Shown: one piece after another, positions 1 to 64,000 of the stretch | How positions within the stretch are numbered: the stretch's first letter is position 1 | Layout of the letters: each line of letters starts with the position of its first letter | Assembly: GCF_014672835.1 (NCBI RefSeq) | Contig: NZ_CP060244.1 | Location: forward strand, 1,715,001 to 1,779,000 | Reading direction: 5' to 3' | DNA: 64,000 bases | From: Entomobacter blattae | GTDB taxonomy: Bacteria; Pseudomonadota; Alphaproteobacteria; Acetobacterales; Acetobacteraceae | Translations under genes and position numbers: made by a program | The notes under the pieces: model-generated | Told to the model about the DNA's origin: nothing | The model's database searches: none | Seen by the model: the letters and a program-made list of their open reading frames with translations, nothing else

Positions 1-140
1 TTTCTGACTATGCTCTAAGGGCCAAAAACAAGGGGTTTCTGCTTGTAAGCTCTTCTCCCCTTACGCGTTCCTCTTATCATGCAGATGCTGATTTCAGGAC
101 ATTAAAGGAAGCCAGGGCTTTGGCAGTTGAAAAACAATAA
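1..140 (+). CDS. lipA: Lipoyl synthase, C-terminal end (partial)
   Basis: Only the last 45 codons are present; the frame starts at base 3 and ends with TAA at 138-140. The stretch [20 protein letters not shown] is the characteristic C-terminus of lipoyl synthase, a radical-SAM [4Fe-4S] enzyme that inserts two sulfurs into protein-bound octanoyl chains. The catalytic clusters lie outside the window. The next gene starts 30 bases downstream on the same strand, so the two are probably co-transcribed. Confidence 0.9.
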
Positions 141-169
141 ACAAATATAAAGGTAAAAGTGGTTTTCTA

Positions 170-619
170 ATGCCGACACATGCAGAAAAACGTTTGGTCC
201 ATTTTAGCCCTCAGCAGTTATTTGATCTGGTTGCAGATGTTGGCCATTATCCGGATTTTCTTCCTTGGTGCTCTGGGGCACGGGTACGCTCTCATCAGGA
301 AAATGAATTGCTGGCAGATCTTACCATAGGCTTTGGCCCTTTTCGGGAAACCTTTACAAGTCGGGTTACTTTGGAAAAGCCTACATTTATTCGTGTAAAA
401 TATGAGCAGGGCCCCTTTCGTTATTTAAATAATACTTGGAATTTTATTGAAGATTCTCATGGCACCTATGTTAATTTTTTTGTAGATTTTGAGTTTCGGT
501 CTCGCATTTTACAAGCTGCCATTGGTGTGGTGTTTAACGAGGCTGTAAAGCTCATGGTTTCTGCTTTTATCAGGCGCGCAGAAGAGGTGTACGCCAAACC
601 CATCAGTGGGGGAATATAG
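170..619 (+). CDS. COQ10/RatA-like START-fold protein
   Basis: This 149-residue protein belongs to the polyketide cyclase/START-like family containing the ubiquinone-binding COQ10 proteins and E. coli RatA. The family signature YPDFLPWC is at residues 27-34, and the rest has the expected alternating strands and a long C-terminal helix over one compact domain. No signal peptide or membrane segment is seen. It lies just behind lipA and is preceded by AAAGGT. In alphaproteobacteria such proteins are usually taken as coenzyme-Q chaperones; the RatA name, implying a ribosome-association toxin, comes from E. coli and has no support here because no RatB/RnfH partner is adjacent. Family assignment is firm; the exact role is inferred. 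Confidence 0.85.
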   Translation: MPTHAEKRLVHFSPQQLFDLVADVGHYPDFLPWCSGARVRSHQENELLADLTIGFGPFRETFTSRVTLEKPTFIRVKYEQGPFRYLNNTWNFIEDSHGTYVNFFVDFEFRSRILQAAIGVVFNEAVKLMVSAFIRRAEEVYAKPISGGI

Positions 620-866
620 AAAGGGACAAGAGCGCCCAATCTTGTAGAAAAGGGCATATTTTCTTAAATAAGGGAAGAGTAAAAGGGTTTTTCTAGCCCC
701 AATGAGAAGGCATTGTGGCCTGACAACACTGTGTTGTATAAAAGATACAAGAGGTAAATAATCACTATTATATCTGTGTTTTTATTGCACGCTTTGGAAA
801 CCTTATACAGAATTATCTCGTTTCACTATCGTCTTAGGAACGAGTTCGGGTTAAAATAAATTCGAT

Positions 867-885
867 AGCCATAATCTTTATGGCT
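867..885. other. Compact hairpin in the 620-926 intergenic region
   Basis: Arms AGCCATAA (867-874) and TTATGGCT (878-885) pair perfectly over 8 bp with a 3-nt loop, 41 bases upstream of the next start codon. A second possible stem (CTCGTT with AACGAG, near 820-845) lies before it. No T-run follows, so it does not look like a terminator; a structured 5' leader or a protein-binding site is possible. The rest of the 620-926 gap is AT-rich without a visible gene. A weak GCCC/GGGC stem near 636-654, followed by a T-rich stretch, may end the lipA transcript. Confidence 0.35.
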
Positions 886-926
886 TATTCGTGCTGAATC
901 TAATTTTGATGAAGGAATTAAAAAAT

Positions 927-1280
927 ATGAAACGTTTGTTTGGGATAACAGCTTTGACAGCTTCTGTCGCTTTGGCTGTACCATCTCTTGCTTTGGCCAA
1001 CCACACACCAAAACACCATACATCAAAACATCATGGTCAATATCATAATGGCAAATATGGTCATGGCCATGGCCGCTTTGCTCATGGTGGTGGAGATGCG
1101 ACAACTGCTGACCTGAACGCCCGTAGCCTTCAGGCTGCTCAGTCTGGTCAAGGTGCACCGGTTAATGGCGCCCCTGGTGGACTGCAGTCCTCTGTAACGC
1201 AGCCTGGTGGTGGGATGCCTTCAGAAGATAACACAATGGCACCTCCTCCTCCACCTCCAACCCCAGATGATGACGAATAA
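927..1280 (+). CDS. Small secreted His-rich, Pro-rich protein
   Basis: The chosen ATG at 927 follows GAAGGA (911-916) at good spacing, and the resulting 117-residue protein opens with a clean Sec signal (MKRLFGITALTASVALA, then a likely cut after ALA). An in-frame upstream start at 891 would spoil this signal. The mature part has three visible zones: a His/Lys/Gly-rich segment (KHHTSKHHGQYHNGKYGHGH), a Gln/Gly-rich middle, and a tail with a run of six prolines and an acidic end. I do not recognise a family. His clusters could bind metal, but no metalloregulator or transporter is adjacent. It stands alone, ending at a bidirectional terminator. Confidence 0.6.
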   Translation: MKRLFGITALTASVALAVPSLALANHTPKHHTSKHHGQYHNGKYGHGHGRFAHGGGDATTADLNARSLQAAQSGQGAPVNGAPGGLQSSVTQPGGGMPSEDNTMAPPPPPPTPDDDE

Positions 1281-1315
1281 TAGTCTCTGAGTATTGGTTA
1301 ATAGGCCTGCCAAGT

Positions 1316-1348
1316 AAAAATGGTATCCCTAAAAAGGATACCATTTTT
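1316..1348. terminator. Bidirectional intrinsic terminator
   Basis: A-tract, then TGGTATCC (1321-1328), a 7-nt loop, GGATACCA (1336-1343), then a T-tract. The A-run and T-run make it functional on both strands. It sits between two convergent genes, and its T-tract reaches the stop codon of the minus-strand gene. Confidence 0.85.
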
Positions 1349-1862
1349 ACTTTGAAATGGCTTCTTCTACGAGTTGTAATCCTTCAATAGCGGCCTGAAT
1401 GCGAATGGCACTGCGAGTGCCAGAGAAAATCTTTGAACGTGCAAGAATATGGGGTTGGTTGTATAAAGTCACTGCAAACCACACCAGTCCTACGGGTTTT
1501 TCAGTACTTCCGCCTCCTGGGCCGGCAATACCCGTTACGGAAATGGCAATATGGGCTTGGGCTTTCTCAAGGGCTCCTTTGGCCATAAAAATGGCTGTTT
1601 CCTGGCTAACGGCTCCTACTGTTTTAAGCGTTTCTGCGGGTACACCAAGTTGGTGCTGTTTAAAGGAGTTCGCATAGCTTACAAACCCCCCTAATACCAC
1701 ATTTGATGACCCTGCATGATGAGTTAATGAGGCTGCAATTAAGCCTCCGGTACAGCTTTCAGCTGTAACAACATGCAGGTTCTGTTTTTGTAAGAGTGTT
1801 AAAGTTGTAAGGGAGCGCTGAATAAGAGGGGGAGGAAGGTCTTCTAAATCTTTAATAAACAT
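1347..1862 (-). CDS. CinA C-terminal-domain protein (NMN amidohydrolase PncC-like)
   Basis: This 171-residue single-domain protein matches the C-terminal domain of CinA, which deamidates nicotinamide mononucleotide to nicotinate mononucleotide in NAD recycling. Family motifs are TAESCTGG at residues 33-40 and TGIAGPGGGS at 110-119, followed by EKPVGLVWFA. The N-terminal molybdopterin-like domain of full-length CinA is missing, as in many stand-alone PncC enzymes, so this is not a truncation. It lies 29 bases downstream of the lytic transglycosylase on the same strand and may be co-transcribed with it. Cytoplasmic; no signal peptide. Confidence 0.88.
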   Translation of the reverse strand: MFIKDLEDLPPPLIQRSLTTLTLLQKQNLHVVTAESCTGGLIAASLTHHAGSSNVVLGGFVSYANSFKQHQLGVPAETLKTVGAVSQETAIFMAKGALEKAQAHIAISVTGIAGPGGGSTEKPVGLVWFAVTLYNQPHILARSKIFSGTRSAIRIQAAIEGLQLVEEAISK

Positions 1863-1891
1863 GGTTGATAGGGCCTGTTACAAATAATGGA

Positions 1892-3844
1892 TTAACTAGG
1901 TGGGGGAGAGTGATAAAGGGCCTGGTAAAGGGTAAAGTTTTGCCATACTTGCTTAATGTAATGCCGTGTTTCAGGGTAGGGCATGTTCTCTATCCAGTCT
2001 AGCATAGCGATAGGAGAGGTTGCAGGGGGCGTAGGCAGCCAGGTTTTTACCCGTGTAGGGCCTGCATTATAGGCTGCAATTGTGTAGGGTAGAGCGTTGT
2101 TGAAGGTTTTTAACAGCATTTTAAGATAGAGCATTCCCAAAGTGGTATTGAGGGTAGCATCGGTTAGAGCAGAAATGGAAATAGGAGTGGTGATTTTTAT
2201 ATGGTTTTTTTCAGCCATGTCTTTTGCAGTGGCAGGCATAAGCTGCATGAGGCCCACCGCTCCTGCGGAGCTGGATATTGTAGGGTTAAAATTACTTTCC
2301 TGACGGATAATGGCCAAGGTAAGGGAAGTGAGAAGCTGGTCGGTGGTGGGGAGGGGGGGAGATGATAACTCAAGCATGGGCCAACCCTGGGGGAAAAGGG
2401 CAATTCCTTCCTGGCTAGCCTTTCGGCTTAACATTACGGCGGCACTGGCACTGTTAACCCCATGGGCAAAAGCAGCTGCAAGGGAGAGAACTTCAGGAGT
2501 GGGATCATTTTGCCCTGCTTGCATAATAAAAGCTGTGGCGTGCTTATAGTCTTTTTCAGCAATAAGAAGGGTTGCGGCCTGGATGAGCTCATTACCCAGA
2601 AAATCAGTAGCCTGTTTAAGTGTCCATAAAGGTTCTTTATGGTGGGAAAGGGCCTTATACAGAATGGGAATATAAGGGATGGGATCGGTCAGGAAGTTGG
2701 TTTGCTGGGTGCCTGTATTGCGTGCAAAAAGGGCAATCTGACCATAAAAAACTGTTGGATATTGGGCAGCTTTGCTCCAACTTGAGAGAGCATCTTGTGG
2801 TTGATGCGCTTCCATAAAGGTTTCTCCCAGCCAGAAATAGCCTTCTGCTTTAACAGAAAGAGCAGGCTCGCGGGTTAAAGATACGAAATATTTTCTGGCT
2901 TTTTCTGGTTGATGAATCAGTCTTAAGGTCATCCACCCTGCTAGAAAGGCTGAATCATTGCAATTTTTATGCGGTAGGCAACTCCCATCATCAGCGATCA
3001 GAATGGCATTGGAAATATGTTTTCGTTGCAGTAAGGTCTGAACAAGCTTTTTTCTTTCCTGCCAGAATAAATCAGAGGCTGCGTAAAGTTCTGCTCTGTT
3101 TCCTTGGTCTTTCCAGAGCTTTACAGCCTCTTCAATTTGGTTATTTTTTCGCAGCCAGCGGACACGGCTTAAAAACAATGTGGGATGGGAAAGTTGCTTC
3201 GGTTCAAGGGGCAGTAAAAATCTGTCTGCCTGGGGGGTATTGGTTTGATAGGCTAGGATCGCTGAGGCCAGCTTTTTCTGCTCTGGCAGAAGCAAGGGCA
3301 GAAGATGTTTTGCAGATAGGAAATGGTCTTCTTTCACCAGAAGGAGAAAGCGCTTCCAATGGTCCTCGGTGGAGAGATAATTTTTGAAAACTTCATAAAA
3401 TTTGTTTTCTTCCTCGGTAGAAAGGAGTGAAGTTTGCCAGATCTGATGAGATTTTTTGGCTATAATAGGAAATAGGGGCGCAATGTTGGCACATCTTACC
3501 AAGGCTGGGGCGAAGGGGATAGGCTGGTTTAGGCATAAGGGGCTAGCAATAGCGTCTTCCGGCTCGCTAGCGAGTTTTTTCAATAGCCTTGTTTGCATAT
3601 ATTGATGGTTAGGCCAGGCGGGATGCTGGATAAGGAAGTAGGCATAATCGCTTGGGGATCCCCCTTGTGTTGAAAGAAGGGAGAGGTAGGTCTTTACACT
3701 GTCCTGTAGGGTATTTTCTGGTTCACTGGGGGGGAGAGTTTGGCCAGTATAGAAGCTTGGTGAAATAGAGTTGTTCGAGGGGGTAGGAGTTTGGCTTGCA
3801 CAAGATGCAAGAAAAAAAGCAGCGATGATTTTATAGGCCACCAT
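1892..3844 (-). CDS. Soluble lytic murein transglycosylase, lipoprotein form
   Basis: The 650-residue product starts at the ATG at 3844 and opens with a lipoprotein signal ending in the lipobox LASC, followed by a Ser/Pro/Asn-rich linker. A longer frame exists (GTG at 3919), but it would bury the signal behind 25 basic residues. The middle, roughly residues 80-470, is helix-rich with TPR-like repeats, like the U-shaped superhelix of Slt70. The C-terminal SLT domain carries the catalytic Glu516 in IIRQESNFNP, then SAGAVGLMQLMPATA and AYNAGPTRV. The enzyme cleaves peptidoglycan between MurNAc and GlcNAc, leaving 1,6-anhydro ends, and should sit on the inner face of the outer membrane. Confidence 0.9.
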   Translation of the reverse strand: MVAYKIIAAFFLASCASQTPTPSNNSISPSFYTGQTLPPSEPENTLQDSVKTYLSLLSTQGGSPSDYAYFLIQHPAWPNHQYMQTRLLKKLASEPEDAIASPLCLNQPIPFAPALVRCANIAPLFPIIAKKSHQIWQTSLLSTEEENKFYEVFKNYLSTEDHWKRFLLLVKEDHFLSAKHLLPLLLPEQKKLASAILAYQTNTPQADRFLLPLEPKQLSHPTLFLSRVRWLRKNNQIEEAVKLWKDQGNRAELYAASDLFWQERKKLVQTLLQRKHISNAILIADDGSCLPHKNCNDSAFLAGWMTLRLIHQPEKARKYFVSLTREPALSVKAEGYFWLGETFMEAHQPQDALSSWSKAAQYPTVFYGQIALFARNTGTQQTNFLTDPIPYIPILYKALSHHKEPLWTLKQATDFLGNELIQAATLLIAEKDYKHATAFIMQAGQNDPTPEVLSLAAAFAHGVNSASAAVMLSRKASQEGIALFPQGWPMLELSSPPLPTTDQLLTSLTLAIIRQESNFNPTISSSAGAVGLMQLMPATAKDMAEKNHIKITTPISISALTDATLNTTLGMLYLKMLLKTFNNALPYTIAAYNAGPTRVKTWLPTPPATSPIAMLDWIENMPYPETRHYIKQVWQNFTLYQALYHSPPPS

Positions 3845-4169
3845 TTCCGGCTTGTGCCTTATAAATTTAGAAGGGAGGTGTTGGTGAGAATGCCGTATAC
3901 TCATGGAATGGGCACTCACTTTGAGAAAGGGGAAAGAAAATATTTGAGCATAATACTCTCTATAATGACGAATTTACCTATGATAACGAATTTACGGTAT
4001 AGATCGATTTTAAAATATTTTCCTATAAGGTCTCTTTATAAGGAATAGGGTGTATGAGGGAGACAATTTCCTGTTATTGTAGTCATGGTCGCGTTATAAA
4101 GCGGAGTGTTTTATTTTATAAAGGTTCGTATGCCTTTATACACTACTTTGGACCAGAAAGATTAAAAAT
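3845..4169. other. Divergent intergenic region, no gene seen
   Basis: This AT-rich stretch separates the minus-strand transglycosylase from the plus-strand purB, so it should hold both promoters. No reading frame in it resembles a known protein, and I found no convincing -35/-10 pair, riboswitch or PurR-type operator. Confidence 0.4.
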
Positions 4170-5513
4170 ATGATACCTCGTTACAGTCTCCCCACCATGT
4201 CAGCGATTTGGGAAGCTAAAAATCGGTATAAAATATGGTTTGAGATTGAGGCCAGCGCGTGTGAAGCCATGGCCGAGCTGGGTGAAGATATTCCTGCTTC
4301 CTCTGCGCAGATCATTCGCCAAAATGGAGAGAAAGCCATGGCGGCTTTTTCTGAAGCTGATCGACGCAGAATTGATGACATTGAAGCCGAAACCCGCCAT
4401 GATGTGATTGCTTTTTTAACATGGCTTGCTGAAAAGATTGGCCCTGAGAGTCGATTTGTTCATTTGGGGATGACTTCTTCGGATATTTTGGATACGACCT
4501 TTTCTGTTCAGCTCAATCAGGCTGCCGATATTTTATTAGATGATTTAAAACGCCTTCTGGTAGCGTTGGAGAAAAGGGCGTTTGAACATAAACACACTTT
4601 AACCATTGGTCGTAGCCATGGAATTCATGCCGAGCCTCTCTCTTTTGGGTTGAAGCTTGCTGGTTATTATGCTGAATTTTCTCGTAACTATCAGCGGCTG
4701 CAAAGAGCGCAAGAAGAGATTGCCACATGTGCTATTTCAGGCGCAGTAGGAACATATGCCCATATTGACCCACGGGTGGAAGAATATGTTGCCCGTAAAC
4801 TGGGCTTACAGCCAGAACCAGTCTCAACGCAGGTTATTCCACGTGATCGGCACGCAGCGTTTTTTACGGCCTTGGCGATTGTTGCAAGCTCAATAGAGCG
4901 ATTGGCCGTAGAAATACGGCATTTACAGCGCTCGGAAGTGCGCGAGGCTGAGGAATATTTCCATCCTGGGCAAAAAGGCTCTTCAGCCATGCCTCATAAG
5001 CGTAATCCTGTTCTAACAGAAAACCTTACTGGTTTAGCCCGTCTGGTACGTTCTTATAGTCTTCCTGCTTTAGAGAATGTTGCGCTTTGGCATGAGCGTG
5101 ATATCAGTCATTCATCTGTAGAACGTACTATTGGCCCCGATGCGACAATTGCTTTGGATTTTGCCTTAAACCGTTTGGCCGAAGTCATTGAAAAACTGGT
5201 TATTTATCCAGATCGGATGATGGCAAACCTGGAAAGCCTAGGGGGTGTTGTGCATTCTGGGGAGGTATTGCTGGCTTTGGTGAGGGTAGGGATATCCCGC
5301 GAAGATGCCTATCGTATTATTCAGCGAAACGCCATGAAAACCTGGGAGAGGCTTGGCCAGAAAGACTGGAAGTGCTTTAGGGAGAATCTTTTAGGGGATG
5401 AAGAAGTGAGTGGAAGGGTGCCAGAAAATATCATTGATGCGGCGATGGATAACGCCCAGCATCTTAAGCATATCGATTACAGCTTTAAGAAGGTTTTTGG
5501 TAAGGCCGGCTAG
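4170..5513 (+). CDS. purB: Adenylosuccinate lyase
   Basis: PurB removes fumarate in two purine steps: SAICAR to AICAR and adenylosuccinate to AMP. The 447-residue length fits the fumarase/aspartase superfamily. Visible superfamily regions are TSSD at residues 102-105, the SHG(I)HAEP region around 147-153, and the signature loop GSSAMPHKRNP at 270-280 carrying the catalytic serine. The N-terminus MIPRYSLPTMSAIW is typical of PurB rather than argininosuccinate lyase or fumarase. It stands alone here; the other pur genes start 6.7 kb downstream. Confidence 0.96.
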   Translation: MIPRYSLPTMSAIWEAKNRYKIWFEIEASACEAMAELGEDIPASSAQIIRQNGEKAMAAFSEADRRRIDDIEAETRHDVIAFLTWLAEKIGPESRFVHLGMTSSDILDTTFSVQLNQAADILLDDLKRLLVALEKRAFEHKHTLTIGRSHGIHAEPLSFGLKLAGYYAEFSRNYQRLQRAQEEIATCAISGAVGTYAHIDPRVEEYVARKLGLQPEPVSTQVIPRDRHAAFFTALAIVASSIERLAVEIRHLQRSEVREAEEYFHPGQKGSSAMPHKRNPVLTENLTGLARLVRSYSLPALENVALWHERDISHSSVERTIGPDATIALDFALNRLAEVIEKLVIYPDRMMANLESLGGVVHSGEVLLALVRVGISREDAYRIIQRNAMKTWERLGQKDWKCFRENLLGDEEVSGRVPENIIDAAMDNAQHLKHIDYSFKKVFGKAG

Positions 5514-5598
5514 GCCCGCTGCTCATAATCTTAATTATAAACCGTATAAATGGTCGAAATCTGGTTCCTATCAGGAATAAAAGTATTTCTTACAGGAT

Positions 5599-5628
5599 AG
5601 GCCCTTAATAGAAATAGGAGCCTTTTTA
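5599..5628 (+). terminator. Weak terminator-like hairpin after purB
   Basis: AGGCCC (5599-5604) pairs with GG-A-GCCT (5617-5623) with one bulged base and is followed by five Ts. It lies 85 bases after the purB stop and is the nearest candidate end for the purB transcript. Confidence 0.4.
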
Positions 5629-5717
5629 TTGAGGAACATGTTCTTTAGGAATATGAGTGGTTTTTCATAAAGTTTTTGTAAATTTGTAAAGCAGAGAAGA
5701 AGATATAACAACAGCAG

Positions 5718-5739
5718 TTTCTCTTATATAGAAGAGAAA
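5718..5739. other. 8-bp hairpin in the purB downstream gap
   Basis: TTTCTCTT (5718-5725) and AAGAGAAA (5732-5739) pair perfectly around a 6-nt loop. No T-run follows. The whole 5514-6175 gap is AT-rich and has no reading frame I can support; it holds this hairpin, two terminator-like structures and a tandem repeat. Confidence 0.4.
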
Positions 5740-5865
5740 TGGCGAGTATACAAATCTGGATCATGCTCTAGGCGTTTAGGCAGAAGGTTTTAGGAAAAAT
5801 CTGGATTATGAATAAAAAATTGAGATATTTGAGTGGAGTTTTTGAATCGTCATGCTAGGTTTGGT

Positions 5866-5917
5866 AAGAAAACCTTTAATTTTTCTTCAATTTTAGAAAC
5901 AAAGGTTTTCTTTTTTT
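5866..5917 (+). terminator. Strong intrinsic terminator, 350 bp past purB
   Basis: The arms AAGAAAACCTTT (5866-5877) and AAAGGTTTTCTT (5901-5912) are perfect 12-bp complements across a 23-nt loop, and seven Ts cover 5911-5917. It is unusually far from purB, so it may end a separate untranslated transcript or serve as a second barrier before the accessory cassette. Confidence 0.7.
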
Positions 5918-5981
5918 AAGAACAACTTTTCTTGAATAAGAAAGGCTTGGAAATTAGGTAAACTCATGATTATAAAACTTT

Positions 5982-6026
5982 TGTGTATTATGTCCTTAAA
6001 TTTATGTGTATTATATCCTTAATTTA
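5982..6026. repeat. Tandem 22-23 bp repeat upstream of the hydrolase cassette
   Basis: Two adjacent near-identical copies (5982-6004 and 6005-6026) share TGTGTATTAT-TCCTTAA-TTTA. They lie 150-195 bases upstream of the first cassette gene, a plausible place for tandem operator sites, though simple slippage duplication is equally possible. Confidence 0.55.
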
Positions 6027-6175
6027 AATATGTGCATGTTTGAGTTCATAATACAGAGATTTTTATTTTCAGAAGTATATAAATATCTTTTTTTGAAGAA
6101 AATAATAGGTTTTGAATGTTGCTCTCCCCCGGAAGGGATACTCTTTTTCGGTGGGAAATGAAAATAGGTAATAAA

Positions 6176-6811
6176 ATGTCAAATTATGCTAAAATGCTCA
6201 CTCCAGATGACTGTGTATTAACTCTTATTGATTTTCAGCCTGCAATGTATCAGGGCGTTCAAAGCCATGACCGGGCAACCATCATGGCCAATGTCCAGAT
6301 CTTGGCAGAGACTGCAAAGGTTTTTAAAGTTCCAACCGTATTAACTAGTGTTGCTTCCAATACATTTTCTGGGCAATTCATGCCTGAAATCACGGAAGGT
6401 GTTTTCCCTGGGAAGCCCATGATTGAGCGGACTTCTATTAATTCATGGCTGGATCCCAAGTTCCGTGAAGCCATTAAAGCAACAGGTAAGAAGCGTGTTG
6501 TTATTGCCGGGTTGTGGACATGTGCCTGCGTAAGTTTCCCAACGTTTGACATGTTGAAAGAAGGGTTTGAAGTTTTCGTTGTTGCCGATGCTTGTGGGGA
6601 CACCAACCTTGAACCACATGATAGAGCGATGGACAGAATGGTGCAGGCTGGTGCGGTTCCTGTCACTGCTCTACAGTTCTTGTTTGAACTACAGCAGGAT
6701 TGGGCCAGAACAGAGACTTACCCAGAAGTTATGGAGATCCTTAAGAAATTTACCCCTTATGGAGTGCAAGTTCGCTTCTCTAAATGGGCTCTTGGTGATC
6801 ATCCTGGCTAA
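6176..6811 (+). CDS. YcaC-like isochorismatase-family cysteine hydrolase
   Basis: The 211-residue start at 6176 (MSNYAKMLTPDD) is preferred over the longer frame from 6116 because the family begins about ten residues before the first strand. The fold is that of isochorismatase-like hydrolases, which use an Asp-Lys-Cys triad to cleave amide or related bonds. Asp19 in LIDFQ is visible, and Cys118 in GLWTCACVSFP sits at the nucleophile position; the lysine is less certain from sequence alone. The ATGKKRVVIAG strand leading to the cysteine resembles E. coli YcaC, whose substrate is unknown. No signal peptide, so cytoplasmic. It is the first gene of a five-gene co-directional cassette. Confidence 0.85.
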   Translation: MSNYAKMLTPDDCVLTLIDFQPAMYQGVQSHDRATIMANVQILAETAKVFKVPTVLTSVASNTFSGQFMPEITEGVFPGKPMIERTSINSWLDPKFREAIKATGKKRVVIAGLWTCACVSFPTFDMLKEGFEVFVVADACGDTNLEPHDRAMDRMVQAGAVPVTALQFLFELQQDWARTETYPEVMEILKKFTPYGVQVRFSKWALGDHPG

Positions 6812-6848
6812 GGCCTGTTCGGTGTATTTTTTCTAGAGAGTTTCTTAT

Positions 6849-6874
6849 CTTCTCCTGTCAGTAGGCGGGAGAAG
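6849..6874 (+). other. Intercistronic hairpin 1 (hydrolase/XapX)
   Basis: CTTCTCCTG (6849-6857) pairs with CGGGAGAAG (6866-6874), nine pairs including one G-U, around an 8-nt loop. It is followed by GTCAGTGTTTTTA, so partial termination is possible. It is the first of four hairpins, one in each internal gap of the cassette. Confidence 0.5.
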
Positions 6875-6941
6875 GTCAGTGTTTTTAGAGAAGATATATA
6901 GATTAATTTTTAACTCTTAATTTCTACTGGGGTGCTTGGTG

Positions 6942-7187
6942 ATGATTCCATATTTGCTTTCTTTTGTTATTGGTTTGGGAGTAGGTGGTCTGTATGCCCT
7001 TTTGGGTGTTGCCTCGCCAGCCCCACCTATCATTGCTCTGTTGGGACTTTTAGGGATGGTTACCGGTGAAACCGCCGTAAAATACATTCGTACGCCTCAT
7101 AAGGAAATTACGCATTCTGTTGCTGAGTTATGCCATTCTAAAAGTTTTATGAATGAGGATGAAAAAAACTCTTCTCCTGTTGGTTAA
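6942..7187 (+). CDS. XapX-domain small membrane protein
   Basis: The ATG at 6942 gives 81 residues and is preceded by CTGGGGT at about 8-nt spacing. Residues 1-50 form the XapX domain: a glycine-rich first membrane segment (FVIGLGVGGLYALLGV), the hallmark SPAPPIIALLGLLGM, and a second hydrophobic segment. The last 30 residues are polar and charged, probably cytoplasmic. The function of XapX proteins is not established. Its position between a cysteine hydrolase and an amidohydrolase suggests a membrane accessory role such as transport or anchoring in the same pathway; this is inference. Confidence 0.8.
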   Translation: MIPYLLSFVIGLGVGGLYALLGVASPAPPIIALLGLLGMVTGETAVKYIRTPHKEITHSVAELCHSKSFMNEDEKNSSPVG

Positions 7188-7196
7188 TGCTATTAA

Positions 7197-7229
7197 AGGG
7201 AATCATCGCCGGTTGGTTGAATGATCCCT
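7197..7229 (+). other. Intercistronic hairpin 2 (XapX/amidohydrolase)
   Basis: AGGGAATCAT (7197-7206) pairs with ATGATCCCT (7221-7229), nine pairs with a single bulged A. No T-run follows. The rest of the 7188-7468 gap is AT-rich, with no other gene or clear promoter. Confidence 0.45.
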
Positions 7230-7468
7230 ACTAAAGATTATGATTGTAAAACAACAGCCTATCACCAGTTTAGGTGTGTGAGTATAGTCAGAGGTATTGA
7301 TTTTACAGAAGGATTTATCATCTCTTTTTAGGGGGATGGTGTTTGGAGCTAGCTTTTGTTTTTATTAAGCTCAACTGGCCTGATTTACAGGAAAATACAG
7401 AGTATTTTATTAGGTTTTTGTTAATGTAGGCTTTAAAAGTATAATTTTAAATATAGGGAGTTAAAGGG

Positions 7469-9358
7469 ATGCCTGCTGTAGAGACACCAGATATTATTTT
7501 GCATAGAGGGTTATTTACAACCCTTGATCCAGCAAACCCTACGGCGAACGCCGTAGCTATCAAGAATGGAGAATTTATTGCTGTTGGGCATGATAAAGAA
7601 ATTATGCCCTTGGCTGGAAAAAACACCAAGATTGTCGACCTTAAAGGACACCGTGTCCTTCCTGGCATTATTGACAACCACCTGCACCTTATCCGCGGTG
7701 GCCTAAATTTTAATATGGAACTGCGGTGGGATGGTGTAAGGAGCCTAGCAGATGGTATGGCCATGCTTCGCCAGCAGGTAGCTATTACCCCTCCACCACA
7801 ATGGGTTCGGATTGTAGGCGGTTTTACCGAAAACCAGTTTGTTGAAAAACGCTTGCCCACGTTAGATGAAATTAACCAGGTTGCCCCTGATACCCCTGTT
7901 TTTATTCTTCATTTATATGATCGGGCCATTCTGAATGCTGCTGCTTTAAGGGCCTGTGGTTATGATAAAAATACTCCAGCGCCTCCTGGCGGAGAATTTG
8001 AAAAAGATGCTCAAGGGAATTTAACGGGTCTTCTCTTGGCCAAGCCGAATGCCACTATTTTATATGCAGCCCTGGCTCGTGGTCCGAAACTGCCGTTTGA
8101 TTATCAGGTGAATTCGACACGCCATTTTATGCGGGAACTGAATCGTTTAGGAATTACCAGCGCTATTGATGCGGGCGGTGGTTCGCAAAATTACCCTGAA
8201 GATTACCAGGTGATCAAAAAATTATCTGATGAAAAACAGCTTACGATACGTATTGCCTATAATTTGTTCACCCAAAAGCCCAAGCAGGAAAAGGAAGATT
8301 TTCTGAATTGGTGCCAGACCACCACTTACCATGATGGAGATAGCTATTTCCGCCATAATGGTGCTGGGGAAATGCTGGTCTATTCAGCAGCGGATTTTGA
8401 AGATTTCCGCCAGCCTCGCCCTGATATGCCCTCTAATATGGAAGGGGATCTGGAAGGTGTTATTCGTGTTCTGGCCCAAAATAGATGGCCGTGGCGGCTG
8501 CATGCGACTTATGATGAGACCATCTCACGGGCTTTGGATGTTTTCGAGAAAGTGAACCAGGATATCCCATTGGAAGGTCTTAATTGGTTTTTTGATCATG
8601 CAGAGACCATCTCAGATCGTTCAATTGATCGTATCGCTGCCTTAGGTGGGGGGATCGCCTTGCAACATCGTATGGCTTATCAAGGCGAATATTTTGTTGA
8701 GCGCTATGGTTTGGGCGCAGCGGAAGCGACCCCACCGGTGAAGAAAATTATGGACGCAGGTGTTAAAACCTCTGGCGGTTCGGATGCAACGCGGGTTTCT
8801 TCTTACAATCCGTGGGTCGGGCTTTCATGGTTGGTGACTGGTAAAACGGTTGGTGGCCTTAAAATTTACCCTAACCAAAACTGTCTTGATCGTGAAACGG
8901 CCCTACGCATGTATACGGAAAAGAGTACATGGTTTTCTAACGAAGTGGGGAAAAAGGGGCAAATCAAGGTTGGCCAGTATGCAGACCTTATTGTGCCAAA
9001 CCATGACTATTTTTCCTGTGCTGAAGACGAGATTAGCCATATCGTTTCAGAATTGACAATGGTTGGCGGTAAAATCGTTTATTCTGAAGGCGAATTTGGC
9101 CCGCTGAATGAGGTGGAAGTCCCTCCTGCTATGCCAGAATGGTCTCCTGTTCGTACCTATAAAGGGTATGGTGCCTGGGGTGTAGAGAAAAAAGATTCTA
9201 CCGCCTTTATGCGCCAGACTGCTGCATCAAGCTGTGGATGTGAAAGTGCCTGTGCAACACATGGCCATGATCACGCTGCGGCATGGGCTAGTAAAATTCC
9301 CGTAGCCGACCTCAAGAGCTTCTGGGGAGCCCTGGGATGCTCTTGTTGGGCGTTTTAA
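7469..9358 (+). CDS. YtcJ-type amidohydrolase with Cys/His-rich tail
   Basis: A 629-residue metal-dependent hydrolase of the amidohydrolase 3 (YtcJ/NfdA) group, which hydrolyses amides and formamides. An N-terminal beta domain (ILHRGLFTTLDPANPTANAV) leads into the TIM barrel with the metal pair His71 and His73 in DNHLH. Later motifs are HAETISDRSIDRI and GGSDATRVSSYNPW, carrying a further His and the barrel-end Asp. The C-terminal beta domain includes KVGQYADLIV. The last 43 residues are unusual: CGC, a THGHDH cluster and a final GCSCWAF. No signal peptide. GGGAG-rich spacing upstream (AGGGAGTTAAAGGG) supports the start. The substrate is unknown; the cassette context suggests it acts with the YcaC-like hydrolase. 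Confidence 0.88.
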   Translation: MPAVETPDIILHRGLFTTLDPANPTANAVAIKNGEFIAVGHDKEIMPLAGKNTKIVDLKGHRVLPGIIDNHLHLIRGGLNFNMELRWDGVRSLADGMAMLRQQVAITPPPQWVRIVGGFTENQFVEKRLPTLDEINQVAPDTPVFILHLYDRAILNAAALRACGYDKNTPAPPGGEFEKDAQGNLTGLLLAKPNATILYAALARGPKLPFDYQVNSTRHFMRELNRLGITSAIDAGGGSQNYPEDYQVIKKLSDEKQLTIRIAYNLFTQKPKQEKEDFLNWCQTTTYHDGDSYFRHNGAGEMLVYSAADFEDFRQPRPDMPSNMEGDLEGVIRVLAQNRWPWRLHATYDETISRALDVFEKVNQDIPLEGLNWFFDHAETISDRSIDRIAALGGGIALQHRMAYQGEYFVERYGLGAAEATPPVKKIMDAGVKTSGGSDATRVSSYNPWVGLSWLVTGKTVGGLKIYPNQNCLDRETALRMYTEKSTWFSNEVGKKGQIKVGQYADLIVPNHDYFSCAEDEISHIVSELTMVGGKIVYSEGEFGPLNEVEVPPAMPEWSPVRTYKGYGAWGVEKKDSTAFMRQTAASSCGCESACATHGHDHAAAWASKIPVADLKSFWGALGCSCWAF

Positions 9359-9392
9359 GTTTCCTTATAAAAATATTATAGGTGATGTTTTT

Positions 9393-9431
9393 GTAAAGAA
9401 TATTACTGTATAACAACAGTATATTCTTTAC
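9393..9431 (+). other. Intercistronic hairpin 3 (amidohydrolase/VOC)
   Basis: GTAAAGAATATTACTGT (9393-9409) pairs with ACAGTATATTCTTTAC (9416-9431), sixteen pairs with one bulged T and a short loop. A T-rich stretch follows at a distance. It is the longest of the cassette hairpins and could reduce read-through or protect the upstream mRNA. Confidence 0.6.
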
Positions 9432-9467
9432 TATATTGGTTTGGTTTTTTATTTTAAGGGGATATGT

Positions 9468-10406
9468 ATGAAAAAGCGTGGCTGGTTTGGTTATACAGCG
9501 CTTGCTCTTATGGCAAGTTTGTCTTTTGTTGGAAATAATAGTGCAATTGCTCGCACGGGTGATGCAGAGCCCGCACAACAGCAAATTATCGGCGGACCAA
9601 TTTTAGCGGTAGGTCCCCAATATGATACAACGCACGTGTATATTAGCCCTAATAAAAGGGATGATTTTGTAAAAAGCTTTTTAGGGACATTTGGGGGAAC
9701 CTCCACTAAAACGGTTGTTGCCACAGTAACCCCCACACCAAGCTCAACAACTTCACAGCTATTATTTACTCCAGTTGGTACCCTTTCCGTCTTTGGGTTT
9801 AAAACTCCTATTCCTTACCCATTTGGTCAGGAACGGACGGGTTATTTGGTTACGGATATGGATAAGGCTATTGATTGGGCGCAGAAAAATGGGGCGTACG
9901 TTGTCGTTGCTCCCTTTAATGACCCAATAGGGCGTGATGCAGTCATCCAATGGCCTGGTGGGGTGAATATGCAGATTTATTGGCATTTCAAGTCTCCTTC
10001 CTATAAGCCATTACACACTATTCCAGAAAACCGGATCTATTTAACGCCACGGGCTGCAGAGGCTTTTGTGAAAAGTTTTGTGACCTTTTCCAGAGGGCGC
10101 GTTGTTTCAGATGAAAGCGCAGTATCCGGAGTTGAGATTGGCCGCCCCGATACAACTTTTAGGCGGATTCGTTTGGAATCTGGTTTTGGGAAAGTGGTTG
10201 TTCTTGTGACAGAAGGCTTTTTGCCTTACCCCTATGGGCATGAAATTTCAGGATATGAAGTAACAGATTTTGATGCCACGATAAGGCAAGCAAAAGATCA
10301 TGGGGTTAAGGTTCTTGCTGGGCCTTATACGGTACAAGGGCAGAAAGGGGCGATCTTGGAATTCCCTGGCGCTTATATTGCCGAAATCCATACTGCTACG
10401 CCCTAA
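9468..10406 (+). CDS. Secreted VOC/glyoxalase-fold protein
   Basis: The ATG at 9468 follows AAGGGGA and begins a Sec signal: MKKRGW, a hydrophobic core, and a likely cut after NNSAIA. The remaining ~285 residues contain two related halves that look like vicinal-oxygen-chelate modules. Each has a YISP/YLTP-N-x-R strand start, a FV-KSF segment (around residues 58 and 192), and a G-Y-x-VTDxDxAI-A---G--V segment (around 125 and 255). The internal repeat PYP(F/Y)G(Q/H)E confirms the duplication. VOC proteins use such paired modules to bind a metal or a small hydrophobic ligand. A periplasmic member next to a porin and two hydrolases suggests substrate binding or a first conversion step; no activity can be assigned. 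Confidence 0.75.
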   Translation: MKKRGWFGYTALALMASLSFVGNNSAIARTGDAEPAQQQIIGGPILAVGPQYDTTHVYISPNKRDDFVKSFLGTFGGTSTKTVVATVTPTPSSTTSQLLFTPVGTLSVFGFKTPIPYPFGQERTGYLVTDMDKAIDWAQKNGAYVVVAPFNDPIGRDAVIQWPGGVNMQIYWHFKSPSYKPLHTIPENRIYLTPRAAEAFVKSFVTFSRGRVVSDESAVSGVEIGRPDTTFRRIRLESGFGKVVVLVTEGFLPYPYGHEISGYEVTDFDATIRQAKDHGVKVLAGPYTVQGQKGAILEFPGAYIAEIHTATP

Positions 10407-10445
10407 GAAAGGCATACCCCTAAAAAGGTGTAAGAGTATCAAAAA

Positions 10446-10482
10446 TGTAGCAAAAGGCCTTAAAAATAAGGTTTTTTGCTAC
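10446..10482 (-). other. Intercistronic hairpin 4 (VOC/porin)
   Basis: A long stem: TGTAGCAAAA with TTTTTGCTACA outside and CCTTA with TAAGG inside. On the plus strand A-rich sequence follows; on the minus strand a five-T run follows. It could therefore terminate antisense transcription or act as a stability element on the plus-strand mRNA. Confidence 0.55.
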
Positions 10483-10529
10483 AAACAATAAAAAAATAAA
10501 AAAAAGAAGCAGCATAAAAAAGAAACGGA

Positions 10530-12029
10530 ATGCAGGGATTATACAAAAAGGTTGGTTTTTGTTTCATTGTTGGTATGGTTGTTTCTTTTTCAAAAGAATC
10601 CTTTGCTCAGGGCACTGCCGAACAGACAGAGCGGGGGCCTTATATTTCCACATTGGCTTTTGATAAATTGGACGATGGAAAAGAACCTTGGAACTTGAAT
10701 GACAGCCTTTCCAAAACTCGACCCAAGATTGAAGCGAACCGGTGGACAGAAAAATGGGCTGCTCTCTATAATCCTTCCTTACGAACTGAGCCACTGGATT
10801 CATTAAAATATATTTCTCTCGATGAGTCTGATCCTTATTCTTATATCTCTTTGGGGATGAACGTTCGGGAGCGTTACGAGAACTTAAGCTCTAGTCAATT
10901 TGGAATTACGCCCAATAAGCATGATAACTATCTGCTGCACAGGCTACTATTTCATTTTGATATAAGAGTAGATAGGCACTGGCAGATTTACACCCAGTTT
11001 GAAGATGTGCGTCCGGTTGAAAAAAACACTATTAGCCCCGTTGATAAAAACAAGTTGGATGTCCGTATGGCCTTTGTGGGCTACCAAACCCGCCTTGATG
11101 AGGATTCTGTTTTAAAAGCTCGGGTCGGGCGCCAGGGTTTTGCCTTTGATTTACAAAGATTTGTATCTTTGCGGCAGGGGCCAAACGTTCAGCAGGCGTT
11201 TGATGCCATTTGGGGAGATCTGGAGCTGGGGGAGTGGCGTATTATCGGTATTTTAAGCCATCCTGTTCAGTATCAAGCCAAACGAGTATTTGACGACTAC
11301 TCAAACTCTCGCAACTCTTTTCACATGTTTCGCGTTGAACGGCACGTACTGGGAGATGCCTCTCTTTCTGCCTATTATGCCCGTTATGAACAACACGATA
11401 CTAGTGTTTACAATACACCAGGCAATGAAAGGCGTAATATTATTGATGCCCACTTTGCGGGCAAAAAATATGGAGTTGATTGGGATGTAGAAAGTATGGG
11501 CCAGTTTGGTGATATCACCGGTAAAAATATCCAGGCATGGGCAGCAGCAGCCCGACTAGGCTATACTTTCGATGTCGATACCTCTCCTCGTATTGGTATT
11601 CAGTTTGACTCTGCCTCAGGTAGCCATAACCCTAATGGGCATACGATTGGTACTTTTAATCCCCTTTATCCCAATGGGTATTATTTTACTTTGGCAGGGT
11701 TTACGGGGTACTCTAACCTTGTTCATCTTAAGCCTTCTTTCTCTTTCAATCCCATCAAGAGTGTCTCTCTTGAATTTGATGTGGGGATGCAGTGGCGTGA
11801 AACACGAAATGATGCCATTTATACCCAACCTAATATTCCTTTGCGGAATACAGCTGGAAAAGGAAGCCACTGGAGTGGTGTTTACGAGGCAGCAACTTTG
11901 GGCTGGTCGGTCATGCCTAATTTGTCTTTCTCTGTAATGGAAGCCTATTATCAGGTGGGTGATACGATCCGCCAAGCCGGTGGGCATAATAGCAACTATA
12001 CAGGTGCACAAATGGATTTTGCCTGGTAG
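10530..12029 (+). CDS. Alginate-export-family outer-membrane porin
   Basis: A 499-residue protein with a Sec signal (hydrophobic core around residues 10-22, likely cut after SFAQ) followed by an alternating aromatic beta-strand pattern ending in ...MDFAW, a typical outer-membrane C-terminus. The region SLGMNVRERYENL through the RVGRQGFAF segment is characteristic of the alginate-export (AlgE-like) barrel family, whose members pass many substrates other than alginate. No alginate or polysaccharide genes are nearby. It is the last cassette gene, 123 bases behind the VOC protein, and likely brings the cassette substrate into the periplasm. The start has only a weak ribosome site (ACGGA). Confidence 0.82.
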   Translation: MQGLYKKVGFCFIVGMVVSFSKESFAQGTAEQTERGPYISTLAFDKLDDGKEPWNLNDSLSKTRPKIEANRWTEKWAALYNPSLRTEPLDSLKYISLDESDPYSYISLGMNVRERYENLSSSQFGITPNKHDNYLLHRLLFHFDIRVDRHWQIYTQFEDVRPVEKNTISPVDKNKLDVRMAFVGYQTRLDEDSVLKARVGRQGFAFDLQRFVSLRQGPNVQQAFDAIWGDLELGEWRIIGILSHPVQYQAKRVFDDYSNSRNSFHMFRVERHVLGDASLSAYYARYEQHDTSVYNTPGNERRNIIDAHFAGKKYGVDWDVESMGQFGDITGKNIQAWAAAARLGYTFDVDTSPRIGIQFDSASGSHNPNGHTIGTFNPLYPNGYYFTLAGFTGYSNLVHLKPSFSFNPIKSVSLEFDVGMQWRETRNDAIYTQPNIPLRNTAGKGSHWSGVYEAATLGWSVMPNLSFSVMEAYYQVGDTIRQAGGHNSNYTGAQMDFAW

Positions 12030-12081
12030 TATCCATTCACGATGACCCGTCTTGAAGTAAGGGGAAATGATGGGAAAATGG

Positions 12082-12108
12082 CTTACGAGTAAAAACAGAA
12101 GGCGTAAG
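12082..12108 (+). terminator. Possible terminator ending the cassette
   Basis: CTTACG (12082-12087) and CGTAAG (12103-12108) form a 6-bp stem followed by AATATTTCTCTT. The stem is short and the T-run is interrupted, so this is a weak candidate for the end of the porin transcript. Confidence 0.3.
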
Positions 12109-12223
12109 AATATTTCTCTTCCTAAAGTGATTTTCTTCCTGTAAGAGGATTTAAAAAATACCTGCTTTTGGATGATAGGCATTATAATTACTGAACAAGT
12201 TGGTGAATAACCAAAGGAGTACA

Positions 12224-12997
12224 ATGGTTCGCAGAAGGCAACTTTATGAAGGCAAAGCGAAAATTCTTTTTGAAGGGCCGACCCCAGGTTTGTTGGTTCA
12301 GTATTTTAAGGATGATGCTACGGCAGGGAATGGAACCAAAAAAGGGGTTATAGCTGGAAAAGGGGTTCTAAATAACCGTATTAGTGAATATCTGATGACG
12401 GGAATTGAAGAGCTTGGTATTCCCACCCATTTTGTAAAAACCCTGAATATGCGTGAACAACTGGTTAAAGAGGTGGAGATTATCCCGCTTGAAGTTGTGG
12501 TGCGTAATATTGCAGCAGGAAGCCTAGCTAAACGTTTTGGACTGGAAGAAGGAACGAGACTGCCCCGCCCCCTTCTTGAATATTATTATAAAAATGATGA
12601 CCTTAATGATCCCCTGGTGAGTGAGGAGCATATTCTGGCTTTTGAATGGGCCACGTCTGACGAGCTGAACGATATTTATACCTACGCTTTGAGAATTAAT
12701 GACTTTCTTTCCGGTGTGTTTCGGGGGAGCGGCGTTCTGTTAGTGGATTTTAAGCTCGAATTTGGGCGTCATTACGAAGAGGATGAGAAAAGGGTCATTC
12801 TGGCAGATGAAATATCACCCGATAATTGCCGCTTATGGGATATGAAAACCAGCGAGAAGCTTGATAAAGATAGGTTTCGCCGAGATTTAGGCCAGGTTGA
12901 GCAGGCTTATCAGGAAGTGGCAAAACGTTTGGGGGTTTTGCCAGAATTTGGTGCCAGCGATGGTACAGATACCAACAGGTCGGAGAATATATCTTGA
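12224..12997 (+). CDS. purC: SAICAR synthetase
   Basis: PurC joins aspartate to CAIR using ATP in purine synthesis. The ATG at 12224 follows AAAGGAGT closely and gives 257 residues, the usual bacterial length; the frame open from 12200 lacks such a site. The ATP-binding start YEGKAKILF and the mid-protein segments [21 protein letters not shown] and [13 protein letters not shown] are family hallmarks. It heads the purC-purS-x-purQ-purL operon, and its stop overlaps the purS start codon. Confidence 0.96.
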
Positions 12998-13236
12998 AGA
13001 TTCGTGTCTCAGTAATGTTAAAGGATGGCGTGCTTGATCCACAAGGAAAAGCCATAGAACATGCCTTGCATGTGCTTGGGTTTTTAGATGTGGAAAACGT
13101 AAGGGCAGGAAGGATCATAGAGCTGGAAACCGCAGCCAAAACACAAGAAGCTGCCTTAAAGCAAGGTGAAGAAATGGGGCGTAATCTTCTTGCCAATGGT
13201 GTGATTGAAAATTTTTCAGTTGAGGTGATCCAATGA
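12994..13236 (+). CDS. purS: Phosphoribosylformylglycinamidine synthase subunit PurS
   Basis: An 80-residue small subunit of FGAM synthase that bridges the PurL and PurQ subunits. The segment [20 protein letters not shown] is the family signature. The start is TTG in a TTGA overlap with the purC stop, implying translational coupling. The stop is likewise overlapped (ATGA) by the next gene. A separate PurS goes with the short PurL below, in contrast to the single long PurL of gammaproteobacteria. Confidence 0.95.
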
Positions 13237-13685
13237 ATTCTCTTCTTAAGTTTGGTTTTACTTTCGGTTTGGTCGGGAGTGTTCTGCTCTCTTATACAAA
13301 TTTGGCATACGCCCAGCGTGTTTCCTCTATGCAAGCTGGGCGGCTTCTTCAGTTATGTACACGTTCTTCCGGTGCACAGATTTGCGAAGCCTACATTACA
13401 GGAATGGCCGATTCTGTGGCCCTTACAAAGGTTTTTGATAAAAATCAGGGCGATAGCACCGCACCAGCTGGCTTTTGTATTCCAGTTTCCACCACAGGTG
13501 TGCAAATGCGCAGTGCTGTGGTCGCGTGGTTGAAAAGCAAAAAGGATCATCTTCATGAACCTGTTGGGGGACTTGTCTATACTGCCCTTCACGAGACTTT
13601 TCCCTGCAAGGGAGCTGAGGCAAAACCGGCGGAGGGCAATGCTCCTTCACAGAGTGGTTTAACCGAATCTAAGGGTCATCAATGA
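13233..13685 (+). CDS. Secreted Rap1a/Tai-domain-like protein inside the pur operon
   Basis: A 150-residue protein with a Sec signal (hydrophobic core around residues 8-22, likely cut after LAYA). The mature part resembles the Rap1a/Tai immunity domain: [13 protein letters not shown], then [12 protein letters not shown], then GFCIPV, a helix with VVAWLK, and ETFPCKG near the end. Four cysteines are placed to form two disulfides in the periplasm. Known Rap1a/Tai proteins protect Serratia from peptidoglycan amidase effectors, but no type VI effector is nearby, so an immunity role is only one possibility. ATGA overlaps join it to purS and to purQ, so all three are translated together. Confidence 0.75.
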
Positions 13686-14383
13686 AATCTGGAATTGTCA
13701 TTTTCCCTGGCACCAACAGGGAAAGGGATATGGCCATCGCCTTAAAAAAAGTTTCCGGTCAGGATCCTGTCATGCTCTGGCACCGGCAAACCTCATTGCC
13801 TGATCTGGATCTTCTGGTTTTACCAGGAGGCTTTAGCTATGGGGATTATTTGCGCTGTGGTGCTATGGCCGCTCACTCTCCTATTATGCGTGAGATTAAG
13901 GCTTTCATCGAAAAAGGCGGCTATGTGCTTGGGGTTTGCAATGGTTTTCAGATCTTAACGGAAGCCCAGCTTCTGCCAGGTGCCCTTTTACGTAACCGGA
14001 GCTTACGCTTTATTTCCAGTGATGGATATTTGCGCGTCGAACGTAACGATACGGCCTTTACCAGCCAATGGGAAAAGAAGGCGGTCTTTCGTACAGTTAT
14101 GGCACATGGAGATGGCAATTATGTTGCCTCTTCTGAGACGCTCTCCAGGCTTGAGGGAGAGGGGAGAGTGCTTTTTCGTTATGTCAATGCAGAAGGCGTT
14201 ATGAACCAAGATGACTGCTTCGCCAACCCGAATGGGAGCGCGCATGCCATAGCTGGGGTTTTAAGTGCAAATTTTCGGGTTTGTGGCATGATGCCTCATC
14301 CTGAAGATTTGGTTGACCCCCTGATGGGTGGAGAGGACGGCAAACCCCTTTTTGCCAGTTTGGTCGAGCAGTTTACAGGTTAA
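13682..14383 (+). CDS. purQ: Phosphoribosylformylglycinamidine synthase subunit PurQ
   Basis: The 233-residue glutaminase subunit of FGAM synthase, a class I amidotransferase that supplies ammonia to PurL. It shows [13 protein letters not shown] at the N-terminus, the oxyanion segment [15 protein letters not shown], the nucleophile elbow GVCNGFQ, and the C-terminal His/Glu pair in MMPHPE. Its ATG overlaps the stop of the secreted protein before it. purL follows after 27 bases. Confidence 0.96.
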
Positions 14384-14410
14384 AAGTCAGCAGGGGCAGT
14401 AAAATAGATC

Positions 14411-16639
14411 ATGGCAGGAACCGTAATGAAGGTTGATGAGGCGCTTGGCCGGCAGTTCGGCCTTTCTTCAGATGAATATGCCAATATGTTGGCTATTATG
14501 GGCAGAACACCAACATTAACTGAGCTTGGTATTTTTTCTGTCATGTGGTCAGAGCATTGTTCTTATAAATCCTCGCGGGTTTGGCTAAAAACCCTTCCCA
14601 CCCAGGCTCCTTGGGTGATCCATGGTCCTGGAGAAAATGCTGGCGTTGTAGATATTGGGCAAGGTCTTGCGGCCATTTTTAAAATGGAAAGCCACAATCA
14701 CCCTTCCTTTATTGAGCCTTATCAGGGGGCTGCAACCGGCGTTGGTGGGATTTTGCGTGATGTTTTTACCATGGGGGCCCGTCCTGTTGCTAATTTGAAT
14801 GCCCTTCGTTTTGGAGACCCTGCGGATAAAAATACAGCACGAATAGTCGATGGTGTTGTGAAAGGGATTGGGGGATATGGGAATTGTGTAGGAGTGCCTA
14901 CCGTTGGGGGGGAAATCAACTTTCATCCTTCCTATAATGGGAACCCCTTGGTCAACGCCATGACCGTGGGCATCGCCCGAAAAGACAGGATATTTCTTTC
15001 AGCAGCGGCAGGTGTGGGTAATCCGGTTATTTATGTCGGTTCTAAAACGGGGCGTGATGGCATCCATGGGGCGACTATGGCTTCAGCAGAGTTTGATCAG
15101 GATGCCATGGAAAAGCGGCCTACCGTACAGGTGGGAGACCCATTTGTAGAAAAACTGTTAATTGAGGCCTGCCTGGAGCTTATGGCGACCGATGCGGTCG
15201 TGGCCATCCAAGATATGGGGGCTGCAGGCCTGACCTCTTCTGCCGTGGAAATGGCTGGTAAAGGGGGTGTGGGGATTGAGCTGAATCTTGATCATGTTCC
15301 TCAGCGTGAGACCCATATGTCGGCTTATGAGATGATGCTTTCTGAAAGCCAGGAGCGGATGCTGATTATTATCAGCCCGGAGCGAATAGAGCAGGCCAAG
15401 GCAATCTTTGATAAATGGGAGCTGGACTTTGCTGTTATTGGTCATTTAACGGATACTGGGCATATCGTTGTAAAACATAAGGGGACCATAGAGGCGGATA
15501 TTCCGCTGGAGCCATTGGCTGATCAGGCACCGCTATATCATCGCCCTACAGCACCTCATCCTTCACCAGAACCTCTGCCAGTGCAGTTTAGTACGTCTCT
15601 TTCCCTAAAAGAGGCTTTGCTACGCCTTGTTGGGTGTGCTGATCTTGCCTCTAGGGCTTGGGTCTGGAACCAGTATGACAGCACTATTGGCGGGCAGACA
15701 GTTAAGCGCCCTGGCGGTGCCGACGCCGCTGTTATTCGTGTAGAGGGCACTGACCTGGGTCTTGCCCTTACCACAGATTGTACACCCCGATATTGCCAGG
15801 CTAACCCCCGTAGGGGGGGGGCACAGGCTGTTGCCGAGGCATGGCGCAATCTTTCTGCTGTAGGGGCTAGGCCCTTGGCGATAACCGATAATCTTAATTT
15901 TGGGAATCCCGAAAAGCCGGAGATTATGGGGCAGTTAGCAGAATGTGTCCAGGGGATGGGAGACGCTTGCAGGGCCTTGGATTTCCCCGTTGTGAGTGGA
16001 AATGTCTCCCTTTATAACGAGACCAAAGAGGCCAACGGTTCAGCGCGTTCTATTCTTCCTAGCCCCGTAGTGGGGGGATTAGGCGTTTTGGATAAGGTTG
16101 AGTTGGCTATGGGGATGAGCATGCCCAAGTCTGGCTTCATCTTTATTGTTGGGCCTACAAAAGGTGAGCTGGGTCAGTCACTTTGGTTGCGTGAAATTCA
16201 AGGGCTTGAAGCAGGGGATATGCCCAACCTTGACTTGTCTTTGGAACGGAAGAATGGTGATTTTGTTCGCACGGCCATTTTAGAGCGAACCATTATAGCC
16301 TGCCATGATATTGCCGATGGAGGAATTCTGGTAGGCTTGGCAGAGATGGTCATGGCCAGTGGTTTTGGCTGTTCTTTGGAACCAACCCCAAAAAAACGTG
16401 AGGAAGCTGCCTTCTGGTTTGGTGAGGATCAGTCTCGTTATTTGGTGGTTGTTGAGAACAGGGAAGTATTTGAGGAAAAGGCAAAAGCATTTGGCGTTGA
16501 GGTGTTCTTGGTTGGTCAGGCCGGTCATGAAGGTTTGCATTTACCCACCGGCGATACAATATCCATAGAAGATATGAAGAAGGTCCACATGCGGTTTTTC
16601 CCTGAGATGATGAACTTTTCCACACAAAAAAATCAGTAA
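14411..16639 (+). CDS. purL: Phosphoribosylformylglycinamidine synthase subunit PurL
   Basis: The 742-residue short form of PurL, which uses ATP and ammonia from PurQ to convert FGAR to FGAM. Motifs include [11 protein letters not shown], the [13 protein letters not shown] substrate loop, [16 protein letters not shown] and [10 protein letters not shown]. The duplicated AIRS-type halves meet near the middle, with NVSLYNET in the second half. An alternative ATG lies five codons in ([12 protein letters not shown]), close to the family's usual start. Its length fits the three-subunit PurSQL enzyme. Confidence 0.96.
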
Positions 16640-16652
16640 GAGGGGTTTCTCT

Positions 16653-16886
16653 ATGGCGATGACAGCCCAACAAATAGAAAAGTTTATTCAGGACGCTTTT
16701 CCAGACGCTGTAGTTGAAATACAGGATTTGGCTGGAGATGGTGACCATTATGCATGTGTTGTGACCAGCAAAGCCTTTGCCGGGCTTTCTCGTGTTAAGC
16801 AGCATCAACTTGTTTATGCAGCCCTTCAGGGCCATATGGGGGGAACCCTACATGCCTTGGCTTTGCAGACCAAAGTACCGAGCTAG
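16653..16886 (+). CDS. BolA-family protein
   Basis: A 77-residue BolA-like protein with the family core VEIQDLAGDGDHYACVVTSKAF and the RVKQHQLVYAAL helix. Together with the CGFS glutaredoxin directly downstream it forms the conserved BolA-Grx4 pair, which binds a shared [2Fe-2S] cluster through the BolA histidine and acts in iron-sulfur trafficking and iron sensing. It lies 13 bases after purL, so it is probably on the same transcript. Confidence 0.9.
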   Translation: MAMTAQQIEKFIQDAFPDAVVEIQDLAGDGDHYACVVTSKAFAGLSRVKQHQLVYAALQGHMGGTLHALALQTKVPS

Positions 16887-16908
16887 TTTTTAAACCGGAG
16901 AAAATATT

Positions 16909-17235
16909 ATGACTAATCCCGTCTTCCAACGTATTCAAAGCGACATTGATTCGAATCCGATCATGCTTTACATGAAGGGCAATAAAGATTTCCCTCAGTG
17001 TGGTTTTTCGGCGCGTGTGGTACAAATCCTGCAGCACATGGGTGTAGATTTTCAGACTGCTGATGTTTTAGCGGATACTGAACTCAGAGAAGGTATTAAG
17101 CAGTTTTCTAACTGGCCTACAATTCCCCAGCTTTATGTGAAAGGGGAGTTTGTGGGAGGGTGCGATATTGTGATGGAAATGTTTCAATCAGGTGAGCTTG
17201 AGACTCTGCTAACGGGCGAAAAGGAAAAATCATAA
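16909..17235 (+). CDS. Monothiol glutaredoxin, CGFS type
   Basis: A 108-residue Grx4/GrxD-type protein. The active-site CGFS is at residues 31-34, preceded by the glutathione-binding lysine in [26 protein letters not shown] is the cis-Pro and GSH-binding region. Such proteins coordinate a [2Fe-2S] cluster with glutathione and pass it to target proteins, usually together with BolA, encoded just upstream. The stop codon falls inside the first copy of a perfect 19-bp tandem duplication. Confidence 0.95.
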
Positions 17236-17258
17236 CCTTAAGGAAAAATCATAACCTT
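17221..17258. repeat. Perfect tandem 19-bp duplication over the grx4 stop
   Basis: AAGGAAAAATCATAACCTT occurs twice without a gap (17221-17239 and 17240-17258). The first copy includes the stop codon of the glutaredoxin gene, the second is non-coding. This looks like a recent slippage duplication. Confidence 0.9.
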
Positions 17259-17289
17259 TATGGGTTCGTTTTATAGGGTTTATTTTTTG

Positions 17290-17327
17290 AAGGTATCTGC
17301 TTCGGTAGATACCTTTTTTATTTTTTT
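17290..17327 (+). terminator. Intrinsic terminator with UUCG tetraloop
   Basis: AAGGTATCTGC and GTAGATACCTT pair around a C(TTCG)G tetraloop, followed by a long T-rich run to 17327. This is the end of the purC-to-grx4 transcript and one of the clearest terminators in the window. Confidence 0.93.
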
Positions 17328-17415
17328 GGAAATAGGGTCTTGCAAATTCTTCTATAACGTATAAAAATCTTGACATATTCATGCCGTCATAACGTTTAAG
17401 TTTGAGGAAGTGTTG

Positions 17416-17733
17416 ATGATCCGTAGATTAGTGAGCAAAACGGTTTTTGTTGTTTGTGCTGGTGCAGCTGTTGTAACATTTTCAACTCCGCAAAAAGCTA
17501 GGGCAGAACATATTGTTACAGATTATGAAGCGGGTAAACTCACCTTAGCCTCTTTAACAGCAACTCCACCAGCAGTGCATCATTCCTATCGCCGTGTTCA
17601 TTATAGCCGTAAGGGTGCTGCTCATCAGAACGTGGTTCGGGTCGCTTATCATGGGCATTCTTCAAGAAAACTTGTTCATAATGTCGTCTATCATCACGGT
17701 AAGAAAGCTTCTAAGCATAGAAGCCGTACCTAA
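17416..17733 (+). CDS. Small secreted basic, His-rich protein
   Basis: The ATG at 17416 follows GAGGAAG (17404-17410) and gives 105 residues. Residues 1-33 are a Sec signal with a likely cut after KARA. The mature part starts with an ordinary segment (EHIVTDYEAGKLTLASLTA) and then becomes rich in His, Arg, Lys, Tyr and Ser, ending KKASKHRSRT. Alternating VHY/VAYHGH/VVYHHG patterns suggest short beta-strands. I do not recognise a family. It stands alone between a terminator and the convergent yraN gene. Secretion is well supported; metal or nucleic-acid binding would be guesses. Confidence 0.6.
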   Translation: MIRRLVSKTVFVVCAGAAVVTFSTPQKARAEHIVTDYEAGKLTLASLTATPPAVHHSYRRVHYSRKGAAHQNVVRVAYHGHSSRKLVHNVVYHHGKKASKHRSRT

Positions 17734-17778
17734 TTTCTAGAACAAAGCTTATTTTACTGGAGCGATAACAAGAGCATT

Positions 17779-18156
17779 TTATTCAATAGAAACAATATTG
17801 GTAAGATGCTCCCATTGGTTTTGGCTATTGTGTAATAACGCGTCAATTCGTACCTCTTTATAGTGCCAGTGGGTGTGTTCTGCCAAAATATACGAGGCAG
17901 CGTTTAAAATTCTCACCTGTTGTCGTCTTGATAGACTGTAAGCCGCATCTTGTAAGGTTTTTCTGTGTTTTACTTCAAAAAAAACCAGTATCTCATTGTG
18001 TTGAGCAATAATATCGATCTCCCCATAGGCTGTTTTGTACCGATGGGAGAGTATTTGCCAGCCAGATGTGGTTAAATACCGTAATGCGGCCAGCTCAACA
18101 TTATATCCTATTGCAAAATGCAGGGCACCTTTTTGTGGGCGACGTATTTTATTCAT
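17779..18156 (-). CDS. YraN-family (UPF0102) endonuclease-like protein
   Basis: With the start at 18156 (MNKIRRPQKGALHF) the product has 125 residues, matching the family; a frame open to 18237 adds 27 residues unlike any YraN. The nuclease-like core is clear: GYNVELAALRYL, YKTAYGEIDIIAQHN, and the restriction-like E-x-K in VFFEVKHRK, followed by LSRRQQVRI. YraN proteins are predicted nucleases of uncertain role; in many alphaproteobacteria they lie near rsmI, but not here. No clear ribosome site is seen for either start. Confidence 0.85.
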   Translation of the reverse strand: MNKIRRPQKGALHFAIGYNVELAALRYLTTSGWQILSHRYKTAYGEIDIIAQHNEILVFFEVKHRKTLQDAAYSLSRRQQVRILNAASYILAEHTHWHYKEVRIDALLHNSQNQWEHLTNIVSIE

Positions 18157-18262
18157 GGTAAAACGAAAAAATGAAGAGGGGAGCCGTAGGGTTTGATAAG
18201 TGGAGTATGACCGAAAAGTGACCGTTTGGAGTTTCACTGACTTTATAATTAATTAAAGAAAA

Positions 18263-19684
18263 ATGACAGAATATTTTTTTGGAATATCCATAGCGGGTGC
18301 CCTATTTCCTTTACGAATTTTGCTGTCGTTTTTGGCGACCCTTCATATTCTCCTCTATAAAAGAGACCCTGGCGCAGCTATTGGTTGGATAGGCGCTGTA
18401 TGGTTAATGCCTTTTCTTGGAGTGCTTCTTTATTGCACTTTTGGCATTAACAGGGTTAACCGTTTGGCCAGAAAGCTTGTTCAGCAGCGCTCATGGAGTG
18501 GGCATATTACTTCTGAGCGTTTTCGTTGTGGGGTCGATGGATATTTCGGGTCTTTAGTGCAAGCTGTTGATAAACTTTCCGGTAGAATGTTACTAAATGG
18601 AAATAAAATTAGATGCCTCTATAACGGTGATCAGACCTACCCTGCCATGTTGGAGGCCATAGAAAAGGCCAAGAAAACAATTCTACTAAGCACCTATATT
18701 TTACGAAATGACAATATTGGAAATAGCTTTGCTGATTCCCTCATTCGTGCTCATAAGCAAGGTGTTAAGGTCTATGTGTTGGTGGATGGGATAGGAAGTG
18801 GGTATCTTAAATGTCCTATTGTTACCAAATTACGAAAAAATGGTGTTAAGGCCGGGCGTTTTTTACAGTTTGCCTTACCGTGGGGCATGTCGTTTATTAA
18901 TATGAGAACTCACCGTAAGGTTTTGGTGATTGATGGAGAGAAAGGTTTTATTGGGGGGGTAAATATTGGCGATGAGAATATTCTGGCCCAAAACCCTCGC
19001 CATCCGGTTTCTGATACCCATTTTTATCTTGAAGGGCCGGTGATTTCACAATTAGCGGAATCTTTTATTGCAGACTGGTTTTTTGTTACGAAAGAAGCTT
19101 TAGGCCAAGAGGTTTTTTCAGAAAATCAACTTTCTAAAGGTAGCAGCCTTTCTCGTGTTGTTACCTCGGGCCCCGATGCCGATATGGGTAAAATTGAATA
19201 TACCATGCTAGAAGCCCTTTCTTTGGCACAGCGTAGTATTCGGATTATGACCCCCTATTTTTTACCCGACGAACGTTTTCTTACCGTAATCTCTATGGCG
19301 GCTCTCAGGGGAGTAGAGGTAGATATCGTAATTCCTCAATATAGTAATCACCCGATTGTGGACTGGGCCTCTCTTCCTAACAGTGCTCCGCTCTTGCAGG
19401 CAGGTTGTCGGATATGGAAGGTCAAACCGCCCTTTAACCATTCTAAACTGATGGTGATCGATGGAATATGGAGTTTTGTTGGAAGCTCTAATCTGGATGT
19501 TCGAAGCTTTCGGTTGAATTTTGAAACAAACCTGGAATGTTATGATTCAGTCCTTGCCAAGGAGCTTTTCGATTTCATTGGCAAACATCGTCACGTGCGT
19601 GTAACGCATTACGATCTGGATAGAAGAGGATGGCTGCAAAAATTAAGGGATTCTTCTGCTCGTCTTCTTCTGCCCTATTTATGA
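18263..19684 (+). CDS. cls: Cardiolipin synthase
   Basis: A 473-residue phospholipase-D-superfamily enzyme that joins phosphatidylglycerols into cardiolipin. Two N-terminal membrane segments (about residues 8-30 and 36-60) are followed by two catalytic HKD motifs: HRKVLVIDG starting at His217 and HSKLMVIDG starting at His393, each followed by the usual G(S/G)xN segment (GGVNIGDEN, GSSNLDVRS). The layout is that of ClsA. Its last ten bases overlap the end of the convergent gene on the minus strand. Confidence 0.95.
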   Translation: MTEYFFGISIAGALFPLRILLSFLATLHILLYKRDPGAAIGWIGAVWLMPFLGVLLYCTFGINRVNRLARKLVQQRSWSGHITSERFRCGVDGYFGSLVQAVDKLSGRMLLNGNKIRCLYNGDQTYPAMLEAIEKAKKTILLSTYILRNDNIGNSFADSLIRAHKQGVKVYVLVDGIGSGYLKCPIVTKLRKNGVKAGRFLQFALPWGMSFINMRTHRKVLVIDGEKGFIGGVNIGDENILAQNPRHPVSDTHFYLEGPVISQLAESFIADWFFVTKEALGQEVFSENQLSKGSSLSRVVTSGPDADMGKIEYTMLEALSLAQRSIRIMTPYFLPDERFLTVISMAALRGVEVDIVIPQYSNHPIVDWASLPNSAPLLQAGCRIWKVKPPFNHSKLMVIDGIWSFVGSSNLDVRSFRLNFETNLECYDSVLAKELFDFIGKHRHVRVTHYDLDRRGWLQKLRDSSARLLLPYL

Positions 19685-20376
19685 TGATAGGGGGGCAGTT
19701 TTAAAGTGACTGAAATGGGAATATGGTCTGAAAACTGATAGGGCAAAATGTTAGCTTCCACACAGTTCATGCCGCGCACCAAGCATCGATCGAGACGGAA
19801 GGGGAGCACATCAATCATTTTGTGCGTGGGCTCTTTAGGGCCTACGTCTGTAAAATCGGGTAGGAAATCAGGGCCGATAATATTGAAGTCTCCAAGAATA
19901 GCCGCATGTTTGGGAAGGGCCTTGCTAATGCTGCGTAATTGCCTTCGGTTCAGAATTTGCCCATGAGAAAGATGAACATTGGCAATGGAAAAACTTCCAA
20001 AGTGTAAAAGTTGGGCTACACGGCGGATAAGTGCCCCCCTGGGAAGGGTCAGTGTTTGCGATTGAAGTGGGTAAAAGGGGGCCCAGTAAGCCACCCCATG
20101 AATACGATCAGGCAAGGGAAAGCGCTTGTAATAACCGCCTAAAAGGTTGGGGAGCTGTTCAATATCTTTTGTGGCCTCTTGCATCAGCAGAAGATCAGGC
20201 TGCTCTTTTTCAATAACATAAGCAATATCGTAAACCGAGGCACCAATGCGACGAAGCAAGTTCCAGCTAATAATCTTCAATCCTTTATGGTGCATAAAGC
20301 TATCGGGGTTGAAGGGGGGATGGAGGGGATTAAGGATCATAGGGGTATTATTTGTTTGATTGATAAAGGCTGACAT
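19675..20376 (-). CDS. Endonuclease/exonuclease/phosphatase-family hydrolase
   Basis: The EEP fold is shown by KIISWNLL near the N-terminus (catalytic Asn), LLLMQEATK (metal-binding Glu), ANVHLSHG, AILGDFNI (catalytic Asp and Asn), and QFSDHIPISV at the end (catalytic Asp-His). The protein has no signal in the version chosen here (MSAFINQTN, 233 residues). The open frame extends to 20454 with a hydrophobic N-terminus, but that would overlap the upstream transporter gene by more than 100 bases, so the start is uncertain. Substrates in this family range from DNA to phospholipids and phosphoesters; the cls gene alongside makes a lipid substrate conceivable but unproven. Confidence 0.8.
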   Translation of the reverse strand: MSAFINQTNNTPMILNPLHPPFNPDSFMHHKGLKIISWNLLRRIGASVYDIAYVIEKEQPDLLLMQEATKDIEQLPNLLGGYYKRFPLPDRIHGVAYWAPFYPLQSQTLTLPRGALIRRVAQLLHFGSFSIANVHLSHGQILNRRQLRSISKALPKHAAILGDFNIIGPDFLPDFTDVGPKEPTHKMIDVLPFRLDRCLVRGMNCVEANILPYQFSDHIPISVTLKLPPYHHK

Positions 20377-21442
20377 GTCCATAGGCGAATTCTGCAACCA
20401 ATGTAAAGCCCACACCAAGAAGAACAGGCCCCAAAAAAATACCGATGCCGCCAAACGCTATAACCCCTCCTAGGATTCCCAGAAGGGTCAGCAGGTAAGG
20501 CAGGCGTGTTCCACGAGAGATAAACATTGGTCTTAAAAAGTGATCTGCACCGGAGATAATAATAACACCATACAGGAGAAGAAAGATACCAGCCGCTACT
20601 CTACCATGCATAAAAATAAGCCATAAGGCTGCTGGTATCCACACAACAGGGGCTCCAATAGGCAATACAGAAATAAAAGCAGCCACAGAGCCAAAAAAAA
20701 CAGAATTAGGGATATCCAGAAAAGCAAAGCCAGCACCGGTGAGAATACCTTGTAATATAGCTGTTCCGAGTACGCCATAAACGGTTCCCCGAATGGTATC
20801 ACTTGTCATGCGTAACAGCCGCTCAGCATAAGGTCCGGTAATGCGGTAGATAACGGCTTTAATGGTTGCTCCCAAAATATCGCCATTCAGCCAAAAAAAG
20901 AACGCAATGAACAGGGCCATAACAAGTTGGAGGATTCCTTGGGCCGCCTGCAAGAGGAGGGAGAGAAAAAGTCGGGTTACTGTTCCAAGGTAAGGAAGGA
21001 CAAAGTCACTAATACTAGCCAGATTATGCTGCCAGCTGACCCATTTTTGGTACAGTTTTTCTCCAATAAAAGGCAGAGTTGTAATGGCCTTGGGAAGGGC
21101 AGGCAAAGTTATGTGGTTTCCAATATGTTGAAAAGTTCCTTGCATGGTTTCGGGGAAAGTATGGAGTGTTGAGGCCATAAGCCCTATGGGAAGAACCCCC
21201 AACAGGGCAGAGAGGGTTAACATGGCGAGGGCTGCAATAAAGCTATTTGTTCTGCTTCGTATGGCAGAAAAAAGTGGCCAGGTTACATAACATAATATTC
21301 CTGCCCACAAGAGTGCGGAGAAAAAGGGATATAATGTTAATAGGCAACCATAAGCGATTCCACCAAGCATAAGCCCCATCATAATGCGTTCTGGTGGCCC
21401 TTGCTGGGGTGAACTTGGTGGGGAAGAGGAATCCATACTCAT
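20348..21442 (-). CDS. AI-2E-family transporter (YdiK/PerM-like)
   Basis: A 364-residue polytopic membrane protein. After a Ser/Pro-rich cytoplasmic N-terminus there are about eight hydrophobic segments with the family's long soluble insert around residues 75-150. The late segment FGSVAAFISVLPIGAPVVWIPAALW carries the family pattern, and HFLRPMFISRGTRLPYLLTLLGILGG is the conserved D-x-x-LRP region. Family members export varied small solutes; the AI-2 name should not be taken as the substrate. Its 3' end overlaps the start region of the next gene. Confidence 0.85.
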   Translation of the reverse strand: MSMDSSSPPSSPQQGPPERIMMGLMLGGIAYGCLLTLYPFFSALLWAGILCYVTWPLFSAIRSRTNSFIAALAMLTLSALLGVLPIGLMASTLHTFPETMQGTFQHIGNHITLPALPKAITTLPFIGEKLYQKWVSWQHNLASISDFVLPYLGTVTRLFLSLLLQAAQGILQLVMALFIAFFFWLNGDILGATIKAVIYRITGPYAERLLRMTSDTIRGTVYGVLGTAILQGILTGAGFAFLDIPNSVFFGSVAAFISVLPIGAPVVWIPAALWLIFMHGRVAAGIFLLLYGVIIISGADHFLRPMFISRGTRLPYLLTLLGILGGVIAFGGIGIFLGPVLLGVGFTLVAEFAYGHVSLYQSNK

Positions 21443-21537
21443 AATATGCCATTTTTATAATAAAAAGAAATGCCGAATAGAAAGGTTTTATCGCCATAAA
21501 ACTGGCGCTAAAGGATTGCGCACGTTCTATCCTTCGG

Positions 21538-21570
21538 GTGTACTATATCAGGACGAGTGTACTATATCAG
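21538..21570. repeat. Direct repeat in the 21443-21767 intergenic region
   Basis: GTGTACTATATCAG occurs at 21538-21551 and 21557-21570 (period 19). The surrounding gap between the divergent transporter and metC genes is AT-rich, with no reading frame I can support and no recognisable SAM or methionine riboswitch. The repeat could hold a regulator or be a slippage duplication. Confidence 0.6.
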
Positions 21571-21767
21571 AAAAAGAATTCTTATATTTAAAAACTCTAA
21601 CGCTTTTGTAAAACACCTCAGGAAAAAAAACAGTTCAGTTATTTTAAGAAAAGAAAGCTTATTTTAGGATTGCATATTAGACAATAGACGCGATATGTGA
21701 ACAAACTAAATGGCTGGGGTAAAATGGTACAATCCTTCCCTGTGGAAAATAAGGAGTTTTTGGGGTG

Positions 21768-23012
21768 ATGCGGCACAAACAGTACCAGGAAGAGGCGATG
21801 TTGGAACGGGTTTCACAGGGATGGCGCACGCTTGCCACAATGCTTGTTGAGGCGGGACGGGAGAAGGCTCGTGAAAATGGCAGTTTTGTTAACCCACCCT
21901 TGGAGCGGGGTTCTACCGTTTTATTTCCTAGTGTTTCTGCCATGCAAAAACAAGGACAACGCCTCTATGAGCATGAGACCATTTATGGGGCCATGGGCTC
22001 TCCCAACCAGCACAGGCTAGAGCAGGTTGTTGCGACGATAGAAGGGGCCAGTCATACCCAAGTTGTATGTTCAGGTCTTGCTGCTTGTGCTTTACCTTTG
22101 CTCACTTTTTTGGCTCATGGTGGTCACTGCCTGATGCCAGATAGTGTATATGGGCCGACCCGGCGCTTTGCCAATACGATTTTAAAGCGCTTTGGGGTTA
22201 GCACAACCTATTATCCCCCTCTGGCGACGGCTGAAGAGATTTCTACCCTTATTCAGTCTAACACTCAGGTTCTCTTTTCTGAAAGCCCAGGAAGCCATAC
22301 CTTTGAGTTTCAGGATGTGGCCATGTTGGCTGCTGTTGCGCACGAAAATGGAGCAAAGCTCATAATGGATAACACATGGGGTATTGGTATTTTCAAGCCT
22401 TTTGAGCATGGGGTTGATGTTTCAATCCAGGCTTTGACAAAATTTCCTGGGGGGCATTCTGATGCTATTCTTGGTGCTGTGAGCGTGCAAGAGGAAGAGG
22501 ATTGGCACAGCCTTAGAGATGCAGCGGTTCAACTTGGTCAGATGGCAGGCCCTGATGCGTGCTGGTTAACCTTGCGGGGTTTGCGCACTATGGCTGTTCG
22601 TTTGGAACATCAGGCGATATCGGCCTATAGAGTGGCAAGCTGGTTGAAAAAACGGCCAGAAGTGGCGCAATTACTGCACCCTGCTTTTGAAGATTCTCCT
22701 GGGCATGAGTTTTGGATGAGGGACTTTTCAGGGGCAGCGCCCTTGTTTGGGGTGGTTTTCAAGCCAGACTATACCTACCAGGATCTCGAGAGGATGGTTG
22801 ATGCCTTAAAGCGCTTTGGTATTGGGGCTTCGTGGGGGGGATATGAAAGCTTGGTGCTGCCAAGTTTAGGGTCTGTTACTCGCAATGTTAGCAAGCCGTT
22901 TCCAGGGCCAATGTGCCGTTTTTATATTGGGCTTGAAAATTGGCAGGATCTTGTGGCTGATATTGAACACGCTTTTCATTCTCTCTCAACCTCGAAAATG
23001 GTGCAAAATTAA
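21768..23012 (+). CDS. metC: Cystathionine beta-lyase
   Basis: A 414-residue PLP enzyme of the Cys/Met metabolism family. The PLP lysine is Lys225 in QALTKFPGGHSD; the phosphate-binding segment is CSGLAACALPLL and the cofactor Asp lies in LIMDNTWGIG. The W-G-I-G and GGHSD features and the C-terminal WGGYESL favour cystathionine beta-lyase, which makes homocysteine for methionine synthesis, over cystathionine gamma-synthase; this choice is likely but not certain. AAGGAG stands upstream at a slightly long distance, with GGGGTG nearer. Confidence 0.88.
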   Translation: MRHKQYQEEAMLERVSQGWRTLATMLVEAGREKARENGSFVNPPLERGSTVLFPSVSAMQKQGQRLYEHETIYGAMGSPNQHRLEQVVATIEGASHTQVVCSGLAACALPLLTFLAHGGHCLMPDSVYGPTRRFANTILKRFGVSTTYYPPLATAEEISTLIQSNTQVLFSESPGSHTFEFQDVAMLAAVAHENGAKLIMDNTWGIGIFKPFEHGVDVSIQALTKFPGGHSDAILGAVSVQEEEDWHSLRDAAVQLGQMAGPDACWLTLRGLRTMAVRLEHQAISAYRVASWLKKRPEVAQLLHPAFEDSPGHEFWMRDFSGAAPLFGVVFKPDYTYQDLERMVDALKRFGIGASWGGYESLVLPSLGSVTRNVSKPFPGPMCRFYIGLENWQDLVADIEHAFHSLSTSKMVQN

Positions 23013-23053
23013 AAGGTTAGAGAAGTATTATCATAGAGGTTATAGCTGGGAGG

Positions 23054-24535
23054 TTATAGCCGATGCCGGTAGTTTAGGGCTTCGGCAATATGGGTTGTGG
23101 TCACGTATGGAGCCTGGGCGAGGTCTGCAATAGTTCTCGCCACTCGTACAAGCCGGGTATAAGCCCTGCCAGATAGGCGGAGTTTGTCAGCAGCTTTTTC
23201 AGTAAAAACGCGGGCGTCTTCATCCAGTGCAATGTCATCAAGGGAGAGGAAAGCATTGCTTTGGTTGTTTTGGCGTTCATATTGTTTTTGTCTGGCTTGG
23301 TGTACTCGTTTACGAACAGTTTCTGTATTTTCCCCTGTGGAGAGCTGGCTCATTTGGGTAGGGCTTACGGGAGTGACCGTTACGATCATATCTATTCTGT
23401 CCAGTAAGGGCCCAGAAAGGCGAGAAAAATATTCTTGCCCACATAAGGGGGCCTTTGTGCAGGCACGGCTTGCATCTGAAAGATAGCCGCAGCGGCAGGG
23501 GTTCATGGCAGCCACAAGCTGGAAGCGTGCAGGATAACGGATATGAGCTGCCACCCGTGCGACAGACATATAACCCGTTTCCATGGGCTGGCGCAGGGCC
23601 TCAAGTGTTTGTCGAGAAAACTCGGGGAACTCATCTAAAAATAAGATCCCGTTATGAGCTAGGCTTATTTCTCCTGCCTTGGCTTTGGTCCCACCACCCA
23701 CCAGAGCTGCAGGACTAGCAGAGTGATGGGGATCGCGAAAAGGGGGGCGAATAACGGGTGAGGGGGTTTTTAAAATACCCGCCATGCTGTGGATACGGGT
23801 TGTTTCTAGCGATTCGTAAGGGGTTAGGTCTGGCAGGAGGTCAACCATGCGTGTAGCCAACATGGATTTTCCCGTTCCTGGCGGCCCACAGAGTAAAAGG
23901 GAGTGTTGGCCTGCTGCAGCAATTTCTACTGCCCGCTTTGCGCTTTCCATTCCTTTTACCTCGGATAAATCATGTTCAGGATGAAATTTTTCCGGAGGGA
24001 GCAAAGAGGGGGGATGGAGAACTTGAGTGCCTTTGAAGTGATTGAGCAACGCTTTAAGGCTAGAGGGTGCTAACACATTAATATCTCCCCCCAATAAGGC
24101 TTCACTCCCTTGCTGGGCAGGGCAGATTAGCCCTAAAGACAGTTGGGCTGCTCCCATGGCGGCAGAAAGAACCCCATTGACAGGATGGAGATGACCATCG
24201 AGTGAAAGCTCGCCAATAGCCGCATAGGCCCTTATGATATCGAAAGGAAGAATATTTGTGGCAGCAAGGATTCCCAGCGCAATAGGCAAATCAAAATGGG
24301 AGCCTTCTTTTACGAGATCCGCTGGTGCCATATTAATGGTAATGCGTTTGGCTGGGAGAGCCAACCCCAAGGAAGTGAGGGCAGCACGAACACGCTCACG
24401 GGCCTCCCCTATGGTTTTATCGGCAAGCCCTACAATAATAAAGGCAGGAAGCCCTGTTGATATTTGGATTTGTATATCAACAGGGGTAGCATCAATTCCT
24501 ACAAAAGCAAAACTTTGTATATGGACAACATCCAT
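23054..24535 (-). CDS. comM: ComM/YifB Mg-chelatase-like AAA+ ATPase
   Basis: A 493-residue protein with three expected parts: an N-terminal Lon-protease-like domain (residues ~15-165, with DLVKEGSHFDLPIALG), the AAA+ Mg-chelatase domain with Walker A GPPGTGKSML and Walker B ILFLDEFPEF, and a C-terminal Mg-chelatase segment with SGRAYTRLVRVARTIADL. The cysteine cluster CRCGY...C...C is typical of the family. ComM is a hexameric helicase that promotes branch migration in natural transformation. Its stop lies within an 11-bp direct repeat, and it is convergent with metC. Confidence 0.93.
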   Translation of the reverse strand: MDVVHIQSFAFVGIDATPVDIQIQISTGLPAFIIVGLADKTIGEARERVRAALTSLGLALPAKRITINMAPADLVKEGSHFDLPIALGILAATNILPFDIIRAYAAIGELSLDGHLHPVNGVLSAAMGAAQLSLGLICPAQQGSEALLGGDINVLAPSSLKALLNHFKGTQVLHPPSLLPPEKFHPEHDLSEVKGMESAKRAVEIAAAGQHSLLLCGPPGTGKSMLATRMVDLLPDLTPYESLETTRIHSMAGILKTPSPVIRPPFRDPHHSASPAALVGGGTKAKAGEISLAHNGILFLDEFPEFSRQTLEALRQPMETGYMSVARVAAHIRYPARFQLVAAMNPCRCGYLSDASRACTKAPLCGQEYFSRLSGPLLDRIDMIVTVTPVSPTQMSQLSTGENTETVRKRVHQARQKQYERQNNQSNAFLSLDDIALDEDARVFTEKAADKLRLSGRAYTRLVRVARTIADLAQAPYVTTTHIAEALNYRHRL

Positions 24536-24558
24536 TTGGGATTGGCAATCCGCGTCCG

Positions 24559-25821
24559 TTATTGGCGAGCAGGGGGTTGGTATAAAAGACGGGCTCTTAT
24601 CGTCCCCTCCAGGCTGCGCAGACTAGATAAGATACGGGAGTCTTTTTCTGTATCGCCTTTGGTGTCAGCTTCAACAACGACATAGCCTATTTCCCCATCT
24701 GTTTGCAGATATTGTGCGGTAATATTTGTGTTTTCACGGGCCAGAACATCGTTGATGGCGCTTAATATCCCAGGAATATTTTTATGAACATGCATAAAGC
24801 GTGTGCCCCTTGGTGTGGGGGGAAGTTGAACAGAAGGGAAGTTCACAGAACCAAAGGTTGATCCGATGTCCGAATAGTCTATCAGTTTGCGAGCAACTTC
24901 CTCACCAATTCTTTTTTGGGCTTCTGCCGTAGAGCCCCCAATATGGGGGGTTAAAATAACGTTTTCCAAGCCTCGCAATGGAGAGAGAAACTCGTCATCT
25001 TTTCCTTTTGGCTCCTTTGGAAAAACATCAATGGCTGCACCAAGAAGATGCTTGCTTTTAAGGGCATCGGCCAAGGCTTCAATATCAACAACATTTCCAC
25101 GGGCATTATTGAGGAGAAATGATCCAGGCTTCATGCGGTGAATTTGTTCGGCGGTAATCATATTGGCTGTACTGGGAAGCTGGGGAACATGGAGGCTCAC
25201 AACGTCGCTTTGGGAAAGAAGCTCATCAAGAGAGGGTGCAGGGGTTGCATTTCCGTGGCCAAGTTTATCCACCACGTCATAATAGATCACCCGCATGCCA
25301 AAAGCCTCAGCCAGAACGGAAAGCTGTGAGCCAATGGAACCGTAGCCGATAATCCCAAGGGTTTTCCCTCTGACTTCCCAACTATTGGCAGCAGATTTTG
25401 TCCATCCTCCCTGGTGGCAGGAGAGAGATTTGGGGAAAATGCCGCGCATGAGCATGACAATCTCGCCCATAGCCAGCTCAGCAACGGAGCGTGTATTGCT
25501 GTAGGGGGCATTAAAAACCGGAATACCGGCATGCTCAGCTGTGGTAAGGTTAACCTGGTTAGTGCCAATACAAAAACAGCCAATGGCCATCAGGCGGTCT
25601 GCCGCTTCAATAACCTCTTGGGTGAGCTGGGTACGAGAGCGTATACCCACCATATGAACACCTTCCAGCGCTTGTTTAAGCTGGGCTCCATCTAGGGCTG
25701 TTCCCAGGAGTTGTACGTTTTCATAACCGTTATTTTTTAACAGCTCTACGGCACTTTGATGGATCCCCTCCAGGAGAAGGATACGGATTTTGTCTTTGGC
25801 GAGAGAGAAATGCGATGTCAT
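24559..25821 (-). CDS. serA: D-3-phosphoglycerate dehydrogenase
   Basis: SerA oxidises 3-phosphoglycerate in the first step of serine synthesis. The 420 residues match the E. coli-type enzyme: a substrate-binding half, the NAD-binding segment GIIGYGSIGSQLSVLAEAFG, the catalytic His-Glu relay in ILTPHIGGSTAEAQ, and a C-terminal ACT domain (about residues 345-415) that usually binds serine as feedback inhibitor. The comM gene follows after 23 bases on the same strand. Confidence 0.94.
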   Translation of the reverse strand: MTSHFSLAKDKIRILLLEGIHQSAVELLKNNGYENVQLLGTALDGAQLKQALEGVHMVGIRSRTQLTQEVIEAADRLMAIGCFCIGTNQVNLTTAEHAGIPVFNAPYSNTRSVAELAMGEIVMLMRGIFPKSLSCHQGGWTKSAANSWEVRGKTLGIIGYGSIGSQLSVLAEAFGMRVIYYDVVDKLGHGNATPAPSLDELLSQSDVVSLHVPQLPSTANMITAEQIHRMKPGSFLLNNARGNVVDIEALADALKSKHLLGAAIDVFPKEPKGKDDEFLSPLRGLENVILTPHIGGSTAEAQKRIGEEVARKLIDYSDIGSTFGSVNFPSVQLPPTPRGTRFMHVHKNIPGILSAINDVLARENTNITAQYLQTDGEIGYVVVEADTKGDTEKDSRILSSLRSLEGTIRARLLYQPPARQ

Positions 25822-25888
25822 AAAAAATTACCACAAATTAGAGGTGTGACCGACATTGTCGGGAACTCAAGGGTGTTGTTAAGGGATA

Positions 25889-26731
25889 TTACCCTGAATG
25901 GCTTAGGATGGAAACCGCTTCTTCATGAAGATTTTTAGCACCAGCGGCCAAAACCGTGCCATTACTGTTATGGCTAAGGGGTTGGCCGGCCCAATCCGTA
26001 ATATACCCGCCAGCCCCCTCAATAATGGGCACGAGAGCGGCCCAATCCCATATTTTCATATCACACTCCGCAACAAGATCAATCAGTCCTAGGCTTAAAA
26101 GGCCATAGCCATAACAATCGCCTCCCCAACTTACTCGCTTTACCCTTTTGGCGAGCTTTGGCCAGAAAGGGGTTGGGGCAAGCTCCAGCATTTCCGGGGA
26201 AGTGCAAGAAAGTTCTGCCTCATCAATCTTGGAGCATGCCCGTGTTTTGGCCTGGCCACCAAAGGGGGAGGAAAAGCGTGTTGGCTGGCCTTTTATGCCA
26301 ATCCAGCGTTCGTTGGTCATAGGTTGGTTAATAATACCCAGGATGGGGGTGCCATGATCCAGTAAGGCAATGAGCGTGCCAAAAGTAGGCCTCCCTGTAA
26401 TAAAAGCCCTTGTGCCATCTAAGGGGTCAACCACCCAATAAAAGCGGCTCTCTGTGGCGAGTGTACCTTGCTCCTCACCAATAAGACCATAATGCGGGAA
26501 ATAGTGGGTTAGGCATCGTCTTATCGCCTGTTCTGCCCCCTGGTCGGCCAAGGTTACGGGGCTGAGATCTTTTTTCTCCTCGGTAACCAAGGCAGAGCGG
26601 AACAGGGGGCGGATAATATTTCCCGCCTGTTCTATGGCCATTTCTGCTACGGCAAGCAAATCTGCCCAATGTGTGGGAGAAATATCGGGTGTAGAGGAAA
26701 TATCGGCATGAGAAGGCGTTGGGTGAGTCAT
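25889..26731 (-). CDS. Inositol-monophosphatase-family phosphatase, probable histidinol-phosphatase
   Basis: A 280-residue Mg-dependent phosphatase. Metal-binding motifs are GEE at residues 85-87 and VDPLDGT at 101-107, with Asp102 and Asp105, and a later KIWDWAAL with GAGGYITDW. The pattern LSPVTLADQGAEQAIR and TRAFITGRPTFGTLIAL resembles the HisN type that removes phosphate from histidinol phosphate. Other members act on inositol phosphate or PAP, and no his gene is adjacent, so the substrate is probable only. It lies 6 bases after the cytochrome gene and is likely co-transcribed. Confidence 0.85.
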   Translation of the reverse strand: MTHPTPSHADISSTPDISPTHWADLLAVAEMAIEQAGNIIRPLFRSALVTEEKKDLSPVTLADQGAEQAIRRCLTHYFPHYGLIGEEQGTLATESRFYWVVDPLDGTRAFITGRPTFGTLIALLDHGTPILGIINQPMTNERWIGIKGQPTRFSSPFGGQAKTRACSKIDEAELSCTSPEMLELAPTPFWPKLAKRVKRVSWGGDCYGYGLLSLGLIDLVAECDMKIWDWAALVPIIEGAGGYITDWAGQPLSHNSNGTVLAAGAKNLHEEAVSILSHSG

Positions 26732-26737
26732 GATCTG

Positions 26738-27268
26738 TTATTTCTTTTCAGCGTTTTTAGGAGGGGAATCAGAAAGGGTTTGCAGATAAGCCAGCATATC
26801 GGCCAATTGCTGCTTATCGCTTATACCGGGGAAAGCCATTTTTGTTCCCTGAGCAAATTTTTGAGGCGCTGTAAGCCACTCCCACAGATTTTCAAGCGTC
26901 CAGCTCTCTTTTTGTTTGGCATGAAGAGCCGGAGTGTAACTATAGCCATTTGAGGAGGCAATGGGTCTGTTCACAATGTTATAAAGATTGGGTCCGAGCG
27001 TATTGGCAGCATCTTTGGTAAAGGTATGGCATACGGAGCAAAGCATTTGTGCCATATGTTGTCCGTTTTGTGCATTGGCCTGCGTGATAAGGGCTTTGAG
27101 GGAGTCTCCTTTTGCCTTGTCTGGCTCACTTTCCTTATTAAGGGGTATGGCTGGGGTTGGGGGGGGCTTGGCTGCAACAAGGGTTTGGCCTACATACCAA
27201 CACCCTCCAAGGGTTGCAAAAGAGAGAACAAAGGCAATCGCCGTTTTATTCCAATCCAGAAAATTCAT
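26738..27268 (-). CDS. Membrane-anchored cytochrome c (CycM-like)
   Basis: A 176-residue monohaem cytochrome. Residues 10-28 form an uncleaved membrane anchor, followed by a Pro-rich linker. The haem site CSVCH is at residues 77-81 and the axial Met144 lies in GTKMAFPG; LGPNLYNIVNRP and YTPALHAK are class I features. Such proteins pass electrons between the quinol-oxidising complex and a terminal oxidase on the outer face of the inner membrane. It is divergent from kdsB, with a repeat-bearing 327-bp gap between. Confidence 0.9.
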   Translation of the reverse strand: MNFLDWNKTAIAFVLSFATLGGCWYVGQTLVAAKPPPTPAIPLNKESEPDKAKGDSLKALITQANAQNGQHMAQMLCSVCHTFTKDAANTLGPNLYNIVNRPIASSNGYSYTPALHAKQKESWTLENLWEWLTAPQKFAQGTKMAFPGISDKQQLADMLAYLQTLSDSPPKNAEKK

Positions 27269-27401
27269 AATATCCGTTAACTTGAAACAAGGTTTAAAAG
27301 AGCCGTTGGGTCAGCAATGATAAAACGGGATTTATTCTTGCTATCAAAGGCAGGAAGGCTAAAAGTCATTTACCATAGGTATTATTGATCTGTATAAAAG
27401 C

Positions 27402-27429
27402 GTGGTACGTGGTACGTGGTACATGGCAC
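27402..27429. repeat. Four tandem heptamers in the cytochrome/kdsB divergent region
   Basis: GTGGTAC occurs three times in a row (27402-27422), followed by the variant ATGGCAC (27423-27429). TTACCATAG flanks on both sides (around 27370 and 27430). The rest of the 27269-27595 gap is AT-rich with no gene visible. Tandem binding sites for a regulator of the divergent promoters are possible. Confidence 0.6.
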
Positions 27430-27595
27430 TTACCATAGAGGTTTATAAGATGTTTGGCTTGGGATAGGAGGGCTTAGGGTATAAAAACATTAAAGTGAAT
27501 TCCCATAATCGGAAAAATAAATGCACAATACCTAAAAATAATGATAATGGCTAACATAACCAAGTTTTAAAGTTTGATATTGAATTATTTTAAAG

Positions 27596-28339
27596 ATGAC
27601 CACAGCAATTTTTATCCCTGCCCGCATGTCCTCTGTTCGTCTTCCAGGGAAGCCCTTGGCAGAGATTGATGGTAAGCCCATGATTGTTCATGTTTGGGAA
27701 AGGGCTGTACGATCGGGTATAGGGCCGGTCTATGTCGCAAGCGGTGATGAGGAGATCCTCAGCGTTGTACAAGCAGCAGGAGGGGACGTTGTTGCAACAG
27801 ATCAAGAGATGCCCAGTGGTTCTGATCGCATCTATCAGGCGCTCTTGAAAGTTGACCCCGATGGCCGTTTCGATAAAATTGTAAACCTGCAGGGAGATCT
27901 GCCAGATATTGATCCTGAAGTGATTTCTAAGGTGCTTATCCCACTGAATAGCCCTGACATTGATATTGGAACTCTTGTCTCCCATCTCGATAATAACGAT
28001 GCTGATAATCCATCGAATGTCAAGGTGGCCTGTGTCTTTACGCCAGGCAGCCTCTATACCCGGGCTCTATATTTTTCCCGACAGCCTATTCCATGGGGGG
28101 AGGGGGATAGATGGCACCATATAGGAATTTATTCTTACAAAAGGGAAAGTTTGCACCGTTTTGTCACTTATCCGCAAACTCTTTTAGAACGTCGTGAAAA
28201 GCTTGAGCAGCTTCGTGCTTTGGAAGCGGGCTTGCGAATAGGTTGTAGCAGTGTGGTGACACCGCCCTTTAGTATCGATACACCGGAAGATCTAAAGCTT
28301 ATACAAAAACTGATGGCAAAAAAAGCAGAGCAAGTGTAG
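27596..28339 (+). CDS. kdsB: CMP-KDO synthetase
   Basis: A 247-residue cytidylyltransferase that activates KDO for lipopolysaccharide core synthesis. The nucleotide-binding N-terminus IPARMSSVRLPGKPLAEIDG is diagnostic; further family segments are VVATDQEMPSGSDRIYQAL, VNLQGDLPDIDPE and SIDTPEDLKLI at the end. The KDO-binding HIGIYSYKRE is in place. pheA follows after 15 bases. Confidence 0.96.
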   Translation: MTTAIFIPARMSSVRLPGKPLAEIDGKPMIVHVWERAVRSGIGPVYVASGDEEILSVVQAAGGDVVATDQEMPSGSDRIYQALLKVDPDGRFDKIVNLQGDLPDIDPEVISKVLIPLNSPDIDIGTLVSHLDNNDADNPSNVKVACVFTPGSLYTRALYFSRQPIPWGEGDRWHHIGIYSYKRESLHRFVTYPQTLLERREKLEQLRALEAGLRIGCSSVVTPPFSIDTPEDLKLIQKLMAKKAEQV

Positions 28340-28354
28340 GGATTTTACAGAATT

Positions 28355-29224
28355 ATGGCATCGAGAATAATTGCTTTTCAGGGCAGACCAGGGGCTTATT
28401 CAGACCTGGCTTGCAGGACAATGTACCCCGATTGGAAAACCCTGCCTTGCCTGAGTTTTGCTGAGGCGATTCAGGCTGTAAAAGAGGGGCAAGCCCGGCT
28501 AGCTATGCTGGCGTGTGAAAACAGTTTGGCAGGCCGAGTGCCAGATATTCATGTGCTGTTGCCCCAATCAGGTCTATTTATTGTGGGGGAGCATTTTCAA
28601 AGGATTGAGCATTGCCTTTTAGGGGTGCCAGGTGCTCATATAAAAGATATCAAGCGCATTCATACGCACCCTGTTGCCATGGGGCAGGTGCGCCATTTAC
28701 TGGAGCAATTACATGTTGAACCCGTAGTTGAATCCGATACAGCCGGTGCTGCAGAGTCGGTGGCCAAATGGGCTAATAAGGAAGATGCCGCCATAGCCTC
28801 TTCCCTGGCGGGTGAGCTGTATGGCCTTGAGATTTTACAACGTAATGTAGAAGATGCTGCCCATAATACAACGCGTTTTTACGTTGTCTCTAAAGAGGAA
28901 GATGATAGTGCTGCCAGTGCAGAACGTAACACTCAGCAAATGATGACCACTATTTTGTTTCGGAGTGAGAACATCCCGTCTGCTCTTTATAAGGCTCTTG
29001 GAGGGTTTGCTACTAATGGTGTAAATATTACACGCATAGAGAGCTATATGATTGATGGAAATTTTGTTTCCAGTCAATTTCTTATCGATGTTGAGGGATC
29101 ACCCGAATCTCCTCATCTTCGGCAGGCTCTTGATGAACTGGTGTTTTTTTCAGATCAAGTCAAAGTGTTAGGTGCCTATCCAGCCTCCCGTTTCCGAAGT
29201 AGTACGCCAGGTTCTGCTGTTTGA
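28355..29224 (+). CDS. pheA: Prephenate dehydratase
   Basis: A 289-residue stand-alone dehydratase making phenylpyruvate for phenylalanine synthesis. The catalytic part (residues 4-180) shows FQGRPGAYSDLAC, LACENSLAGRV and the TTRFYVVSKE region with the catalytic Thr. A C-terminal ACT domain (about 195-270), with GGFATNGVNITRIESYMI, should bind phenylalanine as feedback inhibitor. No chorismate mutase domain is fused. Confidence 0.95.
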   Translation: MASRIIAFQGRPGAYSDLACRTMYPDWKTLPCLSFAEAIQAVKEGQARLAMLACENSLAGRVPDIHVLLPQSGLFIVGEHFQRIEHCLLGVPGAHIKDIKRIHTHPVAMGQVRHLLEQLHVEPVVESDTAGAAESVAKWANKEDAAIASSLAGELYGLEILQRNVEDAAHNTTRFYVVSKEEDDSAASAERNTQQMMTTILFRSENIPSALYKALGGFATNGVNITRIESYMIDGNFVSSQFLIDVEGSPESPHLRQALDELVFFSDQVKVLGAYPASRFRSSTPGSAV

Positions 29225-29423
29225 AGATGCCGGTGGTGTGCATGCCTTGCCATTTCCCCTCTTATAGAAAAAAGGATAGAAAAAGAGACGGACTATGGAA
29301 AAAAATGTGGGCGTGCTAATATTTTATAAAAGCCTGTGGATGTGCTCCTGATTTTGCGCTGCTAAAGGCTTGCTTTCGTTACTTACAACGTTCTTCTGTT
29401 TGTTTATTGGAAGGTAATCCATT

Positions 29424-30314
29424 ATGGGCCAGACTCGCTTTTCAGGTTCAATGACTGCACTGATCACCCCTATGAAAAAAGATGGAAGTGTTGATAAACA
29501 GGCCTTTGAATCCCTCGTGGACTGGCAAATCCAGGAAGGGACATCAGCCCTTATTCCTGTTGGTACCACGGGCGAAAGCCCCACCCTTACCCATCAAGAA
29601 CATCGGGACGTTGTGGAGATCGCTGTAAAAGTGGCCTCTGGGCGGGTACCCATTATAGCGGGAGCCGGTTCTAATAGTACTGCTGAAGCCGTGGAAATGG
29701 CTCGGCATGCCCAAAAAGCAGGGGCAGATGCGGTACTGGTTGTTACGCCTTATTACAATAAGCCTACACAAGAAGGATTATATCTTCACTTTACTTCTGT
29801 GGCCGATAATATCGACCTTCCTCTGTTTGTTTATAATATCCCAGGCCGTTCTGTTATTGATCTTTCGGTCCAGACTCTTGCCCGCCTGGCTCAGCATCGT
29901 AATATTATTGGCGTAAAGGATGCGACAGCCAATCTTTTGCGGCCGCTCCAGGTGAAACACGCTGTGGGGAATGATTTTATTCAGCTTTCAGGAGAAGATG
30001 GGACAGCGGTGTCCTTCCTGGCTGCTGGAGGGGTAGGGTGTATCAGTGTTACAGCCAATATTGCACCAGCCCTTTGTGCCCGTATCCAGAAATTATGGAC
30101 ATCAGGCCAAACACAAGAGGCTATAAACCTTCAAGATAGGCTCTTCCCCCTGCATGATGCTTTGTTTTGTGAAAGTAATCCTGCTCCTATAAAATATGCT
30201 GCTTCGCTTATTGGGAAAAGCACAGAACATTGCCGGTTGCCTTTAGCCCCCCTTTCTGCAGAATCAAAGAAGAAAGTGGAAGAGGCTCTTCATAAGGTTG
30301 GAGGAATTTTATAA
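29424..30314 (+). CDS. dapA: 4-hydroxy-tetrahydrodipicolinate synthase
   Basis: A 296-residue class I aldolase that condenses pyruvate with aspartate semialdehyde in the diaminopimelate/lysine pathway. Motifs: VPVGTTGESPTL-type segment (PVGTTGESPTLT), GAGSNSTAEAVEMA, the YYNKPTQEG segment, VYNIPGRS carrying the catalytic Tyr, and the Schiff-base Lys in IIGVKDAT. smpB starts 5 bases after its stop. dapD, acting later in the pathway, is at the window's end. Confidence 0.95.
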   Translation: MGQTRFSGSMTALITPMKKDGSVDKQAFESLVDWQIQEGTSALIPVGTTGESPTLTHQEHRDVVEIAVKVASGRVPIIAGAGSNSTAEAVEMARHAQKAGADAVLVVTPYYNKPTQEGLYLHFTSVADNIDLPLFVYNIPGRSVIDLSVQTLARLAQHRNIIGVKDATANLLRPLQVKHAVGNDFIQLSGEDGTAVSFLAAGGVGCISVTANIAPALCARIQKLWTSGQTQEAINLQDRLFPLHDALFCESNPAPIKYAASLIGKSTEHCRLPLAPLSAESKKKVEEALHKVGGIL

Positions 30315-30319
30315 CCAGT

Positions 30320-30814
30320 ATGGCAAAAAGTGCAAAGAAAAAGAATAGTCTTATCTCGTTTGGCACTGCTGCTCAGAATCGGAAAGCTAGGCACGATTAC
30401 GCTATTAAAGAAACCCTGGAAGCCGGCCTGGTTTTGAAGGGGCCGGAAGTTAAAAGCCTCAGGCATGGTCGTGCAACCCTCACCGAGGCGTATGCCGCTG
30501 AAAGGGAGGGAGAACTTTGGCTATTTAATGTTTATATTCCTGAATATCAGGGGGGTGTTCTTTCACGCTTTGAACCTAGGGCTCCTCGTAAGTTGCTGGT
30601 TCATAAAAAAGAACAAAACAGGCTGCTTGGGGCTATTTCTCGCCAGGGAATGACGTTATTGCCATTGGATATCCATTTTAATTCCCGGGGTATGGCCAAG
30701 GTAACATTGGGCCTGGGCCAAGGGTTAAAAAAGGCCGATAAAAGACAGGCTATTGCTGACCGTGACTGGCAAAGGGATAAAGCACGTCTTTTGCGCAATC
30801 GTAACCTGGATTAG
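30320..30814 (+). CDS. smpB: SsrA-binding protein
   Basis: A 164-residue SmpB, the tmRNA partner in ribosome rescue. The oligonucleotide-binding core shows NRKARHDYAIKETLEAGLVL, GPEVKSLRHGRATLTEAY, HFNSRGMAKVTLGLGQG and the basic C-terminal helix DKRQAIADRDWQRDKARLLR that mimics an anticodon arm. The dapA-smpB order is conserved in alphaproteobacteria. I looked for tmRNA nearby and did not find it. Confidence 0.95.
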   Translation: MAKSAKKKNSLISFGTAAQNRKARHDYAIKETLEAGLVLKGPEVKSLRHGRATLTEAYAAEREGELWLFNVYIPEYQGGVLSRFEPRAPRKLLVHKKEQNRLLGAISRQGMTLLPLDIHFNSRGMAKVTLGLGQGLKKADKRQAIADRDWQRDKARLLRNRNLD

Positions 30815-30827
30815 TTTTAATAGGTAG

Positions 30828-31026
30828 GGAACTGAAGAACGACTTGACTTTCTGGCAAAACAGACAGGCCGAACCAAGACCTATGACATTGCCCAACTGG
30901 TTGAAAACAGTTTGGATGAGCTGGAAGATTACTATCTTGCTTGCTGCTAATATTTTGGAAAAAATCCGAAAAGGAAAAGAAAAAACCATTTCCTCTTTAG
31001 ATCTTAAAAAGATGCTTAATTTATAA
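30828..31026 (+). pseudogene. Frameshifted relic of a RelB-type (ribbon-helix-helix) antitoxin
   Basis: Two reading frames together spell one antitoxin. The first (30828-30950) reads EERLDFLAKQTGRTKTYDIA...LDELEDYYLA and then meets a stop; the second frame (to 31026) continues with ILEKIRKGKEKTISSLDLKK and stops after KMLNL. This is the order seen in RelB/DUF6290-like antitoxins: RHH DNA-binding core, ELEDYYLA helix, then a short toxin-wrapping tail. There is no start codon in the first frame before a TAG at 30822-30824, and a shift is needed near 30945. No RelE toxin gene follows in 31027-31377. I therefore read it as a dead remnant of a toxin-antitoxin locus. Confidence 0.65.
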
Positions 31027-31377
31027 GCGTCGTTATGTGGGAAAAAGGTAATTCTCTGCAGGTGGCGCGTTTTTAGCCCCTTCGAACTCTTGCTGTTGGG
31101 AGTGTCTTGTTCTCCCATATGGCAACCATTTTGGGGGAATATTTGTTTATATTTTGATGAATATGATTGAATAAAAAATAAAAAAATGAGGTTTTTGGCC
31201 CTATAAAAAGAATTTTTATCCAAAATCAATTTTTTGTGTATGATTCGGGTGGCTTCGTCTTGCATAAAATCATTTTTGGCGATAGCCTTAACAAATATTT
31301 TAGCTAAACTGTTTTTTAAATATGATTTTGGAGAAGATTCTCCTATTTATTTTTTTTGAAGGGATGCTGCAAAAGTA
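31027..31377. other. Intergenic region before ackA, no gene supported
   Basis: Very AT-rich in its second half. A TGGGAG/CTCCCA hairpin lies near 31096-31116. A minus-strand frame runs through it into the antitoxin relic, but it has no recognisable domain. The ackA promoter is presumably in the AT-rich part; no clear -35/-10 pair was found. Confidence 0.35.
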
Positions 31378-32610
31378 ATGGATGCAATCCTTGTCTTAAA
31401 TTCTGGCTCATCGAGCATGAAATTTTCATTATTTGAAATAGAGGATGAGCACACTTCCAAGCAATTGGCCTGCGGGCTGCTTGAGGGTATTGGAACGGAA
31501 CCTTATTTTAAAGCGGTCAATGCAGAAGGAAAACTTCTAGTAGAGAAAAGCTGGGGGAAAGCCTCGGTAGGGACTCATCAGGAAAGAGAACATCTCGTTT
31601 CCTATATTGACGAATGGCTTGAGAATTTTCTTGGAGAGAAGACCCTTAGAGCGGTTGGCCATCGTGTTGTGCATGGAGGGGCAAAATATATTCAGCCCAC
31701 CATTATTACAGATGAGGTTCTCTTAGAGCTTGAACGGTTAACACCTTTTGTACCTCTTCATCAACCTGGCAGCTTGGCGCCGATCTATACTTTGAGAAAA
31801 AAAAGAAAAGATCTGTTACAGATTGCTTGTTTTGATACCTCTTTTCATCATACCATGCCAGATGTAGCGAAGAGGCTGGCTATTCCTCGGCGATATTTTG
31901 ATTCTGATATACGTCGTTATGGTTTTCATGGGCTCTCATACCAGTATATTGCTGACCAACTCAAGCATATTTCGCCAAAGCTTGCTAAGGGGAGAGTGGT
32001 TGTTGCTCATTTGGGGAATGGAGCAAGTCTTTGTGCCATAAAAGAGGGTATTGGTATAGAAACAACTATGAGCTTTACAGCTCTTGATGGCTTGGTCATG
32101 GGAACACGTTGTGGGCGTATAGACCCTGGTGTGCTACTCTACATGATGCGTGAACAAAATTTAAATGCTGATCAGATTTCTGATCTGCTTTATCGTCAAT
32201 CTGGGTTGTTGGGAGTTTCAGGCATTTCAAATGACATGCGTGAGTTGCGGCAATTCCAGAGGGAGAATAACGACTCTTTACCCGCAAAAGAAGCACTGGA
32301 CTTATTCAGTTACAGAATTGTTTGTGAAATAGGCAGTTTAGTGGCTGCTCTTGGTGGGTTGGATGGAATTGTTTTTACAGCCGGTATTGGTGAAAACGAT
32401 GCCGAATTACGAGAGAGAGTTTGCCATAGTCTGGCATGGCTAGGCATAGAGTTGGATGTGGCGGCCAATAATTCTGGCAAACCAGAGGTGATTAGCACAA
32501 AAAATAGTCAGATAGAGGTGCGGGTTATTCGCACAAATGAAGAACAAGTCATGCTTAAAGAGATTATTGGTGTCATCAATGGTGTTGTTGCACAACCTGT
32601 TCTGAATTAA
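31378..32610 (+). CDS. ackA: Acetate kinase
   Basis: A 410-residue kinase that transfers phosphate between acetyl phosphate and ADP. The ASKHA-fold motifs are present: LVLNSGSSSMKFSLF, GHRVVHGG, FDTSFHHTMP with the adjacent RYGFHGLSYQY, and the nucleotide-binding VVAHLGNGASLCAIK and FTAGIGEND. The phosphoketolase gene follows after 83 bases, so the pair makes a short route from ketose phosphate through acetyl phosphate to acetate and ATP. No phosphotransacetylase gene is next to it. Confidence 0.96.
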   Translation: MDAILVLNSGSSSMKFSLFEIEDEHTSKQLACGLLEGIGTEPYFKAVNAEGKLLVEKSWGKASVGTHQEREHLVSYIDEWLENFLGEKTLRAVGHRVVHGGAKYIQPTIITDEVLLELERLTPFVPLHQPGSLAPIYTLRKKRKDLLQIACFDTSFHHTMPDVAKRLAIPRRYFDSDIRRYGFHGLSYQYIADQLKHISPKLAKGRVVVAHLGNGASLCAIKEGIGIETTMSFTALDGLVMGTRCGRIDPGVLLYMMREQNLNADQISDLLYRQSGLLGVSGISNDMRELRQFQRENNDSLPAKEALDLFSYRIVCEIGSLVAALGGLDGIVFTAGIGENDAELRERVCHSLAWLGIELDVAANNSGKPEVISTKNSQIEVRVIRTNEEQVMLKEIIGVINGVVAQPVLN

Positions 32611-32693
32611 TTTAGTTTTATTGTTTTATATTTATTTTTTAAAATGAGTTTAGAGTAAGCCTGTTTTTAAGGGCAAGCTCGAAGGTAACAAGG

Positions 32694-35072
32694 ATGAGAG
32701 ATATGGCTCAATCAGATGTACAACAAAAGCCTTTAAGTGACCAAGAAGTTAAACTTTTTAATAAATGGTGGGCAGCTGCCAATTATTTGGCCGTAGGGCA
32801 GATTTACCTTCTTGCAAATCCCCTTTTGCGTGAACCCTTGAAGTTGGAACATACCAAGCCCCGTCTTTTAGGGCACTGGGGTACAACGCCAGGGTTAAGC
32901 TTTATTTACTTGCATCTTAATCGTATCATCAAAAAACGTGATAAAGATATTCTCTATATTACGGGTCCAGGCCATGGTGCTCCCGGAATTTTGGCTGCGT
33001 GCTACTTAGAGGGTACTTATACGGAATATTTTCCCGATATTACAGAAGATGAAGAAGGGTTGTTTAAGTTTTTTAAGCAGTTCTCTTTTCCTGGTGGTAT
33101 TCCAAGCCATGCAGCTGCTAGCACGCCAGGTTCTATCCATGAAGGGGGAGAGTTAGGTTATTCTCTTTCTCATGCTTATGGTGCGGTGTTTGATAACCCA
33201 GATCTAATCTGCGCTTGTGTTATCGGGGATGGTGAAGCTGAAACCGGACCTCTGGCTACAGCTTGGCATAGTAATAAGTTCCTTGATCCCAAAACTGATG
33301 GTGCTGTTTTACCTATTCTTCATTTGAATGGATACAAAATTGCCAATCCCACTGTTTTGGCTCGTATTCCTAAAGAAGAGCTAACAGATTTGCTCAAGGG
33401 CTATGGTTATAATCCTATTTATGTTGAAGGGCATGAATATGATATTATGCACCAAAAAATGGCTACTGCCCTTGATGAGGCTTTTGACCAAATTGAGGCC
33501 ATTCAAAAAAATGCACGTGTTAATAACGATACAACCCGACCTGTCTGGCCCGTTATTGTTTTGCGCAGCCCTAAAGGATGGACAGGGCCAAAAGAAATTG
33601 ATGGCCTGAAAACTGAAGATTACTGGCGCGCTCATCAGGTTCCTTTTGGTGAATTGAGCAATCCAGAACATTTGAAAGATCTGGAGTTATGGTTGAAAAG
33701 CTATAAACCAGAAGAATTGTTTGATGAGAATGGCTCAGTGAAGCAAGAGCTAAAAGATCTTGCGCCAACTGGCAATAAAAGAATGAGTGCCATTCCTTAT
33801 GGAAATGGTGGATTGTTAAAACGTCCTCTTCGGTTGCCAGATTTCCGTAAATATGCCGTTAATATCTCTTCTCCAGGTAAAGATTTTAACGAAGCTACCA
33901 AAGTTCTGGGTAATTACCTGCGTGATGTCATGAAGATGAATGAAGCGACCAGGAATTTCCGTGTTCTAGCACCCGATGAAAATAACTCAAACCGTTTGGG
34001 TGCGGTTTTGGAGGTTACGAATAGGGCCTGGAATGCCAAAACATTCGATTATGATGATCATCTGGCAGTCGATGGTCGCGTTATGGAAGTGTTGAGTGAA
34101 CATACATGCCAAGGCTGGCTTGAAGGGTATTTGCTGACCGGTCGCCATGGCTTTATGTCATGCTATGAGGCCTTCATCCATATTGTCGATTCCATGGTAA
34201 ACCAGCATGCTAAATGGTTAAAGCACTGCAAAGAGCTACCATGGAGGAGACCAATTGCTTCTCTTAACTACCTTTTAACCTCACATGTATGGCGGCAAGA
34301 CCATAACGGGTTTAGCCATCAGGATCCGGGTTTTATTGATCATATCGTCAATAAAAAAGCAGATGTTTCTCGTGTTTATCTTCCACCAGATGCCAATACA
34401 TTGCTTTGTGTCGCTGACCATTGTTTGAGAAGCTGGGACCGAATTAACGTTATTGTTGCCGGTAAGCAACCTCAGCAACAATGGCTGGATATGAAATCAG
34501 CTATCAAACATTGCAGCCAAGGTATTGGAATTTGGGAATGGGCCAGTAATGATAAGGGTCAGGATCCCGATGTGGTATTAGCTTGTGCAGGGGATGTTCC
34601 AACTCTTGAGACCATGGCTGCCGTTAAGTTACTGAGAGAACTTTTACCTGATTTAAAAGTGCGCGTTATTAACGTTGTAGACCTTATGGTGCTTCAGTCT
34701 CATGATCAGCATCCTCATGGTATGGAAGATTTTGACTTTGATATGTTGTTTACAGCAGATAAACCGGTCATTTTTGTTTATCATGGCTATCCAGCTCTTA
34801 TTCATCGCCTGATTTATAAGCGGAAAAATAATCGTAATTTCCATGTGCATGGATTTAGAGAAGAAGGAACAACCACAACCCCATTTGATATGGCAGTAGA
34901 GAATAATCTGGATCGTTATCATATTGTTGAGAATGTTATTAACCGGGTTCCAACAATTGGCAATCAGTCTGCCTACATTGTTCAATATCTGCGTGACAAG
35001 CTCATTGAGCATAAAGCCTACATTCATGAACATGGTGAAGATATGCCAGAAATCCGTAACTGGACTTGGTAA
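32694..35072 (+). CDS. xfp: Phosphoketolase (xylulose-5-P/fructose-6-P)
   Basis: A 792-residue thiamine-diphosphate enzyme that splits ketose phosphates with inorganic phosphate to give acetyl phosphate. Family segments are [43 protein letters not shown], the TPP/Mg motif [11 protein letters not shown] and [21 protein letters not shown]. The C-terminal half has [11 protein letters not shown] and [11 protein letters not shown]. Another in-frame ATG three codons in (MAQSDVQQ) has an AAGG at suitable spacing, so the start may be 32703. Coupled to ackA upstream; a strong terminator follows. Confidence 0.96.
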
Positions 35073-35106
35073 AAACTGTTTAATTCTCCAACAGGTTTAA
35101 CTAATG

Positions 35107-35145
35107 ATGCTCCCCAATCTTTAAGGTTGGGGAGTATTGATTTTT
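35107..35145 (+). terminator. Intrinsic terminator after xfp
   Basis: CTCCCCAA (35110-35117) and TTGGGGAG (35127-35134) form a GC-rich 8-bp stem followed by TATTGATTTTT. It ends the ackA-xfp transcript 35 bases after the stop codon. Confidence 0.9.
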
Positions 35146-35351
35146 GGAAGAATCACTCATTGAGCTATGGAATTTTTCTTTATCATCCAACAATAGCTCG
35201 CAAGGGGGGGCAGCCTGTTTTTAGTGGAGCCTTTGAAGAGTTTTCTAAAGATACGGATACCCAAAGCCCCTTAAAGCTCTGTTATAAAATCTTTAAAGGT
35301 ATAAGATCTTTATAAGGCCTTTCTCTCATGTGTTTTTCTCTCATACGTATA

Positions 35352-35701
35352 TCAGACTTGAGACCTGCTCTGGTAGGCCGGCTTCTCTTTATCATTCCCT
35401 CCAAACCCTTGGTAGAGAGAACAGATATTTCCTTGGCGTACATCTGGTGTGGCTGAAGCCTGTAACGAATAAAGGCCAGTTCACTTACTGCCTATGATGA
35501 CACGGGAAAGGGCAATCTGGTTGGCCGTTAGTACCAGTGGAACCGTCATGTGAAGAACTCAGGGTTGGCTCCCCCCGATGATTGAGGAGAAGAATGACTA
35601 CAAGCTGCCACTCCCATCAGCAAACACACAGCTAACCCATAGGGCAGGCCCTGTTTTTTGTTGGTACCTTTTAGGGGTAGGAGATATCGGCCGCCCCTTG
35701 G
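35352..35701 (-). pseudogene. Probable decayed lipoprotein gene
   Basis: On the minus strand, 35546-35701 reads in one frame as a lipoprotein signal: LKGTNKKQ, a hydrophobic core, then the lipobox GVAAC followed by SHSSPQSSGG, ending at TGA. No ATG precedes it in frame. About 60 bases on, another frame (35352-35486) reads ATPDVRQGNICSLYQGFGG and stops. A frameshift separates them. The pieces look like one protein broken by mutation; NICSLYQ faintly recalls secreted lytic-transglycosylase lipoproteins, but this is weak. The whole 35146-36153 gap has no intact gene; a further minus-strand frame above 35702 (ending GPNTGPWQWL) may be more debris. Confidence 0.35.
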
Positions 35702-36153
35702 CTAGAAAAACCGGTTATGATCATTAAAGCCACTGCCACGGTCCTGTGTTAGGGCCCTTGTATCCAGATATTCTTGTATCAGCCATTATATGGCTTGCCG
35801 CTGTGAGGTGCTCCTCTTTTTTTGTTAAAGATTTTTCTGCAAAATTTGTTGGTAAGTAAGTAGGGGGCAAGAGTAATGGCCTCTTTAAAAGGGCTATAGC
35901 GGCGTTTTGCTAGTATAAAATCGACTAAAAACGAGTGTTGGATTGATGCTCAGATCAGGGAGGGGCAAAAATCCTGGTAGATGGTTAGTGAAATGGTGGG
36001 AAATGATATTATGGGGGAATAATATTGGTTTTCACGATTTTTACCCTCTCTCTTTTTCCCAAAATATTTCATGATAGGGGTTATTTCTTGTATATTATAA
36101 AATTTACTAAAAGCGGGCGTTCCCACAGGAGAGTCTTTATAAATCAAAAAGCG

Positions 36154-37251
36154 TTATAGAAATTGGGAAGTGATCTTGGTAAATTTTCTAGCAGCTTCAA
36201 GGAAAGCATCATGAGAGAAGTTTTTCTGAACATATGCCTTGGCGTTGTTGCCCATTCCAATGAGTAGGTCTGGATTCTGATAAAGAAAATAGATTTTATC
36301 TGCGATGTCACGGGGGTTACTGGCAGAAATATATTCTCCCGTGATTCCAGGTTTTACACTAATTTGTAGCTGCCCAACAGGAGTGGAGAGAATGGGTAAC
36401 CCAGCTGACATGGCTTCGTGTGCAGCTACACAGAAGCCTTCGTAATCGGAGGGCTGGATATAAAGATTAAGAGAGGCCAAATACGGTTCTGGGTTTGACA
36501 GAAAGCCCGTAAAGATGACATTTTTTAAACCGAGTGTTTGTGTAAGGGCTTTAAGATTATTTTCCTCAGGCCCATTTCCAGCAATGTAAAAAAGAATTTT
36601 CTGTTCCAGAGTGGGGTCTTTCTGCTTGAGGATATGGGCTGCTTGAATAAGGCAATTAAAGCGTTTAAGCTTGTGAAGCCTGCCGAGACAGCCAACCTTA
36701 AAAGGTTGTTCTCCTGGCTTATAATGGCTTTGTGGTTGAGTTGAAGAAACAGAGAAAATAGGCCAGTTGAGAATTTTTTTATAAGGAATGCGAAACCGTT
36801 CGTGTAAATACACAGCTACGTTTTCAGAATCTGCAACCCAGAGTTTGGTAAGGTTCCTCATGAAATAAAATAGTAATTTTTTATAAGGCCTGACATAGGC
36901 ACTATGTTGCCAGCTGACGACAGGAATTTTTAATAATTTTCCAAAAATTTGACCATAAAAGGTTGCTGTAGGCAACGATGTCCAGAGAAGATCTGGACGG
37001 TTTTTTTTAAGTTCCTTCGCAAGATCACGACATATTTGGTAAATGTTAATAAGAAAATTTCTGCGGCTTTTAAGGAGAACAGTATAACAAATATTATGCT
37101 CCTCAAGGCGCTTGGCAGCCAGCATATCCCGTGGGAAAAGGGCTATAACGTGAAAATGGAAGTCATCTTTTTCTAGAGCGTGGATAATATTGGGTATAGG
37201 GAATTCAGCGCCGCCGCCTTCCAGACTGCTTACAAGGTATATAATTTTTAT
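36154..37251 (-). CDS. Family 4-type glycosyltransferase, start codon reads ATA
   Basis: A GT-B-fold sugar transferase. The first in-frame ATG is at 37125 (323 residues), but 42 conserved codons lie upstream of it in frame: IKIIYLVSSLEGGGAEF is the usual N-terminus of GT4 enzymes with the nucleotide-sugar glycine loop. The codon where Met is expected (37249-37251) is ATA, and a stop lies three codons before. The C-terminal half has VGCLGRLHKLKRF, FTGFLSNPEPYL and the E-x7-E motif in SDYEGFCVAAHEAMSAGLPIL. Either ATA (or another non-ATG codon) is used, or the gene has lost its start and is inactive. Acceptor unknown; likely envelope polysaccharide. Confidence 0.75.
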   Translation of the reverse strand: MKIIYLVSSLEGGGAEFPIPNIIHALEKDDFHFHVIALFPRDMLAAKRLEEHNICYTVLLKSRRNFLINIYQICRDLAKELKKNRPDLLWTSLPTATFYGQIFGKLLKIPVVSWQHSAYVRPYKKLLFYFMRNLTKLWVADSENVAVYLHERFRIPYKKILNWPIFSVSSTQPQSHYKPGEQPFKVGCLGRLHKLKRFNCLIQAAHILKQKDPTLEQKILFYIAGNGPEENNLKALTQTLGLKNVIFTGFLSNPEPYLASLNLYIQPSDYEGFCVAAHEAMSAGLPILSTPVGQLQISVKPGITGEYISASNPRDIADKIYFLYQNPDLLIGMGNNAKAYVQKNFSHDAFLEAARKFTKITSQFL

Positions 37252-37296
37252 GGGGACTATTTATAGAGGATATTTAAAAATATCAATAAGTTTAAG

Positions 37297-37935
37297 TTAA
37301 TAAGTTAAGGGTAAAATACTTTTAATTACAGAAGTAAACATTTCCGTCGTAAGACGGCCTGTGCTGGTGTTGTAACGCGACACGTGATAACTATTCACCA
37401 ATGTTAATTGCGAAGAAAGAGCAAGATGTTGGCCATGTCTAAAAGGAATGTTCCGAATACTTTTCCCTTGAGATAATAAAACAGCCTGGTGAGCAATGGT
37501 CCCGAGAGCCAAGATTACTTTTAATCGTTCAAATTGATTGATTTCTTCTTTTAGATAAGGATTACAGTTTCTTATTTCAGCCATGACGGGCTTATTTTGG
37601 GGTGGCACGCACCGAACAGCATTCACAATACGGCAGTTTGTTAAGGTCAGTCCATCATCGGGGGAAGCAAGGTAATGACCTTTGGCAAAACCAAACTTTA
37701 TTAAAGTAGAGTAGAGCAGTTCCCCAGCGTAATCTCCTGTAAAGGGACGACCTGTTCGATTGGCTCCTTTTAAACCTGGGGCCAACCCAACAATAAGAAA
37801 AGTGCTTTTTTCGTCTCCCCAGGGTTGGATAGGAGCGTTGTACCACTCGGGAAATTTCGCCTTGTTCTCTTCCCTGAAACTCACCAAACGGTTGCATAAA
37901 AAACAGGGGGACGGAGGTGGGGGGCAAGGGCTCAT
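37297..37935 (-). CDS. Type-5 uracil-DNA glycosylase (UdgB-like)
   Basis: A 212-residue DNA repair enzyme that removes uracil and other deaminated bases. The family 5 motifs are GLAPGLKGANRTGRPFTGD (motif 1) and SYHVSRYNTSTGRL (motif 2). Four cysteines fit the [4Fe-4S] cluster: Cys11 and Cys14 in CFLC, one in NAVRCVPPQNKP and one in NCNPYL. Motif 1 lacks the Asp/Glu of classical UDGs, as usual for type 5. It follows the NYN gene by 17 bases and precedes the glycosyltransferase, all on the minus strand. Confidence 0.88.
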   Translation of the reverse strand: MSPCPPPPSPCFLCNRLVSFREENKAKFPEWYNAPIQPWGDEKSTFLIVGLAPGLKGANRTGRPFTGDYAGELLYSTLIKFGFAKGHYLASPDDGLTLTNCRIVNAVRCVPPQNKPVMAEIRNCNPYLKEEINQFERLKVILALGTIAHQAVLLSQGKSIRNIPFRHGQHLALSSQLTLVNSYHVSRYNTSTGRLTTEMFTSVIKSILPLTY

Positions 37936-37952
37936 TTTACAGAGAGATTTGG

Positions 37953-38573
37953 CTATTCGGGGTCATAGGGCATAGCGGCATTATGGTCTGTTGCTTTTAA
38001 ATACCCTCCATTGGACGACGATGCTGGACGGTTTCGTAAGTCATTTTGTTTGCGGGTAAATTCTGGGGCAATATCGGCCAATTCCAGGAACTGGTCTGCT
38101 TGTCTTCGGAGTTCATCACCCACCATAGGTGGTGTGGTGCGAATGGAGGAAACAACCGTTACTCTAACCCCTTGTCTTTGCACAGATTCAATAAGACGTT
38201 TGAAATCAGCATCACCACTGAAGAGAACAGCATGATCAATATGTGGGGCAAGTTCCAGCATATCCACAGCCAATTCTATATCCATACTGCCTTTAATACG
38301 GCGTTTGCCATTTTGGTCTGTAAATTCACGAGCGTTCTTGGTAACAAGAAAATAGCCATTATAGGCCAGCCAATCTGTTAGTGGCTTAAGGGGAGAATAT
38401 TCCTCGGTATCTAGAACGGCAGAGTAATAGTAGGCTCTTATGATGGTGCAATGTTTGCGGAAAAAACTTAACAGGTTACGATAATCCACATCAAAGCCAA
38501 GGCTTCTGGAGGCAGAATAGAGGTTAGCGCCATCAATAAAAAGACAAGCACGTTCATCTGGCTGAAATAACAT
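37953..38573 (-). CDS. NYN-domain (LabA/DUF88) putative ribonuclease
   Basis: A 206-residue PIN-like nuclease. Acidic metal-binding positions are visible in LFIDGANLYSASRSLGF, in KGSMDIELAVDML and in VLFSGDADFKRLIESVQRQG. The C-terminal 30 residues, rich in Asn, Ser and Gly, look disordered. NYN proteins of this group are common in alphaproteobacteria; their RNA targets are unknown. First gene of a possible three-gene minus-strand unit with the uracil-DNA glycosylase and glycosyltransferase. Confidence 0.88.
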   Translation of the reverse strand: MLFQPDERACLFIDGANLYSASRSLGFDVDYRNLLSFFRKHCTIIRAYYYSAVLDTEEYSPLKPLTDWLAYNGYFLVTKNAREFTDQNGKRRIKGSMDIELAVDMLELAPHIDHAVLFSGDADFKRLIESVQRQGVRVTVVSSIRTTPPMVGDELRRQADQFLELADIAPEFTRKQNDLRNRPASSSNGGYLKATDHNAAMPYDPE

Positions 38574-38802
38574 TAAAAAATCCTTTTATATCATTTTTTA
38601 TAAGTAAAGCGTTCTAAAATGCATTGTAATTAACTATTTTTATTATTCTTTGTTGCAACAAGAGTAATAAGTTGGCAAGGGGGTATTCGATGAAAGCTGT
38701 AAGATGACTGTGTATATAATCAACTTTTATATCTTTATATAGTATTTTTGTATTGTATAAAATGACGAAACAGTAATCTTAACTAGGAGATGAGAGGGCT
38801 TT

Positions 38803-39315
38803 ATGATTGTTGTTGCCGTTGGAAGTAACCTTGCGGACAGGTATGGCAAGGAACCGCTGGAAATATGCCGATGGGCTGCAGCAAGGCTTTCTCATCAAGA
38901 ACACATTAATGTTATGACTGTTTCATCTTGGTATAAAACCCGGCCAGTGCCTGACTCTGAGCAGCCATGGTATGTAAATGGCGTGATCCGAATCCAGACA
39001 CATCTGTTACCAGAGGAGCTTTTGACACGGCTTCATGCCATTGAGGCAGAAGCAGGTCGTGTTCGTAAAAATAGGAATGAAGCACGAGTATTGGATTTGG
39101 ATTTGATTTGTTATAACACTCTTTCTATTCTTACACCTCATCTGGTATTGCCGCATCCGCGTATGCATGAGCGGGCATTTGTTCTTGCTCCTATGGAAGA
39201 GATAGCTGCGGAGTGGGTTCATCCATTGTTCAAAAAAAATGTTAGGGAAATGAAAGACCATTTTCTCAGCACTCAAAAGGAGGAGTGGTTCAGTATGGTA
39301 AAGATCCGCTCTTAA
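38803..39315 (+). CDS. folK: HPPK, 6-hydroxymethyl-7,8-dihydropterin pyrophosphokinase
   Basis: A 170-residue enzyme of folate synthesis that pyrophosphorylates hydroxymethyl-dihydropterin. Motifs: the N-terminal VAVGSNLADR, SSWYKTRPV, PWYVNGVIRI, the catalytic loop RNEARVLDLDLICYN and LPHPRMHERAFVLAPM. A good ribosome site (AGGAGATGAGAGG region) precedes the ATG. The 229-bp divergent gap upstream is AT-rich with no gene. A terminator was not found; rpoZ follows after 110 bases. Confidence 0.95.
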   Translation: MIVVAVGSNLADRYGKEPLEICRWAAARLSHQEHINVMTVSSWYKTRPVPDSEQPWYVNGVIRIQTHLLPEELLTRLHAIEAEAGRVRKNRNEARVLDLDLICYNTLSILTPHLVLPHPRMHERAFVLAPMEEIAAEWVHPLFKKNVREMKDHFLSTQKEEWFSMVKIRS

Positions 39316-39425
39316 ATGGATTGGCTCTTGTGTTTTGAGGAATGTCTCTCTATCTTTATAGAAGAGTAAATCTGTCTCTTGACTTGTTTTGAGCGTTAAA
39401 CTGGTAACGATGAGGGTATAATAGA

Positions 39426-39764
39426 ATGGCACGTGTGACTGTTGAAGATTGTATTGAAATGGTACCAAACCGTTTTGAGTTGGTATTATATGCGGCTCAG
39501 CGTGCTCGTAACCTTTCTCGTGGGGGAGAGCTCCATGTGGAACGAGATAATGATAAAAACCCAGTTGTCGCCCTGCGTGAGATTGCTGAAAGCAAGATCA
39601 ATGTGAACGACATGAAGAACGATATTGTTCGCTCTTTAGGTAAGGCGCCAGAACCAGACCCCACAGAAGAGGAAGTGCTGGATCTTATCCCTACAGAACA
39701 GAATATTTTTGGCCTGCAGGATGTTTCAGCAGAAGAAGAAACAGCTCATTCAGCTTTAGACTAA
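39426..39764 (+). CDS. rpoZ: RNA polymerase omega subunit
   Basis: A 112-residue omega subunit, which helps assemble RNA polymerase and forms part of a (p)ppGpp site. [30 protein letters not shown] is shortened here to its core: [15 protein letters not shown] and [11 protein letters not shown]; the [12 protein letters not shown] segment is typical. The acidic C-terminal tail is the alphaproteobacterial form. TTGACT at 39379-39384 could be its -35 box, but no matching -10 is clear. relA/spoT follows, a conserved order, with a terminator between. Confidence 0.95.
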
Positions 39765-39783
39765 AAGATATTGCGTCTTCTTG

Positions 39784-39813
39784 AAATACTTTTATTGTTT
39801 GGAAGTATTTTTT
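39784..39813 (+). terminator. Intrinsic terminator between rpoZ and relA/spoT
   Basis: AAATACTT (39784-39791) and AAGTATTT (39803-39810) form an 8-bp stem with an 11-nt loop and a T-run to 39813. It lies only 20 bases before the relA/spoT start, so the synthetase gene either needs read-through or has a promoter overlapping this region. Confidence 0.7.
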
Positions 39814-39832
39814 ATGAACGAGCAGGGGTATT

Positions 39833-42187
39833 ATGGGGCATGGAAGGTTTTTATTGTTAACGTCTTTCATGCCATTACTTCCTCCCGACGGAAGAGGTAA
39901 TGGAAAGGATCCTTCTGTTTCCGTTTCTCTTTATACACCAGGTGTAAGCGCAACGCTTTCTCCAGGTCATAAAGAGATCGGTCAAATGTTCAAGGTACTC
40001 CTTGAGCGGATAAAATCCTATAATCCAGAAGCTGAAACGGACGTTCTGCAAAAAGCTTATGCCATTGCTCTGGAGGCCCATAAAGACCAGAAACGCGATA
40101 ATGGCGATCCTTATATCACCCATCCTTTAGCTGTCGCCAGTATCCTTGCGGGTTTCCGCCTAGATATTCCTTCCATTGCCACAGCCTTACTTCATGATAC
40201 GGTTGAAGATACCACGGTAACTCTTTCTCGCATTCGGGATGAGTTCGGAAATACCGTTGCAGAATTGGTGGATGGTGTTACCAAGCTAACCCGACTTGAG
40301 CTTCAGTCTGACAGGACAAAGCAAGCTGAAAACTTCAGAAAGCTTGTTTTAGCAATGTCCAAAGATATCCGTGTGCTCATTGTTAAGCTGGCTGATCGGC
40401 TGCATAATATGCGCACGCTGCGCTATGTGAAGCGCCAGGATAGAAGGCAGCGTATTGCCCGTGAAACAATGGATATCTACGCCCCCTTAGCAGGGCGTAT
40501 TGGGATGGATAAGGTTAAGACAGAATTGCAAAATCTCTCTTTTGCAGAGCTGGAACCTGAAGCGAATTCTACCATACGCGCTCGTTTGAATTATCTGCGT
40601 GGCCAAGGGGCAGATGCTATTGAGGATATCCGTCGGGAATTATTGGGTCTTCTGCAGAGTTTGGGTCTGAAAGATGTTACGGTAACAGGGAGAGAAAAAT
40701 CACCTTACTCGATCTGGGAAAAAATGCAGCGCCGGCAGGTAAGGTTTGAGCAGCTTTCAGATATTATGGCTTTTCGTATTATCGTGCCAACACGAGAGGC
40801 CTGTTATATGGCCCTTGGGGTTGTGCATGCGGAATACCAGATGATAGCTGGCCGGTTTAAGGATTATATCTCCACACCAAAGGCGAATGGATATCAAAGC
40901 CTGCATACGGGGGTAACATTACGGGAACCCAGAAACCAGAAGATAGAAATCCAAATCCGCACAACTGAAATGCACGATATTGCTGAAAATGGTGTAGCAG
41001 CGCATTGGGCCTATAAGCAGAAGAGTGATGAAAAAGATATCCCGAGTGCCGTTTCGGCATTGGGTCGGCTCAGGTGGATGCGGGATCTGTTGGAAATTCT
41101 TGAAGATTCCTCAGCTCCTGATGAGTTTTTGGAGAATACAAAGCTCGAGCTGTATCAGGATCAAGTGTTTTGTTTTACCCCCAAGGGGCAACTCATTCAG
41201 CTGCCACGGGGGGCTACGCCGGTTGATTTTGCTTATGCTGTCCATAGCCAGGTCGGTGATAGATGCGTAGGGGCTAAGATTAATGGCCGCCTTATGCCGT
41301 TGCGGTATGAATTGCAGAATGGTGATCAGGTTGAAATTATTACCGCACGAGGGGGAACACCGTCTTCCTCGTGGGAGCGGTTTGTGGTTACGGGAAAAGC
41401 CCGTGCGCGCATACGCCGCTTTATTGCCCAGCAACAACGCAGTATTTCCCTAGATGCTGGGCGAGCCGCCTTGGCAAAAGCGTTTCGTCAAGAAGGGCTT
41501 GATGGCTCCGATAAGGTTTTAGAGCCGCTTTTGAAAACTTTTCGTATGGCAAGCCTCGATGATTTATTTGTGGCTGTACAAAATAACCATATCAACATCA
41601 AGGAAGTTCTCTGGGCGGCTTATCCTGAATTAAAGCAAGCAACAAATGTTTCACGCATGGTACCCTCACGCCTGATCTCTGGGCGGTCACGGTCGGTCGA
41701 TGAGAAAAACTACATAAAAAAGGGTATGGCGGTCACAGGTATCGGGGCGGGGGTTGCTACCAGTTTTGCGGGGTGTTGCCATCCTCTTCCCGGTGATCGG
41801 ATTGTGGGTATTGTTACGACAGGAAAAGGGGTAACGATTCATCGCTCTAATTGTCGGATGCTGGAAAATTTTTCCAGCACGCCAGAACGCTTTTTAGAAG
41901 TTGAATGGCAAAGCCTTGATAAACAAAAAGAAGGTGCAGGAGCATTACCCTATGTGGGTCGTATTAATGTTGTTGGGGTTAATTCAGGCAATGTTCTGGC
42001 AAGCTTGGTTAATATTATCTCAAAATATGAAGGGGCCGTGGTGAATATGAAGGTGATCAACCGGCAGCTTGATTTTGTTGAGATTATCCTAGATGTTGAG
42101 GTAAGGGATCTGAAACATTTTTCTTCAGTTATTGCTGGTATTAGAGGATCGTCCGAGGTGGTTCAGGCCGAAAGGGCTGTATCATAA
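39833..42187 (+). CDS. Bifunctional (p)ppGpp synthetase/hydrolase
   Basis: A 784-residue Rel/SpoT enzyme setting stringent-response alarmone levels. In order: HD hydrolase domain with HD at residues 121-122 (ALLHDTVED), synthetase domain near 285-400 (GREKSPYSIWEKM, FKDYISTPKANGYQSLHT), TGS domain near 440-500 (CFTPKGQLIQLPRGATP), a Cys-containing segment (CCHPLPGDRIVGI), and a C-terminal ACT/RRM domain from about 705. The HD residues and the synthetase motif are both intact, so both activities are expected. Alphaproteobacteria usually have this single Rel. The 50 residues before MFKVLLERIKSYN are poorly family-like, so the real start may be 39986. Confidence 0.93.
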   Translation: MGHGRFLLLTSFMPLLPPDGRGNGKDPSVSVSLYTPGVSATLSPGHKEIGQMFKVLLERIKSYNPEAETDVLQKAYAIALEAHKDQKRDNGDPYITHPLAVASILAGFRLDIPSIATALLHDTVEDTTVTLSRIRDEFGNTVAELVDGVTKLTRLELQSDRTKQAENFRKLVLAMSKDIRVLIVKLADRLHNMRTLRYVKRQDRRQRIARETMDIYAPLAGRIGMDKVKTELQNLSFAELEPEANSTIRARLNYLRGQGADAIEDIRRELLGLLQSLGLKDVTVTGREKSPYSIWEKMQRRQVRFEQLSDIMAFRIIVPTREACYMALGVVHAEYQMIAGRFKDYISTPKANGYQSLHTGVTLREPRNQKIEIQIRTTEMHDIAENGVAAHWAYKQKSDEKDIPSAVSALGRLRWMRDLLEILEDSSAPDEFLENTKLELYQDQVFCFTPKGQLIQLPRGATPVDFAYAVHSQVGDRCVGAKINGRLMPLRYELQNGDQVEIITARGGTPSSSWERFVVTGKARARIRRFIAQQQRSISLDAGRAALAKAFRQEGLDGSDKVLEPLLKTFRMASLDDLFVAVQNNHINIKEVLWAAYPELKQATNVSRMVPSRLISGRSRSVDEKNYIKKGMAVTGIGAGVATSFAGCCHPLPGDRIVGIVTTGKGVTIHRSNCRMLENFSSTPERFLEVEWQSLDKQKEGAGALPYVGRINVVGVNSGNVLASLVNIISKYEGAVVNMKVINRQLDFVEIILDVEVRDLKHFSSVIAGIRGSSEVVQAERAVS

Positions 42188-42240
42188 TATTGTATTATCA
42201 ATAGGTTATTTTTGTAATCTATTTTTTTTGGTTGAAATAT

Positions 42241-42660
42241 ATGATTTTAGGTTTGGGTATTGATCTTTGTGATATCCGCCGGATAGGCCGGGTCATTGAT
42301 GTGTTTGGTGAACGGTTTTTAAATAGGGTTTTTACGCCTCAGGAAAGGGTGACGGCCGAGCGCCGCTATGGGCAGACGAGAATCAATACCTATGCTAAAC
42401 GGTGGGCTGCTAAAGAGGCTTGTGCCAAGGCATTGGGTACTGGTTTTTCTCAAAATGTGTTTCATAGCCAGATTGGTGTTGTCAACCTCCTCACGGGGCA
42501 ACCCACATTGTTATTAACAAACGGCGCAAAAAAACGCTTACAACTTATTGAAACTCAAGCAAATGTTTTGAATAGTGTTATTGTATTATCCTTAACAGAT
42601 GAATATCCTTATGCGCAGGCACAAGTGATGATTGAAGGATACCCCTCTTCAATGATATAG
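42241..42660 (+). CDS. acpS: Holo-[acyl-carrier-protein] synthase
   Basis: AcpS transfers 4'-phosphopantetheine from CoA to acyl carrier protein. The ATG at 42241 gives 139 residues starting MILGLGIDLCDIRRI, with the Mg-binding Asp8; a TTG three codons earlier is less likely. The second signature WAAKEACAKALGTG carries the metal-binding Glu. The C-terminal part (IVLSLTDE) is typical. It precedes lepB by 139 bases, as in many alphaproteobacteria. Confidence 0.94.
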   Translation: MILGLGIDLCDIRRIGRVIDVFGERFLNRVFTPQERVTAERRYGQTRINTYAKRWAAKEACAKALGTGFSQNVFHSQIGVVNLLTGQPTLLLTNGAKKRLQLIETQANVLNSVIVLSLTDEYPYAQAQVMIEGYPSSMI

Positions 42661-42799
42661 CGTTGATGGGTTTGGCTGTGAAAAATTTTATAAACTGCTC
42701 ATTTTTGTAAAATTAATCACTGGGAAACACATTTATGCTATTCGTTAAAAACTTGGTAATAACACCCTTCTTTTTTGTCAATTTTGGTATTTTGTTCTT

Positions 42800-43606
42800 A
42801 TGACTGACCCAGGTATAGAGTCCTCATCAATGGGGGTTTCAGGGAAAAACAAGAAAAAAAAATGGGAAACCCTTCGTACGATTTTTCTTGCTATTCTTGT
42901 GGCTGTTTTTGTGCGCACGACGTTATTTGAGTCGTTTAACATCCCCTCGGGTTCAATGATCCCTACCTTGCAGATTGGGGATTATTTGTGGGTGTCTAAA
43001 TATTCGTATGGATATTCTCGTTTTTCACTTCCCTTTTCGCCTAATCTGTTTTCTGGCAGGATTTTTTTTACAGAACCTCAGAGGGGGGATGTCGCTGTAT
43101 TTCGTTTTACAAAAGATACATCCGTAGATTACATTAAAAGAATTATTGGCCTACCTGGAGATCGGATACAGGTCCGTAAAGGTTTGCTTTATATTAATGG
43201 GGAGGGTGTTCCAAGGCAATTGCTGGGGCCTTATACTGCTTTCGATGAACAACACCATAGTATGCCTGGCCTTTTATACAGTGAAACCCTTCCAGGGCGT
43301 GGAAAAACTTCGGTTTCTGTCACCCATGATATTCTTCGTCTTATGGAAGATGGCGAGCAGAATGATACGCCAGAATATACCGTGCCAGAAGGCTATTTTT
43401 TTGCCATGGGTGATAACAGGGACAATAGTGCCGATAGCCGTTTTATGGGAAGTGGCCCGCAAGATCTGGGCTTTGTTCCTATGGAAAACCTTATAGGGAA
43501 GGCACAGAGAATTTTTTTCTCTGTCGATAGTCGCTATCCGTTCTGGCAGTTTTGGCATTGGCCCTCTGAAGTGCGCTGGAACCGTATATTGCAGGAGGTC
43601 AAGTGA
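42800..43606 (+). CDS. lepB: Signal peptidase I
   Basis: A 268-residue leader peptidase. One membrane segment (about residues 24-42) follows a Lys-rich cytoplasmic start. The catalytic Ser52 lies in PSGSMIPTL and the general base Lys113 in YIKRIIGLPGD; box E, FAMGDNRDNSADSR, is complete. It removes Sec signal peptides on the outer face of the inner membrane, including those of the secreted proteins noted here. Its TGA overlaps the GTG start of rnc. Confidence 0.95.
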   Translation: MTDPGIESSSMGVSGKNKKKKWETLRTIFLAILVAVFVRTTLFESFNIPSGSMIPTLQIGDYLWVSKYSYGYSRFSLPFSPNLFSGRIFFTEPQRGDVAVFRFTKDTSVDYIKRIIGLPGDRIQVRKGLLYINGEGVPRQLLGPYTAFDEQHHSMPGLLYSETLPGRGKTSVSVTHDILRLMEDGEQNDTPEYTVPEGYFFAMGDNRDNSADSRFMGSGPQDLGFVPMENLIGKAQRIFFSVDSRYPFWQFWHWPSEVRWNRILQEVK

Positions 43607-44457
43607 AGGCACGTGCTGTTTCTTTTCACCCTGAGACTGGTTACTTCGAGACCGGCAGCGGATTTTCTACGCGTGATGCAGCACATGAGATTGCCCCTCA
43701 TTCTGGCGATAAGCATTCTGGTGATAAGATAGAAAAAAGGATAGGCTACTCTTTTGCCAGCAAACCTCTCCTAGTAGAAGCCTTAACCCATCGTTCTGCC
43801 CTTCATGTTGCACAAGGTGGGGGGCGCAGGTCAGGGCGGGGGGGTCATAAAAAAAGCAGGCCACAGAAGCCCAAGGGGCGCCGTTCAAACGAGCGGCTGG
43901 AATTTATTGGTGATCGCGTGTTGGGGCTGCTCATGGCAGAAAAACTGCTTGAGCAATTTCCCGATGAGCAGGAGGGAGACTTGGGGGCACGCCATGCCTA
44001 TCTGGTCTCACGGGTGGTTCTGGCCCGGCTTGCCCGTATTATCCGTTTGCATGAAGCTATTCTTGTGGCTGAACATGAAGAGGCTGCCGGTGTACGGAAT
44101 GTTGAAAATGTCCAGGCCGATGCCATGGAAGCCCTTCTTGGAGCCATTTATCTGGATGGGGGGCTTTCTCCGGTTAGAGAAGTGTTTCGTAAGTTATGGG
44201 ATGATGTTATTGGAGAGCATATTAACCCTCCCAAGGATCCCAAAACAGCTTTACAGGAATGGCTGCTGGGTCGGGGCAAGGCCCTGCCTGTTTATAAGTT
44301 GGATCATGAGGAGGGGCCATCGCATGCTCCAAAATTTGTTATTTCTGTTGCTGTGGATGGATTGACAGGCATTGGGGAGGCTAGCAATAAGCGTGAGGCA
44401 GAACGCCTGGCTGCGGGCCATTTGTTAGCCCAGTTGGTTATGGTTGAAGGACACTAG
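43603..44457 (+). CDS. rnc: Ribonuclease III with basic insertion
   Basis: A 284-residue double-strand RNase. The catalytic signature ERLEFIGDRVLGL is at residues 97-109, the second acidic site in QADAMEALLGAIYLDGG, and a dsRNA-binding domain covers about 218-282. It is longer than the usual ~225: the first 42 residues are extra and include a duplicated HSGDK (33-42), and an Arg/Lys/Gly-rich stretch (about 69-94) is inserted between the THRS helix and the catalytic signature. Both could bind RNA non-specifically. The start is GTG, overlapping the lepB stop, which implies coupled translation. A later start is possible, as the first 40 residues are not family-like. Confidence 0.93.
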   Translation: MKARAVSFHPETGYFETGSGFSTRDAAHEIAPHSGDKHSGDKIEKRIGYSFASKPLLVEALTHRSALHVAQGGGRRSGRGGHKKSRPQKPKGRRSNERLEFIGDRVLGLLMAEKLLEQFPDEQEGDLGARHAYLVSRVVLARLARIIRLHEAILVAEHEEAAGVRNVENVQADAMEALLGAIYLDGGLSPVREVFRKLWDDVIGEHINPPKDPKTALQEWLLGRGKALPVYKLDHEEGPSHAPKFVISVAVDGLTGIGEASNKREAERLAAGHLLAQLVMVEGH

Positions 44458-44468
44458 GTAAAAGGGGT

Positions 44469-45368
44469 ATGGAGTTGGATAAAAAATGTGGCTTTGTGGC
44501 TCTTATTGGAGCTGCAAATGCAGGAAAATCAACCCTTTTAAATAGATTAACGGGTGCTAAGCTTTCGATTGTTTCTCCCAAGGCACAAACAACCCGTTTT
44601 CGGGTTTTGGGCATTTTGGTGCATAAGGCCACCCAAATTATCCTTGTTGATACACCAGGTATTTTCAAGCCGCGCCGTTCTTTAGACCGTGCCATGGTAT
44701 CAGCAGCATGGAGTGGCATGAAGGATGCCGATATCACCTTGTTTTTGGTCGATGTCCGTGAAGGGGTATCAGAGACGGTTGTAGAAATCTGTAAAACGCT
44801 TTCCGCTTCGCATAAACGGATCTGGTTGTTACTCAATAAAATTGATCTTGTGCCAGCCGAACAACTTTTACCGTTGACGACACAGCTTTCTGCCTTGCTC
44901 TCTGTTGAGCATGTTTTCATGATAAGTGCCAGTAAGGGGGATGGGGTAGAGGATCTCTTGGATAAACTGGCAGATTCTCTGCCCGCTGGCCCCTTTCTCT
45001 ATCCCGAAGATGAGATGACCGATTTGCCAGATCGCCTGTTAGCCTCAGAAATTGTTCGAGAGCAAGTTTTTTTGCAGACCCATGAAGAAGTTCCTTATTC
45101 TACAACTGTAGAAACAGAAAGTTTTAAGAGTCGTAAAGATGGTTCTATCAGGATAGAGGCGATTATTTATGTATCCAGGGCAAGTCACAAATCTATCCTG
45201 GTGGGGGAAGGGGGCAGTAAAATCCGCTCTATTGGGCAAAAGGCCAGAACCTATCTTTCCACGTTGTTTGAAAAACCCGTGCATCTTTTTTTAACGGTAA
45301 AGGAAAAACAAAACTGGGCTGAAGATAAGCGTTACCTTCGTTCCATAGGGCTTCAGGATAATGAGTGA
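44469..45368 (+). CDS. era: GTPase Era
   Basis: A 299-residue GTPase needed for 16S rRNA maturation and 30S assembly. G1 is GAANAGKST (residues 14-22), G3 DTPG, G4 NKID, and G5 SASKG. The C-terminal KH domain (about 205-299) shows SILVGEGGSKIRSIGQKAR, which binds the 3' end of 16S rRNA. The lepB-rnc-era order is conserved. It starts 11 bases after rnc. Confidence 0.96.
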   Translation: MELDKKCGFVALIGAANAGKSTLLNRLTGAKLSIVSPKAQTTRFRVLGILVHKATQIILVDTPGIFKPRRSLDRAMVSAAWSGMKDADITLFLVDVREGVSETVVEICKTLSASHKRIWLLLNKIDLVPAEQLLPLTTQLSALLSVEHVFMISASKGDGVEDLLDKLADSLPAGPFLYPEDEMTDLPDRLLASEIVREQVFLQTHEEVPYSTTVETESFKSRKDGSIRIEAIIYVSRASHKSILVGEGGSKIRSIGQKARTYLSTLFEKPVHLFLTVKEKQNWAEDKRYLRSIGLQDNE

Positions 45369-45516
45369 ATTTGTTGAAATTTGAGGTGTTTTGTAAAAAT
45401 ACCGGCACGCCCTCTTGATTGCGATCAGGAAAGCACTGTAAAAATAGGCACTTTTGAAAACTTGGGAAAGCAGGGTTCTTAAGTCTGAATTTTTGGGTTA
45501 GGTGGAAGGAAAAAAA

Positions 45517-46251
45517 ATGTCTGATCCCTCAATGCTGCCTTACAACCGTGTTCTTCTTAAACTTTCAGGAGAAGGGCTGATGGGTGAGCAATCCTATGGG
45601 ATAGATTCGCACGTCTTAGGAAATATTGTTGACGATATTGCTGATGTCGCTGCAAGTGGTGTTCAGGTTTGCCTGGTTGTAGGGGGAGGGAACATTTTCA
45701 GGGGGTTAACCGCTGCAGGAAAAGGCATGGACAGGGTGCAGGGAGATTATGCCGGCATGTTGGCCACAGTTATTAACGCTTTAATGTTGCAAGATGCCTT
45801 TTTGCAAAGGGCTGTTCCTGCCTGTGTGGTTTCGGCTTTAAGCATGCCAACTGTTGCTGAGCCTTATGTGCAGAAAAAGGCTATTGAGCATTTGGAAAAC
45901 GGCCGTATTGTTATTTTTGCAGCCGGAACAGGCAATCCGTTTTTTACAACTGATACCGCAGCGACCTTGCGTGCAAAGGAAATGGATTGCGATGTAATGC
46001 TTAAGGCAACGCAGGTTGATGGTGTTTATTCAGCTGACCCCCGCAAAGATCCCGCAGCCACACGTTATGATGAGCTAACTTATGGCGAGGTGCTCTCCAA
46101 GGGATTGAATGTTATGGATGCCACAGCCGTAAGTTTGGCTATGGAAAACAGCCTGCCCATTATTGTTTTTAATATGCATAAGGAGCAGGCTTTCTCTCGT
46201 GTTATGGCTGGGCAAGGTGTGTTTACGCGTATTGTTCCCAATGTCCAATAG
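45517..46251 (+). CDS. pyrH: UMP kinase
   Basis: PyrH phosphorylates UMP to UDP. The ATG at 45517 follows GGAAGGA and gives 244 residues; a GTG at 45502 is less likely. Family motifs: [54 protein letters not shown] and the [12 protein letters not shown] loop. In many relatives rpsB and tsf precede it; here era does, with a 148-bp gap. frr follows after 73 bases. Confidence 0.95.
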
Positions 46252-46324
46252 GTCCTCCTGGGCGAGAAGTCTATTGGGAATAGATAGGTTTATTGGTTTT
46301 TTCGTTTTTTAAGGAGAAACAGAT

Positions 46325-46891
46325 ATGGTTGCTGAACTGAAGTCGCTGAAAGCAGACCTTACCCGCCGAATGGAGGGAGCAATAGAAAGCCTTAAGCGTG
46401 ATTTTGCTGGCTTACGCTCTGGGCGGGCCAGCCCAGCTCTTCTGGAACCCGTGCGGGTTGAGGCTTACGGGGGGGAAGTACCTTTAACTCAAGTGGGTTC
46501 TATTGCTGTTCCTGAGGCACGCATGCTGACTGTACAGGTCTGGGACCGCACATTGGTTTCTGCAGTAGAGAAGGCTATTCGTGATAGCGGATTGGGGCTT
46601 AATCCTGCTTCAGATGGGCAATTGGTTCGCGTGCCAATACCGCAACTGACTGAAGAGCGCAGGGTAGAGTTGGCCAAAGCTGCAGGCCGATATGCCGAAA
46701 ATGCTAAAATAGCTGTTAGAGGGGTGCGTCGTGATGGAATGGACCAGGCTAAAAATGCTGAAAAAACAGGAGATATTAGCCAAGATGAAGAAAAAGACTG
46801 GGGTGTTGTTATTCAGGAATTAACAGATAGTTATATTAAAAAGATTGATGAAGCCCAGGCTGACAAAGAAAAGGAGATCAAGCAGGTATAA
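46325..46891 (+). CDS. frr: Ribosome recycling factor
   Basis: A 188-residue factor that, with EF-G, splits post-termination ribosomes. Characteristic segments are [60 protein letters not shown] and the [11 protein letters not shown] helix end. A strong AAGGAG precedes the start. The pyrH-frr-uppS-cdsA-dxr-rseP order is one of the best conserved in proteobacteria. Confidence 0.97.
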
Positions 46892-47001
46892 TTGAGTTAT
46901 GCTCGCTAAAAACCTTGTATATCTTACCGTCATCTGTCAGGAATGATCGGTGAAAGTGCCCAAACCCCTTTTGTGGATATGAATAACCCCATGAGCCTGT
47001 C

Positions 47002-47724
47002 ATGAAAGACCTTGGCGAGTTGCAGCATATGGCCATTATCATGGATGGAAATGGCCGTTGGGCAACCCTGCGTAACCTACCGCGTGCCCTGGGCCATAGA
47101 GCGGGCGCAGAAGCAGTCAGGCGGTGCATTAAGGCAGCCTTTCATCATGGTATTCCCTGGCTTACACTTTATGCTTTTTCCTCAGAAAATTGGAAACGCT
47201 CTGAAGAAGAGGTCATCGCCCTAACGGGTTTGCTTCAATATTATGTTCGTCATGAGTTGGCAAATTTACACAAGGAAGGGGTAAAAATCCACATTATAGG
47301 AGATATTTCCCGCTTTGGGGTCTCTCTTCAGCATGAGCTTTTAACAGCGCAGAAGCTTACACAACATAATCAAAACCTCAATCTTGTGCTGGCTTTGTCT
47401 TATGGGGGTAGGGATGAATTGGTTCAGGCCACACGAAATATTGGCAAGGAAATTGAAGCCGGCCTGATAAAGTCAGAGGATATTTCTGAAAGCCTTTTTA
47501 GGCGTTATCTTTTTACTGCCTCTATGCCCGATCCTGATCTTATCGTAAGAACTAGTGGTGAATGCCGGCTTTCTAATTTTCTTTTGTGGCAATCAGCTTA
47601 TGCAGAGTTTGTTTTTTTAGATGTTCTGTGGCCAGATTTTAATGAACATAATTTTGAACAGGCACTCAAAATTTTTTCAAGAAGGGAGCGCCGCTTTGGT
47701 CGCAGACCAGAAGTGCGGGCTTAG
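47002..47724 (+). CDS. uppS: Undecaprenyl diphosphate synthase
   Basis: A 240-residue cis-prenyltransferase making the C55 lipid carrier for peptidoglycan and O-antigen. MDGNGRWA (residues 14-21) carries the diphosphate-binding Asp and Asn; other segments are GHRAGAEAVRR, LTLYAFSSENWKR and the C-terminal RTSGECRLSNFLLWQSAYAE, where Arg and Ser bind IPP. It lies 110 bases after frr. Confidence 0.96.
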   Translation: MKDLGELQHMAIIMDGNGRWATLRNLPRALGHRAGAEAVRRCIKAAFHHGIPWLTLYAFSSENWKRSEEEVIALTGLLQYYVRHELANLHKEGVKIHIIGDISRFGVSLQHELLTAQKLTQHNQNLNLVLALSYGGRDELVQATRNIGKEIEAGLIKSEDISESLFRRYLFTASMPDPDLIVRTSGECRLSNFLLWQSAYAEFVFLDVLWPDFNEHNFEQALKIFSRRERRFGRRPEVRA

Positions 47725-47767
47725 ATAAGGCGGCCAATGATAGGGCTTTGTCTGGTTTTAGCTAAGG

Positions 47768-48556
47768 ATGTACAGGTTGCAAAATAAGAAGAGCAGCTGG
47801 GAAGATCTCAGGATGCGCCTGTTTTCTGCTGTTATTATGGTCATCATTGCTGGGGGTGGGATTTTTTTTGGTGGCTGGGTTTTTATAACCCTGCTGGTTA
47901 TGCTTGTTTTTTTTATGATGTGGGAATGGTGTGGTCTTTATAATATTTCTCCTTATTCAGTGAAGGGATTTTTGGGCCTTATCTGGCCCATTATTGCGGT
48001 ATTATCGGCCTCTTTTGGTTATTGGCAAGAAAGTTTTGCCATTTTGGCTATGGGGTGGATTGCTGGAACAACTCTTTGGTTTGGAGCATCGGTTATTGGG
48101 GTTTCCTCACTTTCTTTGTTATGGTTAAGGGTTCAACCCCTAGGCTTACAAAATGTTTTATTCCTTGTGTGCATTGTTGCTGCAAGCGATAGTTGTGCCT
48201 ATCTCGGGGGACGGTTGTTGGGGGGGCGCAAGCTTGCCCCTGCTATCTCCCCTGCCAAGACCGTTTCAGGGGCACTTTGTGCCTTAGGGGCTGCCTGTAT
48301 GGTGGGTATTGTGTTATGCTTATATGTCTATACCCTGCCCATGACGGGGGGTGGGATCTTCTTATATGGCGTGTGTGGCGGCGTTTTAGGGGTTGCTACA
48401 CAAGTGGGTGACTTAGCAGAAAGTGCTCTAAAAAGGGCGCGGGGTGTAAAGGATTCAAGCCATATGATCCCCGGGCATGGTGGTTTCTTGGATCGGTTTG
48501 ATGGCTATCTGGTAGCAGCACCCGTAGGGGTTGTTTTGTTCTTACTGCTATATTAG
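47768..48556 (+). CDS. cdsA: Phosphatidate cytidylyltransferase
   Basis: CdsA makes CDP-diacylglycerol for all phospholipids. The 262-residue protein has about seven membrane segments and the C-terminal signature SALKRARGVKDSSHMIPGHG followed by GFLDRFDGYL. AAGG lies directly at the first ATG, which is closer than usual; an ATG at 47813 (MRLFSAVIMV) is a realistic alternative start just before the first membrane segment. Confidence 0.94.
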   Translation: MYRLQNKKSSWEDLRMRLFSAVIMVIIAGGGIFFGGWVFITLLVMLVFFMMWEWCGLYNISPYSVKGFLGLIWPIIAVLSASFGYWQESFAILAMGWIAGTTLWFGASVIGVSSLSLLWLRVQPLGLQNVLFLVCIVAASDSCAYLGGRLLGGRKLAPAISPAKTVSGALCALGAACMVGIVLCLYVYTLPMTGGGIFLYGVCGGVLGVATQVGDLAESALKRARGVKDSSHMIPGHGGFLDRFDGYLVAAPVGVVLFLLLY

Positions 48557-48688
48557 GTCATTTATAGTGTAGGGTTGAGTGAAGGTTATAAAAGCTATTA
48601 GTAAGGGTAAAGTTATTATTGTTTGCATTTTTGTGGAACATCTTTTTTATAACATGGTATGCAAGCGCATCTGACGAATAGGGGAACT

Positions 48689-49846
48689 ATGAAAACTGTA
48701 ACCGTACTTGGCAGCACTGGAAGTATAGGCTGTTCAACTGTTAACTTGCTTGAGCAGGCCCTAGACCAGTTCCAGGTTAAGGTACTGGTTGGCGGCAGCA
48801 ATGTGGAGAAATTGGCCGAGCAGGCCATCAGTTTACGAGCAGAGCACGCTGTTATTGCAGATGAGAGCCAGTATGATAAACTTAAAACCCTGCTTTCTGG
48901 AATGGGGATTAAGGTGAGCGCTGGGCGTTCTGCAGTGATTGAGGCAGCCCATATCAAGGTTGATTGGACCATGGCCGCTATTACAGGTGCTGCAGGCCTG
49001 GAGCCGATCTTGAGTGCAGTTAAGAATGGCGGGACAATTGCCTTGGCTAATAAAGAAGCCTTGGTTTGTGCAGGCGATGTAATGCTAAAGGCTTTAAAAA
49101 AGGCCAATGCCCTGTTGCTTCCTGTCGATTCAGAGCACAATGCTGTGTTTCAGGCCATGGCAGACAAGCAGATTGATCAGATTAAGCATATTACCTTGAC
49201 GGCGTCTGGTGGGCCTTTCCGGCAGATGAGTTTGAAGGAAATGAAAACGGTTACCGTTACGGCGGCTTTAAAACACCCAACCTGGACAATGGGGGCTAAA
49301 ATTACGATCGATTCAGCAACCATGTTTAATAAAGGCCTGGAAATTATAGAGGCTTCAAGGATTTTCTCTCTTCCCGAAGACAAGATTAAGGTTTTGGTTC
49401 ATCCTCAGTCTGTGGTCCATGGTATGGTCCATTATACTGATGGTAGCTTTGTTGCACAGCTTGGGTCTGCTGATATGCGTATTCCCATTGCTCATACATT
49501 GGCATGGCCAAAACGTATGGCAACGAATGTCTCAGAGCTGGATTTGGCCCAACTGGCATTACTGAATTTTGAAGCCCCTGATGAAGAACGTTTCCCTGCC
49601 ATGTGCTTGGCACGTGAAGCCCTAAGGCAGGGTGGGTGTGTTCCAGCGGTTCTTTCTGCGGCGAATGAGATTGCTGTAGATGCCTTTTTAAAGGGCCGAA
49701 TAGGCTTTTTAGAGATTGCTGGCGTTGTAGAAAAAGTAATGGGGCAGATTGGAACACAACCAGCAGAGACTTTGGAAGAGGTGTTATTTTGGGATAAGCG
49801 TGCACGCGAGTTAACACAGGAGCATCTAGGGGTAGAGGTTACCTAA
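48689..49846 (+). CDS. dxr: 1-deoxy-D-xylulose-5-phosphate reductoisomerase
   Basis: Dxr makes MEP, the committed step of the non-mevalonate isoprenoid pathway that supplies UppS. The ATG at 48689 follows AGGGGA and gives 385 residues starting directly with the NADPH-binding VTVLGSTGSIG; the frame open from 48659 adds ten unrelated residues. ALANKEALVCAG, LPVDSEHNAVFQ, LTASGGPFR and HPTWTMGAKITIDSATMFNK are the substrate- and metal-binding segments. Confidence 0.96.
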   Translation: MKTVTVLGSTGSIGCSTVNLLEQALDQFQVKVLVGGSNVEKLAEQAISLRAEHAVIADESQYDKLKTLLSGMGIKVSAGRSAVIEAAHIKVDWTMAAITGAAGLEPILSAVKNGGTIALANKEALVCAGDVMLKALKKANALLLPVDSEHNAVFQAMADKQIDQIKHITLTASGGPFRQMSLKEMKTVTVTAALKHPTWTMGAKITIDSATMFNKGLEIIEASRIFSLPEDKIKVLVHPQSVVHGMVHYTDGSFVAQLGSADMRIPIAHTLAWPKRMATNVSELDLAQLALLNFEAPDEERFPAMCLAREALRQGGCVPAVLSAANEIAVDAFLKGRIGFLEIAGVVEKVMGQIGTQPAETLEEVLFWDKRARELTQEHLGVEVT

Positions 49847-49883
49847 CTCGTTAAAAAAGCTCTGATTAAAGGTGTTGACTGAG

Positions 49884-51002
49884 ATGTATGAATTATTAAG
49901 AACCATTGTGGCCTTTTGTGTTGTTTTGGGGGTGCTGGTTTTTTTTCATGAGCTGGGGCATTATCTCGCTGCAAGGTGGCGTGGTGTGCATGTTGATGTC
50001 TTTTCAATTGGTTTTGGTAAACCCATTTTGAAATGGCATGATAGTGTTGGTACGGAATGGCGTTTATGCCCCATTCCTTTAGGCGGGTATGTTAAGCCTC
50101 ATGGGTTTGAAGGCCCAGCTGAGGCCGATGCGATTGCTGATGATGGGTCAGGATCCTCGAATTGGATGGCAGGAAAGGCCTTTCATGAAAAATCAGTAGG
50201 GTCCCGCTCAATCATTATTGCTGCCGGCCCTATTTTTAATTTTCTTCTGGCCATTATTCTGTTTACTTTTTTGTTTGCCTTTGTTGGTAAACCTCAGGTT
50301 AATAATGTTGTTTCTGGCGTTGTCGCAGAAAGTGCTGCTGCTAAAGCGGGGATAAAGCCTAAAGATGTTATTGAGAAAATAGATGATCATACGGTTGCGA
50401 CTTTTGCTGATCTGCAACGTCAAATAGAAATATCTGCCGGAAAAACCGTTATGCTAGAGATTATGCGTGATGGTGAAGTTATAACCTTACCGGTGGTTGT
50501 TGATACTGTTGCAACAGGGGGGGGGGAAACTGTTAAAGGCAGGTTAGGGGTGAGTGCCAGTTATGGTGTTTCCAAACCCGTACCTTTTTACCAGGCGATT
50601 TGGGAGGGAACCAAGGAAACCTGGACCATCTCAGTTCAGATTGTTGTAGGACTATGGCAGATGCTGACAGGCCAGCATAGTGCAGGCGATTTGGGAGGGC
50701 CTTTACGAATTGCACAAATGTCTGGCCAAGTCGCCCATTACGGCTTAAGCAGCCTCATATCCTTTATTGCCTTATTATCGGTAAATTTAGGGTTGATCAA
50801 CCTCTTGCCCATTCCCATTCTGGACGGTGGGCGGTTGGTTTTTTACTGTGTGGAAGCTCTTATTGGCAAGCCTGTTCCCAAAAAAATTCAGGTTTTGGGG
50901 TTCCAGATTGGTTTTTTACTCATTGCAAGCCTATTTGTATTTTCAACGTTTAATGATTTGCTGCATCTTGGGCTATTTAAGTGGCTTGCAGGACGCAGTT
51001 AA
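49884..51002 (+). CDS. rseP: Site-2 protease RseP/MmpA
   Basis: A 372-residue intramembrane zinc metalloprotease. HELGH is at residues 22-26 within the first membrane segment, and the third zinc ligand Asp314 lies in NLLPIPILDGG. One PDZ domain (about residues 130-200, AAAKAGIKPKDVIEKIDD) lies between; gammaproteobacterial RseP has two. In alphaproteobacteria such enzymes cut anti-sigma factors or the PodJ-like proteins and clear signal peptides. The ATG at 49884 is preferred to GTG/TTG codons just upstream because AAAGGTG is at proper spacing. Confidence 0.94.
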   Translation: MYELLRTIVAFCVVLGVLVFFHELGHYLAARWRGVHVDVFSIGFGKPILKWHDSVGTEWRLCPIPLGGYVKPHGFEGPAEADAIADDGSGSSNWMAGKAFHEKSVGSRSIIIAAGPIFNFLLAIILFTFLFAFVGKPQVNNVVSGVVAESAAAKAGIKPKDVIEKIDDHTVATFADLQRQIEISAGKTVMLEIMRDGEVITLPVVVDTVATGGGETVKGRLGVSASYGVSKPVPFYQAIWEGTKETWTISVQIVVGLWQMLTGQHSAGDLGGPLRIAQMSGQVAHYGLSSLISFIALLSVNLGLINLLPIPILDGGRLVFYCVEALIGKPVPKKIQVLGFQIGFLLIASLFVFSTFNDLLHLGLFKWLAGRS

Positions 51003-51165
51003 AATAAGACGACAGTAAAACGAATAGATATACTTGCTTTTTTGTAAAAAATACGGATACCTGTCATCATGTGATTTAGATAGATGGTCCTGTTATTTTT
51101 TTACGGTAATGATTCGCATTTAAAGAGAGCTTGGCGTATGAGGTTTTCTACATTACTGTATCTGT

Positions 51166-53730
51166 ATGGGGAGAAGGCTGGTTTTGTCTAGTAAACGTTC
51201 AGCTTTGTTTGCTTCGGTTTGTTTATTGTCTTTATTGGCAGATCAAAGGCAGATTTTTGCGGCAACTAATGCGGTAAAGGGCCCTTCAAAGGAGAGAGAT
51301 ACGCAGGTAAGCTCTGCGTATTCTGCCCGTCATGGCAAGCATTACACACGCCATAGCCGGAGTAAGGCAAAAACAGCACGCTCAGCACCAGAGTCCTCCA
51401 TAAGGCTTGGGGGGATTATTCAGGGGATAGAAATTCGTGGGAACGATAGGGTAGAAACGAATACAATCCTGTCTTATCTCGTTGTCCAGCGTGGTGATAC
51501 CTTTAATCAGGACCAGTTAGACCGCTCCCTTAAGTTACTGTACGCGACTGGTCTTTTTAGAGATGTAAGCCTGCACCGTAGTGGTGATATCCTCCAGGTT
51601 CGTGTAGTAGAAAATCCCGTTGTTAACCAAGTTGCTTTTGAGGGGAATAGCGGGCTTAAGGATGAAGATCTGCGTAAGGCTGTCTCTCTTCAGGCACGTT
51701 CCATTTATACGCCAGCCCTTGTTGCATCAGACCGTAAGAAAATTCTGGATGCCTACGCTGTACATGGATTTTATTCCGTAGGGGTTACGCCCCAGGTTAT
51801 TCAGCTTTCCCACAACCGCGTTAATCTGGTTTACAAGATTAATGAAGGGGAAAAAGCCGTTATCAATAAAATTATTTTTGTGGGTAACCATGCTTTTAGT
51901 GAAGCACGGCTGATGCAAGAGGTTACCTCGCGGGAATCTGCCTGGTATCGTTTCTTTTCCTCATCTGATCAATATAATCCCGAGCGGGTAAAATACGATG
52001 CTGAGTTGTTGCGTCGGTTCTATTTGAAAAACGGTTATGTAGATTTTGTCATGCGGAATGCCACTGGCGAGCTCTCTCCAGACAGGAAGTATTTTTATAT
52101 TACCTTTACGATGGATGAGGGGCCACGTTACCGGTTGCGCAAGGTTGATGTGCGCTCTACCTTGCGCCATGTTTCCGCTGATGATGCTCGTAAATATATA
52201 GAGGTGTTCCCTGATCAATGGTATGATGGTAAAGCCGTTGATGATAACGCCACCGATATGCAGGAAATTTTGCAAGGGCAGGGCCATCCCTTTGCCGTAG
52301 TCAAACCCGCTATCGCTCGAAATCCGGATAGAGGCTATGTCGACTTGCTGTTTGATGTCAGTGAGGGCCCTCGGGTATACGTGGAACGGATTGATATTAA
52401 CGGGAACACGATTACGGAAGATAAGGTCATTCGTCGTGAATTGCCTTTGGCCGAGAGTGATCCTTACTCCTCTGCAGGGAAGAAGTATTCTAAAGGTATT
52501 CTTGAAGATATGGGATATTTTAAGAGTGTTTCTGTTGAGGAAGCTCCGGGTTCTGCACCGGATAAGGTTAACCTTTCTGCAAACGTTGTTGAAAAGCCTA
52601 CCGGTGAGTTTTCGCTCGGTGGGGGATACTCGACCGATGCAGGTGTCTTAGGAAATGCCGGGCTTCGGCAAAGAAACTTCCTGGGTATGGGGGTTGATGC
52701 GGGTATTTCTGGCACTGCGGCCTATTACCAGAAGCAAGTTGATTTATCGATTTCTGATCCTTACTTCCTGGATAGGAACCTTCTGGCTGGGTTAGATTTG
52801 TTTTATATTAACAATGATTTCCAGACCTACCAAAGCTATAATGAAAGCCGTTATGGGGCAACTTTCCGTATTGGTTATGCTTTCGATAATGAGTGGTCGC
52901 AGGCATGGACCTATTCGGCCATTGAAAGAAACATAAACCATATTTATGATGGTTATCAGGCTGATAGGGACGGTCCCTATATAGAGGGGGGAGATTATCG
53001 TATGGCCTCTCCCTATATTTTTGACCAGCGTGGGAAATCGTTCCTCTCCCAGTTGGGAACTATGATTACCTACGATACGCGCGACAATAGGCAGATGCCC
53101 CACTCAGGAACATATGCCCGCTTTGGGGGAGATTTTGCAGGAATTGGTGGTCAGGAAAAATATCTGCGTGGTAAGGTGGATGTGAGTTACTATCAACCTT
53201 TAGATGCTATCACCGAGGATCATGACTGGACCTTGGCTCTTGCTGCCGGTTTTGGGTATATAGGCAACTGGGGTGATGGACGCAGGGATATTATTGATAA
53301 CTTCTATTTAGGGGGCAGTAACCTTCGTGGGTTTAGAGATGGTGGTGTAGGCCCTCGTGCCAACGCCTATAAAGGTGGTCCGTATGATCAGGAAGATTTT
53401 CTTGGTGGTAAGCTGATTTATACAGCTTCGGCAACCATCCATTTTCCTATGCCCTTGCTGGCAGATATGGGATTGCGTGGGCGTTACTTCGTTGATATGG
53501 GGGGATTGGGTGGAATTCGTGTGAGACAACGTTACGATGGGGCAAATATTCCCGCCAATTTAAGGGCTGATATTAACGGTGATAACTATAAGCCTCGTGT
53601 TAGTACCGGTGTAGGGCTTTCATGGAAGAGCCCATTTGGTTTGTTGAATATTGATTTGGGTGTGCCTATTGTTCACCAAGATCACGATCGTAAACAGCTG
53701 CTGCGTTTTGGTTTTGGTCAGCAATTCTAA
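51166..53730 (+). CDS. bamA: Outer-membrane assembly factor BamA
   Basis: An 854-residue Omp85 protein. After a signal peptide (likely cut near QIFAA) and a His/Arg/Ser-rich linker come five POTRA repeats, each starting with an IxxIxIRGN-like strand (IQGIEIRGNDRV; VNQVAFEGNSGL; INKIIFVGNHAF; LRKVDVRS; VERIDINGNTIT). The last ~370 residues are the barrel, with GGGYSTDAGVLG, GSNLRGFRDGGVGP (the lid-lock V/L-RGF motif) and a terminal FGFGQQF. The annotated ATG has no ribosome site; a TTG at 51184 is 7 bases after GAGAAGG and may be the true start. Confidence 0.95.
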   Translation: MGRRLVLSSKRSALFASVCLLSLLADQRQIFAATNAVKGPSKERDTQVSSAYSARHGKHYTRHSRSKAKTARSAPESSIRLGGIIQGIEIRGNDRVETNTILSYLVVQRGDTFNQDQLDRSLKLLYATGLFRDVSLHRSGDILQVRVVENPVVNQVAFEGNSGLKDEDLRKAVSLQARSIYTPALVASDRKKILDAYAVHGFYSVGVTPQVIQLSHNRVNLVYKINEGEKAVINKIIFVGNHAFSEARLMQEVTSRESAWYRFFSSSDQYNPERVKYDAELLRRFYLKNGYVDFVMRNATGELSPDRKYFYITFTMDEGPRYRLRKVDVRSTLRHVSADDARKYIEVFPDQWYDGKAVDDNATDMQEILQGQGHPFAVVKPAIARNPDRGYVDLLFDVSEGPRVYVERIDINGNTITEDKVIRRELPLAESDPYSSAGKKYSKGILEDMGYFKSVSVEEAPGSAPDKVNLSANVVEKPTGEFSLGGGYSTDAGVLGNAGLRQRNFLGMGVDAGISGTAAYYQKQVDLSISDPYFLDRNLLAGLDLFYINNDFQTYQSYNESRYGATFRIGYAFDNEWSQAWTYSAIERNINHIYDGYQADRDGPYIEGGDYRMASPYIFDQRGKSFLSQLGTMITYDTRDNRQMPHSGTYARFGGDFAGIGGQEKYLRGKVDVSYYQPLDAITEDHDWTLALAAGFGYIGNWGDGRRDIIDNFYLGGSNLRGFRDGGVGPRANAYKGGPYDQEDFLGGKLIYTASATIHFPMPLLADMGLRGRYFVDMGGLGGIRVRQRYDGANIPANLRADINGDNYKPRVSTGVGLSWKSPFGLLNIDLGVPIVHQDHDRKQLLRFGFGQQF

Positions 53731-53735
53731 GGTCT

Positions 53736-54686
53736 ATGGTAATGCAAAAGAATAGTAATAAATTATGGTTAATACTGGGTGCTTTTTTGGCATCGCCTGT
53801 TATTTGTCCAGCATTTGCCCAAAACTCTTCAGGAGGAGGGTCAGGGTGGTTTGTTCCTAAAAGTAGCCAGCCTTCACCTGCGGTATCCGCTCCGTCTCAT
53901 TCTGCTCCCCCTCACGCCCAGAATCGGAGCCGTGTAGTTCCTTCTCAAAGGAGTGCTCCTTTGTCAATTGCAAATACCCAAGGTGCAGCGCAGGAAAACC
54001 CAGATGGTCAACAGGGAGCTCCTCCCGTTCTTCCATTGCCGGTCGTTCCCACTCCAACACCTATCGCTAAAGGTGCTCCGCCACCTGCTCCAGTCATTGG
54101 GGCTATAAGCGTGCCTGAGGTTATGAAGCAATCTACAGCAGCTCTTCAGGCCGATAAAATTTTAAGTGCGCGCCGTGCAAAATTGATTCAGTTCTCGCGC
54201 CAGCAGCAGGCCGCTATGCGAAATGAAGAACAAAGTCTGCGCCAGCAAGCCCGTAAGATGACCTCTGCACAGCTTCAGGTTAGTGTAAGAAAGCTGCAGG
54301 AACGCGAAGCAAAGATTGATCAGGATCTGCGAAATCGTAATCGTATCATTCAGGAGGCAGCACAAGTCGCTTTTGGCCAGATCCAAAGAGAGTTAGAGTT
54401 AATTATCCGCCTTGTGGCAGAAAGCCATAGCATGAATGTTGTTTTGCATCGGGAGCAAACGGTTTTAAGCATTCGTGAATTGGATATTTCATCGGAAGTT
54501 GCTACAAAGTTAAATGCTACTCTTCCAAGCGTTTTTGTTCCTGATGAGAATGTGGATCCAGAGGTGCTTGCGAAATCTGGAGCAATGCCCACAACAGAGC
54601 ATCCGGAAAATGCTGTGGAGAAACCGGTAGCTGCTCCTGCTAAAAAAAGTGAGACCGCACCAAAAGCAGGTGATACCAAGAAATAG
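53736..54686 (+). CDS. OmpH/Skp-family periplasmic chaperone with long Pro-rich N-terminus
   Basis: Five bases after bamA. The signal peptide (hydrophobic core WLILGAFLASPVI, likely cut after FAQ) is followed by about 90 residues rich in Pro, Ser, Ala and Gln. Residues ~125-270 are the OmpH domain: a long coiled-coil of Arg/Gln/Glu-rich helices (RRAKLIQFSRQQQAAMRNEE, RKLQEREAKIDQDLRNR) returning to a short beta segment (HSMNVVLHREQTVLSI). The tail is rich in Pro/Ala/Lys. Skp holds unfolded outer-membrane proteins for BamA. At 316 residues it is much longer than typical Skp (about 160-200) because of the linker and tail. Confidence 0.85.
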   Translation: MVMQKNSNKLWLILGAFLASPVICPAFAQNSSGGGSGWFVPKSSQPSPAVSAPSHSAPPHAQNRSRVVPSQRSAPLSIANTQGAAQENPDGQQGAPPVLPLPVVPTPTPIAKGAPPPAPVIGAISVPEVMKQSTAALQADKILSARRAKLIQFSRQQQAAMRNEEQSLRQQARKMTSAQLQVSVRKLQEREAKIDQDLRNRNRIIQEAAQVAFGQIQRELELIIRLVAESHSMNVVLHREQTVLSIRELDISSEVATKLNATLPSVFVPDENVDPEVLAKSGAMPTTEHPENAVEKPVAAPAKKSETAPKAGDTKK

Positions 54687-54711
54687 TAAGGCTGTGGGGT
54701 AATCTACCAAT

Positions 54712-55785
54712 ATGCATGAAAATGAAGTTTCTATCCCTGGAGATGAACGTTTTTTTGTAAGGAAAGGCCCCTTTTCTCTTCAACAACTCGCAAAGGCCGC
54801 TTCTGCAGAAATTTATATTTCGGGGAAGTCTTGTGGGCATGAGGGCGGTGACCATTCTGCTGTGGTTATCACAGGTGTTGCACCCCTGCAGGTAGCAGGC
54901 CAAAGTGAAATTAGCTTTCTGGATAACAGACGGTATCTTTCCTTATTAAAATCTACAAAAGCAGGTGTTGTTATTGTTGCCCCTGCTTTTGTAGATCAGG
55001 TACCTGAAAGCTGTGTTGCGCTTGTGACAGAGCATCCCTATTTGGCATGGGCCAATGTGGCAGCGTTGTATTTCCCTTTTTCTCCTCCTAATCCAGGGAT
55101 TCATCCTACCGCAATTATTGCAGAAAGTGCCCATATTGGAAGTGGGGTTGAGATAGGGCCTTATGTGGTTATTGAAGACAATGTCAAGGTGGGAGATGGC
55201 TGTTTTGTGGGGTCTCATACCCTCATTGCCAAGGGTGTCAGTATTGGGAAAAACTGCCATATCGCCTCCCATGTCTCCATTAGCCATGCCATTATGGGTT
55301 GTGGGGTAAGGCTATATCCTGGAGTAAGAATAGGTCAGGATGGGTTTGGTTTTGCAGTCAGCCCTAATGGTTTTGTAAGCGTTCCACAAATTGGTAGGGT
55401 GATTATAGAAGATGGGGTGGAAATTGGCGCTAATACAACGATAGATAGGGGATCAGTGCAGGATACGGTTATTGGTGCGGGGAGTAGGATTGATAACCTT
55501 GTGCAGATTGGCCATAACGTTAAAATGGGTAAATGTTGTATTGTTGTTTCCCAAGCGGGTATTTCTGGCTCTACGGAATTAGAAGATTTTGTCACCATTG
55601 CAGCACAAGCGGGGTTGATAGGCCATATTAAGATTGGGAAGAAAGCCCGGATTGGTGCACAATGTGGGGTGATGTCAGATGTTGAGGCCGGTTCGGATGT
55701 TATTGGAAGTCCGGCCATGCCGTTTAGAGAATTTTTCCGAAATGTGGCAGCTTTGCGAAAATTGGCAAAAAAGCCAACAAACTAA
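54712..55785 (+). CDS. lpxD: UDP-3-O-acylglucosamine N-acyltransferase
   Basis: LpxD adds the second acyl chain in lipid A synthesis. The 357 residues comprise an N-terminal uridine-binding domain (ISFLDNRRYLSLLKSTKAG), a left-handed beta-helix built from hexapeptide repeats (IHPTAIIAESAHIGSGVEIG and onward), with the catalytic His region in IGHNVKMGKCCIV, and a C-terminal helix. DGFGFAVSPNGFVSVPQIGRV is a family hallmark. Located between ompH and fabZ as in other proteobacteria. Confidence 0.95.
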   Translation: MHENEVSIPGDERFFVRKGPFSLQQLAKAASAEIYISGKSCGHEGGDHSAVVITGVAPLQVAGQSEISFLDNRRYLSLLKSTKAGVVIVAPAFVDQVPESCVALVTEHPYLAWANVAALYFPFSPPNPGIHPTAIIAESAHIGSGVEIGPYVVIEDNVKVGDGCFVGSHTLIAKGVSIGKNCHIASHVSISHAIMGCGVRLYPGVRIGQDGFGFAVSPNGFVSVPQIGRVIIEDGVEIGANTTIDRGSVQDTVIGAGSRIDNLVQIGHNVKMGKCCIVVSQAGISGSTELEDFVTIAAQAGLIGHIKIGKKARIGAQCGVMSDVEAGSDVIGSPAMPFREFFRNVAALRKLAKKPTN

Positions 55786-55845
55786 TAAAGACTGCCTTGA
55801 ATTTTTGGAAACAATATGAGTAATTGGTTTTTTATTTAATTCATA

Positions 55846-56343
55846 GTGAAATGGCTGGTGACAGTGGAGAATACAGCTGACGACAAATTTGCAGAGGGTC
55901 ATTGCATAGAGTTGCTGGATATTGAAAACATCATGCAATCAATTCCGCACCGATATCCTTTTCTCTTAATAGATAAAATGGTGGAGGTCTATTTAGGGCA
56001 GTCTGCTATTGGTATTAAGAATGTATCGGTTAACGAACCCTGTTTTCAGGGGCATTTTCCTGGAAAACCAGTGATGCCGGGAGTGCTGATTATAGAAGCC
56101 ATGGCACAAACGGCTGCCGTTTTGGTGGTAAGAACCCTGGGCGCAGAGTTCGAAGGGAAGATTGTCTACTTTATGACGGTAGAAAATGCCAAATTTCGTA
56201 AGCCTGTCGTCCCAGGAGATCAGATGCGCATCCATGTGGAAAAAGAGCGTAACCGTGGGAATGTTTGGAAGTTCAAGGGGGTGGCTCAGGTGGATGGTAA
56301 TGCCGTTGCCGAGGCTGTTTTTAGCGCTATGATTATGGGTTAG
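55846..56343 (+). CDS. fabZ: (3R)-hydroxyacyl-ACP dehydratase FabZ
   Basis: FabZ dehydrates 3-hydroxyacyl-ACP in fatty acid elongation and competes with LpxA for the same substrate. The hot-dog motif [13 protein letters not shown] is followed by the catalytic [20 protein letters not shown], containing His and Glu. The start is unclear: the reported GTG at 55846 has no ribosome site; GTGs at 55858 and 55864 and an ATG at 55933 (just before the first motif) are also in frame. Usual FabZ is about 150 residues, so 55864 fits well. Confidence 0.94.
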
Positions 56344-56385
56344 TTTGTGTAGAAAAAACCAACGCTGATGGTGGGGTTAAAGTAG

Positions 56386-56402
56386 CCTCTGCAGTTCAGA
56401 GG
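56386..56402 (+). other. Small hairpin between fabZ and lpxA
   Basis: CCTCTG (56386-56391) pairs with CAGAGG (56397-56402) around a 5-nt loop, in a 110-bp gap inside the lipid A operon. No T-run follows. Confidence 0.35.
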
Positions 56403-56453
56403 GTTAAAAGATTCTAAAAAATACAGTGTTAGCCAGTTAGGTAGTAAAATAAA

Positions 56454-57296
56454 ATGGCGCGTGAGATTCATCCTTCATCAATTGTTTCTTCTAAGGCACA
56501 GATAGAGGATGATGTTTATATCGGCCCGTGGTGTTCTGTTGGGCCAAATGTAAGAATAAAGCAAGGGGCCCGCCTTATTCAAAATGTTGTGGTTGATGGT
56601 CATACTCAAATTGGCCGGAACACAGTGTTTTATCCCTTTACGACCGTTGGGCTTGAACCGCAGGATTTGAAGTATAAGGGAGAACCTACCCAGTGTATTA
56701 TTGGAGATGACACAGTGGTGCGGGAGAATGTTACTATTCACCGGGGGACAGCAACCGGTCATGGCCAAACCTCTGTAGGGAATAACTGTTTAATCATGGC
56801 CAATGCCCATATTGCCCATGATTGTCTATTAGGTGATCGGATCATTATTGTTAATAATGTGGTCATGGGGGGGCATGTTCATATTGATCATGATGCGAGG
56901 GTGATGGGGGCTGCTGCCCTTCATCAATTTGTAAGAATTGGTCGGGGGGCACTCATTGGGGGTGTTTGTGGAGTGGAGGCCGACGTTATTCCTTATGGGA
57001 GTGTGTTGGGGAACAGGGCCCGACTTGTTGGCTTACATTGGGTATGGTTGAAGCGCAATGGTGTGAGCTCTGCAGAAATTCATCGCATGCGGCAAGCTTT
57101 TCGGCTTTTATTTCCAAGAATTGAAAAAAAGAACCAGGATGTTTTTGAGAAAAGGTTGGAACAGGTTAAAAATCTTTATTCCTCTGAGCCCAAAATTAAC
57201 GAAATTATCGAGTTTATTCAGGCGCCGAGTAAACGAGGTCTGGTTCGTATTGCAAAAAGGGTAGATTTTTCTTCAGAAATTGAAGGCGCTGTATAA
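56454..57296 (+). CDS. lpxA: UDP-GlcNAc acyltransferase
   Basis: LpxA starts lipid A synthesis by transferring a 3-hydroxyacyl chain to UDP-GlcNAc. The 280 residues are a left-handed beta-helix of hexapeptide repeats (IHPSSIVSSKAQIEDDVYIG) with the catalytic His in NANAHIAHDCLLGD-type segment (MANAHIAHDCLLGD) and GGHVHIDHDARVMG, then the C-terminal helical part beginning WVWLKRNGVSSAEIHRM. Slightly longer than the E. coli enzyme (262), as in many alphaproteobacteria. Confidence 0.96.
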   Translation: MAREIHPSSIVSSKAQIEDDVYIGPWCSVGPNVRIKQGARLIQNVVVDGHTQIGRNTVFYPFTTVGLEPQDLKYKGEPTQCIIGDDTVVRENVTIHRGTATGHGQTSVGNNCLIMANAHIAHDCLLGDRIIIVNNVVMGGHVHIDHDARVMGAAALHQFVRIGRGALIGGVCGVEADVIPYGSVLGNRARLVGLHWVWLKRNGVSSAEIHRMRQAFRLLFPRIEKKNQDVFEKRLEQVKNLYSSEPKINEIIEFIQAPSKRGLVRIAKRVDFSSEIEGAV

Positions 57297-57306
57297 TTCT
57301 TGGCCC

Positions 57307-57334
57307 AGAATAATCCATTAAGAATAATCCATTA
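57307..57334. repeat. Perfect tandem 14-bp duplication before lpxI
   Basis: AGAATAATCCATTA occurs twice in direct succession (57307-57320, 57321-57334) just before the lpxI start codon at 57337. The ribosome-binding region of lpxI therefore consists of this repeat and has no good Shine-Dalgarno. Confidence 0.9.
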
Positions 57335-57336
57335 AT

Positions 57337-58185
57337 ATGAATACCCCATTAAATAGAATGTCCTTCCATAATAGCGCTGTAGGAATTCTTGCCGGTGGAG
57401 GAGTGCTGCCAGGACAGGTTGCTCAGAAGATTATCGCTCAAGGGCGGTCTGTTTTTATTATAGCCTTTGAAGGGTTTGCTGAAGAGGCTGTTATAAGGCC
57501 TTTTCCTCATGCGTATGTCAGGCTTGGGGCTGCAGGACAGCTTCTCTCTTTATTACGTCAAAACCACTGCCAGGATATTGTATTGATTGGCCCTGTGAGG
57601 CGCCCTTCTTTATTGGATTTACGCCCAGATAAGGAAGGGGCAAAAATCCTGGCGCGTTTGGGAAAGGCTTTTTTCCGTGGAGACGATGGATTATTAGCTG
57701 CATTGGTTAATATCCTTGCAGAAGAAGGTTTCCATGTGAGAGGAGCTCATGAGTTTCTCCATGAGTCCGTTGGCCGTTTAGGGGTTATGGGTAAGATTGT
57801 TCCTGATGAAGTTGCCCTGCATGATATTGAATTGGGTATAAAGGTTATTCATGCGTTAGGTAAGCTGGATATCGGGCAAGCCTGCGTGGTTCAGTCTGGT
57901 GTGGTTTTGGCTGTTGAGGCCATGGAGGGAACAGATAAAATGATTATACGAGCTGGTGAATGTCGTCAGCCAAGGCCAGGGGGTGTTTTGGTTAAATTGG
58001 CCAAGCCTGGGCAAGAGCGAAGAGCTGATATGCCGACTATTGGTCCACGAACCATCGACAATGTGGTGAAGGCAGGTTTGCGAGGGGTGGGTTTTGAACC
58101 AGGTAGTACTCTTTTTACTGATATGCAGGCTTGTATCGACCTCGCCGATCAACAAAATATATTCTTATATGGTATAGACTTGTAA
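57337..58185 (+). CDS. lpxI: UDP-2,3-diacylglucosamine diphosphatase LpxI
   Basis: LpxI cleaves UDP-2,3-diacylglucosamine to lipid X, replacing LpxH in alphaproteobacteria. The 282-residue protein (DUF1009 family) shows VGILAGGGVLPGQVA, LGAAGQLLSLLRQN with IVLIGPVRRPSLLDLRPD, and the C-terminal domain with IGQACVVQSGVVLAVEAMEGT, KLAKPGQERRADMPTIGPRT and NVVKAGLRGVGFEPG. lpxB usually follows; it is not here. Confidence 0.94.
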   Translation: MNTPLNRMSFHNSAVGILAGGGVLPGQVAQKIIAQGRSVFIIAFEGFAEEAVIRPFPHAYVRLGAAGQLLSLLRQNHCQDIVLIGPVRRPSLLDLRPDKEGAKILARLGKAFFRGDDGLLAALVNILAEEGFHVRGAHEFLHESVGRLGVMGKIVPDEVALHDIELGIKVIHALGKLDIGQACVVQSGVVLAVEAMEGTDKMIIRAGECRQPRPGGVLVKLAKPGQERRADMPTIGPRTIDNVVKAGLRGVGFEPGSTLFTDMQACIDLADQQNIFLYGIDL

Positions 58186-58225
58186 GAACGTGAAAAGAAT
58201 TAACCCAGAATAGAGTGAGAATAAA

Positions 58226-58615
58226 ATGGCATCTTATTTACATACAATGATTCGTGTCAGTAATCTGGAGAAAAGCTTAGAATTTTACAAAGCTCTAGGT
58301 ATGAAGGAAATACGCAGAAAAGAGGTGCCGGCGGGGAAATATACCCTCGTTTACGTGGGGTTTGCAGATAATGCCCATGGTCAAGCTGAAGTTGAGCTGA
58401 CCTATAACTGGGGGCAGGACGATGGGTATGAGTTGGGAACCGGCTTTGGGCATCTGGCTGTGGGGGTAGACGATATTCATGCCTCAGTAGAGCGTATTCG
58501 TTCAGCCGGTTTTAAGGTCACTCGTGAACCAGGGCCAGTCAAATTTGGTACCACAATGATTGCCTTTGTAGAAGATCCCGATGGCTATAAGGTGGAGGTT
58601 ATTCAGCCTGACTAG
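58226..58615 (+). CDS. gloA: Lactoylglutathione lyase (glyoxalase I)
   Basis: A 129-residue single-module glyoxalase I that turns the methylglyoxal-glutathione adduct into lactoylglutathione. The metal ligands fall in HTMIRV (His6), VELTYNWG (Glu), GFGHLAVGVDD (His) and YKVEVIQ (Glu). The lengths of both beta-alpha-beta-beta-beta units fit the Ni/Co-type enzyme. It lies at the position after lpxI where lpxB is often found. Confidence 0.93.
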   Translation: MASYLHTMIRVSNLEKSLEFYKALGMKEIRRKEVPAGKYTLVYVGFADNAHGQAEVELTYNWGQDDGYELGTGFGHLAVGVDDIHASVERIRSAGFKVTREPGPVKFGTTMIAFVEDPDGYKVEVIQPD

Positions 58616-58673
58616 AGAATTCTGGCGGAAAACAAAACCTGTGAACAAGTGTACAATATGCCTGGTGGCGGGT

Positions 58674-58883
58674 TTACAGGGTATTAAGCCGCTTTGTTAC
58701 CTTTTCAATAGAGGTAATAATGATTTGGGCCGATTTTTGGATGTCTGGATCTTTACTCAAGGCCAATTTATCAGCCATGAGAAGGGCAGGGGTAAGAAGT
58801 CCCTTTACATCATGACGGATGCTGGAAAGAAGCGTGTTTTGACTTTCTGTGGGGTTCGGGAAAGAGTGAGGAGATTTATTCAT
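58674..58883 (-). CDS. Small protein resembling a histidine-kinase dimerisation helix
   Basis: A 69-residue minus-strand frame convergent with gloA. After a Pro/Ser/Asn-rich start it reads SSIRHDVKGLLTPALLMADK, then KDPDIQKSAQIIITSIEKVTKRL. The pattern RHDVKGLLTPALL looks like the H-box of histidine kinases (RHDLR-x-LLT-x), with a second helix behind it, but there is no ATPase domain. Similar short proteins occur in Acetobacteraceae as far as I recall, but I cannot confirm it here. The conserved-looking amphipathic pattern makes it more plausible than the antisense frames over it. It could be an adaptor or a decayed kinase. Confidence 0.5.
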   Translation of the reverse strand: MNKSPHSFPNPTESQNTLLSSIRHDVKGLLTPALLMADKLALSKDPDIQKSAQIIITSIEKVTKRLNTL

Positions 58884-59238
58884 AGGTAAGAAAACTTCTT
58901 GAGAATGGAAGGGGATGAATATTGAAAAAGAAAGCCCAAAGAAAGCCCAGTAAAAGAAAGCTCAGTATAATATTTGTATTTATTGTTTTTATGACCTAGC
59001 CTTTAATGGTTTTAACGCATTTACTGAGAAATAAATAGAGAGATAATAAACAGCTATTTAAAAATTTATTTTTCAAAGAGCAGCCTCTTAGTGAGGACTA
59101 GCTTATTGGGATTAACTCAGAAGAATGAGTTGACCTTTTATAGGGAGATGAGTATAACCCAAAACAAAGAGAAAGGGGCTTGCCAAAGTCTCATAAGCCT
59201 TGTTGAAATAATTAACGGTTTTACTGGAGAATATAGTT
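58884..59238. other. AT-rich intergenic region upstream of rpmH
   Basis: It contains three imperfect copies of AAAGAAAGCCCAG (about 58926-58965), a hairpin AACTCA/TGAGTT (59114-59131) and the rpmH promoter. No intact gene is seen; a plus-strand frame from 59091 overlaps rpmH in another frame and is not credible. No dnaA gene or DnaA-box cluster is visible, so there is no support for an origin here. Confidence 0.5.
59130..59158 (+). promoter_or_regulatory. Sigma-70-type promoter of the rpmH operon
   Basis: -35 TTGACC (59130-59135), a 17-bp spacer, and -10 TATAAC (59153-59158). This is the best -35/-10 match I found in the window. It would start transcription near 59165, giving a leader of about 75 bases before rpmH. 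The -35 box overlaps the right arm of an AACTCA/TGAGTT hairpin. Confidence 0.65.
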
Positions 59239-59373
59239 ATGAAGCGTACCTATCAGCCATCAAAACTGGTTCGTAAGCGTCGTCATGGTTTTCGTACTCG
59301 TATGGCTACAGTGGGGGGCAGGCGTGTTCTGTCTAACCGTCGTGCCAAAGGGCGTAAGCGTTTATCTGCTTAA
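59239..59373 (+). CDS. rpmH: Ribosomal protein bL34
   Basis: A 44-residue frame starting [20 protein letters not shown] and continuing through [20 protein letters not shown] is an exact fit to bL34 of the large ribosomal subunit. The ATG follows ACTGGAGA. It leads the conserved rpmH-rnpA-yidD-yidC unit; rnpA starts 24 bases after its stop. Confidence 0.97.
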
Positions 59374-59397
59374 TATACAGGCCAGGATCTCTTGCCC

Positions 59398-59772
59398 ATG
59401 CCTGCAGAACCTGGAATAGACGGGGCTGTTTCTGGTTTTCCAGAGCATCTTAAAGAGCGTAAAGATTTTTTAAAGGTTGCCGCCGCCGGAAAGAAAATCT
59501 CTCGTCCTGGTTTGGTGCTTCAGGCTCTTGAAAAGCGTGAGAGTTCTCAAATACGTGTTGGTTTTACTGTAACCAAAAAAATTGGGAAAGCCGTTATTCG
59601 CAACCGTGTTAAAAGGCGTTTAAGGGCTGTTGTTAGAGATATTCTGGCTCAACAAGCAATTTGTGGCGGTGATTTGGTACTGATCGGCCGGGCAGCAACC
59701 CGATTACGGCCCTATAATGATTTGCGGCATGATTTTCTACAGGCCCTTAAAAAAGCCGGAATGGCCCAATGA
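59398..59772 (+). CDS. rnpA: Ribonuclease P protein component
   Basis: RnpA helps the RNase P RNA cut 5' leaders from tRNA precursors. From the ATG at 59398 it has 124 residues; a TTG two codons earlier is also possible. The core FTVTKKIGKAVIRNRVKRRLRAVVR is the RNR signature (split here: KKIGKAVIRNRVKRRLR). The C-terminal half GGDLVLIGRAAT is typical. The first ~25 residues (PAEPGIDGAVSG) are an unusual extension. Its stop overlaps the yidD start (ATGA). Confidence 0.94.
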   Translation: MPAEPGIDGAVSGFPEHLKERKDFLKVAAAGKKISRPGLVLQALEKRESSQIRVGFTVTKKIGKAVIRNRVKRRLRAVVRDILAQQAICGGDLVLIGRAATRLRPYNDLRHDFLQALKKAGMAQ

Positions 59773-60023
59773 GAGTTTTCTCTCTTGCGGCAATCATTTT
59801 AATAAAGGGTTACCAATGGCTTCTAAGCCCCATTTTGGGAAATAATTGCCGTTTTTCACCGACATGTAGTGAATATAGTTTGCAATGTATAAAAATCCAT
59901 GGTGTCGGTAAAGGATGTGTATTATCTTTTCTACGTATTCTAAAATGTAATCCGTGGCATAAAGGGGGTATTGATCCAGTTCCTCCCAAGGGGCAAAAAA
60001 TATTTCCCCGTTGCCATTTCTAG
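59769..60023 (+). CDS. yidD: Membrane protein insertion efficiency factor YidD
   Basis: An 84-residue protein with an amphipathic N-terminal helix and the family block LLSPILGNNCRFSPTCSEYS, followed by CIKIHGVGKG and a CNPWHKGGIDPVP end. It assists YidC in inserting proteins into the inner membrane. The ATG overlaps the rnpA stop; yidC follows after 24 bases. Confidence 0.95.
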   Translation: MRVFSLAAIILIKGYQWLLSPILGNNCRFSPTCSEYSLQCIKIHGVGKGCVLSFLRILKCNPWHKGGIDPVPPKGQKIFPRCHF

Positions 60024-60047
60024 TAATTTTTTATCTGGTTGTTATTG

Positions 60048-61808
60048 ATGGAAATCAAGCGTCTTTTTGTAGCCATTATTCTTTCAGCCCTGCTTTTATT
60101 TGGGTTTGAATATTTTATTCCGTCCCAAACACAAAAAAATGTCCAAAAAGACATAGCACAAACCAGTAAAAATATTCCGGCAGGGTTTAATCAGGCTGCA
60201 GTCAATAAGGCGCCTATGGCTGGTTTAAGTAGCCAGCCAGTTTCTACCCCGTCTCCTGAAAGTGAAAGCCGTATCCCCATTGAAGGGGACAGGGTTAAAG
60301 GAACGATTGACCTTAGAGGCGCAAAACTTGATGATCTGCTGCTAACCGATTATCACGAAACAGTCAAAGACAATAGCCCGTTGGTACGGGTTCTTTCTTC
60401 CTTTCACGGTAAACAGCCTAATTATGTAGAAATCGGGTGGGTTCGTGGGGCGGGTGATACGACTAAACTGCCCGATGAGCATACCTTATGGAAGACCTCA
60501 GGCACTAAGCTAACCCCTACGACACCCCTCATTCTAACATGGGATAATGGGGAGGGTGTGGAGTTTGAAATCAAGCTTCTCCTCGATCATAATTTTATGT
60601 TTACCGTTAACCAAACAGTTAAAAATACCACGGCCAAGCCTATAACCTTATTTCCCTATTCCCGAGTTAGTCGTGGCTATACACCGGTGGAAACCGGAGG
60701 ATATCTTGTTCATGAAGGGCCGGTTGGCGTGATTGATGGCCGCTTGCAAGAAGAATCCTATAAAAACCTTCGCAAAAATGCGACACCACCTACCAATATC
60801 GCTTGGAACAAGCAGGCGATGGGAGGCTGGTCTGGCATTACAGATAAATATTGGCTGACGGCTGTTATTCCTTACCAGAAAGATCGGGTGACCACAATTT
60901 ACGGGTATGTTCCCAATGAGGGGGCTGGAACCTATAAGGTTGGTTATACTTACCAAGCCCCTGTTACGGTTTCAGCAGGTGGTAGTGAACAAACGAAGAG
61001 TTATGTGTTCTCTGGTGCAAAGGAAGTGCATCTTCTGGAATCTTATGAGAAAAGCCTCAATATTCCCAGCTTCTGGAAAGCTGTAGATTTTGGTTGGTTT
61101 GCTTTTATGACCCGGCCAATTTTCTTTGTATTGGATTGGCTCAATACGGTATTAGGGAATTTTGGTTTAGCCCTGATGGCTTTTACCTTGATTGTTAAAG
61201 CAATATTTTATCCTCTAGCTTCTAAACAGTATCATTCTATGGGCCGGATGAAAGATCTTCAGCCCAAGATGAAAAGCATACGCGAGCGTTTCAAGGATGA
61301 TCCGACAGCTATGAACCGCGAAGTGATGATGCTTTATAAAAAGGAAGGCGTTAATCCTGCTTCGGGGTGTTTGCCTATGCTGGTGCAAATTCCTGTGTTC
61401 TGGTCTCTTTATAAAGATCTGTATGTGACGATTGAAATGCGCCATGCCCCATTTTTTGGGTGGATACGCGACCTTTCCGCACCAGACCCTACGAACGTCT
61501 TTAATCTTTTTGGGCTTATACCGTGGGATCCTACAACAATTTCTCCTATGTTACATCTGGGTGTATGGGGAATTTTGTTTGGAATTACCATGTTTTTTCA
61601 GCAAAAACTCAACCCTGCTCCTGTTGATCCCGTTCAACAGCGTATGTTTCAGATTATGCCTTTAGTCTTTACGTTTATTCTGGCCAGCCAACCTGCTGGT
61701 TTGGTGATTTATTATTGCTGGAATAACTTTTTAAGCATCCTTCAGCAGAAGCTGATTATGCATAGGAGCACAAAACGTAAAGGCCTGGTAACAACAGAGA
61801 AAAACTGA
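60048..61808 (+). CDS. yidC: Membrane protein insertase YidC
   Basis: A 586-residue insertase of the inner membrane. The ATG at 60048 starts MEIKRLFVAIILSALLLFGF, the first membrane segment. A large periplasmic beta domain follows (about 75-340), then the conserved 60KD_IMP core of four to five segments with LNTVLGNFGLALMAFTLIVK, the loop MGRMKDLQPKMKSIRERF, GCLPMLVQIPVFWSLYK and LPAGLVIYYCWNN-type end (QPAGLVIYYCWNNFLSI). A TTG three codons earlier is less likely. Confidence 0.96.
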   Translation: MEIKRLFVAIILSALLLFGFEYFIPSQTQKNVQKDIAQTSKNIPAGFNQAAVNKAPMAGLSSQPVSTPSPESESRIPIEGDRVKGTIDLRGAKLDDLLLTDYHETVKDNSPLVRVLSSFHGKQPNYVEIGWVRGAGDTTKLPDEHTLWKTSGTKLTPTTPLILTWDNGEGVEFEIKLLLDHNFMFTVNQTVKNTTAKPITLFPYSRVSRGYTPVETGGYLVHEGPVGVIDGRLQEESYKNLRKNATPPTNIAWNKQAMGGWSGITDKYWLTAVIPYQKDRVTTIYGYVPNEGAGTYKVGYTYQAPVTVSAGGSEQTKSYVFSGAKEVHLLESYEKSLNIPSFWKAVDFGWFAFMTRPIFFVLDWLNTVLGNFGLALMAFTLIVKAIFYPLASKQYHSMGRMKDLQPKMKSIRERFKDDPTAMNREVMMLYKKEGVNPASGCLPMLVQIPVFWSLYKDLYVTIEMRHAPFFGWIRDLSAPDPTNVFNLFGLIPWDPTTISPMLHLGVWGILFGITMFFQQKLNPAPVDPVQQRMFQIMPLVFTFILASQPAGLVIYYCWNNFLSILQQKLIMHRSTKRKGLVTTEKN

Positions 61809-61832
61809 GTTTTTAGCTTTTAAGGGTTCTTT

Positions 61833-62486
61833 ATGCCATTTTCGTCTTCAAAGGAAGAACAGGCTTTACTGGAAGAAGGGCGGCTGCTTTTTGCTTCAGA
61901 ATGTAAGTTTTTTTTAGGAATTCAAGATCTGAAGCAGCTGGGGGAAGGGCAGTTGCCAGAAATTGCATTTTCTGGTCGTTCTAATGTTGGGAAGTCGAGC
62001 TTGCTAAACGCCCTTGCAGGGCAGAATTTTCTGGCACGCACTTCCTCTCGCCCAGGAAGGACACAGCAGCTAAACTTTTTTTCTCTGGCAAACAGATTGG
62101 TTCTGGTGGATATGCCTGGGTATGGTTATGCGGAAGCTTCTAAAAAGGTTAAGGAAAGCTGGCAGAACACCATGTTTACTTTCTTACGGGCCAGGCCGGT
62201 TTTAAAACGTGTTCTCCTCTTGCTTGATGCCCGTATAGAAGTTAAGCAGAACGATCTGCAGATGATAGACCTGTTAAACCGTGCGGCAGTAAGCTTTCAG
62301 GTTATTTTAACAAAGTGTGATAGTCTTTCCCAGCCGGCTCTTGTAGCCAAGACAGGAGAAGTTAATAAAATTGTTGCGAAACAGCCTGCCGCTTATCCGC
62401 ACATTATGCTAACAAGCAGCAAGTCAGGGCAAGGTATTGATGAGTTGCGGGCACAGCTTGCGCAATTAGCGATACCACGTTTGTAG
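61833..62486 (+). CDS. engB: Ribosome-biogenesis GTPase YihA/EngB
   Basis: A 217-residue GTPase needed for 50S assembly. G1 GRSNVGKSS is at residues 48-56, the G2 Thr in SRPGRTQQLNFF, G3 VDMPGYGYAEAS, G4 TKCD, and G5 TSSKSG. Located after yidC, as in many alphaproteobacteria; argB follows after 22 bases. Confidence 0.95.
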   Translation: MPFSSSKEEQALLEEGRLLFASECKFFLGIQDLKQLGEGQLPEIAFSGRSNVGKSSLLNALAGQNFLARTSSRPGRTQQLNFFSLANRLVLVDMPGYGYAEASKKVKESWQNTMFTFLRARPVLKRVLLLLDARIEVKQNDLQMIDLLNRAAVSFQVILTKCDSLSQPALVAKTGEVNKIVAKQPAAYPHIMLTSSKSGQGIDELRAQLAQLAIPRL

Positions 62487-62508
62487 AATTGATTAGAAGC
62501 GGGTTAAA

Positions 62509-63414
62509 ATGAAGTTACAAAGCTCCCATCATCCAGACTACCATGAAGAAGCCGCTGTTTTAGCACGGGCCTTGCCCTTTTTACGCCGCTATGCCGGCGA
62601 TACCATTGTTGTAAAATATGGGGGCCATGCGATGAGCAGCCAAACATTGGCTGAGTCGTTTGGGCGTGATATCGCTTTGTTAAAGCAAGTGGGTGTTAAC
62701 CCTATTATTGTTCATGGGGGTGGGCCGCAAATTAATGCCATGTTAGAAAAATTGGCTATTACTTCCCAATTTGTTGAAGGACTTCGTGTTACGGATTCTT
62801 CTATGATTGGTGTGATAGAAATGGTTCTGTCTGGCACCGTTAATAAACAGGTTGCAGCCCTTATAGGGAGTGCTGGGGCTATGGCCGTAGGAATTTCTGG
62901 TAAGGATGGCGGGCTTATCCAGGCCAGGAAATTAAAGAAGCACATAAAAAATACTGCTACAGGCCAAAAACAGGAAGTGGATCTGGGCTTTGTAGGGGTC
63001 CCTGTTAAGATAGATCCTCGGGTGCTCTATGCTCTTTCTGGCTCTGGCCTTATTCCGGTGGTAGCCCCTATTGGTGTGGGGGAGGAAGATAATGAAACCT
63101 ATAATATTAACGCTGATATGGCCGCTGGGGCGATTGCTGGGAGCGTAAATGCCACACGTTTGTTGATGTTAACAGATGTGAGTGGGGTTATGGACCATAA
63201 CGGTAATTTGATTTCTGAATTGACCGCAGAAGAGGCCATTAAGGGCATTGAAAGCGGCATGATTACCGATGGAATGATCCCTAAAGTGGAAACGTGCCTT
63301 GCAGCGGTTAAAGCTGGTGCAAAAGCTGCTGTGATTTTAGATGGCAGGGTGGCGCATGCTTGCTTGTTAGAGCTTTTTACAGCAGCTGGGCCGGGCACTT
63401 TGATAAAAGCGTAA
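62509..63414 (+). CDS. argB: N-acetylglutamate kinase
   Basis: The second step of arginine synthesis. The 301 residues show the amino-acid-kinase fold: [34 protein letters not shown]-type segment ([14 protein letters not shown]), [17 protein letters not shown], and [17 protein letters not shown] near the end. The N-terminal helix ([19 protein letters not shown]-like; [18 protein letters not shown]) is that of arginine-sensitive hexameric enzymes, so feedback inhibition is likely. dapD follows immediately. Confidence 0.95.
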
Positions 63415-63445
63415 AGATGACTCAAGAATTAAAGTGTTATATCGT

Positions 63446-63453
63446 AAAGGAGG
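63446..63453 (+). promoter_or_regulatory. Strong ribosome-binding site that decides the dapD start
   Basis: AAAGGAGG, a full anti-16S match, ends 5 bases before the GTG at 63459. The in-frame ATG at 63417 has no such site and would add 14 residues unlike DapD. Confidence 0.8.
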
Positions 63454-63458
63454 TTTTT

Positions 63459-64000
63459 GTGGATAATGGAACTTTTCAAAAGCAGATAGAGGCTCTTTGG
63501 GAGAGAAGGGATAATCTGTCCTCTTCAGCAGGTCAGGAAGAAAAAGCAATTATTGAGCGTGTCTTGCTGGCGCTAGATCATGGAAAGTTGCGTGTTGCAG
63601 AACCTTCAGAAAATGGCTGGATTATTCATGAATGGGTCAAAAAAGCAATTTTGCTGTCCTTTCGGGTGAATGACAATAAGGTTATGATAGATGCTGCCCC
63701 GTTTGGATACGACAAGGTCCCTCTAAAATTCAATCGATGGACTGAAAAGGATTTTGCCCAGGCGGGCTTTCGTGTTGTTCCTGGTGCGGTTGTGCGCCGT
63801 TCTGCCTTTATTGCACCAGGGGTTGTGCTTATGCCAAGCTTTGTAAATGTGGGGGCTAGGGTGGATTCTGGCACGATGATCGATACTTGGTCAACCGTTG
63901 GGAGCTGTGCGCAAATAGGGAAGAATTGTCATATTAGTGGGGGTGTGGGCATTGGTGGGGTATTGGAGCCATTGCAAGCTGCCCCTGTTATTATTGAAGA
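63459..64000 (+). CDS. dapD: Tetrahydrodipicolinate N-succinyltransferase (partial)
   Basis: The gene runs off the window; about 180 codons are present, roughly two thirds of the usual ~275. DapD succinylates tetrahydrodipicolinate in the diaminopimelate pathway begun by DapA. The N-terminus [18 protein letters not shown], the [20 protein letters not shown] segment, and the beta-helix part with [40 protein letters not shown] and [11 protein letters not shown] are diagnostic. The GTG start is chosen for its strong ribosome site. Confidence 0.94.

Follow-up and report, generated by a model that had tools for sequence, protein, structure and literature searches.

The purB–purC interval of Entomobacter blattae carries the VOC and porin form of a conserved ycaC-xapX-amidohydrolase module

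The VOC fold is common to bleomycin-resistance proteins, and two-domain versions of it occur in Rv0577 and in extradiol dioxygenases. To our knowledge YcaC-like hydrolases, XapX proteins and the amidohydrolase group described below are without an established physiological role. In YcaC itself (E. coli; PA1202 of P. aeruginosa) active-site roles have been assigned to Asp19, Arg84, Cys118 and Trp176, and acrylamide, an electrophile, reacts with the cysteine (PMC4519933). YtcJ-like members of the Amidohydro_3 family have been solved (3igh and 3icj), these structures themselves being uncharacterised. Bacillus and Staphylococcus have quinone detoxification systems of the MhqR type (mhqNOPED, mhqRED), and in B. 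subtilis and S. aureus quinones are detoxified with the help of MhqO, MhqE and MhqD (PMC6798810). In Agrobacterium, mhqO is upregulated 17-fold on lignin (PMC12673573).

A 64,000-nucleotide stretch of the E. blattae chromosome (contig NZ_CP060244.1, positions 1,715,001 to 1,779,000; hereafter the window) was analyzed from its open reading frame list and by profile searches. Five full-length open reading frames lie on the same strand between purB (4170-5513) and purC (from about 12224), in the shared direction given in a preliminary description of the locus, and Pfam/TIGRFAM-type profile matches bear out its five family names (Table 1). Within the window neither a regulator gene nor catabolic genes downstream were found adjoining the cassette. 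Base composition did not appear foreign (GC 0.44 for the cassette vs 0.45 for the window), and it is phylogeny and distribution that indicate probable gain by horizontal transfer. Within the 1.5 kb flanks covered, purB was found 5' of purC in 9/30 of the relatives' loci. The terminator previously proposed 5' of the cassette is present as a terminator-like hairpin, followed by tandem repeats which, as judged from sequence, are a possible operator. Gaps between the genes span 109-281 bp, and the hairpins located there may split transcription of the cassette.

Table 1. Features of the cassette and its intergenic regions, in window coordinates
Feature	Coordinates	Strand	Details
Terminator-like hairpin then U run, purB-ycaC gap	5866..5912	+	12-bp stem, -14 kcal/mol, z -2.1
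Two tandem 23-nt direct repeats 5' of ycaC	5975..6020	+	87% identical, spacing 23
ycaC-like cysteine hydrolase (isochorismatase fold)	6176..6811	+	211 aa; PF00857 102 bits; 1yac/4wgf E about 1e-31
ycaC-xapX hairpin, possible attenuator or terminator	6844..6879	+	-20.4 kcal/mol, z -4.0
xapX small membrane protein (DUF1427/XapX)	6942..7187	+	81 aa; PF07235 59 bits; TIGR03510 58.6 bits
Amidohydro_3 metal-dependent amidohydrolase	7469..9358	+	629 aa; PF07969 422 bits
Amidohydrolase C-terminal tail, coding part	9230..9355	+	residues about 588-629; CGCx3CxxHGHxH...F(W/F)GALGCxCWA
Amidohydrolase-VOC intergenic hairpin	9393..9431	+	within 109-nt fold, about -26 to -27 kcal/mol, z -4.0
Secreted two-domain VOC protein	9468..10406	+	312 aa; Glyoxalase_4 29 bits
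VOC-porin 17-bp inverted repeat, terminator-like	10446..10483	+	fold -26 kcal/mol, z -5.2
Alginate_exp outer-membrane porin	10530..12029	+	499 aa; PF13372 360 bits

The preliminary description had suggested that the five genes belong together, and this was borne out by their co-occurrence elsewhere. Among the best 80 of at least 588 amidohydrolase matches, all five families were found together at 16/80 loci, in Bradyrhizobium, Nitrospirillum, Rhodopseudomonas, Rhizobium, Dyella and a Beijerinckiaceae MAG, whilst a ycaC-xapX-amidohydrolase core was present at 67/80, spanning 18 named genera. Chance neighbourhood was ruled out by comparison with non-orthologous Amidohydro_3 loci from genomes carrying the amidohydrolase family: ycaC or xapX lay within 1.5 kb at 23/26 orthologous loci vs 0/26 unrelated loci (p = 1.5e-11). 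Of 87 loci scanned, xapX stood beside the amidohydrolase in 75, and other neighbours included DoxX (77), alpha/beta hydrolase (57), LysR (52), MFS (51) and AraC (39). The core is followed by one of two alternative halves, either an MFS transporter or VOC plus porin, the latter in some cases with YoaK. VOC and porin occurred together at 16/18 VOC loci (p 3.7e-13) and VOC with MFS at 1/18, a near-exclusion (p 1.4e-8); the Fisher p-values ignore shared ancestry. Here the cassette takes the VOC and porin form of what is a conserved accessory module of proteobacteria, lacking DoxX and YoaK. Its ycaC-xapX-amidohydrolase order is shared with the S. meliloti pSymA locus and with a Bradyrhizobium locus (L059), the latter also having VOC and porin; unlike the window, rhizobial and bradyrhizobial loci add DoxX together with either MFS and alpha/beta hydrolase or YoaK, and often carry LysR/AraC regulators. 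Searches of the literature found no characterised rhizobial or bradyrhizobial example of the core, and in open-access literature no treatment of XapX, isochorismatase and amidohydrolase together, which supports, as far as that search reaches, the earlier view that the system is undescribed.

Residues corresponding to the YcaC active site (D19, R85, C118 and W176) are kept in 98-100% of 92 aligned relatives of the window hydrolase, which aligns with YcaC over 170 residues but has different gene neighbours. Its score against the YcaC equivalog model NF041461 is 134.3 bits, below the curated cut-off of 310, and by sequence the 6176-6811 product is a YcaC-like relative, not a YcaC orthologue. Assignment as a nicotinamidase or biuret hydrolase was rejected, an arginine being found where the Asp-Lys-Cys triad needs lysine and the scores being 35.8 vs 174 and 24.1 vs 370 bits, respectively. 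The XapX protein exceeded the TIGR03510 cut-off of 27.8 bits and that of PF07235. The amidohydrolase likewise passed the PF07969 cut-off, and its metal ligands H71, H73, H345, H377 and D439 (HxH, His, His, Asp) are invariant. It shares barrel family and metal ligands with 3igh and 3icj but differs from them in forming a separate orthologue group with an additional C-terminal tail. Five Cys and three His residues of this tail are present in at least 109/111 orthologues, and the tail is missing in nearly all non-orthologous Amidohydro_3 proteins; no Pfam match to it was obtained even at E 1, and its structure was predicted with pLDDT under 50.

The AF2 model of the VOC protein (pLDDT 61) contains two VOC domains, and a signal peptide was recognized by eye at its N terminus, as were signal-peptide-like N termini in the VOC proteins of relatives. 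The best structural match was Rv0577 (Z 16.7), followed by extradiol dioxygenases (Z about 15). These proteins share the two-domain fold with the cassette protein, which differs in being secreted, in apparently lacking canonical metal ligands and in having 16% identity or less. H56 and E306 are conserved, whereas the other expected ligand positions, assigned by eye from strand order in the pLDDT 61 model, are occupied by R189, Q169 and G262/Y263. A plain extradiol dioxygenase is not supported, the expected His-His-Glu ligands apparently being missing, although the fold matches. Kinship with MhqO was also rejected (hhalign probability 0.2). The porin scored well above the PF13372 cut-off of 25 bits.

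Near the module, a gene for a ring-cleaving dioxygenase of the MhqO type (matching PDB 3oaj MhqO at E 1.5e-72) was found in 30/38 Rhizobiaceae loci and 16/42 other loci, the genomes tested having only 0-3 MhqO copies each. The same query gave no match in the genome of the window, which by this measure does not belong with mhq-type quinone detoxification, but matched in 12/16 other genomes. MhqO was also not found in the five-gene loci of Nitrospirillum, Dyella and Rhodopseudomonas. Because of these absences, a link to quinones may be limited to some of the relatives. Relatives of the module resemble mhq systems in often having DoxX, alpha/beta hydrolases and a homologue of MhqO at their flanks; mhq systems lack the amidohydrolase, XapX, YcaC-like protein and porin and have different regulators. 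By association, the MhqO, DoxX, alpha/beta hydrolase, LysR and AraC neighbours point to an electrophilic or phenolic (quinone-like) compound.

Our preferred, still tentative reading, which we hold with somewhat less than even confidence, is that the module handles a small reactive compound of electrophilic, phenolic or quinone-like character, or its conjugates, the window having the VOC and porin form of the conserved core. We infer the substrate class, the direction of transport and the parts played by the VOC protein, XapX and the tail. The porin would pass the compound across the outer membrane and the periplasmic VOC protein would bind, sequester or convert it; after entry both hydrolases would dismantle it, the amidohydrolase acting at its metal centre with assistance from the Cys/His tail, and the YcaC-like enzyme through its nucleophilic cysteine. 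The core would work with interchangeable transport halves, an MFS transporter serving as the second half in many relatives.

The same genes could instead form a catabolic route in which an amide-bearing nutrient enters through the porin and two hydrolases cut its C-N bonds in sequence, yielding carbon or nitrogen. Both hydrolase families include many C-N hydrolases, porin and periplasmic protein suit uptake, and the amidohydrolase has intact metal ligands and Foldseek neighbours that are deaminases and amidohydrolases. We nevertheless consider this unlikely, given the presence of Arg85 where amidases have lysine, scores far under the biuret hydrolase and nicotinamidase cut-offs, the MFS_3 family transporter that replaces VOC and porin in most relatives, the stress-type neighbours (DoxX, MhqO) common there and the absence of downstream catabolic genes beside the cassette. 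The amide or formamide-like substrate proposed earlier loses ground for the same lack of lysine, and nothing else favours formamide. The proposed cellular layout, with a porin in the outer membrane, the VOC protein in the periplasm, XapX in a membrane and both hydrolases in the cytoplasm, does fit the signal-peptide-like VOC N termini seen by eye in relatives; the suggested resemblance to a complete route is not supported, most relatives also carrying DoxX, and YoaK or MFS, absent from the window.

Less probable still is a role in modifying or breaking down a signal or an antibiotic, such as a quinolone, a lactone or a bleomycin-like molecule, with the VOC protein binding it in the periplasm, the hydrolases inactivating it and, in the alternative form, MFS exporting it. 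The VOC fold as in bleomycin-resistance proteins (from family knowledge and the Pfam description), weak matches of relatives' MFS proteins to exporter families and the presence of the amidohydrolase on 371 plasmids are consistent with such a role, against which stand the broad chromosomal distribution, the absence of resistance genes nearby in the relatives' regions examined and the oddity of a porin next to a resistance function. We would give equally little weight to the possibility that the core is conserved elsewhere and that the window holds a dismantled remnant, with DoxX and YoaK lost and separately transcribed genes in separate roles. The intergenic hairpins and gaps, the missing DoxX and YoaK and the lack of an adjoining regulator would suit this, but none of the five reading frames is truncated and their active sites are conserved, and a Beijerinckiaceae MAG with the gene order of the window is likewise without DoxX.

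Beyond the preferred reading of a reactive compound, it is conceivable, although we would not call it probable, that this is an undescribed system, widespread in proteobacteria, in which a tailed metallo-amidohydrolase and a YcaC-like hydrolase form a fixed core, joined by MFS or by periplasmic VOC plus porin, with a new Cys/His motif that binds metal or scavenges electrophiles. If true, this would provide the first physiological role for secreted VOC proteins as well as for XapX and YcaC-like proteins. With a conserved module that has a hallmark Cys/His tail and two transport halves that can replace each other, three orphan families can be addressed as a single testable question, and the module is present in organisms with good genetics, namely Caulobacter, Sinorhizobium and Bradyrhizobium.

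All five genes of the cassette are intact open reading frames and lie in the same direction, as the preliminary description had claimed for their orientation, and their family names (isochorismatase fold/YcaC-like, XapX/DUF1427, Amidohydro_3, VOC and Alginate_exp, in gene order) were correct. The cassette sits in a single-contig genome of 2.70 Mb. In several relatives purB precedes purC at a short distance, 85–106 bp in two and about 0.8–1.3 kb in seven, so the purB–purC interval is a variable spot. A hairpin is present where an upstream terminator had been proposed; further ones, of about -20 to -26 kcal/mol, occur inside the cassette at the ycaC/xapX, amidohydrolase/VOC and VOC/porin junctions and may split its transcription.

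Features of the cassette and its flanks (positions in the window)
Feature	Position	Remark
purB	4170-5513	upstream neighbour of the cassette
hairpin	5866-5912	upstream of the cassette
two tandem 23-nt repeats	5975-6020	before ycaC; candidate regulator site
ycaC-like	6176-6811	+ strand
xapX	6942-7187	+ strand
amidohydrolase	7469-9358	+ strand
VOC	9468-10406	+ strand
porin	10530-12029	+ strand
purC	about 12224	downstream neighbour of the cassette

When the closest 80 amidohydrolase loci of public genomes (the best 80 of at least 588 matches) were searched with all five cassette proteins, the core ycaC-xapX-amidohydrolase was found in 67, from 18 named genera, and all five genes together in 16 (Bradyrhizobium, Rhodopseudomonas, Nitrospirillum, Rhizobium, Dyella and a Beijerinckiaceae MAG), bearing out the co-occurrence proposed earlier. 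As a chance control, equal 1.5 kb flanks were compared in genomes related to that of the window: ycaC or xapX was present at 23/26 orthologous loci versus 0/26 other Amidohydro_3 loci (p = 1.5e-11). The amidohydrolase is carried by 371 plasmids; among them, Rhizobium, Paraburkholderia, Novosphingobium and Pantoea have annotated copies of the whole or partial module, and Klebsiella has a shorter form, LysR-hydrolase-monooxygenase-amidohydrolase. An Escherichia albertii IncF plasmid has a half-length amidohydrolase piece (L143:9001-9981) adjoining an IS21 transposase. The module is real, conserved and built from known families and, as had been suggested, is undescribed as far as open-access papers show; its function is only inferred.

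DoxX accompanies the core in 77 of the 87 loci scanned. In relatives one of two sets then follows: an MFS_3 transporter, frequently together with an alpha/beta hydrolase, or a secreted VOC protein and porin, often with YoaK/DUF1275. In the 74 loci whose downstream sequence was long enough, porin accompanied VOC in 16 of 18 VOC loci (p = 3.7e-13) and MFS was present in just one (avoidance p = 1.4e-8); neither p value allows for shared ancestry. In the window the second half is VOC and porin, with neither DoxX nor YoaK, and the sole DoxX-family match in this genome lies away from the cassette. The Beijerinckiaceae MAG locus shares its gene order and likewise lacks DoxX, but has YoaK. The annotated porin of R. 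ruizarguesonis pRlX4 is just a 78-bp piece (L135:9902-9979) next to an intact VOC gene, and the porin gene may be broken.

The cysteine hydrolase retains D19, R85, C118 and W176, the arrangement of the YcaC active site (PMC4519933); a nicotinamidase-type amidase was ruled out, the Lys of such amidases being absent. Further isochorismatase-fold genes of this genome (G000:C1 1257040-1257642, 2273324 and 2281720) all lie away from the cassette. The amidohydrolase retains H71, H73, H345, H377 and D439 and ends in a tail of ~42 residues (588-629), CGCx3CxxHGHxH...F(W/F)GALGCxCWA, that no Pfam model matches. Its five Cys and three His are present in at least 109 of 111 orthologues, and other Amidohydro_3 proteins lack the tail, barring partial look-alikes such as those at loci L054 and L021; it looks like a putative metal or thiol site. 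In L052 and L054 the tail is absent or truncated, and in L137 it has diverged. The two-domain cassette VOC protein, whose relatives have signal-peptide-like N termini as judged by eye, conserves H56 and E306 and apparently lacks a canonical His-His-Glu site; profile comparison rejected it as an MhqO relative. A second VOC protein in this genome (G000:C1:1247044-1247829; L180; L184:6045-6875) is 41–42% identical to it and stands alone, other genes of the module being absent within 6 kb; the matched stretch contains one stop, and the ORF has 276 aa. A second Alginate_exp porin (G000:C1:1054633-1055877) is also away from the cassette.

MhqO-type ring-cleaving dioxygenases (E 1.5e-72 versus MhqO of PDB 3oaj) are encoded near many relatives' modules, at 30 of the 38 loci from Rhizobiaceae and at 16 of the remaining 42, four of these 16 being from unnamed Rhizobiales isolates, although the genomes tested held only 0–3 mhqO copies. 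Both copies of Bradyrhizobium embrapense flank its module within 9 kb, and two of three in Aestuariivirga are near the module. LysR and AraC regulators are also frequent around the relatives' modules. MhqO, MhqE and MhqD are involved in Firmicutes quinone detoxification (PMC6798810), lignin induces Agrobacterium mhqO genes (PMC12673573) and the YcaC cysteine reacts with an electrophile (PMC4519933). Together, these associations point to an electrophilic or phenolic substrate of the module. For the window, whose genome has no MhqO, this link is weak, and so it is for the Nitrospirillum, Dyella and Rhodopseudomonas loci with VOC and porin.

The base composition of the cassette already matches that of its host. 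The amidohydrolase tree places the window together with Rhizobiales, Nitrospirillum, Dyella and a handful of Roseomonas-like rows and not in the main clades of its family. In that family the VOC gene occurs in only 3 of 299 genomes and the amidohydrolase in 29; this placement and rarity suggest that the cassette was likely acquired by transfer.
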